A program made the translations under genes and the position numbers. Below, piece after piece: positions 1-33,256 of a stretch of DNA of 33,256 bases. Source of the stretch: Fibrobacter sp. UWR4 (GTDB taxonomy: Bacteria > Fibrobacterota > Fibrobacteria > Fibrobacterales > Fibrobacteraceae); the NCBI RefSeq assembly GCF_003149045.1, contig NZ_QGDU01000034.1, positions 1-33,256 of the forward strand, written 5' to 3'. The notes beneath the pieces were generated by a model. It had not been told where the DNA came from. It made no database searches and worked only from the letters and a program-made list of their open reading frames with translations. Numbering within the stretch: the first letter of the stretch is position 1; each line of letters starts with the position of its first letter.

Positions 1-60
1 TCTCGGTTAAGTCTCATCGCTTGTCCTTTTCTTGGTCGAAAACGCAAGTTAGAAACCTAA
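1..60 (+). other. Possible 3' end of an unassigned gene
   Basis: The frame starting at base 1 is open to a TAA at 58-60 and would give a 19-residue basic tail ending RKRKLET. A strong terminator follows three bases later, which is what the end of a gene would look like. The piece is too short to identify, and chance is a real alternative. Confidence 0.2.
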
Positions 61-62
61 CC

Positions 63-95
63 ATCCCTAGAATTCACTTTCTAGGGATTTTTTTT
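63..95 (+). terminator. Rho-independent terminator
   Basis: Perfect 10-bp arms ATCCCTAGAA (63-72) and TTCTAGGGAT (79-88) enclose a 6-base loop and are followed by a run of eight T. It would stop transcription coming from the left edge, just before the truncated cysK piece. Confidence 0.8.
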
Positions 96-125
96 GTTTT
101 CAGCCTAGATCGGATTTACTTGACG

Positions 126-392
126 ATGAGAATCCGCGGTGCAGGATTTATTCCCGACACCCTGAACACCAAGGTCTACGATGAAATCATCGCCGTCGAA
201 AACGAAGCAGCTTTCGAAGCTGGTCGCGAAATCGGCCACAAGGAAGGTGTGCTGGTGGGCATCTCTTCTGGTGCAGCTCTCTGGGCCGCCAAGGAACTGG
301 CTAAGCGTCCGGAAAACAAGGGCAAGACCATTGTGGCCCTCCTCCCGGATACCGGCGATCGCTATCTCTCTACAGCACTCTTCGGTGAATAA
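126..392 (+). pseudogene. cysK: 5'-truncated cysteine synthase (O-acetylserine sulfhydrylase)
   Basis: The frame matches only the C-terminal part of CysK, the PLP enzyme that makes cysteine from O-acetylserine and sulfide. Visible family features are [10 protein letters not shown], then [15 protein letters not shown] and the end motif [10 protein letters not shown]. About 230 N-terminal residues, including the PLP lysine, are missing. Similarity begins near base 135, directly after a terminator at 63-95, so this is a real break rather than the window edge. The ATG at 126 would give an 88-residue protein that cannot be an active enzyme. A rearrangement or recombination breakpoint is the likely cause; an assembly join is the alternative. 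Confidence 0.85.
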
Positions 393-453
393 AGAAATGC
401 GCGGGATAAGCGTCGCGCAAGCCATAAAAATCCGTTCTGTGTTAAAGTGAACC

Positions 454-494
454 AAGCGCCAGGAAGTTCCATTAGCTTTCTGGCGCTTTCTTTT
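454..494 (+). terminator. Terminator after the cysK fragment
   Basis: Arms AAGCGCCAGGAAG (454-466) and CTTTCTGGCGCTT (476-488) pair over 13 bp with one G-U, followed by TCTTTT. It separates the cysK fragment from the exporter, whose Shine-Dalgarno GGAG starts at 497. Confidence 0.8.
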
Positions 495-506
495 ATGGAG
501 GTTTTC

Positions 507-1118
507 ATGATACCTTTAGAAATTTTACCGACGTTTTTATTCTACAGTTTTATTACAAGCATTACGCCGGGCCCCGCAAATTTAAGTTCCCTTTCACTAG
601 CGCTGAGTCGCGGGAAAAACGTAGCCCTTAGGCAATGGGCGGGACTGTTCATCGGGTTTACTATCGTATCGCTTATTTCTGGATTCGTAGCGTTTTTTTT
701 GGGAACCGCCCTGAATGAATACGCAAAAGTTTTGTCTATGGTGGGGGCCGCCTATATCTTGTGGTTGGCCATTCATCTGCTTCGAGAAAAAGTGGATCAA
801 AGTGGGAGCGCTGAACTCCCTGCAATTTCTTCTGCCGCACAATATTTTCGACGCGGAATTTTTGTGCAGCTCACCAATGTGAAGATTATGTTCTTTTGCG
901 TGACTGTTCAGACCACATTTTTGCTGCCCTATAATCACAGCTTACTTTCTGTTCTGTTGTTGGCTTTGGTCTTGCCCTTTATTGGCCCTGTTTGCAATCT
1001 GGCGTGGCTTTTTACCGGAGCCGCCTTGCAACGATTCTTTGTCCATTACCAAAAGCAAGTGAATGCAGTAATGGCGGCATCCCTTGCGCTTTGCGCAGCA
1101 AGCATTGTGTTGAATTAG
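507..1118 (+). CDS. LysE/RhtB family amino-acid exporter
   Basis: A 203-residue very hydrophobic protein with about six predicted membrane segments, the usual size of the LysE/RhtB/Rht family. The N-terminal segment contains the family signature SITPGPANL, followed by SRGKNVALRQWAGLFIG. Members export amino acids such as lysine, homoserine or threonine from the inner membrane; the substrate here cannot be told. The ATG at 507 is preferred over the in-frame ATG at 495 because GGAGG (497-501) sits just upstream of it. The gene is convergent with the ttcA-like gene and their stop codons overlap by 4 bases, leaving no room for a terminator between them. Confidence 0.88.
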   Translation: MIPLEILPTFLFYSFITSITPGPANLSSLSLALSRGKNVALRQWAGLFIGFTIVSLISGFVAFFLGTALNEYAKVLSMVGAAYILWLAIHLLREKVDQSGSAELPAISSAAQYFRRGIFVQLTNVKIMFFCVTVQTTFLLPYNHSLLSVLLLALVLPFIGPVCNLAWLFTGAALQRFFVHYQKQVNAVMAASLALCAASIVLN

Positions 1119-1999
1119 GATTTATCGTAATCTTCCAGAAAACTGTGCTGTTCGCCGCCGGCTTTGTAGCCGGGAAAAGTCTCGATGCACACGGCATGAA
1201 CGCTGTTGAAAATATTCTTTTCGATATTGGGGTTGATTCGCTTGAGGCGCTTGATCAACTCCTTTGTTTCCTTGCGCTTGCTGACGCTGATGACGTCGCC
1301 GCTAGCATTGTCAATGGCGCAGGCTTCCTGCTCTGCAGTGCGTGAAGTCATGCGGCAGGCGCACTGGATGAATTCCAGGCCGTTGTATTTTGTCCAGTTG
1401 ACAATATCCTGCTCGTTGATACAGTACATGGGGCGGATCAGTTCCATGCCGTCAAAATTCTGGCTGCGAAGCTTGGGCATCATGCCCTGCAGTTGCGCGC
1501 CGTAGAACATGGCCATGACCGTGGTTTCGATGACGTCGGACATGTGGTGACCCAAGGCAATCTTGTTGCAACCCATATCCTTTGCCATGTGGTACAGATG
1601 ACCGCGTCGCATCTTGGCGCAAACATAGCAAGGAGACTTGACCACCTTTTCGGTAACGTCAAAAATGTTGGTCTCGAAAACCGTGATGGGAATTTCCAGC
1701 AGGGCGGCGTTGCTCTCGATCTTTTCCCGATTCACCTTGTTGTAGCCCGGATCCATTACCAGGTACTTGACTTCAAACTGAAAATCCGAGTGGCGCAAAA
1801 GCATCTGCATCAGCTTGGCCAGCAGCATGGAATCCTTGCCGCCCGAAATGCAGACCGCAATTTTGTCCCCTTCTTCGATCAGCTTGTATTTCTTGATGGC
1901 CGTGATGAAGGGCGTCCAGAGACGTTCGCGATAAGTGGTGGAAATGCTACGTTCCACCTTCTGCACAAAGGAAAGTTCTCTTTTCTGTTTCTCAGCCAT
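1115..1999 (-). CDS. TtcA-like PP-loop ATPase (tRNA 2-thiolation)
   Basis: A 294-residue N-type ATP pyrophosphatase. The PP-loop SGGKDS is at residues 52-57, a CxxC (C124, C127) lies in SPCYVCAKMRRG, and a further cysteine pair sits in IQCACRMT (C213, C215). TtcA enzymes bind a [4Fe-4S] cluster through a central CxxC and a later cysteine and make 2-thiocytidine at tRNA position 32, so the layout fits, although the region around the last cysteines differs from the classical Enterobacterial form. The ATG at 1999 overlaps the pdxT stop by 8 bases and is preferred over the TTG at 2008. It is the last gene of the pdxS-pdxT operon, which suggests translational coupling. A TtcA-like paralogue with another RNA substrate is possible. 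Confidence 0.82.
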   Translation of the reverse strand: MAEKQKRELSFVQKVERSISTTYRERLWTPFITAIKKYKLIEEGDKIAVCISGGKDSMLLAKLMQMLLRHSDFQFEVKYLVMDPGYNKVNREKIESNAALLEIPITVFETNIFDVTEKVVKSPCYVCAKMRRGHLYHMAKDMGCNKIALGHHMSDVIETTVMAMFYGAQLQGMMPKLRSQNFDGMELIRPMYCINEQDIVNWTKYNGLEFIQCACRMTSRTAEQEACAIDNASGDVISVSKRKETKELIKRLKRINPNIEKNIFNSVHAVCIETFPGYKAGGEQHSFLEDYDKS

Positions 2000-2642
2000 C
2001 AATGGCAAAGTTAGAAAAAATCATTTTCAGGAAGTACTGATGAATTCTCGTGTCTTTGTTCAGTTCCGGATGGAAGGTGATTCCTAGTTGGTTCTTGTAG
2101 CGGACTGCGACTATTTTATGATCAACTTCCGCAAGGACTTCCACGCCTTCGCCGGCGCTTGAAACCACGGGGGCGCGGATGAAGGTCATGGGGATGGTGG
2201 CGTCGGTGGCGTTCGTGATTCCTTTGAAGGGCTGTTCCGCGAAGAAACTTCCCAGCTGGCGGCCGTAGGCGTTACGCTGCACGGTGACGGGCAAGGTGCC
2301 GAAATAGACGTTGCTATCGTTGGAAAGTTTCTGTGCTAGAAGGATGAGACCTGCACATGTTCCCAAGACGGGGAGACCGTCCTGAATCAACTTTTTCAGC
2401 GGTTCGAAAAGTCCCAAGTCCTTCAGCAGTTTTCCCTGGACGGTGCTTTCACCGCCGGGGAGAACAAGACCGTCGAAAGGAAACTTTCCGCTCTTGGTTT
2501 CTGCGGGGGCGCGATTCAAATCGGAGAGCTGACGGATTTCGAATGTCTTTGCGCCGAGGCTTTCCAGAATTCTGCGGTGTTCAATAAATGCCCCCTGCAC
2601 GGCAAGGACGCCGATGACAGGGGCTTTTTTCGTTTGAGTCAT
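1992..2642 (-). CDS. pdxT: Pyridoxal 5'-phosphate synthase, glutaminase subunit
   Basis: A 216-residue class I glutamine amidotransferase. The family triad is visible: nucleophile C96 in GTCAGLILLA, and H191 and E193 in FHPEL. GGEST (residues 63-67) is the PdxT-specific glutamine-binding motif. PdxT releases ammonia from glutamine and passes it to PdxS for ribose-5-phosphate-dependent (DXP-independent) vitamin B6 synthesis in the cytoplasm. It follows pdxS after 24 bases and overlaps the ttcA-like gene by 8 bases, so the three are very likely cotranscribed. Confidence 0.97.
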   Translation of the reverse strand: MTQTKKAPVIGVLAVQGAFIEHRRILESLGAKTFEIRQLSDLNRAPAETKSGKFPFDGLVLPGGESTVQGKLLKDLGLFEPLKKLIQDGLPVLGTCAGLILLAQKLSNDSNVYFGTLPVTVQRNAYGRQLGSFFAEQPFKGITNATDATIPMTFIRAPVVSSAGEGVEVLAEVDHKIVAVRYKNQLGITFHPELNKDTRIHQYFLKMIFSNFAIDG

Positions 2643-2666
2643 TGAGCCTCCTTTAAGGCTGCAAAA

Positions 2667-3554
2667 TTACTTGCCGCGTTCGGCCATGAGCAATGCGATT
2701 TCCTGTTCGTTGATGCCCACCATGGCTTCGCCAAGGTCTTCGGAAAGTTTTGCGATGAGCTTTGCGTCAGTGTAGTTGGTGACGGCCTGGACGATGGCCT
2801 GGGCGCGCTTTTCGGGATTGCCGGACTTGAAAATTCCAGAACCCACGAACACGCCTTCGGCGCCCAGCTGCATCATGAGGGCGGCATCGGCGGGAGTTGC
2901 CACGCCACCTGCGGCGAAGTTCACTACGGGAAGCTTGCCGTTATCATGAACGTACTTCACGAGGGCATAGGAAACCCGGAGCTCCTTGGCGCGATTGTAG
3001 AGTTCGTCTTCACGCATGGAGGTGAGACGAGCGATTTCCTGCTGCATCAAACGCATGTGGCGCACTGCCTGCACGATGTCGCCAGTACCCGGTTCACCCT
3101 TGGTACGGATCATGGAAGCGCCTTCTTCAATACGGCGGAGGGCTTCTCCCAAATCCTTGGCGCCGCAAACGAAGGGCACCTGGAAATCCCGCTTGTTGAT
3201 GTGGAAAATGTCGTCGGCGGGGGAGAGCACTTCGCTTTCGTCGATGTAGTCAATTTCGATAGCCTGAAGAATCTGGGCTTCGGCGAAATGACCGATACGG
3301 CACTTGGCCATGACCGGGATGGATACGGCGTCCTGAATGCCCTTGATCATCTTGGGGTCGCTCATGCGGCTAACGCCTCCGGCGGCACGGATGTCTGCGG
3401 GAATGCGTTCCAGGGCCATGACGGCGCAGGCGCCTGCGGCTTCAGCAATCTTTGCCTGTTCCGGAGTGGTCACGTCCATGATGACGCCGCCCTTCAGCAT
3501 CTGGGCAAGGTTCTTGTTTAGTTCGTAACGGTCTGCGATATACTTTTCGGTCAT
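2667..3554 (-). CDS. pdxS: Pyridoxal 5'-phosphate synthase, synthase subunit
   Basis: A 295-residue (beta/alpha)8 PdxS/Pdx1, normal length. Active-site residues are in place: D27 in GGVIMDVTT, the first Schiff-base lysine K84 in MAKCRIGH, and the second lysine K152 in TKGEPGTG. It condenses ribose-5-phosphate, glyceraldehyde-3-phosphate and ammonia from PdxT into PLP. The ATG at 3554 is chosen over one 27 bases upstream because AAGGAG lies 7 bases before it. It is the first gene of the pdxST-ttcA operon and is divergent from the MocR-type regulator, which is the classical PdxR arrangement. Confidence 0.97.
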
Positions 3555-3576
3555 GGTTTGCTCCTTGGTTAATGAA

Positions 3577-3601
3577 GTCATCCCGGCCCTGTGCCGGGAT
3601 C
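3577..3601 (+). repeat. REP-like palindrome in the pdxS leader
   Basis: GTCATCCCGGC and GCCGGGATC form a near-perfect palindrome just upstream of pdxS. It has the same skeleton (GTCAT.CC ... GG.ATC) as the palindromes found inside lipoprotein genes at 21670, 32043 and 32118. On the pdxS transcript it would form a hairpin about 22 bases before the start codon, so an effect on translation is possible. Confidence 0.6.
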
Positions 3602-3664
3602 CCCTTTTTCAAACCCTAATTTACCCTTTTCATTGACATTATTAAATGTTCAATTTTCTACTTT

Positions 3665-3700
3665 TATAACAAGGTCAGAATAAGGTCAGTTTAAGGTCAG
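3665..3700 (+). promoter_or_regulatory. Promoter region with three AAGGTCAG direct repeats (candidate PdxR operator)
   Basis: AAGGTCAG occurs at 3671-3678, 3682-3689 and 3693-3700, exactly 11 bases apart, so all three lie on the same face of the helix. A possible -10 (TATAAC, 3665-3670) for the regulator gene directly precedes them, and the last copy ends 3 bases before the ATG at 3704. The region is shared with the divergent pdxS gene. PdxR proteins bind repeated sites in pdxR-pdxST intergenic regions, so this is the best operator candidate; the binding itself is inferred. Confidence 0.6.
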
Positions 3701-3703
3701 ATT

Positions 3704-5179
3704 ATGCTTAGTTACGACATGACAAAAAATGGTTCCGATTCTTTGTACCACTATTTGTATAAGTGCATCAAGAATGACGTTCTTCAGGGAACTTTGACGG
3801 CAGGGGATAAACTGCCTACGAAGCGTCCCTTTGCGGAACATCTTGGTGTCAGCGTGATTACTGTGGAAAATGCCTATGCCCAGTTGCTGACCGAGGGCTT
3901 TATTTATTCTGAACCCCGCAAGGGCTTTTTCGTTGCGGATATTGCCGAAAGGCTGAAAAAGTCTGGACTTGCTGCGACGCTGTCGCAACAAAATTTTCCC
4001 GAGTCTCGCGAGGCACAACGAATTTCCGCGCCCGACGATTTACCGCCCCGTTTTCAAAAACTTCAGTCCCGCGCCCGTAGCAAAATCATTGCGGACTTTA
4101 CCAGCAATCAGTCTGAAACTTCCGCATTCCCCTTCTCCACCTGGGCAAAAATCATGCGTAAGGTTTTGTGCGAACAGCAAAATGAACTGCTGGAACGTTC
4201 TCCCTACGGAGGCGTTTTGCCCCTCCGTGTGGCCATCGCAAAAATGCTGAAGGGAACCCGAAATCTGGATGTTTCTCCGGATCAGATTATTGTAGGCGCA
4301 GGCTCGGATTACCTTTATGCTTTGCTGGTTCAGTTGCTAGGTTTTGACAAAAAGTACGGCGTAGAAGATCCGGGCTACAGCAAGATTTCGAAAATCTATC
4401 GCAAGTTGAATGTGGTGTGCAACTTTATCCCTCTGGATGAACAAGGCGTGCGCATCGACCAGTTGGAAGAAACCTGCACCGACGTGGTCCATCTTTCGCC
4501 CTCCCATCATTTTCCTACGGGAATCGTGACGCCGGTGAGCCGCCGTTACGAACTGTTGAGCTGGGCTTCAAAATCCAGCAACCGCTACATCGTGGAAGAC
4601 GATTACGACAGCGAATTCCGCATGGTGGGCAAACCCATTCCCGCCCTGCAGAATATTGATGTCCAGGAAAAGGTGGTGTACATCAATTCCTTCTCCAAGA
4701 CGTTGGCGTCAACAGTTCGCGTAAGCTATATGGTGTTGCCCAGGAGCCTCGTGGAAAAATTCCACAAGGAATTCAGTTTCTATACTTGCACCGTTTCCAA
4801 CTTTGAGCAGTTGGCGCTTGCCCGCTACATTGGCGAAGGTCATTTCGAAAAGCATGTGAACCGCATGCGCAATTTTTACCGCCATCGTCGCGACGCTCTG
4901 CTTTCCGCCATTCGCAAATCCATGCTACGCGATTTCGCCGCCATCTCCGAAGAAGATGCGGGCCTTCACTTTATTCTGAAAATCAACACCGCCCTCTCCG
5001 ATGAGGAATTCTGCAACGCCGCCAAGGAAAAGGGGGTTGTCATCGGGGCCCTTTCGGATTACTACACCCAGGCCGAACCTTCCGCCCATCAGTTCATCAT
5101 GAACTACTCCGCCGTGCCCGAAAAGCAAATGCCAAGGGCCATGGAAAAGCTGTACGAAGTGGTGAAGTCTATCTCCTAA
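3704..5179 (+). CDS. pdxR: MocR/PdxR-type regulator (GntR HTH plus aminotransferase fold)
   Basis: A 491-residue MocR-subfamily regulator. Residues 12-78 form a GntR winged helix (GDKLPTKRPFAEHLGVS, ENAYAQLLTEGF), and residues 130-490 form a fold-type I aminotransferase domain with the PLP-binding lysine K332 in NSFSKTLAST and the cofactor-contacting VEDDYDSEF near 298-305. PdxR proteins sense PLP and control pdxST; the divergent position next to pdxS strongly supports this role. The start is the ATG at 3704 or the one at 3719; neither has a strong Shine-Dalgarno, and the second would leave more space after the direct repeats. Autoregulation is likely because the repeats touch its start. Confidence 0.88.
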   Translation: MLSYDMTKNGSDSLYHYLYKCIKNDVLQGTLTAGDKLPTKRPFAEHLGVSVITVENAYAQLLTEGFIYSEPRKGFFVADIAERLKKSGLAATLSQQNFPESREAQRISAPDDLPPRFQKLQSRARSKIIADFTSNQSETSAFPFSTWAKIMRKVLCEQQNELLERSPYGGVLPLRVAIAKMLKGTRNLDVSPDQIIVGAGSDYLYALLVQLLGFDKKYGVEDPGYSKISKIYRKLNVVCNFIPLDEQGVRIDQLEETCTDVVHLSPSHHFPTGIVTPVSRRYELLSWASKSSNRYIVEDDYDSEFRMVGKPIPALQNIDVQEKVVYINSFSKTLASTVRVSYMVLPRSLVEKFHKEFSFYTCTVSNFEQLALARYIGEGHFEKHVNRMRNFYRHRRDALLSAIRKSMLRDFAAISEEDAGLHFILKINTALSDEEFCNAAKEKGVVIGALSDYYTQAEPSAHQFIMNYSAVPEKQMPRAMEKLYEVVKSIS

Positions 5180-5233
5180 ATCGGCTTGTCTTCCGACTGC
5201 GATTAGACTTGCTTTGGTAAGGCTTAAATTTCT

Positions 5234-5518
5234 GTGTATAAAGGAATTATAGATTTTTTGCGTTCGAAGATTCGTACCTCGGAAGGGAACAAGTTCGCTT
5301 ACCAGATTGTCAAGAACTCTATGCTGGCTCTTGCTTGCGAATGCGTGGGCTTTATGGTAGACGAGGCAACGATGCAGTCCCCTTCCGGTAGAAAAGATGC
5401 GCTGTTCAATGCCTTTATTTCCAAGGAATTGAACTTCCCCGACATGAGCTTCTTTGGAAAATTCTTCAAGCGCATTGTAGGCATGTCGACAAAAACATTC
5501 CGCACCCAGCGGGATTGA
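5234..5518 (+). pseudogene. Remnant of an AraC-family regulator
   Basis: The 94-codon frame (GTG start) matches AraC-type regulators in two separated blocks. The first part (about residues 15-65, ending GRKDALFNAFISKE) resembles the linker before the DNA-binding domain; it is followed directly by FPDMSFFGKFFKRIVGMSTK, the last helix-turn-helix and C-terminal signature of the family. The sensor domain and the first helix-turn-helix (about 60 residues) are missing. It therefore looks like a gene that lost its 5' part and had an internal in-frame deletion. It has no clear ribosome binding site. Confidence 0.7.
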
Positions 5519-5535
5519 CGGTTATAATCGAAACT

Positions 5536-6102
5536 TTACGAGAAAATCCCGTGCATAAACTGATGACAGGTGTCGTAAACGTCCCTGTCATTTAGTTTTA
5601 TAAGGCCGCTGAAATAGGCCTGGATGCTGGCGTTGATGATGCCGAGGAATGTGTAAGCGTAACGCTGATGGCGGCCCTTCATGTTGCCGTGATCCTTGCT
5701 TGCTGCAAGGAAAAGTTCTGAGAGCGCTTTCCACTGTTTTTCACAGAGGGGGAGGACTTCGTCGTGGATATCGCCTTCGGTCGGGGCGTTGCCCATGCTC
5801 ATGAACCAGGCGTAAAATTCCGGGTCCTTCTTGGCGAATTCAAAATAGACGCGGGCAACGGATTCCAAGGTCTTGACCACATCGTGATTGTAATCGGCGG
5901 CGGTCTCGAAATCCTTCCAGAAAATTTCCAGATGGGTACTGAGGAGGGCGTTCAGAAGGCCCCGCTTGTTTCCGAAGTAATGGTACAGCGTGGGCTTGCC
6001 CACTCCTGCGGCGTCGGCGATTTTTTGCACGCCGGTGGCGTCGTAGCCTTCCTTGCGGAAAAGGATCAGGGCCTGCTGCAATAAAACTTCTTTTGTGGTC
6101 AT
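5536..6102 (-). CDS. TetR-family transcriptional regulator
   Basis: A 188-residue TetR repressor. The N-terminal helix-turn-helix is clear (ALILFRKEGYDATGVQKIA, DAAGVGKPTLYHYFGNKRG, residues 9-47), followed by an all-helical ligand domain with an aromatic-rich middle. The ATG at 6102 is preferred to one at 6138 because the earlier start would lie across the 16-bp palindrome at 6122-6137. It lies directly downstream of the GH13 gene on the same strand, and related palindromes occur in the GH13 promoter, so it probably represses both that gene and itself. The ligand is unknown; a sugar or glucoside is a guess from context. Confidence 0.9.
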   Translation of the reverse strand: MTTKEVLLQQALILFRKEGYDATGVQKIADAAGVGKPTLYHYFGNKRGLLNALLSTHLEIFWKDFETAADYNHDVVKTLESVARVYFEFAKKDPEFYAWFMSMGNAPTEGDIHDEVLPLCEKQWKALSELFLAASKDHGNMKGRHQRYAYTFLGIINASIQAYFSGLIKLNDRDVYDTCHQFMHGIFS

Positions 6103-6118
6103 GATCCAAATATACTTT

Positions 6119-7552
6119 TTATGTACCGCTAGGTACAAGGATGCGTCCCCACTTGGGCGGAATTATGACGGTAATTTTGCCGTTGCTGATTTTGATGAAA
6201 TCGTTGGAAAGAAGGTCTCGCAGATTTTTTAAGGAATTCATTTTAGGCGTGCGCGTAAAATGTCTGCGCAAGTCAATTTCAAATTGAACGGGTGCGTCCT
6301 GGAGATTTATAAGAACAAGGGCATCACCATTTTGGTGTGTTCGCCAGAAGGCCAATTGTTGGGAGTGAACGAATTCCTGTTGATAGCCGCCATCGCGCAA
6401 GGCGTCGCAATCCAAGCGGATGCCTGCCAGGTGACGGATTTCGGAAAGTAGATTTTCTTTGTCCGTAGAGTTTGTGGATTGTCTACTCGCGGACTTTGGG
6501 TAATTATCGAAACGAATGTGTCCCTGCTCGATGTGCATAGAGGGACGCAAATTCCAGTCGTCACAGCCGCCTTTAATTGCGTCCAAGCCAAATTCCTCGC
6601 CGTAATAAATAGTAGGCACTCCCGGCATGGTATAGAACAGCAGATGCTGAACGAAATTGTCCTGCTTGTTTTTCAGCTGGCTGTAAATGCGATTGGTGTC
6701 ATGATTCTCGTTAAAAAGCTGAAGTCTCGCGCCCTTACAAGTTCCGTCCTTATCGTCAAAGAATTGATTCAGGTTGTAGGCAAGTTCAAACATGTTCTTG
6801 TCGTTGATGGAACTCCAGCAGGATTTATAGGTCTGGTAATTGGTGACGGAATTCAGCCCCGCTTCAAGCCATCGCCTAGGGTCTCCGAAGACCACTTCTC
6901 CCATCATCCAGAAATCCGCACGCTTTTGGTGGCAGGCGGTTGCAAGATGTCGCAGAAATTCCAAGTCCATATCTTCGGCTGCGTCAATACGAATTCCGTC
7001 AATGCCAAATTCGTCCATCCAATATTCTGCGCAATGAATCAGCTCCCGCTCCACATCAGGATTCCGCAAATTGAAGGCGGGCAGTTCCTGAAAACCAGCC
7101 CAGCAGTCTACCGTAAAAGAGTCACCGCAGAGGTTGGGTGCGTTAAATCGCGGATTGCGGTACCAGCTGGCGTAAGGTGAATTCTGTCCCTTTTCCCGCA
7201 GGTCCTTGTAAGCGAAATGATGCCTGGAGGAATGATTCCAGACGGCATCAAAAAATACATGAAGGCCTGCATTATGAAAGTCGCGAACCATCTGCTTCAA
7301 GTCCTCGTTATTTCCTAGGCGGGGGTCCAACTGGTACATGTCCGTCACGTCGTAGCCGTGGGTTTCGCTCTTGAAAATAGGCCCCAGCAGAATGGAATCT
7401 GCCCGCAAGCTTTGCAAGTGAGGAATAAGGCCGACGAGTTCGCGGATTTTCCTGTGGTTCGCGCAGTTCATATTTGCCTTGGAATTGCGGTCGTTGTCGG
7501 TTTCGCGTAATGCGCCTAGCGGAAATACATGGTAAATGTGATTCGGTCTCAT
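6119..7552 (-). CDS. GH13 family alpha-glucosidase/amylase-type enzyme, cytoplasmic
   Basis: A 477-residue glycoside hydrolase of family 13 with all four conserved regions: DAVWNH (102-107), GIRIDAAED with nucleophile D190, the acid/base E219 in MGEVV, and NHD (283-285) with the transition-state aspartate. HGYDVTDMYQLDPRLG (65-80) adds the early GYD block seen in neopullulanase, cyclomaltodextrinase and oligo-1,6-glucosidase relatives. No signal peptide is present, so it should act on imported or stored alpha-glucans in the cytoplasm. It has a near-perfect Shine-Dalgarno (AAGGAGG). Its promoter carries two palindromes for the TetR protein encoded just downstream. The exact substrate cannot be read from the sequence. 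Confidence 0.92.
   Translation of the reverse strand: MRPNHIYHVFPLGALRETDNDRNSKANMNCANHRKIRELVGLIPHLQSLRADSILLGPIFKSETHGYDVTDMYQLDPRLGNNEDLKQMVRDFHNAGLHVFFDAVWNHSSRHHFAYKDLREKGQNSPYASWYRNPRFNAPNLCGDSFTVDCWAGFQELPAFNLRNPDVERELIHCAEYWMDEFGIDGIRIDAAEDMDLEFLRHLATACHQKRADFWMMGEVVFGDPRRWLEAGLNSVTNYQTYKSCWSSINDKNMFELAYNLNQFFDDKDGTCKGARLQLFNENHDTNRIYSQLKNKQDNFVQHLLFYTMPGVPTIYYGEEFGLDAIKGGCDDWNLRPSMHIEQGHIRFDNYPKSASRQSTNSTDKENLLSEIRHLAGIRLDCDALRDGGYQQEFVHSQQLAFWRTHQNGDALVLINLQDAPVQFEIDLRRHFTRTPKMNSLKNLRDLLSNDFIKISNGKITVIIPPKWGRILVPSGT
6122..6137. promoter_or_regulatory. Candidate TetR operator (autoregulatory)
   Basis: TGTACCGCTAGGTACA is a palindrome with 6-bp arms. It lies 20 bases upstream of the tetR ATG and overlaps the last codons of the GH13 gene. 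It shares the pattern TRTACCGNTNGGTAYA with the two sites in the GH13 promoter. Confidence 0.6.
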
Positions 7553-7575
7553 GGATTCCTCCTTGAAAAAATACT

Positions 7576-7628
7576 ATATACCGTTCGGTATATAAACAAA
7601 TCTAGTATACCGATTGGTATATTGTCAA
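7576..7628 (-). promoter_or_regulatory. GH13 promoter with two TetR-type operators
   Basis: On the minus strand, a consensus -35 TTGACA (7628-7623) is followed 18 bases later by a plausible -10 TAGATT (about 7604-7599). The palindrome TATACCGATTGGTATA (7606-7621) fills the spacer, and TATACCGTTCGGTATA (7577-7592) covers the expected transcription start region. Their centres are 29 bases apart. Occupancy by a repressor would block RNA polymerase directly. Confidence 0.75.
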
Positions 7629-7636
7629 GGGGGCAT

Positions 7637-7663
7637 AAAAAAGGAACGCTTTCGCGCTCCTTT
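7637..7663 (-). terminator. Terminator of the higBA operon
   Basis: Read on the minus strand, the stem AAAGGAGCGC / GCGTTCCTTT with a GAAA loop (7640-7663) ends in a T run. It lies directly after the stop codon of the antitoxin gene. An almost identical hairpin is present at 9079-9100. Confidence 0.75.
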
Positions 7664-8638
7664 CTATTTTTCGAAAGCCTCATCCATACATTTCTGGGCA
7701 AAAAGGTTGGCTTCTTCATCCTTTTGTGGATTTTTGTTGCCATGATACATGTTCTTGATGAAAATGTCCTTTTTGCCATGCAGGATTATGTGAGCTAACT
7801 CGTGGAAGAATGTGAACCAGAATGCTTTGCGGTCCTTGAAACGGTCGTGTAGCTGAATCACGGGAATGTCGCGGTACCAGCGGGCCATGCCGTGAATGGG
7901 CGCCGACTTGAAGTTCTGAACGTAAAGAATCTTCATGCCCAGACTTGCGCCCAGTTCCTGCAGCTTGACCATACCCTCGTCGATTTCGCCTGGCTTCCCC
8001 ATGGAACTCCTGGAACCGTAGGCGGATGCCAGCTCAATGAACTGTGGCAAAGCTTTCTTGATGACGATACGTTGCTTCTTGTCGTTCTGCTTTTCCATCT
8101 TGATGGCGTCAGCAAGAATTTCACCGCGGCGAAGCCAGACGGAAGCTGCGTACGGATCCTGTGCCTCGGCCAGCGAAATTCGGAAGGCAACTTTGAGACT
8201 TGCCTTGCAGTAATAATTTTCCCAGGCCTTGGGGCTGGAAACGCCAAAGAAACGCAATAGCGGCGAAATGTTATCTTCCTTGTTGTCGATATCTTCAACC
8301 CATTGGCGGGGTTTTAACTCGCCTATTGGAAGGCTGTTTCGCCAGGTGGACTTGTCGCCCAAGGTGGCCTTGATCTGCTTTCGCATCAAGTCCTGTTCGT
8401 ACTTACGCTGCGCCGTCAGCCAAAAAGACGCGGGAATACCTGTGGCGTATTCAAGATTGAATGCCATTTCTGCAGTGATTGCGCATTTTGCTTTGAGAAT
8501 TTCATTCACCGTTTTTGCGGTGTAACCGATGCGGGATGCAAATTCGTTGACGTCCATATTCATTTCTTCAAGTTTTTCTTGCAGAAATTCACCGGGGGCA
8601 ACGACCCACCAATAATCTCTTTCTTTTTCTTCTGCCAT
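7664..8638 (-). CDS. HigA-type antitoxin fused to an ImmA/IrrE metallopeptidase domain
   Basis: A 324-residue two-domain protein. Residues 12-85 are a HigA/VapI-like helix-turn-helix (PGEFLQEKLEEMNMDVNEFA, then IPASFWLTAQRKYE), and residues 210-324 form a ZnMc domain of the ImmA/IrrE type with HELAH (279-283) and a downstream acidic ligand in KDEEANLFA. Fusions of this kind act as antitoxins for HigB-like RNases; the peptidase domain may cleave a regulator or be used for sensing, which is unproven. It follows higB after 9 bases, the toxin-first order typical of higBA. Confidence 0.85.
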   Translation of the reverse strand: MAEEKERDYWWVVAPGEFLQEKLEEMNMDVNEFASRIGYTAKTVNEILKAKCAITAEMAFNLEYATGIPASFWLTAQRKYEQDLMRKQIKATLGDKSTWRNSLPIGELKPRQWVEDIDNKEDNISPLLRFFGVSSPKAWENYYCKASLKVAFRISLAEAQDPYAASVWLRRGEILADAIKMEKQNDKKQRIVIKKALPQFIELASAYGSRSSMGKPGEIDEGMVKLQELGASLGMKILYVQNFKSAPIHGMARWYRDIPVIQLHDRFKDRKAFWFTFFHELAHIILHGKKDIFIKNMYHGNKNPQKDEEANLFAQKCMDEAFEK

Positions 8639-8647
8639 AAATACCTC

Positions 8648-8965
8648 TTATTTATGATAGTCTACAATTTCTTTGACTTCTGCCTCTGAAATTTCTGACC
8701 AAACAATGACCTTGTTTGGCTCCGAGCCCTTGATAATCAGTCGATAAGGTTGGTCAAGATTGCAAGCCCATTCTCCTTTTCTGTCGCCTACTAGTTCATG
8801 GAAGTTTCCGGCAAGATTTCTCAAATCATTGAAGTTGGCGGCGAGCCTCAGCGCCTGGATTCTCAACTTGTAAAGATTCGCCCGTTTCTTGCCCATGAAT
8901 CGCAAGGCGAAAGCTTCGTCCCAAGAGCTCCGTTCTAAATCTTTATCTGCAAATTCAATTTTCAA
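8648..8965 (-). CDS. higB: HigB-like toxin (RelE/ParE fold mRNA interferase)
   Basis: A 105-residue small basic protein with the HigB pattern: an N-terminal strand, helical hairpin, LRNLAGNFHELVGDRKGEW, then ACNLDQPYRLIIKG. HigB toxins cleave mRNA on the ribosome and are neutralised by the cognate HigA. The start codon is TTG at 8965; it is chosen because AAGGAGG stands 4 bases upstream. It is followed directly by its antitoxin, and the pair is likely autoregulated by the HigA helix-turn-helix. Confidence 0.82.
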   Translation of the reverse strand: MKIEFADKDLERSSWDEAFALRFMGKKRANLYKLRIQALRLAANFNDLRNLAGNFHELVGDRKGEWACNLDQPYRLIIKGSEPNKVIVWSEISEAEVKEIVDYHK

Positions 8966-9049
8966 CTAACCTCCTTCGTTCCTTATTTGTTTAATATAAT
9001 AAAAACTTTTTATGAACGCAAGAGGTGTGTTTTTTATTTCTTTGCTGCG

Positions 9050-9071
9050 TCAGCCAAACGCGTTAGGCTGA
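9050..9071. other. 22-bp palindrome upstream of higBA
   Basis: TCAGCC-A-AACGCGTT-A-GGCTGA is a palindrome interrupted by one mismatched pair. It lies between the terminator at 9079-9100 and the AT-rich stretch where a higB promoter should be. It may be a binding site or part of a second terminator stem; neither can be decided from the sequence. Confidence 0.35.
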
Positions 9072-9073
9072 AC

Positions 9074-9100
9074 AAAAAAAGGAGCGCTTTCGCGTTCCTT
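9074..9100 (-). terminator. Terminator after the CMD-flavodoxin-ABM operon
   Basis: Stem GGAGCGC (9081-9087), loop TTTC, stem GCGTTCC (9092-9098), with a seven-base A run on the plus strand that becomes the U run of the minus-strand transcript. It is about 30 bases past the monooxygenase stop codon. Confidence 0.7.
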
Positions 9101-9127
9101 CTTTTCTCTCTCTCATTTTTTTAGTTC

Positions 9128-9547
9128 TTACTTATCCGCAATTTCTGAGCTGATGGACATTAGCGGGTTTAACGGGTCGGTGTCAATCAGGTCCAGGTGC
9201 TTGACCATGCGGAGAGTGCCTTGCTTGTACTTCTGGAAATGTTCCGAAGCGATGTGCTTTTTGTAGGCATCCTGGCTGGCGTAGATTTCAAGAATGTAGA
9301 GGGCATTCTTGTCGCGCTTAAGGCCCATGGGATACATGCAGATAACGCCCGGTTCCGTACGCATGCTGGTGGCGCCGACTTCAAGAGCCATGGCCATGTA
9401 CTGGTCGTGATACTCCGGGTGAATCTCAATGTAGGACAGGCGAACGATGCGGTCGCTTTCAAAGGGCTGCTTTTTCACTTGACTTGTCTTTGCCATAGCC
9501 ATTCCTGAAGCTAGAAGAAGTACGAAGAAAATTAGAAGTTTTTTCAT
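9128..9547 (-). CDS. Exported antibiotic biosynthesis monooxygenase (ABM) domain protein
   Basis: A 139-residue protein with a signal peptide (MKKLLIFFVLLLASGMAMA) and one ABM dimeric alpha/beta barrel domain. The family pattern is visible in VRLSYIEIHPEYHDQYMAMA, GVICMYPM, and ASEHFQKY. Relatives include YgiN-type quinol monooxygenases and heme-degrading proteins. Cofactor-free oxidation of quinol-like substrates in the periplasm is the most likely role. It is the last gene of the operon with the CMD-cupin fusion and the flavodoxin lipoprotein, and its start is buried in the 3' end of the flavodoxin frame. Confidence 0.85.
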   Translation of the reverse strand: MKKLLIFFVLLLASGMAMAKTSQVKKQPFESDRIVRLSYIEIHPEYHDQYMAMALEVGATSMRTEPGVICMYPMGLKRDKNALYILEIYASQDAYKKHIASEHFQKYKQGTLRMVKHLDLIDTDPLNPLMSISSEIADK

Positions 9548-10256
9548 ATTCCCAAAATTCCTTTTTCAACCAGTCTGCGATTTTGGTTTCGCGGCTAGAG
9601 AAATCTGCGGCCTTTATAGAAAGGCTTGCGGTAAAATTGCTAGCGGAAAGCAAACGCTTGGCATCGGCTTCTACTCCGCTGATTCCGCTGGAATGGCTGC
9701 TGACAATAAGGCCTACTTTTTTATTTGCAAGTTCCTTGCTGTTCTTGAAAAGATAGGTTTGCATGGGAGCGGCCATTTGGCTCCACCAGAGAGGCGCAAC
9801 GACGATCACTTCGCTGTAGTTTGCGAAACTCACTTCGACGCTTGCTGTGATGGCAGGGTAGCTGCTTTCGTCATCGGGATTCTTGTTGATGGCGTCAATA
9901 AGGGCATCGCCGATGGCGTAATTGTTGGCTGCGAAATCTGCCTTTTCTACAGGAGAGATTTCCACCACATCGGCAGAAATCATTCCTGTCAAGGTTTCTA
10001 CGATAGCCTTGCTGTTCCCCGTGTAAGAGTAGTAAGCGACCAGCATCTTTTCGGAAGCTGCGATGTTCCCACTAGAAGAACTTGTGGCATTCTCGACTTC
10101 GCTGGAACTGCTTTCCGCAGTTTCTGTTGCAGAAGATTCTACGATGCTCTCACTTGAGCCTGCAACATCATTCTTTGCGTTAGAGCTGGAGTCGTCGCCG
10201 CAGGCGTTCAGAAAGAACGCCGCCGTCACACTCAACAAGAACAGTAATTTTTTCAT
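9459..10256 (-). CDS. Flavodoxin-domain lipoprotein, C-terminus probably frameshifted
   Basis: The protein begins with a lipoprotein signal (lipobox LNAC), a serine-rich linker to about residue 68, and then a flavodoxin domain with the FMN phosphate loop YYSYTGNSKAI and APLWWSQMAAP. It should be an outer- or inner-membrane-anchored FMN electron carrier facing the periplasm. As read, it ends in a 30-residue low-quality tail overlapping the next gene by 89 bases. If the A5 run at 9562-9566 had one more A, the frame would end ...DWLKKGILGI with the stop TGA overlapping the next ATG as ATGA at 9544, the expected operon junction. The gene follows the CMD-cupin gene after 10 bases. Confidence 0.8.
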   Translation of the reverse strand: MKKLLFLLSVTAAFFLNACGDDSSSNAKNDVAGSSESIVESSATETAESSSSEVENATSSSSGNIAASEKMLVAYYSYTGNSKAIVETLTGMISADVVEISPVEKADFAANNYAIGDALIDAINKNPDDESSYPAITASVEVSFANYSEVIVVAPLWWSQMAAPMQTYLFKNSKELANKKVGLIVSSHSSGISGVEADAKRLLSASNFTASLSIKAADFSSRETKIADWLKKEFWEYEKTSNFLRTSSSFRNGYGKDKSSEKAAL

Positions 10257-10266
10257 ACCGCCTCAA

Positions 10267-11337
10267 TTACGGAAGCTTGTTGTACACTTCGTCAACTACA
10301 GGTTCCAACCATTCGTTGCTGGCGTTTTCGCCAACGTGGGTGTGATAAGTCAAGTGCTGGAACCAGGAATCCTTGGCGGCACCGTGCCAGTGCTTTTTGC
10401 CTTCGGGAATGGCCACTACAGTACCCGGCGTCATTTCAAGAGGCTCCTTGCCTTCTTCCACGTACCAGCCGCGGCCAGAAACTGCGATCAAGACCTGCAC
10501 CTGATTGTGATGAACGTGCCAGTTGTTGCGGCAACCCGGTTCAAAAGTCACGTTGGTAGGGCCGCCGTTTTCGGCGCTCATGGGAGCCACATAGCTGTTG
10601 CCGATAAAGTACTTTGCGTAATTCACGTTAGGCACGCCGCGGGGCCACGGGGAATCTCCGCCGTACATGCCAGGAATCAACTTGGCATCCTGCAAAGTCA
10701 TGGTAATGCTTTCCTCCTGCTGATCCGTAAGACCTGCCTTCTTTGCGCCCGCCTTGTGTGCTGCCAGCTGGGGGTGAACGCCATCCATGCCGCTGAGGGC
10801 CGCAACAGTCACCAGTTCGCGTTCCGGCATAGTCAAGTTGTCGCGGGCGAAAATGTCACCGAACAAATGTGCCTTCAGGTAGTAATCCGTTGCAGGAGCG
10901 AAAGTGTTGCTCACCTTGCCGAACAACTTCGTCTGAACTTCGGTACCGGCCTTCAGGGAGTTGTAATTCTTGGGCAGGGGAGAAGCGTCCTTGCCTTCGG
11001 CGGTCTTCTTGCCGGCGGCCTTGCGTTCATCCAGAACCTTCTGCAAAGTTCCTAGGGCGTTCAGGGAGCGCGGAAAACCGGTGTAGGCATAAAGCTGGGA
11101 AAGGGCTTCCTTCACCTGGCTTACGGTGAGGCCGTCGTCCAGGCCCTTGTCGATAGCCTTGCTAAGTTTTGCCAAGTCGCCCTTGGCTTCCAGGCAGGCG
11201 ATAATGGCCATGTCCTGCTGCTGAACGGTAAGTACGTTTTTCATAATCTGTGCGTTTGTGGTGGTGGCGAATGCGGCAGAAATTGCGACCGCCGCGCCCA
11301 TGGATTTTACGAATGTTTTAAAGAATGCAGTTTTCAT
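10267..11337 (-). CDS. Exported carboxymuconolactone decarboxylase-like and cupin fusion protein
   Basis: A 356-residue protein with an N-terminal signal peptide (AISAAFATTTNAQ), two CMD/AhpD-like helical repeats (about residues 40-115 and 145-225), and a C-terminal cupin_2 domain (about 255-345) with metal ligands in NNWHVHHNQ, EEGKEPLE and KKHWHG. CMD-like domains act in gamma-carboxymuconolactone decarboxylation or peroxidase chemistry; the usual AhpD CxxC is not evident, so a catalytic role is open. The fusion is seen in periplasmic redox clusters with flavodoxins. It heads the operon and is divergent from the AraC regulator at 11477. Confidence 0.88.
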   Translation of the reverse strand: MKTAFFKTFVKSMGAAVAISAAFATTTNAQIMKNVLTVQQQDMAIIACLEAKGDLAKLSKAIDKGLDDGLTVSQVKEALSQLYAYTGFPRSLNALGTLQKVLDERKAAGKKTAEGKDASPLPKNYNSLKAGTEVQTKLFGKVSNTFAPATDYYLKAHLFGDIFARDNLTMPERELVTVAALSGMDGVHPQLAAHKAGAKKAGLTDQQEESITMTLQDAKLIPGMYGGDSPWPRGVPNVNYAKYFIGNSYVAPMSAENGGPTNVTFEPGCRNNWHVHHNQVQVLIAVSGRGWYVEEGKEPLEMTPGTVVAIPEGKKHWHGAAKDSWFQHLTYHTHVGENASNEWLEPVVDEVYNKLP

Positions 11338-11347
11338 AGTTATGAAT

Positions 11348-11404
11348 TTACCAAAAGACTAGTTTTAATTCACTACCCAAAACAAATGAATTTCTACCAA
11401 AAAC
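11348..11404. promoter_or_regulatory. Candidate AraC-type operator in the divergent promoter
   Basis: CTACCCAAAAC (11373-11383) and CTACCAAAAAC (11394-11404) are direct repeats 21 bases apart, two helical turns, the spacing used by AraC proteins. A third, weaker copy (TTACCAAAAGAC) starts at 11348. They lie between the CMD-cupin operon and the AraC gene. Confidence 0.55.
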
Positions 11405-11476
11405 GCAGATTTTATATATAAAAATTTGATTTTATAACCTTTTTTCCTATATTCAGGACGTAAAAAATGGTATAGA

Positions 11477-12364
11477 ATGAAAATTCTCAAAGTCGATAAT
11501 CCCAATGTTTTTGCCCGTCATGTGAGCGCTCCGGAGATTCACCCCCTCATTAGCGTGATTCATTTTGACGAGATTGCGCCTTTTCCCCATAGCATGAACA
11601 ATTACGGTGTGTATGGGCTGTTCATCCAGCGGGAATTTCCAAAGTCCCTGGTTTACGGCACCAAGACGATTCAGGTCAGCGGCTCTTCCATTATTGCGGT
11701 GGCGCCGGGGCAGCTTGGCGGCTCCAAGGAAAGTGACAGTGGCATTGCGCTGAGTGGCTGGGCAGTGCTCTGGTCGCCGGAACTTTTGGAGGATTCGTCC
11801 CTGGAAAAGCAGATGAAGGATTACGAGTTCTTCTCCTACTTTTTTTCGGATTCCTTGCAGATTGATCCTGCGGAGTGGCAAGCCATTACCCAGCTGGCGT
11901 CGCAGTTGCGTTCCGAGCTGCAGCAGCACGAAGACGGTGCACCCCTCAGGAGCATTGTGCAGTCGTATCTTCATTTGATTCTTGAATATTGCAAGCGGGC
12001 TTACTTGCGCCAGAGTGCAAACGGAAACGACGGCGACAACGATATCTTAAAGCAATTCCATACGCTCCTGGAAAAATATTACCGCGACGAAAAACAGAAA
12101 ATTCATGGTGTGCCTTCGGTGGCCTACTGCGCCCGGGAACTGGCCTACTCCCCCCGCTATTTTGGCGACTTGGTCCACAAGGCAACAGGCGGCAGCGCCA
12201 TCGGTTACATCCATTCCTTCGTCATTAACCAGAGCAAGAATTTTTTGATGAAGGGCCTTTCCATCGGCGAGACCGCACAACTGCTGGGCTTTAGCTACCC
12301 CCACCATTTTACAAGACTATTCAAGAACGTGACGGGACTAACCCCAATCGAGTTTACGAAATAG
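11477..12364 (+). CDS. AraC-family transcriptional regulator
   Basis: A 295-residue protein with an N-terminal cupin-like sensor region and a C-terminal AraC domain (about 195-295) containing two helix-turn-helix units: VPSVAYCARELAYSPRYFGD and SIGETAQLLGFSYPHHFTRL, ending in FKNVTGLTPIEF. It is divergent from the CMD-cupin operon and is the likely activator of that operon. An AT-rich promoter with CCTATATT lies about 28 bases upstream; no strong Shine-Dalgarno is seen. Confidence 0.9.
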   Translation: MKILKVDNPNVFARHVSAPEIHPLISVIHFDEIAPFPHSMNNYGVYGLFIQREFPKSLVYGTKTIQVSGSSIIAVAPGQLGGSKESDSGIALSGWAVLWSPELLEDSSLEKQMKDYEFFSYFFSDSLQIDPAEWQAITQLASQLRSELQQHEDGAPLRSIVQSYLHLILEYCKRAYLRQSANGNDGDNDILKQFHTLLEKYYRDEKQKIHGVPSVAYCARELAYSPRYFGDLVHKATGGSAIGYIHSFVINQSKNFLMKGLSIGETAQLLGFSYPHHFTRLFKNVTGLTPIEFTK

Positions 12365-12388
12365 ATTTTATTTGGAAAGAAAATAACG

Positions 12389-12952
12389 TTAAATCGTCTT
12401 TATGACTTTCGCAGGAACGCCGCCTACCACCGTGTTGGGGGCGACGTTTTTGTTTACTACGGCGCCTGCCGCGACAATGGCTCCGTCACCGATGGTAACG
12501 CCCGGGAGAATGGTGGCGTTGGAACCGATCCACACGTTTTTACCGATGTGGATGGGCTTGGGGTACATATCTCCGCGGTGTTCCGGTTCGGGGGCGTGAT
12601 TCAATGTGGCGAGAACGACGTTGTGGCCGATGAGTGCGCCGTCGTCGATGGTGATGCCTCCGTGATCCTGAAATTTGCAGCCTGCGTTAATGAAAACGTT
12701 CTTGCCAATTTTGATGTTTCTGCCGCAGTCCGTATTGAAGGGTGGGAACAGCCCGAAAGTTTCATCGACAGGCTCGCTGATCAGCTCCGAAAATAGCTTG
12801 CGGATTTCGACGGGCTCGTGATAGCCTGTGTTGATTTCCGCAGTGATTTTCAATGCCCGCTGGGACATTTCGTGCATGAACAAATGTGTTTCGTTTCCGG
12901 CAATGATTCGCTCGCCAGAGGCCATGGCCTTCTTGAATTCTTCCAGAGTCAT
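12389..12952 (-). CDS. Sugar O-acetyltransferase (maltose/galactoside acetyltransferase-like)
   Basis: A 187-residue left-handed beta-helix acetyltransferase. The N-terminal Mac domain ([21 protein letters not shown]-like) is followed by hexapeptide repeats from about residue 80 and the catalytic-histidine region [13 protein letters not shown]. The C-terminal [20 protein letters not shown] matches the MAT/GAT/NodL group, which transfers acetyl from acetyl-CoA to sugars. Its ATG overlaps the stop of the FMN reductase gene (TAATG), so the two are cotranscribed. The true acceptor is unknown; these enzymes are common passengers of redox clusters of this type. Confidence 0.9.
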
Positions 12953-13488
12953 TAGACCTTAGACCCCTTCTTATAGGCTTCGGCGAGAGCAATCTTGTTG
13001 CTTGCGGTTTCCTTGGGCTCGGAGGCGCTGGCGAAAACGGTTCCCTTCAGCTTGACGTTGTCGAAACAGGCGATCCAGCCCTTGATTCCGTTTATAGCGT
13101 TCTTCGGGGTGGTCTTTTCATTTTCTGCGGCGGTGGCTAGCAGGTAGATTTCGCGGAACTTGTATTCGCTAATGTAAAGGGAATTAGCGCGGTCCAGCAT
13201 AGTCTTCAGCTGGCCGCACATTTCGTAGTAATAGATGGGCGTTGCGAAGGCGATGACTTCGGCGTTCTTCATCTTTTCGGTGATTTCGTTGGCGTCGTCC
13301 TTGATGACGCACTTGCCTTTCTTTTGGCAGGCGAGGCAACCGCGACAGAATGCGATATTCTTGCCCTGCAGGGAAATGTATTCCACATCGTTACCGGCGT
13401 CCTTTGCGCCCTTGGCAAATTCCTTGGTTAGAATGTCGGAGTTGCTTCCCTTGCGAAGGCTAGAAGAAATAACAAGAACTTTTTTCAT
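12952..13488 (-). CDS. Flavodoxin-fold NAD(P)H-dependent FMN reductase with cysteine motif
   Basis: A 178-residue member of the NADPH-dependent FMN reductase/iron-sulfur flavoprotein group. The phosphate-binding loop is [10 protein letters not shown] (residues 8-17), a cysteine-rich loop is [14 protein letters not shown], and the flavin contact is [14 protein letters not shown]. Such proteins reduce quinones, FMN or disulfides in the cytoplasm. Whether the cysteines hold a cluster or act as thiols cannot be told. It overlaps the downstream acetyltransferase start and lies 31 bases after the cyclophilin-like lipoprotein gene. Confidence 0.88.
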
Positions 13489-13519
13489 TTGCGTGTCTCC
13501 ATGAAAAATGCTGAGCGAA

Positions 13520-14044
13520 TTAAAATGCTTGGATTGTGATTTTCTTGGCGCCAGCTTTCAGGGCGTCCTTTAAACCGTCTGGATTTTCGAAAGCTCCGAT
13601 GTCGCTGTAGCTGTAGCCTGGATTGCTGAAGGTCTCGTAGAAAAAGACGAGACAGTCGGAACCATAAACCTTGATGTCGCCTTTCTTGATGGTGTCGGGA
13701 GCGTAGCTTGTGGTCTTGAAACCGGAATCCAAATAGACATAGTATTCGTTGCCGTGGAGTTCTGTCATGGAAAGCGTCAGGGGAAGTTTTTCCTTGAAAC
13801 TTTGCGCGGTGGCGTTGTCTGCTAGGGTGGCAATGAATTCTTGAGAGCCGATGGTGATTTTGATTTTGTTCATTTCAATTTTTGCCGTCGAAGAACTGCT
13901 GGCTTGAACGGATTGTGCGTTGGACGAACTGTTTTTAGCAGCGATTTCATTTGAACCTTGTTCCGCGTTTGACGCGGAATCGGCGCAGGCATATAAAGGC
14001 AGAAACAATAGGCCTGCAAAAATAAAATTCAACAAATTTTTCAT
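13520..14044 (-). CDS. Cyclophilin-like domain lipoprotein
   Basis: A 174-residue lipoprotein (lipobox LYAC) with a short serine/alanine linker and a cyclophilin-like beta-barrel from about residue 58. Family features are IKITIGSQEFIATLADNATA, LPLTLSMTELHGNEYY, GDIKVYGSDCLVFFYETF and the SDIGAFENPDGL end. This small family is regularly found next to flavodoxins, aldo-keto reductases and alpha/beta hydrolases; its function is unknown and it lacks classical prolyl-isomerase residues. It is the first gene of the minus-strand group and is divergent from the hydrolase at 14203. Confidence 0.85.
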   Translation of the reverse strand: MKNLLNFIFAGLLFLPLYACADSASNAEQGSNEIAAKNSSSNAQSVQASSSSTAKIEMNKIKITIGSQEFIATLADNATAQSFKEKLPLTLSMTELHGNEYYVYLDSGFKTTSYAPDTIKKGDIKVYGSDCLVFFYETFSNPGYSYSDIGAFENPDGLKDALKAGAKKITIQAF

Positions 14045-14074
14045 ACTTCAAATATAGCGTTGTTTTGTTGAAAT

Positions 14075-14145
14075 AGCAAATACTTTGATTTTATATACTG
14101 TTATGCCTAAAAAGTATAGCAAAGCATAAAAATTAAGTATTTGCT
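14075..14145. promoter_or_regulatory. Widely spaced inverted repeat in a divergent promoter
   Basis: AGCAAATACTT (14075-14085) and AAGTATTTGCT (14135-14145) are perfect 11-bp complements 60 bases apart, between the cyclophilin-like gene and the hydrolase gene. The spacing is close to six helical turns, which suits a looped regulator. No regulator has been tied to it. Confidence 0.45.
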
Positions 14146-14202
14146 TATTGTGTTTTTTGGTTCTAAATTGTATCTTGCAAAAACATCTTCATAGGATTGA
14201 AA

Positions 14203-15393
14203 ATGAATTTCAAGAAATCTTCCTTTGGTAAAATTGTTACCGCTGCTGCAGTAATCTCTGTGGCAACCGCTTTCACCGCCTGCTGCGACAAGAGCGACGC
14301 AAGTCAGGCTTCCGCAAAGGCTGCAAACGCAACTATCAACTACTCCGCAAACGAGACCGTTATGGCACAGAACGAAAAATTGGAACTGACTCAAGAATGG
14401 GACAAGGTTTTCCCCAAGAGCGAAAAGGTGGATCATAAGAAGGTGACCTTCACCAATAACTTCGGCATCACCTTGGCTGCCGATATGTACATCCCGAAGG
14501 ATGCAAACCTTGCTGTAAATGGCAAGTTCCCGGCCATCGCTGTTTCTGGCCCCTTTGGCGCCGTGAAGGAACAGTCCAGCGGTCTCTACGCACAGACCAT
14601 GGCAGAAAAGGGCTACTTGACCATTGCATTTGACCCCAGCTTTACTGGCGAAAGCAGCGGCATGCCCCGCCGCGTGGCTTCTCCGGACATTAACACCGAA
14701 GACTTCATGGCCGCAGTGGACTTCCTCGGCGCTCAGGAAAATGTGGATGCTGAACGCATCGGCATTATCGGTATTTGCGGTTGGGGTGGCATCGCCCTGA
14801 ACGCCGCTGCCGCGGACACCCGCATCAAGGCAACTGTGGCAAGCACCATGTACGACATGACCCGCGTGGGCGGCAACGGCTACTTTGATTCCGGCGACAA
14901 TGAAGAAGCCCGTTACGAAGGCCGCAAGGCTCTCGCAGCCCAGCGCGTAAAGGATCGCGCCGCAGGTTCCTACCTGCGTGCCGGTGGCGTTGTGGACCCG
15001 CTTCCGGATGACGCTCCCTACTTCGTGAAGGATTACTACGCTTACTACAAGACTCCTCGCGGTTACCACAAGCGTTCTGGTAATTCCAACGATGGTTGGA
15101 ATGCAACGGGCACCCAGGCTTATGCCAACGCCCGCTTCCTCCGTTATACCAACGAAATCCGTTCCGCTGTTCTCGTGATGCATGGCGACAAGGCTCATTC
15201 CTTCTACTTCGGCAAGGATGCCTACAAGTACATGGTTGAAGGCAATCCCGCTGCAGGCATCAAGGCAAACCCGAATCCTTCCAACAAGGAACTTCTGGTG
15301 ATTCCTGGCGCATCTCACGTGGATCTTTACGACAACATGGAAAAGATTCCTTTCGCAAAGCTTGACGAATTCTTCAAGACTAACTTGAAGTAA
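14203..15393 (+). CDS. Alpha/beta hydrolase lipoprotein
   Basis: A 396-residue protein with a lipoprotein signal (lipobox FTAC) followed by an alpha/beta-hydrolase fold. The nucleophile elbow is IGICGWGG, where cysteine occupies the usual nucleophile position as in dienelactone-hydrolase relatives; the other candidates are the aspartate in LVMHGDKAHS and the histidine in PGASHVDLYD. Close families (YcjY/DLH-like) often neighbour flavodoxins and CMD proteins. The ATG at 14203 has AGGA 6 bases upstream and is preferred to the TTG at 14197. It is followed by a terminator at 15425. Substrate unknown, likely an ester or lactone outside the cytoplasm. Confidence 0.88.
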   Translation: MNFKKSSFGKIVTAAAVISVATAFTACCDKSDASQASAKAANATINYSANETVMAQNEKLELTQEWDKVFPKSEKVDHKKVTFTNNFGITLAADMYIPKDANLAVNGKFPAIAVSGPFGAVKEQSSGLYAQTMAEKGYLTIAFDPSFTGESSGMPRRVASPDINTEDFMAAVDFLGAQENVDAERIGIIGICGWGGIALNAAAADTRIKATVASTMYDMTRVGGNGYFDSGDNEEARYEGRKALAAQRVKDRAAGSYLRAGGVVDPLPDDAPYFVKDYYAYYKTPRGYHKRSGNSNDGWNATGTQAYANARFLRYTNEIRSAVLVMHGDKAHSFYFGKDAYKYMVEGNPAAGIKANPNPSNKELLVIPGASHVDLYDNMEKIPFAKLDEFFKTNLK

Positions 15394-15424
15394 TTAGCGG
15401 GTTGCTGCGACTGAAATACGCAAT

Positions 15425-15456
15425 AAAGACTGCGCCTATGATGGCGTGGTCTTTTT
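15425..15456 (+). terminator. Terminator of the hydrolase gene
   Basis: Arms AAAGACTGCGCC (15425-15436) and GGCGTGGTCTTT (15443-15454) pair fully if two G-U pairs are allowed, followed by TT. It lies 31 bases after the hydrolase stop codon. Confidence 0.7.
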
Positions 15457-15482
15457 GCTATTGGATTGGTGATAAAGGTCTT

Positions 15483-15659
15483 TTACAGTGCCTTGATTTC
15501 TTCGGGAGTGAGGCCAGAAACAGAAGCAATTTCGGCCAAAGTAAGTTTCCCCTGGACACGCAAAGCTTTGACGAGTTCGCGCTTTTCTTCCTTGCGAGCT
15601 TCGTCGTGTTCCTCTTCAAGCATTGCTTCAAAAGTCATGTAGTCCAAGATGGTAAAATT
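15483..15659 (-). pseudogene. C-terminal remnant of an Rpn/PD-(D/E)XK nuclease-transposase family protein
   Basis: On the minus strand a 51-codon frame ends at 15483. It reads YMTFEAMLEEEHDEARKEEK, then LVKALRVQGKLTLAEIA and SVSGLTPEEIKAL. This is the typical tail of Rpn-family recombination-promoting nucleases common in this phylum. The nuclease domain is absent and the frame meets a stop upstream at about 15660. It marks the left edge of the restriction-modification island. Confidence 0.6.
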
Positions 15660-15745
15660 TCAAAGAAACTTCTTAAAATGACATATAATGGCATTTGATT
15701 TATTTTATATTTTCGTTGATAAGAGATTTTTGTTGGAGAAATCAA

Positions 15746-17233
15746 ATGGATTTGTTGAATTCTGCGCAGCAGCTTACAAATGAATACATTGATAAAATGC
15801 CTAAGGCCATGAGAAAGAAATATGGACAGTTCTTTACAAGTGCCGAAACCGCGCAATTTATGGCAAATCTTTTTGAAATTCCTTCTGACAAAGAGGAGTT
15901 ATCTTTTTTAGATGCCGGGGCTGGCTCAGGAATGCTATCCATAGCACTCATCGAGCGAATTGAAAAACTAGACTGTGTAAAAAGACTTCATTTAGTCTGT
16001 TACGAAAATGACGAAAATATTCTTGATTTATTGAAGCAAAATCTTGATAATGCAAAGAATAGAGTTTCTTTCGCGTTCGACTACGAACTGCGATCAATCA
16101 ATTATATAACCAGCCAGGAAAAAAATTACCGATCACTGTTAGGTTCTAACGGAAATCCCGAACAATATGACTTAGTCATCGGCAATCCGCCCTACATGAA
16201 AATACCCAAGGACGCACCAGAAGCATTAGCAATGCCGGATGTTTGTTATGGAGCGCCTAATCTCTATTTCCTATTCGCTTCTATGGGGTTATACAACCTA
16301 AAAAAGAACGGACAGTTGGTGTATATTGTTCCTCGATCGTGGACATCGGGCGCTTACTTTAAAGCATTCCGTCAAAAATTTCTTGGCGAAGCTTCTTTAG
16401 AACATATCCATCTGTTTGTTTCAAGAGATAAAGTCTTTGACAAAGAAACAGTTCTTCAAGAAACAATGATTTTCAAGGTGCGGAAAACTTCTATTCGTCC
16501 TAAAGATGTTTTCATTACAACAACAAAAGATAACTCCGATTTTAAAGACAAAACATCATTTGCGGTACCATACAATGTTGTTGTCTCTGGTGGCGACTCC
16601 TATGTATTTTTACCAACTTGCCAACAAGAAGTTGAAGTTATTGAAAAATTAAACAAATGGACTGACACGCTTCCCTCGATTGGATTGAAAATGAAAACAG
16701 GATTGACTGTTGACTTTAGAAACAGGGATGTTTTAAGAAACGAAAAAAGCCAACAGACAGTTCCTTTATTTTATTCTCAGCATATAAAAAACGGCAAAGT
16801 TATTTTTCCTATTGGAAAAGAAAATGAATATATTGAAACTGATCAAAAAGGATTGCTACAAGCCAATACAAACTATTTGTTTGTGAAGCGTTTTACCGCA
16901 AAAGAAGAACCACGCAGGCTTCAATGTGGAGTGTATCTAGCACGAAAAAATCCTGACTACGAGTCTATCAGCACTCAAAATAAAATAAACTTCATCAATG
17001 GTTTGGAAAAACTTTCCGAATGCATTGTTTACGGATTGTATGTGCTGTTCAACTCTACTCTTTACGACGGATTTTACCGTATTTTGAATGGTTCTACTCA
17101 GGTAAATTCTACGGAAGTAAACGCAATGCCGGTTCCCCCAATCAGCATAATAGAAGCAATGGGGAAAAAATTGATTAGGTTGCACAATATGTCTGTACAA
17201 TCCTGCGATGCAATTTTAGAGGAATATGTATGA
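15746..17233 (+). CDS. Type II DNA adenine methyltransferase, BsuBI/PstI type
   Basis: A 495-residue N6-adenine methyltransferase. The SAM motif I is FLDAGAGSG (54-62), the catalytic motif IV is NPPY (147-150), and the C-terminal half would be the target recognition region. The length is close to that of M.BsuBI and M.PstI. The start at 15746 has GGAG 8 bases upstream. Its stop overlaps the start of the restriction gene by 4 bases (ATGA). The partner gene indicates CTGCAG as the likely target; this is inferred from family and not shown. Base composition is clearly more AT-rich than the neighbours, which suggests transfer. Confidence 0.92.
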   Translation: MDLLNSAQQLTNEYIDKMPKAMRKKYGQFFTSAETAQFMANLFEIPSDKEELSFLDAGAGSGMLSIALIERIEKLDCVKRLHLVCYENDENILDLLKQNLDNAKNRVSFAFDYELRSINYITSQEKNYRSLLGSNGNPEQYDLVIGNPPYMKIPKDAPEALAMPDVCYGAPNLYFLFASMGLYNLKKNGQLVYIVPRSWTSGAYFKAFRQKFLGEASLEHIHLFVSRDKVFDKETVLQETMIFKVRKTSIRPKDVFITTTKDNSDFKDKTSFAVPYNVVVSGGDSYVFLPTCQQEVEVIEKLNKWTDTLPSIGLKMKTGLTVDFRNRDVLRNEKSQQTVPLFYSQHIKNGKVIFPIGKENEYIETDQKGLLQANTNYLFVKRFTAKEEPRRLQCGVYLARKNPDYESISTQNKINFINGLEKLSECIVYGLYVLFNSTLYDGFYRILNGSTQVNSTEVNAMPVPPISIIEAMGKKLIRLHNMSVQSCDAILEEYV

Positions 17234-18150
17234 CGAAAGTAGAAGAAGCAAGAGAAATTCTCACACAATTGCAGGTACCTAAACAACAACAGTCGGATTT
17301 ATGTTGTTATGTATTGCTTGCTATGGCATACATTCAGGAATCAGCAAATTGGGAATACGCATCCAACGATTGGATTCGAATACACGATATCATTTCTTTC
17401 ACAGAAAAGAACTATGGCGTGGCTTACGCCGAAAATAGCCGCGAAACTTTTAGAAAACAAGCGATACACCATTTTAGAAACGCAGCCTTTATCGAAGATA
17501 ACGGATTGGCTACGAATAGCCCGAATTATCGCTATCGTTTGACTGAAGAAATGTTATTGTTAATAACGCATTTCGGAAAAAAGGATTGGGAAAAGAAAAA
17601 AGCTTCTTTTTTGAAAGATCATCAGTCTTTGATTGAACAATACGCATCTAAAAAGACGATGCAGAAAATGTCTGTAAAAATCAATAATTCGGATTTCACT
17701 TTTTCGCCTGGAAAACATAACCAGCTGCAAAAGGCTATTATTGAAGAATTTGCTCCCCGTTTTGCTCCGAATTCAGAATGCTTATATGTTGGTGATACAG
17801 AACAGAAGGATTTAGTCAAAAATGAAGGAAAACTAAAGGCGTTAGGCTTTGAAATTACATTGCATGACAAAATGCCTGATGTTGTTCTTTACTCTGAGGG
17901 GAAAGACTGGATTTACTTTGTCGAAGCAGTAACATCTGTAGGCCCAATGGATCCAAAAAGAATTAAAGAACTTGAAGAAATGACTAAAAATGTGTCTGCT
18001 GGTAAAATATATACAACAGCATTCCTTGATTTTAAAACCTTCAAAAAGTTCTCCGAAATGCTGGCATGGGAAACAGAAGTATGGTTGGCCGAGTCTCCGG
18101 ATCACATGATTCATTTGAATGGAGATAAGTTCATGGGGCCAAGGAAATAA
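17230..18150 (+). CDS. Type II restriction endonuclease, BsuBI/PstI family
   Basis: A 306-residue protein, similar in length to R.BsuBI and R.PstI. The N-terminal half looks like a helical DNA-contact domain. The C-terminal half carries the family core YVGDTEQKDL (186-195), MPDVVLY (215-221) and YFVEAVTSVGPMDPKR (229-244), a variant PD-(D/E)XK site with D217 and E232. It would cut unmethylated CTGCAG. Such sites do occur in this window (for example 1333, 4646, 11918), so host DNA would depend on the methyltransferase. The gene is AT-rich and translationally coupled to it. Confidence 0.9.
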   Translation: MTKVEEAREILTQLQVPKQQQSDLCCYVLLAMAYIQESANWEYASNDWIRIHDIISFTEKNYGVAYAENSRETFRKQAIHHFRNAAFIEDNGLATNSPNYRYRLTEEMLLLITHFGKKDWEKKKASFLKDHQSLIEQYASKKTMQKMSVKINNSDFTFSPGKHNQLQKAIIEEFAPRFAPNSECLYVGDTEQKDLVKNEGKLKALGFEITLHDKMPDVVLYSEGKDWIYFVEAVTSVGPMDPKRIKELEEMTKNVSAGKIYTTAFLDFKTFKKFSEMLAWETEVWLAESPDHMIHLNGDKFMGPRK

Positions 18151-18215
18151 TTCTTCACCTTTGATTTTCAAGCGGCAAGCGCCGCGCGAGTCCGCCCCCA
18201 TGCGGGCTGCGGGGC

Positions 18216-18317
18216 CTAACGCGAAAGCGATGTGGAACCGGCAGGGATGTTTTTCTTGAAGGCTTTCATGTCGGCTTCCGTCGGTGTGTCTATGCAAATC
18301 TTGCGCTGTTGATGGAT
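18216..18317 (-). other. Possible coding remnant beside the long repeat
   Basis: A minus-strand frame ending at TAG 18216-18218 reads ICIDTPTEADMKAFKKNIPA, which has the composition of a real protein tail. It runs into the long repeat at 18319. I do not recognise it. The neighbouring stretch 18151-18215 contains only GC-rich small hairpins. Confidence 0.25.
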
Positions 18318-18318
18318 G

Positions 18319-18517
18319 CATATAGAACATCTTGCATCCTGCGTTTTGCGTTAGGGATGGAAGTGGCGAAGCCATTCGGACTCGCGCGACCCTTGACTTG
18401 TGCAGTTGCCTGGAGCGCGAGGCTGAACGGACGGGGAGCGGAGCGAGCCGATAACGCGACAGCCCGACCCCGGCGGCGGTTCTGTTGTGCGTGTCCCGGG
18501 AGCCGGGGGAACGCCCA
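18319..18517 (-). repeat. Long dispersed repeat, copy 1 (inverted partner at 31508-31727)
   Basis: Two conserved blocks flank a variable core. Block A (18319-18360, from CATATAGAACAT to GTTAGGGATGG) and block B (18459-18517, GC-rich, containing CCCGGGAGCCGGGGGAACG) both recur in reverse orientation at the second copy. Block B is identical over 59 bases. The 98-base core (18361-18458) shares only short motifs with the other copy. No credible protein is encoded. Most of the gene-free stretch 18151-18557 is this element. Confidence 0.85.
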
Positions 18518-18557
18518 AAAGTAAATTTTTAGTTTTGAAAACTGGTGATCTTGTTAT

Positions 18558-19436
18558 TTATTCCAGTTCCTGCTTGAGCATTTCCAGGAAGAGCGCTGCC
18601 GGTTTACTGAAGGCGGCGTTCTTTTTATAGACGGCCACCAGACCCACTTCTCGGGCGGGACGCAGGGGGATGAACTTCAACTCGCTATCATCAGAGGTGC
18701 TGATGATTTTGTCGAGGCAGAGGGCGTAGCCCACGCCTTCCTTTACCATGAGGGATGCGTTAAAGAGCAAGTTGTATGTTGCGATGACATTCAGGGGAAT
18801 GCGGCCCAGCCAGCCGGAAAATTCATTGCTTCTAAAGGATTGCCTAGAAACAATCAGTGGAATTTTTGTTAGGTCTGCGGGCTTTATAAATTTGCGTTCT
18901 GCAAGTTCCGAATCTCTGCGAACGAGGAGTCCCCAGGTGTCCTTGCTTTGCAGGGCGAGATAATCGTATTTCTGCTTATTTACAGGCTCGATGAGAATGC
19001 CGAAATCAAGAAGTCCCTGGTCCAGTTTTTCGGTAACGTCTGCGGCGTTTCCGCTGAAAAGGTTCAGACGAACTTGAGGATGTCTTTCGTTGAATTTCTT
19101 GAAGACTTTGGCGATGACTCGCATGCCGTCGGTTTCGCCACCGCCTACGAAAATGTCGCCGGTAAGTTCCTGTTGGCTTGCGACCTTAAATTCGCTTGCA
19201 GTGCGTTCTGCAAGGGCCACGATTTCTTCGGCTCTCTTGCGGAAGAGAATGCCGTCTTCGGTAAGGATGGTCTTCTTGTTGGAACGCTCAAACAGCTTTA
19301 CGCCCAGCTCTTCTTCCAGCTCCTGCATTTGGCGGGAAAGTGTTGGCTGGGTAACGAACAGCACGTCGCTTGCCGCCTTGGAAATGCTTTCTTCCTGGGC
19401 GACGGCTAAGAAGTATTTGAGGGTCCGAAGTTCCAT
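18558..19436 (-). CDS. LysR-family transcriptional regulator
   Basis: A 292-residue LysR protein. The N-terminal winged helix is canonical (ELRTLKYFLAVAQEESISKA, VTQPTLSRQMQELEEELGVK), followed by a substrate-binding domain. LysR regulators of this subtype are frequent partners of flavodoxin, CMD, cyclophilin-like and hydrolase genes such as those at 9128-15393, so it may have belonged to that cluster before the restriction-modification island arrived. The sequence just before its ATG (TTATATTTCACTCC) places a possible -10 within about 8 bases of the start, so a leaderless transcript is possible. Confidence 0.92.
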   Translation of the reverse strand: MELRTLKYFLAVAQEESISKAASDVLFVTQPTLSRQMQELEEELGVKLFERSNKKTILTEDGILFRKRAEEIVALAERTASEFKVASQQELTGDIFVGGGETDGMRVIAKVFKKFNERHPQVRLNLFSGNAADVTEKLDQGLLDFGILIEPVNKQKYDYLALQSKDTWGLLVRRDSELAERKFIKPADLTKIPLIVSRQSFRSNEFSGWLGRIPLNVIATYNLLFNASLMVKEGVGYALCLDKIISTSDDSELKFIPLRPAREVGLVAVYKKNAAFSKPAALFLEMLKQELE

Positions 19437-19468
19437 GGAGTGAAATATAATTTATGTGAAATGGGTGC

Positions 19469-19504
19469 GTGTCTGGGCTAACCCCAAGCGAATTTATGAA
19501 GTAA
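19469..19504 (+). pseudogene. Terminal codons of a lost AraC-family gene
   Basis: The plus strand reads VSGLTPSEFMK and a stop, the universal end of AraC regulators and close to VTGLTPIEFTK of the intact gene at 11477-12364, including a similar base sequence after the stop. Upstream of these 11 codons similarity ends and the LysR gene lies on the other strand. It is either the scar of a deleted AraC gene or a rearrangement breakpoint. Confidence 0.5.
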
Positions 19505-19506
19505 TC

Positions 19507-19878
19507 CTATTGGGATGTCATCTTTTTTTCTCTGTCCTTCACAATCTTTTTCATGTTTAGTGCGGCCCAGTTGATTAAATCCTGGAGGATGGGCAGCAAG
19601 GTGTCGCCGCGTTTGGAAATTGAGTATTCGACGCGGGGCGGAACTTCTGGGGAGACTTTTCGATCGACGATGCCGTCGGCTTCCAGGGTCTTGAGGGTTG
19701 AGGTTAGCATTTTTTGTGAAATGTCTGGAATGCTACGCTGTAATTGATTGAATCTGCAAACGGGCTGTTGAGATAATGTGTAAAGTACCAGCATGGACCA
19801 TTTATCCCCTATGCGGCTCAATATGTTCCGTATTGGGCAATTTGGAAAGTTGTCGTCTTTTAATATAATTTTAGACAT
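19507..19878 (-). CDS. HxlR-family transcriptional regulator
   Basis: A 123-residue winged-helix protein of the HxlR/MarR-like group. The family signature CPIRNILSRIGDKWSMLVLY lies near the N-terminus, with the conserved first cysteine, followed by RFNQLQRSIPDISQKMLTST and the wing VPPRVEYSISKRGDTLLP. HxlR proteins often sense electrophiles or oxidants through that cysteine. The ATG at 19878 is preferred over a GTG at 19884. It is divergent from the cupin gene at 20093, with inverted repeats between them. Confidence 0.92.
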   Translation of the reverse strand: MSKIILKDDNFPNCPIRNILSRIGDKWSMLVLYTLSQQPVCRFNQLQRSIPDISQKMLTSTLKTLEADGIVDRKVSPEVPPRVEYSISKRGDTLLPILQDLINWAALNMKKIVKDREKKMTSQ

Positions 19879-19966
19879 AAACACTCTCTTTTTTATACTT
19901 ACTCTATAAAAGTAATAAAATTTTTATTTGATAGCAATATCTTGAAAATTCTTGAATTTTGCAAAG

Positions 19967-20001
19967 GTTACTAAAAGGTAACTATGGCACTATTTTGTGC
20001 C
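19967..20001. promoter_or_regulatory. Two inverted repeats, candidate HxlR operators
   Basis: GTTAC-TAAAAG-GTAAC (19967-19982) and GGCAC-TATTTT-GTGCC (19986-20001) have the same 5-6-5 geometry and stand side by side in the HxlR-cupin divergent region. A related TTACT...AGTAA pair lies near 19901-19917, by the HxlR start. Confidence 0.5.
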
Positions 20002-20092
20002 TTCTTGTTTTTAGGAATGTTTGTTTTTAACTTATGATCGCTTAAAAAGAGGAAGTCTCTAAAAGTGACCAATAAAAAAAAGAGGTAACATC

Positions 20093-20458
20093 ATGAAGAA
20101 TTACGCAGTAAAAAACTTTAATGGCTGGAAGAATGTAGAAGGTAAGGTTTTCCTTGGCCAGGAACTTGCTATGACTGGTGCCGAGGCGTCCCTTCAGCGT
20201 CTTGCCGCTGGTGAAGATGCTCCGTTTTTCCATTCCCACAAAACTCACGAAGAAATCTATGTGATTATTTCTGGTAAGGGTGAGTATGAAGTGGACGGCG
20301 AAAAGTTTGCCGTTGGCGAAGGTAGTGTTGTCCGCGTAGCTCCAGCGGGTGTCCGTGCCCTGCGCAACACCTCTGATGCAGAAATGGTCATGATGTGCAT
20401 TCAGTATGAAGCCAAGCCGATTACCAGCTTTATGGATGACGCCAATATCATCAAATAG
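20093..20458 (+). CDS. Small cupin-domain protein
   Basis: A 121-residue single-domain cupin_2 protein. The metal-site motif 1 is HSHKTHEEIYVIISGKGEYE and motif 2 is VAPAGVRALRN; the second motif has lost the usual histidine. It is cytoplasmic and has an AGAGG ribosome site. It is divergent from the HxlR regulator, which probably controls it. Such proteins often accompany quinone or electrophile stress genes; the reaction is unknown. Confidence 0.88.
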   Translation: MKNYAVKNFNGWKNVEGKVFLGQELAMTGAEASLQRLAAGEDAPFFHSHKTHEEIYVIISGKGEYEVDGEKFAVGEGSVVRVAPAGVRALRNTSDAEMVMMCIQYEAKPITSFMDDANIIK

Positions 20459-20481
20459 GGCGCTTTCTATAAATTTTTAGG

Positions 20482-20513
20482 GCAGAATGGCAAAAGCTGT
20501 TCTGCTTTTTTTT
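20482..20513 (+). terminator. Terminator of the cupin gene
   Basis: GCAGAATGGC and GCTGTTCTGC pair across an AAAA loop (20482-20505) and run into eight T. It is 23 bases past the stop codon. Confidence 0.88.
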
Positions 20514-20524
20514 GCGAGTTTTCT

Positions 20525-20617
20525 ATATGCAACAGATTGTTGTATATGAAAGAATTTTCTGAAAGATTTTCTATAAAAATTACGGTTTTAGTTCGAAAAT
20601 CAAATTTTTGTTGCATA
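20525..20617. promoter_or_regulatory. Palindrome and repeat half-site upstream of the TIGR02147 gene
   Basis: ATATGCAACA (20525-20534) and TGTTGTATAT (20538-20547) form a palindrome with one mismatch; a further half-site TGTTGCATA follows at 20609-20617. This suggests a regulator site, possibly for the adjacent regulator itself. Confidence 0.4.
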
Positions 20618-20623
20618 GAATTA

Positions 20624-20660
20624 TTTGAAAAGTTTTTGCATAAGCCTATATTTTTAGGCA
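20624..20660 (+). promoter_or_regulatory. Promoter abutting the start codon (probably leaderless transcript)
   Basis: A -35-like TTTGAA (20624-20629) is 17 bases before a -10-like TATATT (20647-20652), whose expected start point is at the ATG at 20661. There is no Shine-Dalgarno. The -10 lies in GCCTA-TATTTT-TAGGC, an inverted repeat. The mnmA gene has the same CCTATATTTTTAG block in the same place. Confidence 0.5.
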
Positions 20661-21494
20661 ATGAAACCTATCGTTGAATACACCGATTTTCGAAAGTTCA
20701 TGCTGGACTTCTATGAGGAGCAGAAATTACGCCATGGGTTTACCTGGCGTGAGTTTTCCAAGAAGGCCGGATTTTCGTCGTCGTCCTACATGAAGGTGGT
20801 GTGCGACGGAAAGAGCAAACTGAGTCGAATCGGTGTGGAGCGCGCAGGCGAGGCCATGGGGCTTGTGGGTTTCGAGATGGATTACTTTAGGGCCATGGTG
20901 AAGTTTGGTCAGGAAGAAGACCAAACGAAGAAAAAGCTTGCCTACGAAGAAATGGTTTCCATTGCAAGGCTTCATAAGGTGCGAGTCATTGACAGCGAAC
21001 TTTTCGACTTTTATGAAAGCTGGAAAAATCCGGTGCTTCGCGAACTCGCTCCCATGATGCCGGGGGCGACGCCTGGAGAAATGGCGAAGAAATGTTTGCC
21101 GAAAGTTTCTGCGGAAGAAGTGCGAGAAGCTCTTGCGTTCCTCACGAAAAATGGTTTCTTGAAAAAGAAGTCGGACGATACTTTTGAACAGGCGGAAAAA
21201 TCTATTACGGGTTCGCCGGAAGCGACTCGCCTGGCCATTCGCGGAATGCATTACAAGATGGCCTGCCTTGCGGCAAACTCGCTGGACTTGCCGAAGGAAG
21301 AACGGAACTTTACTGGCGTCACCATGGGCGTTTCTAAAAATTCTTACGAGCGGATCGTGAAGGAACTGGATGAATGCCGCCGCAAAATTATTGCCATCGC
21401 TGCAGAAGATGAAAATATCGATCAGGTTTATCGCCTGAATCTGCAACTGTTCCCGCTGACAAAGAACGCGAAGGAGAAGGATGATGAAAAGTAA
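20661..21494 (+). CDS. TIGR02147 family protein (probable regulator)
   Basis: A 277-residue protein matching TIGR02147, a family expanded in Fibrobacter. Typical elements are VEYTDFRKFMLDFYEEQKLR at the start, a helix-turn-helix-like stretch FTWREFSKKAGFSSSSYMKV, and the C-terminal FTGVTMGVSKNSYERIVKEL. Members are usually next to lipoprotein or secretion genes and are thought to be transcription regulators, which is not proven. Here it overlaps the following lipoprotein gene by 14 bases, so the two are coupled. Confidence 0.9.
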   Translation: MKPIVEYTDFRKFMLDFYEEQKLRHGFTWREFSKKAGFSSSSYMKVVCDGKSKLSRIGVERAGEAMGLVGFEMDYFRAMVKFGQEEDQTKKKLAYEEMVSIARLHKVRVIDSELFDFYESWKNPVLRELAPMMPGATPGEMAKKCLPKVSAEEVREALAFLTKNGFLKKKSDDTFEQAEKSITGSPEATRLAIRGMHYKMACLAANSLDLPKEERNFTGVTMGVSKNSYERIVKELDECRRKIIAIAAEDENIDQVYRLNLQLFPLTKNAKEKDDEK

Positions 21495-22329
21495 ATTCAT
21501 TTTGTCCGTGGCTAGTTTCATCGGATTGTCCGCGGGATTGTTCTGCGCTTGCTCTGATAATCCGTCCACTGCGGGAACCGCAGAAGAACCGAACCAGATT
21601 GCCATTGAAGATGTTTCGTCTTCTTCTGTCATCCTGAGTTCCTCTTCTATGGTTTCAAGCTCCTCCTCTGTCATTCCGAGCGGCAGCGAGGAATCTAGCA
21701 GTTCCTTTACTCCTCCGGGTTCTGAACGCGATGACCGTCCGACCGTTGTTCCGCCGAGCAATAGTGAACTGCCGAAGACTCTTGATAACTTCGTCAAGCA
21801 GTATGTGAACGATGTCAACACGAAGTTTGATGACAATGTTCTTGCTTATAACTTGGTGTATGAAAAACAGTGTGGCGGGGCATCGGATGATTGTGAAGAT
21901 GCGGCTCCTGTCTATTACGAATTGACTACGCCGGGTTTGCACAAAGATATGGACATGTCCCATGTTGAAATGATGTTCCCGAAGACAATAGATTATCTTG
22001 CAAAGACGCCGAGCGTTGATGAATATTGTCCGTTCTATCTACTGAATATATCTCCCCTTGGTATGGATGGCTATTACTCTCCAGAAGCGGGATTTGTTCT
22101 TGCAAATATTGAAGGCGGCAAGTTAACCGTGATAGCACTTCGTTCACACACCTGCGAAAGCACTAATAAAGATAGAGTGTTTGGAATTTTGTTCCGTTAC
22201 TGCGGAGAACTTTCTAGCAATCCTAAAATTGAATTTATTGAATCCGATGGTCGTTTTGAGACGGAATGCAGGCCTGCTAACTCCATTGATGTTTCGTCGG
22301 AATGGGTGAATAAAATTTTATTGAGATAA
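21481..22329 (+). CDS. Serine-linker lipoprotein of unknown function
   Basis: A 282-residue lipoprotein (lipobox FCAC). Residues 25-80 form a linker rich in serine with VILSS and VIPSGSEESSSS; part of it is encoded by a palindromic repeat at 21670-21695. The remainder (about 95-282) is a globular domain with several cysteines that I do not recognise. It overlaps the TIGR02147 gene; AGGAG precedes the start. The tandem ATGATG leaves the first residue uncertain. Surface location is expected. Confidence 0.85.
   Translation: MMKSKFILSVASFIGLSAGLFCACSDNPSTAGTAEEPNQIAIEDVSSSSVILSSSSMVSSSSSVIPSGSEESSSSFTPPGSERDDRPTVVPPSNSELPKTLDNFVKQYVNDVNTKFDDNVLAYNLVYEKQCGGASDDCEDAAPVYYELTTPGLHKDMDMSHVEMMFPKTIDYLAKTPSVDEYCPFYLLNISPLGMDGYYSPEAGFVLANIEGGKLTVIALRSHTCESTNKDRVFGILFRYCGELSSNPKIEFIESDGRFETECRPANSIDVSSEWVNKILLR
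21670..21695 (+). repeat. In-frame palindromic repeat within a lipoprotein linker
   Basis: A 26-base unit of the form GTCATTCC-(N)-GGAATC, followed by TAGCAG. It is translated as VIPSGSEES. Similar units of the same length occur in frame at 32043-32068 and 32118-32143. Confidence 0.65.
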
Positions 22330-22339
22330 AGGAAAAATC

Positions 22340-23143
22340 ATGAAAAACTCAAAATTTGTGTTAGGGCTTTCCACGGCCCTGACGGTTATGGCTCTTGTTG
22401 CCTGCGGAGACGATTCTTCAAGCGCGCCGTCTTCAGCACCTGTTAATCCTGTTGAAAATTTGACGGAATCTTCTTCCTCTGCAGGTGTATACCTTTCTTC
22501 CTCAAGTGAGGCGCTGAATTCTTCTGGCAGCAACGAGAATGTTGTCCCTGATAGTTCCTTCAGTATTCCTACACCATCCTGCGGAACTGCGGTCTACACG
22601 GAGAAATGCATCGACACTGAATTTGAAGGTGAAGTTTGTGCTGCCATCGGTTGCAGCCCCATGGATTGCTTTGAGGATCAGAAGGGCATGGAGGCTTACA
22701 GCTGCAACGGCGGTAGCATCATGATTTGCGACGGAACCCATTGGCAATATACTAACTGTGCCAAGCCGATTATTGAATCCAGCTCCAGTGTCGCCGCAAA
22801 TAGCAGTTCCAGTAACGTCGCGAATAGCAGTTCCAGCGAATGGCGTGGCGGAGAATGCATTAATCAGGAAGGCGATACCCGATACGACGAAATGTACGAG
22901 TACGAATGCAAAAATGGCAAATGGAAAATCATTGGCTATAGACCTGGCGCTTGTGTAGGCGACATGGACTGCGGAACATCAAATGTGTCGACGGAACAGG
23001 CGAGATGCAAGGCGTTGACTGTGGATGGCGTTCAGGTGGAAGGCTCCGCCTGCAACATTGAAGACGGTTATAACAAAAGCGAAAATGGTTGCGAGTTCTT
23101 CTGCTACGGCGGAAAGTGGGAATACATGCCGCCACCAATGTAG
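22340..23143 (+). CDS. Cysteine-rich serine-linker lipoprotein
   Basis: A 267-residue lipoprotein (lipobox LVAC followed by GDDSSS). It has two serine linkers (about 28-70 and 148-172) separating cysteine-rich domains with the recurring pattern of a cysteine, 10-15 residues, GGxW and a further cysteine (CNGGSIMICDGTHW, CKNGKWKIIGY, CYGGKWEYM). The three short modules look like repeats. Function is unknown; an envelope or substrate-binding role is possible. It follows the previous lipoprotein gene after 10 bases. Its stop abuts that of the convergent EAL gene. Confidence 0.85.
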   Translation: MKNSKFVLGLSTALTVMALVACGDDSSSAPSSAPVNPVENLTESSSSAGVYLSSSSEALNSSGSNENVVPDSSFSIPTPSCGTAVYTEKCIDTEFEGEVCAAIGCSPMDCFEDQKGMEAYSCNGGSIMICDGTHWQYTNCAKPIIESSSSVAANSSSSNVANSSSSEWRGGECINQEGDTRYDEMYEYECKNGKWKIIGYRPGACVGDMDCGTSNVSTEQARCKALTVDGVQVEGSACNIEDGYNKSENGCEFFCYGGKWEYMPPPM

Positions 23144-24787
23144 TTACTTGCAAAACTTTTGGTGGAATTCATTGAACTCAATGGGCTTGGAGTAATAATA
23201 GCCTTGCAGGCTAGTTACGTTCAGCTTCCTGAGTTCATCACGCATGCCTGTGGATTCAATACCTTCGGCGCAGACTTCCGCAGAGAAAGATTTTGCCAGG
23301 ACGTTAATGAAATTTACGGTGTTCTTGTCCTTGTCATCCCTTTCAATATTCATCACATAACCGCGGTCAATTTTTACTGTATTGACCGGCAGTTCGCGGA
23401 GAATTCCCAGCGAAGAGAACCCTGTGCCAAAATCATCCAGTGCAATGCGGACGCCCTTTGCGCGGAGAGTTTCAAAAATGTTTTTCAACAAATTGACATT
23501 CAGCAGGCGGCAACGTTCTGTAATTTCCAGGCAGAGATTTTTTGCAGGGAATTGCAACTCGTCCAGAAGATTGATCACTTCTTGAGCGAAATTATTCTTT
23601 TCCAGCTGGGCGTAAGAAAGGTTCACGTTAATGATGAAATCAGGATTACTGGAAAGGATTTTCTTGCAATCAATGAGAGACTGTTTTAAGATCCATTTTC
23701 CCAATTCCGGGAAAAGGCTATCCTGTTCCAGAACGGGAATGAAGGAAATGGGCGGGACGACACCGTAAGTATTGTTACGCCAGCGGATAAGGGCTTCGGC
23801 CCCTTTCAGTTTTGAGGTCTGGGTATCTACCACCGGCTGGTAGCAAAGGTAGAAACCACTGCAGTTGTCGATGATGCAGTTACGAATGCAGTTGATTCTC
23901 TTTAAGGTGTCCTTCTGATCGTTGTTGAGGGAATCCTTGAAGAGGACGAAGTCGCCATGGTGATTATTCTTGGATTCGGCGAAAGCGAACTTAAGGCAGG
24001 AATAAACGGCATCGGCATTGACGGAGAAATCGTCAACACTTACAGCGCCTGCACAAAGCGATAGGGCAATGCGATCCGATGCCACGTAGAGATTCTGTGC
24101 TACCAGATTCTGAACATCGCGGTAGGTGGCATCCAGCTCCTCTGCGGAACATTTATCGGAAATGACGGCGAACTTGGTGCCGTCCATACGGTAGGCGGTG
24201 CCCATACCACGGAAGGCTTGCTGGAGAATGGAACCGAACTTACGGAGAATTCTATTGCCAAAGGCGTAATTGTAGATATCATTTGCTCTGGAGAAATCCT
24301 CTAGACCAATCATGATAATGTTGACGTGCTGCTTTTTCCAGAGGAAACCTTTGACATCTTCCAGAAATCCGTAGAGACTGCGGAGATTCGTGATGGAATC
24401 TGTGTAGTTCAGACAGTCGTGGTTCTTGATAATCCCGCAGAAGTAGGCAGGTGCGCCATTGTCGTCGGGAATGGCGACGCCGCTGCAAGTGCAAAGAACG
24501 TAGTTACCGTCTTTGGCCATGGCACGATACTGAATGTTATGGCTTTTTTCGCGACCTTCAAAAATATCCGTAATGTTTGTTATAAAATCTTCCCGATCTT
24601 CTGGGCTTATATGTTCCACCCAGATTTGACCTGCATTTTCCATGTACTCACCAGGAAGGCCGAAGTAATCTACTGCGGCTCTGGACCATCTGGAATAGTC
24701 GTGCTGAATATCGCATACGTAAACGTATGCTCCGTCGGCAGCGATGGAGTATGCATCAAAAAGAGCGTCAAGTTTTTGCGTATTCAT
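23144..24787 (-). CDS. PAS, degenerate GGDEF and EAL protein (probable c-di-GMP phosphodiesterase)
   Basis: A 547-residue soluble protein. A PAS/PAC sensor spans about 15-125, a GGDEF-fold domain about 130-290, and an EAL domain about 300-545. The GGDEF motif is replaced by MDGTKF, so no cyclase activity is expected. The EAL domain keeps catalytic elements: GAEALIRW, NVNLSYAQL, LEITE, ALDDFGTGFSSL, VKIDR, AEGIES. It should hydrolyse c-di-GMP to pGpG. It follows the FIST-GGDEF gene after 13 bases in the same operon. Confidence 0.9.
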   Translation of the reverse strand: MNTQKLDALFDAYSIAADGAYVYVCDIQHDYSRWSRAAVDYFGLPGEYMENAGQIWVEHISPEDREDFITNITDIFEGREKSHNIQYRAMAKDGNYVLCTCSGVAIPDDNGAPAYFCGIIKNHDCLNYTDSITNLRSLYGFLEDVKGFLWKKQHVNIIMIGLEDFSRANDIYNYAFGNRILRKFGSILQQAFRGMGTAYRMDGTKFAVISDKCSAEELDATYRDVQNLVAQNLYVASDRIALSLCAGAVSVDDFSVNADAVYSCLKFAFAESKNNHHGDFVLFKDSLNNDQKDTLKRINCIRNCIIDNCSGFYLCYQPVVDTQTSKLKGAEALIRWRNNTYGVVPPISFIPVLEQDSLFPELGKWILKQSLIDCKKILSSNPDFIINVNLSYAQLEKNNFAQEVINLLDELQFPAKNLCLEITERCRLLNVNLLKNIFETLRAKGVRIALDDFGTGFSSLGILRELPVNTVKIDRGYVMNIERDDKDKNTVNFINVLAKSFSAEVCAEGIESTGMRDELRKLNVTSLQGYYYSKPIEFNEFHQKFCK

Positions 24788-24800
24788 TTTGTGTTCTCCA

Positions 24801-26558
24801 TTATCCTAAAAATACTTGGTTCTTTCCGTTATTCTTTGCTTCGTATAGGGCGCTGTCCATACGGACATAGACTGTATCAGCGCTTTCCCCGCGAATCGCC
24901 TCCACCACACCGACGCTAATTGTCTTGCGTCGACTCAGAGGGAAGGTAACGGAGGCGAATTTGACGCGGATTTCGTTTGCAATTTCGGCGGCTTCTTTGC
25001 GTTCGATACCGGGAAGGACGATTACAAATTCTTCACCACCCCAGCGTCCGCAGGAAGCTTCGGGACTGTGATTCTGGACGACTTCTGTAATAGTCTTTGT
25101 GAGACCTAGGATTACGATGTCGCCTTCCTTATGACCGTAGGTATCATTGACCATTTTGAAGTTGTCAATATCCATCATGATCAGGCTTAGCTTTTTGCCG
25201 GATTCCTTAAAATCATCTAGGGCGGATAAGATTCTGCGTTGGATTTCCCCGCGATTGTATAAGCCTGTAAGACTATCTTCGATAGCGACCTTTGCCAATT
25301 TCTGGTTGGCTTCCGCCAGCTCCGCAGTGGCTGCGTCAATAAAGGTGGCGAGACGGTTAATCATGGAAACCTTTCCGGAGAAATTTTCGGTTTCCATATG
25401 GAAAGGAATGCTGTCGTCCAGATGTCCTTCGCGGATGGCTGCAATCACAAGCGTCACATTGTGCTGGATCAGCTCCTGATTGCAACGGAGGAATTCACCG
25501 GAGGTGTAAAAGCCGGAAGTGGGGGCTACATTCTGGAAGGGACCTGTTTCCTTGCTGATGCTGTCGTTACCCCAGAAGGTACGGCGTGCGGCGCAGGAAA
25601 ATACCTTGATGATTTCGGGTTGGAACTTGGCAATTTCCTGTCCGCCGTCCTGGATGCTGGCAAGAATTGTCCAGGGGTCTCCATAGGCAATTCTTGCGCT
25701 AACCTTTTCCTCGATATTGGAGGTCATGGTAAGGGAGCCGTCCTCGTTACTGGCGATGGGCGCTCTCAGGATGTTTATACCATGATGGTTGTAGAAGAAA
25801 GGAAATTCCAGGGTGTTGTAGAAAAAATGCTCGTTGTTGGGAATGTTCAAATATTTGAAATAGGCGTCATAGGCGGGCTTGCCGTCCAGTTCCTGCAAAA
25901 GACTGCCGTTAGCTTTTGTGACAATGAATTCCCTTCCTAGAGGTTTCCAGCCCGTAATGTGGGTGGTGTAAACGTTCAGATCCTCGCCACCGCAAAGCAG
26001 GAATACTACGCCCCGTTCCGAAAATCCCTTGGCCTTGGAAAAAACACAGGAGCTGTCATTGTTGATGTCCATATTGAAAGCGCCACCGCCGAAAATTTGG
26101 ATTTCGGGATTGATATCGGCGCAAGCTTCGCAGAAGGGGGTCATGGACATGCCACGAAGGGTTGCCAGGAGTTCCACCGCCTTTACCCAGGGACGCTTGG
26201 CGATTTCCTTCTTCAAATCGTCGATGACATCCAGAGCGGTGTCCTGGGTGAGGGTATATTGCAACAGGTGGATTTGGGTGGACGGGTATTCACAAATGGT
26301 GCAGACCACCACGAAGGGGGAGTCGGACAATCCTCCGTCCATAATAGTGCCGTTGGTGGAACAGCCGAAATATAGGGCGTCTGGCATTTCGCTTTCAATG
26401 ATTTCGCAGGCCAGATCAATCTGCTCTTTGTCTGTATTTTCCGCATAAATGCTAAAAACGACAGAGGAAGTCAGCTTGGACGTCCTCCACTGATTGATCT
26501 TGTCGAGCTCCTTTTTTAGCTTGACAACGCCTGAAAATTCAAATTGAAACTGTTTCAC
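24801..26558 (-). CDS. FIST sensor-diguanylate cyclase
   Basis: With a GTG start at 26558 the protein has 585 residues. The N-terminal two-thirds hold FIST_N and FIST_C domains (YFGCSTNGTIMDGGLSDS, FGGGAFNMDINND, FSCAARRTFWG), which bind small molecules such as amino acids. After a short helix comes a GGDEF domain with an intact GRWGGEEFVIVLPG site; no RxxD inhibitory site is seen at the usual place. It should make c-di-GMP. The frame stays open to an ATG at 26633, but this would add a residue stretch without family similarity. Neither start has a good Shine-Dalgarno. Confidence 0.88.
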   Translation of the reverse strand: MKQFQFEFSGVVKLKKELDKINQWRTSKLTSSVVFSIYAENTDKEQIDLACEIIESEMPDALYFGCSTNGTIMDGGLSDSPFVVVCTICEYPSTQIHLLQYTLTQDTALDVIDDLKKEIAKRPWVKAVELLATLRGMSMTPFCEACADINPEIQIFGGGAFNMDINNDSSCVFSKAKGFSERGVVFLLCGGEDLNVYTTHITGWKPLGREFIVTKANGSLLQELDGKPAYDAYFKYLNIPNNEHFFYNTLEFPFFYNHHGINILRAPIASNEDGSLTMTSNIEEKVSARIAYGDPWTILASIQDGGQEIAKFQPEIIKVFSCAARRTFWGNDSISKETGPFQNVAPTSGFYTSGEFLRCNQELIQHNVTLVIAAIREGHLDDSIPFHMETENFSGKVSMINRLATFIDAATAELAEANQKLAKVAIEDSLTGLYNRGEIQRRILSALDDFKESGKKLSLIMMDIDNFKMVNDTYGHKEGDIVILGLTKTITEVVQNHSPEASCGRWGGEEFVIVLPGIERKEAAEIANEIRVKFASVTFPLSRRKTISVGVVEAIRGESADTVYVRMDSALYEAKNNGKNQVFLG

Positions 26559-26657
26559 ACTATATAAGTAGATTTTATTTGGAAATGTTTTGATGCAAGA
26601 CGGTAGAAATGCTATTCCAATTTGGAAAAACATGCCCTTAAACGCTCTTTAAAAACC

Positions 26658-26669
26658 TATATTTTTAGT
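26658..26669 (+). promoter_or_regulatory. -10 element abutting the mnmA start
   Basis: TATATT (26658-26663) lies 6 bases before the ATG at 26670, with the block CCTATATTTTTAG shared with the promoter at 20644-20660. No Shine-Dalgarno exists, so the transcript is probably leaderless. Confidence 0.45.
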
Positions 26670-27782
26670 ATGAATACGGAATCCTCTAAGAAACGTGTGG
26701 CTGTTGGCCTTTCTGGTGGTGTTGACTCTGCTCTTGCTGCGTACCTGTTGAAACAGCAGGGTTACGAAGTCATTGGTGTCACCATGGCGACGTGGGATGG
26801 ATCCATCAAGAACATGCCCCATGTGGAGGGCCGTGAAGGTTGTTTTGGCCCGGGGGAAGACGAAAATATTGCTCAGGCGAAAACGGTTGCCGATCGCCTT
26901 GGGATTCCCCATTATGTGGTTCGTGTCACGGAAGATTACAAGCGAGAAGTTTTGGACTATTTCCGCGCCGAATACCGTGCCGGACGTACGCCAAATCCGT
27001 GTGTCCGCTGTAATCAGAATATTAAGTTTGGCGCCTTGCATTCCGCTACCCGTCGCATTGGAGTGGAATTTGATTATTTTGCCACTGGTCATTATGCTCG
27101 CGTGGAATTTAAGAATCCCAAGGAACCTTTCCTTTACGCTGCCCTGGATAATTCCAAGGACCAGACCTACTTCCTTTCTCGTTTGACTGCGGAGCAACTT
27201 TCCACGGTGATTTTCCCTCTGGGTGGAATGAGGAAGACGGATGTGAAGGCTTTGGCAGCCGAAATCGGCTGGGTGGATTTTGCCACCAAGAAGGAAAGCC
27301 AGGATTTTTTGGAATGTGGGGATTACACCGTCCTCTTTGATGAATCGGATAACAAGCCCGGTGACTTTGTGGATATGAACGGCAAGGTGCTGGGTAAGCA
27401 CCGTGGTATTATTCATTACACCATCGGTCAGCGTAAGGGCCTGAATATTGGCGGCCTTCCGGAACCATATTTTGTTGTAAGTATCGATGTGAAAAAGAAC
27501 CAGGTGATTCTTGGCCCCCGTAGTGTCATGAGCTGCGTAGATGTGAATGCCGAGGAATTGAACCTGATGGTGGACGAAGATTCTCCGCTTTTGAAGGAAC
27601 CTCTTACGGCTCACATCCGCTTGGGCCACAAGGGCGCTACCGCTCACATTACGTCCTTAGATGTGTCCGCAGGTAAGATCAGCGTGCATTTTGATGAACC
27701 TCAGTTCGCTTCCGCTCCGGGCCAAATTCTTGTACTGTACGCCGGTCAGGGAATTGTAGCTTCGGGGATTATCACGAAGTAG
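26670..27782 (+). CDS. mnmA: tRNA-specific 2-thiouridylase MnmA
   Basis: A 370-residue MnmA. The PP-loop SGGVDS (15-20), TPNPCVRCN with catalytic C111, ATGHYAR (138-143), DQTYFLSRL and the C-terminal YTIGQRKGLNIGG are all present. It thiolates U34 of tRNAs for Lys, Glu and Gln with sulfur from a cysteine desulfurase. The second catalytic cysteine is normally in a CF(I) motif directly after SQD/STG; here it reads SQDFLECGD, with C216 two residues further on. A fragment of a cysteine desulfurase follows at 27812. Confidence 0.93.
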   Translation: MNTESSKKRVAVGLSGGVDSALAAYLLKQQGYEVIGVTMATWDGSIKNMPHVEGREGCFGPGEDENIAQAKTVADRLGIPHYVVRVTEDYKREVLDYFRAEYRAGRTPNPCVRCNQNIKFGALHSATRRIGVEFDYFATGHYARVEFKNPKEPFLYAALDNSKDQTYFLSRLTAEQLSTVIFPLGGMRKTDVKALAAEIGWVDFATKKESQDFLECGDYTVLFDESDNKPGDFVDMNGKVLGKHRGIIHYTIGQRKGLNIGGLPEPYFVVSIDVKKNQVILGPRSVMSCVDVNAEELNLMVDEDSPLLKEPLTAHIRLGHKGATAHITSLDVSAGKISVHFDEPQFASAPGQILVLYAGQGIVASGIITK

Positions 27783-27811
27783 TTTTTTCGTTTCACGAAA
27801 GATCGTACCTC

Positions 27812-27919
27812 TGTCAGCGCCCCTTTGACTTTGGTGTGGCCGATACGGTTAGCTTTGCTCCGCACAAGTTTTTTGGCTTGAATGGCTGCGGCATTCTGCT
27901 TTCTTTTTTTAGTGTATAG
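27812..27919 (+). pseudogene. Fragment of a cysteine desulfurase
   Basis: The frame CQRPFDFGVADTVSFAPHKF, continuing FFGLNGCGILLS, contains the PLP-lysine block of NifS/IscS enzymes (SF..HKF.G..G.G.L). It is flanked by stops; about 35 codons remain, and there is no start. These enzymes feed sulfur to MnmA, so the fragment is probably the rest of a partner gene. The remaining gene-free sequence to 28063 is AT-rich and contains the promoter of the next gene; no other structure is clear. Confidence 0.65.
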
Positions 27920-28063
27920 CCCAAATATTCATCTTTCGTGATTTATCTATCACAAAAATTGATTGTATTTTAAAAACTTATAATTTTCAGAAATATAAAG
28001 TATTAGTCAAGAAAACTTTGACATTCTACATTGTTGCCTGAACAAAAAACATAGGAGTTCACA

Positions 28064-28594
28064 ATGATGAAAATTCTTCCCTTCTTGGCAATTGCCGCAA
28101 CTCTCGTCCTTACCGCCTGCGAAGACTTCCACAAATGCAAATTCAGCGATGATCAAACATCCCTGAAATGTAGCGAGAATGTCTATAAGGTCGTGAATGC
28201 CAATGGGAAAAAGTGGTTTGCACAGAATGCCAATTTCTACACGGATTTCAGCTACTGCTATGGCGATGATTTCAAGATGTGTCTTGACTATGGTCGCCTT
28301 TATACTTGGGCTGCCGCAAAGAAGGCTTGTCCTCTTGGCTGGCATGTTCCTACAAAAGCTGAGTATGAATCTCTGATTGCATCCGGTGAATTTGCAAAGC
28401 TGAATGTGGTTAATGCAGGTTTTCGTTACCATGAAGATAACTATGTGGATCGCGACAAGTCGGCTCGCATTTGGATTGATGACGAGTACGATGCGGTTCG
28501 CGCCTATATGCTGAACATCAGTGATAATGGCATCATTACCGTGGAACACTTCAACAAGGATATTGCTGCGTCTGTCCGCTGCATCGAAGACTAG
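28064..28594 (+). CDS. FISUMP-domain lipoprotein
   Basis: A 176-residue lipoprotein (lipobox LTAC). The body is a single FISUMP domain: KKWFAQNANFYTDFSYCY, YGRLYTWAAAKKACPLGW, HVPTKAEYESLI, and the end VRCIED. This domain is highly expanded in Fibrobacter; it probably sits on the cell surface, and its function is not known. AGGAG lies 8 bases upstream of the start. No serine linker is present, unlike the copy at 31842. Confidence 0.92.
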   Translation: MMKILPFLAIAATLVLTACEDFHKCKFSDDQTSLKCSENVYKVVNANGKKWFAQNANFYTDFSYCYGDDFKMCLDYGRLYTWAAAKKACPLGWHVPTKAEYESLIASGEFAKLNVVNAGFRYHEDNYVDRDKSARIWIDDEYDAVRAYMLNISDNGIITVEHFNKDIAASVRCIED

Positions 28595-28614
28595 TTTTTG
28601 TTGAGGGCATTTCC

Positions 28615-29547
28615 ATGGGAATTGATATTGACATCACTAGCGTTTCCTCTGGAAATGCAACCGTTCTTATTGGCGCCTGTTTTGCAATCGTACTTTTCCT
28701 GATTATTTATGAAGCATTTTTCACGAAGAAAGGGATGGGGACGAGCGCCTCGCCGCTTTCTGAAATTCTTGAACAACAGGAGAATCAGGAATTCATTGTT
28801 TGCAAAATGATTGCGGAGTTTGCGGCGACGCTGGCTGCTTGCGGCGCGACCAGTATGCAGGTTTTGTCCAGCGTGGCGTACCTTTCGACCCACTTTGGAA
28901 TTCATGCCGAAGTGACAGGCTTGCCGCAGCACATTCTCCTTTGCGCTGTAGATGATAAACTTCAGAAAACTTATACCATCAACCAGAAGATCAAGGAAAA
29001 TCCCCTTGACTTTGACAGGATTATTTTGCTGAATCATCTTGCCAAGGAAACGGTGACAGAAAATTATTCTCCCGAAATTTTCTATGAAAAGTTCCAGAAG
29101 ATTCTTGCGATAAAAAGGCTGCATCCAAATTTTGTTCTTGTGCTGGCGAGCCTTGCCAACGCTTCGTTCTGCAGGCTGTTCAACGGGGACTTTATTTCCA
29201 TGGCCATTGTGGCTACGGCGACTGCCTGCGGGTTTTACTTGCGAAGAACTTTGTGCTCGCGGTTCAAACTGAATTTTCGAATGGGTACGATTCTAGCGGC
29301 TGTTGTTTCGACGGTCATTGGCACTAGCGGCTATGTTTTTCAGATTGGAGAAACACCTAATGTGGCTCTCGCTACAAGCATCCTTTACCTGGTTCCGGGG
29401 ATTCCTTACATTAATTCGCTTAGCAACCTGCTGAATGGGATGTTCCTGGGTTGCATCAGCCAGTTTTTTAAGGGCGCCATTCTAACTATCTGCCTATCGC
29501 TAGGTTTTTGCGTAGGCCTTATTCTTACCAACCTTCATTTCTTCTAA
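28615..29547 (+). CDS. Threonine/serine exporter, ThrE N-terminal domain subunit
   Basis: A 310-residue membrane protein of the ThrE (DUF1212) type. A soluble region (about 55-170) contains ACGATSMQVLSSVAYLSTHF, and five or so membrane helices follow, ending LPG-like LVPGIPYINSLSNLLNGM. With the next gene it forms a split two-component ThrE exporter moving threonine and serine out of the cytoplasm. The next ORF begins two bases after its stop. Confidence 0.88.
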   Translation: MGIDIDITSVSSGNATVLIGACFAIVLFLIIYEAFFTKKGMGTSASPLSEILEQQENQEFIVCKMIAEFAATLAACGATSMQVLSSVAYLSTHFGIHAEVTGLPQHILLCAVDDKLQKTYTINQKIKENPLDFDRIILLNHLAKETVTENYSPEIFYEKFQKILAIKRLHPNFVLVLASLANASFCRLFNGDFISMAIVATATACGFYLRRTLCSRFKLNFRMGTILAAVVSTVIGTSGYVFQIGETPNVALATSILYLVPGIPYINSLSNLLNGMFLGCISQFFKGAILTICLSLGFCVGLILTNLHFF

Positions 29548-29548
29548 T

Positions 29549-30049
29549 ATGTTACTGACATTACTTCAAGACGGATTTTTCGCTTCCATTGCAGCCGTCG
29601 GATTTGGAAGCATCAGCAATGTGCCTAAACGAATTTTCGCAGGCTGTGGCCTTGTGGCGGCTATAGGCCACGTCACCCGATTTGTGTTGATGAACCTTTG
29701 CGGCTTTCACATTATATGGGCGAGTCTCGTAGCGGGTTTCTCCATCGGGATTTTTGCAGTCCTTTTGCGAAAAGTCTGGAAGTGCCCCTGCGAATCCTTG
29801 GCATTCCCGGCGCTACTTCCCATGATTCCCGGTATGTATGCCTATCGTTCCGTGCAGTCCCTGATTCTTTGCTTCAAGACTCCGAGCGACGGTTTGTTTG
29901 ACCATTACATACACATATTCTTCTACAACTTTATGGTGTGCTTCTTGGCGATTTTGCTGATGGTCTTTGGCGTCACCTTCGTCATACACCTGCAAAAGAA
30001 AAGATCCTTTGAAATCAAGTGGAATCGATTCTTTCATAAGGGCGTATAG
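29549..30049 (+). CDS. Threonine/serine exporter, C-terminal (DUF3815) subunit
   Basis: A 166-residue, four-to-five-helix membrane protein of the DUF3815/ThrE_2 type. GHVTRFVLMNLCGFHIIWAS and LPMIPGMYAYRSVQSL are the typical segments. It matches the C-terminal half of full-length ThrE and lies one base after the N-terminal subunit gene. Both subunits are required in characterised split systems. Confidence 0.88.
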   Translation: MLLTLLQDGFFASIAAVGFGSISNVPKRIFAGCGLVAAIGHVTRFVLMNLCGFHIIWASLVAGFSIGIFAVLLRKVWKCPCESLAFPALLPMIPGMYAYRSVQSLILCFKTPSDGLFDHYIHIFFYNFMVCFLAILLMVFGVTFVIHLQKKRSFEIKWNRFFHKGV

Positions 30050-30082
30050 CAAAAACCTATCGCAAACTCTAAAAATTAAGTA

Positions 30083-30230
30083 TTGGACAAAGCGATAGAT
30101 TCCATCTATATTTGGCGGCATCTAAGAAATAACTCTTAGTTGAATACTGTCTTTGATGACGGCGTGGCGGCGAAGGTTTGCGCCTAGTGCACTCCTTTAG
30201 CCCTGCGACAACATGAAAAGGAAAAATACA
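30083..30230 (+). promoter_or_regulatory. Promoter and long leader of the MetE-like gene
   Basis: TTGGAC (30083-30088) and TATATT (30107-30112) with an 18-base spacer predict a start near 30119 and a leader of about 110 bases. The leader has a hairpin CTAAGA-AATAAC-TCTTAG (30122-30139) and a GC-rich stretch (GGCGAAGGTTTGCGCC near 30169-30184). It does not match a SAM, cobalamin or THF riboswitch that I can recognise. Confidence 0.5.
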
Positions 30231-31337
30231 ATGTCAAATACGCACCATTTTGATGTGGTGGGCAGTTTTCTGCGCCCCGCAAATTTGAAGAACGCCAAGG
30301 CTGAATTGGAAGCCGGCAAGATTACTGAACTTCAGTACAAGGCTATTAAGCAAAATGCCATTCGCGAACTGGTAGAAAAGCAGAAGAAGGCTGGACTCCA
30401 TTACATTACCGATGGCGAATACAATCGCAAATTTTGGCATCTGGATTTTTTCTGGGGCTTTGACGGAATCGCCCATCAGAAAGATGGCGGTGGCGTTCAG
30501 TTCGCTGGCGAAGTGGCTGACCTTGAAGCTACTTATTTGGTAGGCAAGATTCGCGTAAGGCCTCATCCCTTTGTAGAAGATTTTAAGTTCGTGAAGTCTC
30601 TTGAAAGTGACGGTCATGAAGCCAAGCAGACCATTCCTGCTCCTGCTCAACTTTTCCAGCAGCTTATCGTTCCCCAGAATATCGAAACGACCCGCAAGTT
30701 CTACGCCACAAATGATGAACTGATTGAAGATATTGCCTACGCCTACCGCGGCGTGATCCGTCAGCTTTATGATGCAGGCTGCAGAACTATCCAGTTCGAT
30801 GACTGCACCTGGGGTGCAATCGTTGGCGATGCTGCTGCACAGCGCTACAAGTCCCTGGGCCTGAGCCTGGATGTAGTGAAGAACCAGCTGCTCCATGTAA
30901 ACAACCTGGCCATCGAAGGCAAACCTGCGGACTTGCAGATCAATACCCACATTTGTCGTGGCAACTATCACTCCACCTATTTCACCAGCGGCCCCTACGA
31001 TTCCGTGGCGGATTACGTTTTCGCCCGTGAAAATGTGAACACGCTTTATCTGGAATACGATGACGAACGCTCCGGCGGTTTTGAGCCCTTGTCAAAGGTA
31101 AGCGCCGACAAGGTTGTTGTTCTTGGCCTGATTACTTCCAAGTCCCCCAAGCTGGAAGACAAGGTGACAGTTATCGCCCGCATTAAGGAAGCGACCAAGT
31201 ACATTCCTTTGGAACGCCTGAAGCTGAGCCCTCAATGTGGCTTTGCCTCCTGCGATGTAGGCAACAAGCTGACCGAAGAAGAACAGTGGGCAAAGATCGC
31301 CTTGATTAAGGAAATCGCCGACGAAGTCTGGGGATAA
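30231..31337 (+). CDS. Cobalamin-independent methionine synthase-like protein (MetE C-terminal type)
   Basis: A 368-residue protein of the short MetE/YxjG type. The zinc site is complete: H240 and C242 in NTHICRGNYH, the acidic ligand region LYLEYDDE (272-279) and C336 in LSPQCGFASC. The N-terminal MetE domain is absent. Short forms transfer methyl from methyl-tetrahydrofolate or another donor to homocysteine, or act on related substrates. The start is the ATG at 30231, which has AAGGAA upstream; one at 30213 has none. Confidence 0.88.
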   Translation: MSNTHHFDVVGSFLRPANLKNAKAELEAGKITELQYKAIKQNAIRELVEKQKKAGLHYITDGEYNRKFWHLDFFWGFDGIAHQKDGGGVQFAGEVADLEATYLVGKIRVRPHPFVEDFKFVKSLESDGHEAKQTIPAPAQLFQQLIVPQNIETTRKFYATNDELIEDIAYAYRGVIRQLYDAGCRTIQFDDCTWGAIVGDAAAQRYKSLGLSLDVVKNQLLHVNNLAIEGKPADLQINTHICRGNYHSTYFTSGPYDSVADYVFARENVNTLYLEYDDERSGGFEPLSKVSADKVVVLGLITSKSPKLEDKVTVIARIKEATKYIPLERLKLSPQCGFASCDVGNKLTEEEQWAKIALIKEIADEVWG

Positions 31338-31346
31338 TAAGAGTTT

Positions 31347-31470
31347 GGGGAGCACCGTTCCGCCGCGCTGAATGACAAAATCCAACTCGCCAAGTTTTTT
31401 ATTGTTAAAATAATATAGTTCGTAACTCCTTAAGCCAAATAAAGCTGTTCTCGTAACGGGAGAACTTCAT
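31347..31470 (-). pseudogene. Frameshifted fragment of a DUF4143 AAA+ ATPase
   Basis: On the minus strand YENSFIWLKELR (about 31455-31420) is continued in another frame by SYELYYFNNKKLGELDFVIQ and RGGTVLP. This is the nuclease-like C-terminal end of DUF4143/AAA_14 ATPases (normally followed by IEVKSG, here missing at 31346). The gene is broken at both ends with an internal shift. Confidence 0.65.
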
Positions 31471-31507
31471 ATTTTCATTGAGGTTCTTTAGAATAAATCG
31501 TTTGTTC

Positions 31508-31727
31508 TGGGCGTTCCCCCGGCTCCCGGGACACGCACAACAGAACCGCCGCCGGGGTCGGGCTGTATTCGCTTCGCTCACCGAGCCGCGCTACGCGAGT
31601 CTCGGCCCCATAAAGACCGTTCGGCTTTCGCCTCACTTTCGCCAACACAACTTGTTAATACAAGTTGCTTTTGGCTCACGGGGTAACCATCCCTAACGCG
31701 AATGCAGGATGCAAGATGTTCTATATG
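31508..31727 (+). repeat. Long dispersed repeat, copy 2 (inverted relative to 18319-18517)
   Basis: Block B (31508-31566) is the exact reverse complement of 18459-18517; block A (31687-31727) matches 18319-18360 with one small indel and two substitutions. The core (31567-31686) is 120 bases instead of 98 and contains its own palindrome CAACTTG...CAAGTTG (about 31652-31671). The rest of the gap 31338-31841 holds the DUF4143 remnant and, near 31831, the AGG-type ribosome site of the next gene. Confidence 0.85.
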
Positions 31728-31841
31728 CCTCAGGGTGAGGCGTATGGGAAACTAGGCAAATTCTGATTAATAAAATTTATTTTCAGGGGGAACGATGTTT
31801 TAGAAAAACTAAATTTATGGTGAATATATTCGGAGTTTTTT

Positions 31842-33032
31842 ATGAAGACTTTTAAGAAAATTGGTTTGGTGAGCGCGGTCGCTTTTGCGCTGTTCGCATT
31901 TAATGCCTGCGGCGACGACTCGGGCTCCACCAGCGCATCTGCTGAAAACGGTTCCCTGAGTTCCGCTGTTGAGGATGATGAATCATCCTCCAGTATCAAC
32001 GGTGACTCTTCCTCTTCTGTCATTCCGGGTTCTTCTTCCAGTGTCATCCTGAGCGACAGCGAAGGATCTAGCAGTAGCGTCAAGGGCAGCGACACCGCCG
32101 ATGTGTCATCTTCTTCTGTCATTCCCGACCCCGATCGGGAATCTAGCAGTTCCTCGGAAAAATCCAGCAGCAGCTCGGCCAAGTCCAGTTCCTCTGTGAG
32201 TTCGTCTTCGAGTGAAATAACCGACTATGTTGGGTTGCCCTGTGAAGGCATACTTTCAGATGGAAATACGGGAAAAATATATTTGTGCGTGGATGGACGA
32301 TATGTGCTTTATGTGCCTACGGAAAGTTCCAGTTCTGGGCCCTATGAACCGTTCGATCAAACCCTGCCTTTGGAAAAGTTTAAGGAAGAGCGCTACAAGA
32401 CATTTACTGACTCGCGCAATGGCCGTATTTATTACTACCTGACAATCATGGGCAAAGATGAAGATGGTGTCAAGGATACCATAGACGTTATGGCACAGAA
32501 CTTGAATATCGCCGATGTCACCTTGAAGGCTGGCGAAAACATGACCGACGACACGAAAATCGAACGCTACTGCTACAACGACGACACCACCAAGTGCGAC
32601 CGTTACGGCGGCCTCTACCAGTGGGCGGAGATGATGGGTTTCAATGACAGTTGTAATACTAAGAGTTGCGCCGACCTTATACAGCCAAACCACCAGGGAA
32701 TTTGTCCAAAAGGCTGGCGTTTGATGACGCGGCATGATTTTGAAGTTGCCCGAAGCAGTACGGAATACGGGGTCCGTGGCTTGCGTTCTGAATATAATTT
32801 TACAGGAAACAATGAAAGCGGACTTTCTCTTACCGGGTCGGGAGCTTATTTTGATCAAAGAGGTTTCGCGGATTTAGATTCAGCGTTTTACATGTTTTAT
32901 CCCTCGGAATCTGTTTTCCAAGATAAGGTTCAGGCCCTTGATCAAGTTATATCGCGTTATACTGATGGCTCGGGGGCTTCAAGAGGTTCAAAATTTGATG
33001 CTCTTTCCGTCCGCTGCATTAAGTTGAAATAA
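31842..33032 (+). CDS. FISUMP-domain lipoprotein with long serine linker
   Basis: A 396-residue lipoprotein (lipobox FNAC followed by GDDSGS). Residues 28-126 form a serine/aspartate-rich linker with VIPGSSSS, VILSDSEGSSSS and VIPDPDRESSSS units. A short cysteine domain follows (CEGILSDGNTGKIYLCVDGR), and residues 185-396 are a FISUMP domain (YNDDTTKCDRYGGLYQWAEM, GICPKGWRLMTRHD, LSVRCIKLK). A surface location is expected; function is not known. CGGAG precedes the start. Confidence 0.92.
   Translation: MKTFKKIGLVSAVAFALFAFNACGDDSGSTSASAENGSLSSAVEDDESSSSINGDSSSSVIPGSSSSVILSDSEGSSSSVKGSDTADVSSSSVIPDPDRESSSSSEKSSSSSAKSSSSVSSSSSEITDYVGLPCEGILSDGNTGKIYLCVDGRYVLYVPTESSSSGPYEPFDQTLPLEKFKEERYKTFTDSRNGRIYYYLTIMGKDEDGVKDTIDVMAQNLNIADVTLKAGENMTDDTKIERYCYNDDTTKCDRYGGLYQWAEMMGFNDSCNTKSCADLIQPNHQGICPKGWRLMTRHDFEVARSSTEYGVRGLRSEYNFTGNNESGLSLTGSGAYFDQRGFADLDSAFYMFYPSESVFQDKVQALDQVISRYTDGSGASRGSKFDALSVRCIKLK
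32043..32068 (+). repeat. In-frame palindromic repeat (VILSDSEGS)
   Basis: A 26-base unit from GTCATCCT to AGGATC with a GAGCGACAGCGA centre, read in frame within the linker. It has the same length and ends as the units at 21670 and 32118. Confidence 0.65.
32118..32143 (+). repeat. In-frame palindromic repeat (VIPDPDRES)
   Basis: A 26-base unit from GTCATTCCCGA to TCGGGAATC, a strong palindrome read as VIPDPDRES in the linker. It is the most symmetrical of the coding copies and resembles the intergenic copy at 3577-3601. Confidence 0.7.
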
Positions 33033-33069
33033 ATTTTTACATCAATAACAAAAATCCAAGATAATCAAC

Positions 33070-33216
33070 ATGTCTAAGAAATCTTCCCAAAAAAACTCGC
33101 AGAGAAATTTCAATATTGAACACCTTGAACCGCGCCTGATGATGGATGGAAATCTTAGCATGGCGAATTTAAGTCGCCAAGTAAATTTGTTTAACTTGCC
33201 TAGAAATATACTCTAA
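33070..33216 (+). pseudogene. N-terminus of a LEPR-XLL domain surface protein, interrupted
   Basis: The frame starts MSKKSSQKNSQRNFNIEHLE and continues PRLMMDGNLS. LEPRLMM matches the LEPR-XLL motif found at the N-terminus of very large repeat-rich surface or secreted proteins. After about residue 31 the frame runs into sequence that on the other strand is the end of an IS30-type transposase and stops at 33216. The gene was therefore probably interrupted by the element; the rest is outside the window. Confidence 0.6.
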
Positions 33217-33256
33217 TGGGGTGAGAAATCCAAGTCGTTTTCTCGGCCGATTGTTC
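33169..33256 (-). mobile_element. 3' end of an IS30-family transposase gene (partial)
   Basis: The minus strand reads NNRPRKRLGFLTPLEYI and ends at TAA 33169-33171. NRPRKRLGF.TP.E is the conserved C-terminus of IS30-family DDE transposases. The element continues past the window edge, so its terminal inverted repeats and target duplication cannot be seen. Confidence 0.8.

Follow-up and report, generated by a model that had tools for sequence, protein, structure and literature searches.

The window, the whole stretch of 33,256 nucleotides that was analysed, carries a divergon in which the genes for the two subunits of PLP synthase are transcribed away from a gene for a regulator:

1992 to 2642, minus strand: pdxT, PLP synthase glutaminase subunit, passing its equivalog cut-off
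2667 to 3554, minus strand: pdxS, PLP synthase lyase subunit, passing its equivalog cut-off
3704 to 5179, plus strand: pdxR, MocR/GntR-type PLP-dependent regulator of 491 aa

The regulator scores 552.5 bits against the NCBIfam model NF052282 PLP_TF_PdxR (cut-off 320). Its next best equivalog is GabR, at 412 bits and under the GabR cut-off of 600, and it scores higher on the PdxR model than on the GabR, MocR and EhuR models. Both of its Pfam domains, GntR at residues 15–77 and Aminotran_1_2 at 131–483, are over their cut-offs. The protein is like Bacillus subtilis GabR in domain order, the alignment with it covers residues 10–487, and K332, in an FSK motif, is aligned with K312 of the GabR chain, which we take to be the PLP-holding lysine, so that the position of this lysine is conserved. 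Among named relatives, Fibrobacter genomes are nearest, the closest being from horse faeces. Divergent and adjacent placement of pdxS and pdxR is found in the window and in 83 Fibrobacteraceae loci, a count that includes duplicates between searches.

An initial annotation of this DNA had described three direct repeats at exact 11-base intervals between pdxS and pdxR, abutting the start codon of the regulator, and had judged a chance origin unlikely. We confirmed each of these points. The 8-mer AAGGTCAG occurs at 3671–3678, 3682–3689 and 3693–3700, always on the plus strand and with start-to-start distances of 11 and 11 bp, and the last base of the triplet is 3 bp upstream of the pdxR ATG. Dinucleotide shuffling of the 149-bp pdxS–pdxR spacer (3555–3703) produced no equally spaced 8-mer triplet in 10,000 trials, and AAGGTCAG forms the only such triplet in the 33-kb window at spacings of 8–40 bp. 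A fourth, isolated copy lies on the minus strand of the window at 30517–30524; shuffling gives an expectation of 0.91 copies per window, with four copies reached in 1 of 100 shuffles. The exact pair AAGGTCAG-NNT-AAGGTCAG is found at this site alone in the 3.6-Mb assembly. An in-frame TAA at 3692–3694 ends the frame three codons upstream of the pdxR ATG (open frame of 494 versus 491), so boxes 1 and 2 of the triplet cannot code for pdxR, and there is no ATG, GTG or TTG among the three codons between this TAA and the ATG.

The initial annotation had read the repeats as an array for PdxR. Conservation is strong and supports this reading well, but the site is larger than proposed, with five half-sites at 3633–3700 rather than three, and is flanked or interrupted by two candidate promoter elements:

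3617 to 3623, minus strand: candidate pdxS -10 element, TAAATTA, at conserved columns -33 to -27 of the anchored alignment
3633 to 3640, minus strand: inverted half-site, TTGACATT on the plus strand and AATGTCAA on the minus strand
3645 to 3656, plus strand: middle direct half-site, AATGTTCAATTT
3665 to 3670, plus strand: candidate pdxR -10 element, TATAAC, at conserved columns +15 to +20 and touching box 1
3671 to 3678, plus strand: box 1, AAGGTCAG, direct half-site and counterpart of the single terminal MocR box in Clostridia
3682 to 3689, plus strand: box 2, AAGGTCAG, 11 bp on from box 1, an extension in Fibrobacteraceae
3693 to 3700, plus strand: box 3, AAGGTCAG, 22 bp on from box 1

The direct and inverted half-sites stand at constant spacing in the pdxS–pdxR spacer, with the inverted box weak or unrecognisable in some relatives. 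Where it can be read in relatives it is CTGACCTT or TTGACCTG; it is weak in some members of group C (defined below) and unrecognisable in loci L066 and L156. The AA and TT that flank the middle half-site are invariant in 49/49 distinct Fibrobacteraceae spacers, while its TTCA served as the alignment anchor and is thus present in all 49 by construction; a Clostridial counterpart is, for example, AATATCCAATTT. Box 1 follows the middle box at 25 bp, which is no whole number of turns. A consensus sigma-70 promoter scan of 3540–3720 found none on either strand; the two -10 elements are assigned from conserved columns only. The candidate pdxR element has a Clostridial counterpart in L144 (TATAAT-ACCAG). 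The TAAGG of box 3 is at the Shine-Dalgarno position, 7 nt upstream of the pdxR ATG, and may serve as the Shine-Dalgarno sequence.

Conservation in related pdxR–pdxS regions, which the initial annotation had named as a check, was followed in 49 distinct spacers drawn from the 83 Fibrobacteraceae loci with a readable start (again with duplicates between searches included). Excluded before counting were L040 (genome G032) and L041 (G021), whose MocR proteins are 45–48% identical to the PdxR of the window and lack an alignable PdxR start; L101, L118 and L094, in which the 5' end is missing; L149 (G117), with too little coding sequence; and L093, which has no adjoining pdxS and is counted among the non-Fibrobacter loci below. 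PdxR matches of incomplete N-terminus (G015, G034, G039, G049, G121, G141 and G147) are likewise outside the set. The middle-box anchor was picked after inspecting the sequences and matched more than once in 12/49 spacers, where the leftmost match was used (the second in L022). With this anchor, [TC]CA is found exactly 25 and 36 bp past the TTCA half-site, that is, in boxes 1 and 2, in 49/49 spacers, although these are related by descent and do not amount to 49 independent tests. The 25/36 register is kept although PdxR diverges to about 56% identity. Exact AAGGTCAG is present in 26/49 spacers at box 1 and in 12/49 at box 2, and [TC]CA is found at +47, the register of box 3, in 18/49.

The spacers with three boxes are group A, which consists of three relatives including the window, group D, with ten F. 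succinogenes-like loci, and L061, L062, L063, L066 and L156, the spacer of L063 being the same as that of F. intestinalis ATCC 43854 (L078). In L061 all three boxes read GACCAG, a parallel change. Group B (6/49) has two boxes, and group C (25/49) has two boxes plus another AAGGTCAG near the ATG, 23 bp past box 2 (22 bp in one spacer). At a lag of 11 bp, identity reaches 0.71 in the 18 three-box spacers and 0.66 in the full set of 49, whereas none of the other lags from 5 to 17 exceeds 0.47. Ten loci have other sequence between the operator and pdxR, which places box 3 128–518 bp from the ATG with the 11-bp register intact. In a tree of 52 chosen PdxR sequences, the 28 Fibrobacteraceae rows form one branch (support 100/99), and three-box members occur in both of its major clades, so that three boxes may be ancestral.

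Two further elements of these spacers were seen. The pdxS leader of the window contains a perfect hairpin at 3577–3601, GTCATCCCGGC-CCTGT-GCCGGGATC, which is missing from the two closest relatives (L004 and L005), where the spacer is 32 bp shorter. It scored as terminator-like on the plus strand, and the genome has three such sites, itself included, at up to 2 mismatches. In F. succinogenes-like genomes (L009, L010, L017, L018 and L021), the sequence that separates the operator from pdxR consists partly of a 162-bp unit, present as 2.3 tandem copies in L021 (3023–3402 as stored). Seven matches to this unit, all just upstream of pdxR, were found in three of six genomes searched. The region has a strong hairpin (z -3.0) and a reading frame, open across as many as 167 codons, whose translation repeats the peptide MxELRIVKTLETVLAR...; it might encode a leader RNA or a small protein.

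Across the genus, the pattern AAYRTTCA-N2-TT-N18-YCAS-N7-YCAG gave 42 matches in 41 of 61 genomes, with 0 for the reversed control. It occurs once per genome except in one genome with two pdxR copies. Matches to PdxR at E ≤ 1e-60 are present in 43/61 genomes and in 28 of the 29 good ones; the operator pattern is likewise found in 28/29 good genomes, and the lone exception, G046, is also without a PdxR match. Only G021 and G032 have a PdxR match but no operator pattern, and these matches, at 45–48% identity, are probably other MocR proteins. Comparison by eye placed 41 of the 42 pattern matches no more than about 600 bp away from the PdxR match and on the same contig as pdxR. The exception (G039:C260) comes from a fragmented assembly in which a small contig bears the pattern and a different one the PdxR piece. 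When TTGA was also required at a fixed place, 13/61 genomes matched, as groups B and C differ there. PdxR of the genus thus appears, from these scans, to have a single target region.

A regulon beyond the divergon was considered and rejected. When the genome of the window was scanned for the AAGGTCAG pair with an N3 gap, allowing 3 mismatches at most, there were 31 matches, the site itself included, versus 66 for the reversed control, and no match with fewer than 2 mismatches outside the pdxR site; the genus pattern, apart from G039:C260, is linked to pdxR.

The array extends a MocR operator that is found in other phyla. A core of TGR-17-YCA-24-YCAG, with gaps variable by a few bases, corresponds to the inverted half-site, the middle half-site and box 1, and is present at 7/7 non-Fibrobacter pdxR–pdxS loci (six Clostridia and one Eggerthellaceae). 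It lies upstream of 21 of 47 non-Fibrobacter PdxR-relative genes, against a mean of 0.5 and a maximum of 3/47 in shuffles; the pattern was written after seeing some of the sequences, so this control covers chance and not the choice of pattern. Of 80 loci, the 47 are those titled as non-Fibrobacter for which 60 bp or more of upstream sequence was available, counting L103 and L124, whose titles name no taxon. The core is absent from the other 26, and pdxS was found beside none of these. Box 1 is 41 bp (16 + 25) from the inverted half-site in the window, compared with 40–42 bp (17 + 23 to 25) in the 21 loci. The terminal box of Clostridial loci is AAGGTCAGTTT in L102 and GGTCAG in L095, L098 and L108. 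A second box at +11 is present in only 1 of the 21 (L137, Eggerthellaceae), versus 49/49 Fibrobacteraceae spacers, which makes the tandem extension almost private to Fibrobacteraceae in this sample.

Two loci outside the main set are worth describing. In the pdxR–pdxS spacer of L137, CAGGTCAG-AAT-AAGGTCAG stands 63 bp upstream of the MocR start, the same 11-bp tandem as in Fibrobacter, and the PdxR there is only about 41% identical. L041 (G021) encodes the MocR protein 48% identical to the PdxR of the window, with no pdxS match in the fetched upstream stretch; by eye, it has a MocR operator whose single terminal box overlaps the start codon, while L040 is without such an operator.

Fibrobacteraceae PdxR forms a single branch among mostly Bacillota sequences in a tree whose members were chosen from the best matches. 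Sampling of 40 genera of the phylum gave PdxR in 3, and PdxS shows 87–89% identity to its counterparts in L095, L098, L108 and L133. Together these observations suggest that the divergon, with its operator, was perhaps acquired from Clostridia.

Could the repeats instead act on the pdxR mRNA, as tandem Shine-Dalgarno copies (TAAGG) or standby sites? The TAAGG of box 3 is well placed relative to the ATG, the motif recurs in box 2, and the third box of group C is likewise near the ATG. In relatives, however, it is [TC]CA(G) that is constant, and AAGG is not: at box 2, only 12/49 spacers have AAGGTCAG, whereas 32 have AATATCAG, AATACCAG or AATGTCAG. Box 3 also keeps its register in the ten loci where it is 128–518 bp from the start codon, and the leader of the window folds as an ordinary RNA (z 0.67), so we regard a translational element as highly improbable. 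PLP genes are metabolite-controlled, and a riboswitch or other structured RNA might be expected in the leader of pdxR or pdxS, but the sole Rfam match at E up to 1 in 3300–4000 was to a miRNA family, at 19.9 bits versus a gathering score of 70, and the fold of 3671–3760 is not unusual; this is the least credible of the explanations weighed here.

The same conserved register bears on two other proposals. Replication slippage typically leaves perfect short-period copies, and the three copies in the window are identical, as a functionless tandem duplication would predict. The register and the YCA cores are nevertheless kept in both major PdxR clades while the inter-box bases differ (AAT, TTT, ATT), and neutral duplication is hardly plausible. 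Somewhat easier to entertain, but still very unlikely, is that another transcription factor binds the tandem boxes and that PdxR is confined to the middle and inverted ones. It is true that the Clostridial core does not include boxes 2 and 3. Box 1, however, is one of the identical triplet and is itself in the core register, where it matches the terminal box of Clostridial loci, and in the searched genus genomes the pattern occurs only beside pdxR, save for the one small-contig match.

We therefore consider it very likely, from the sequence comparisons, that the array serves as the operator for the divergent pdxST/pdxR pair, and predict that it is bound by PdxR. According to a review (PMC5320631), the boxes to which published PdxR proteins bind in the pdxST–pdxR spacer are either a mixture of direct and inverted ones or inverted ones; by the same account, these proteins activate pdxST and repress pdxR, and PLP is an anti-activator that lowers affinity for direct repeats. 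By analogy, PdxR of Fibrobacter would bind as a head-to-tail MocR dimer to half-sites with the core [TC]CAG. The ancestral site would have comprised the inverted box, the middle direct box and, 41 bp from the inverted box, box 1. Fibrobacteraceae would then have gained box 2 and, in many of their lineages, also box 3, both a single helical turn beyond the preceding box, which would put boxes 1–3 on the same side of the helix.

At low PLP levels, the array would be occupied by PLP-free PdxR. On the left side, PdxR around the pdxS -35 region would recruit RNA polymerase to pdxST; the empty sigma-70 scan is compatible with an activator-dependent pdxS promoter. On the right side, since the candidate pdxR -10 touches box 1, boxes 1–3 would cover the pdxR start site and the leader up to the Shine-Dalgarno region, and pdxR would be repressed. 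The arrangement of the sites fits both effects. PLP bound at K332 would weaken binding to the direct boxes, relaxing both activation and repression. The initial annotation had expected autorepression; we would correct this in that pdxST activation is as likely an output. Autorepression by Streptococcus pyogenes PdxR is reportedly independent of the B6 vitamer level (PMC11619246), so in Fibrobacter the pdxR side may not respond to PLP as proposed. The least certain part of the scheme is that the extra boxes would give tighter, cooperative autorepression. A more speculative version, which we think unlikely, makes the one-turn array a multi-register MocR platform, on which several PdxR dimers would sit next to each other along the same face of the DNA, or a single dimer would move from box to box among boxes 1–3. 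Cooperative autorepression would then be tunable by box number, and the innermost box would double as the ribosome-binding site, locking the operator to the translation start.

How does this operator compare with known ones? The PdxR operators of Bacillus clausii and Corynebacterium glutamicum, as described in the review, likewise combine divergent pdxST–pdxR genes with a spacer in which direct boxes occur together with inverted ones, and there too pdxST is activated and pdxR repressed, by regulators of the family whose equivalog model the regulator of the window passes. By that description, however, their direct boxes are two or three turns apart (PMC5320631), and here boxes 1–3 are one turn apart. 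GabR of B. subtilis differs in responding, according to the same source, to PLP plus GABA (PMC5320631), whereas the regulator here is pdxST-linked and under the GabR cut-off. In Table 2 of Suvorova and Rodionov (2016), the MocR layout that occurs most often is 'two direct plus one inverted' (103 regulogs, 245 regulons), and inter-box distances of one or several turns are given there as general for MocR motifs. The Clostridial core, and the inverted box, middle box and box 1 of the window, are of this class when read on the pdxS strand. The layouts of that table have at most four boxes in all, whereas the window has four direct and one inverted; 'three direct plus one inverted' (3 regulogs) would fit group B. 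The core layout is therefore known, and the row of three one-turn boxes is an unusual extension and a modestly new layout. The box sequence may already be catalogued for Clostridia. In full-text searches we found no PdxR site in print for Fibrobacter: in PMC9997740, 12 of the 14 places where Fibrobacter or PdxR is named hold no description of such a site, papers pairing Fibrobacter with MocR do not carry these words in title or abstract, and the main text of Suvorova and Rodionov (2016) does not mention Fibrobacter.

The use of direct repeats by head-to-tail MocR dimers is still debated, and the natural series of box numbers (two, three, and two plus one displaced) permits a direct test of how such dimers read them. 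A MocR operator core is held at near-constant spacing between phyla while one lineage adds boxes one turn apart, and for Fibrobacter the array provides a testable candidate operator for the control of vitamin B6.
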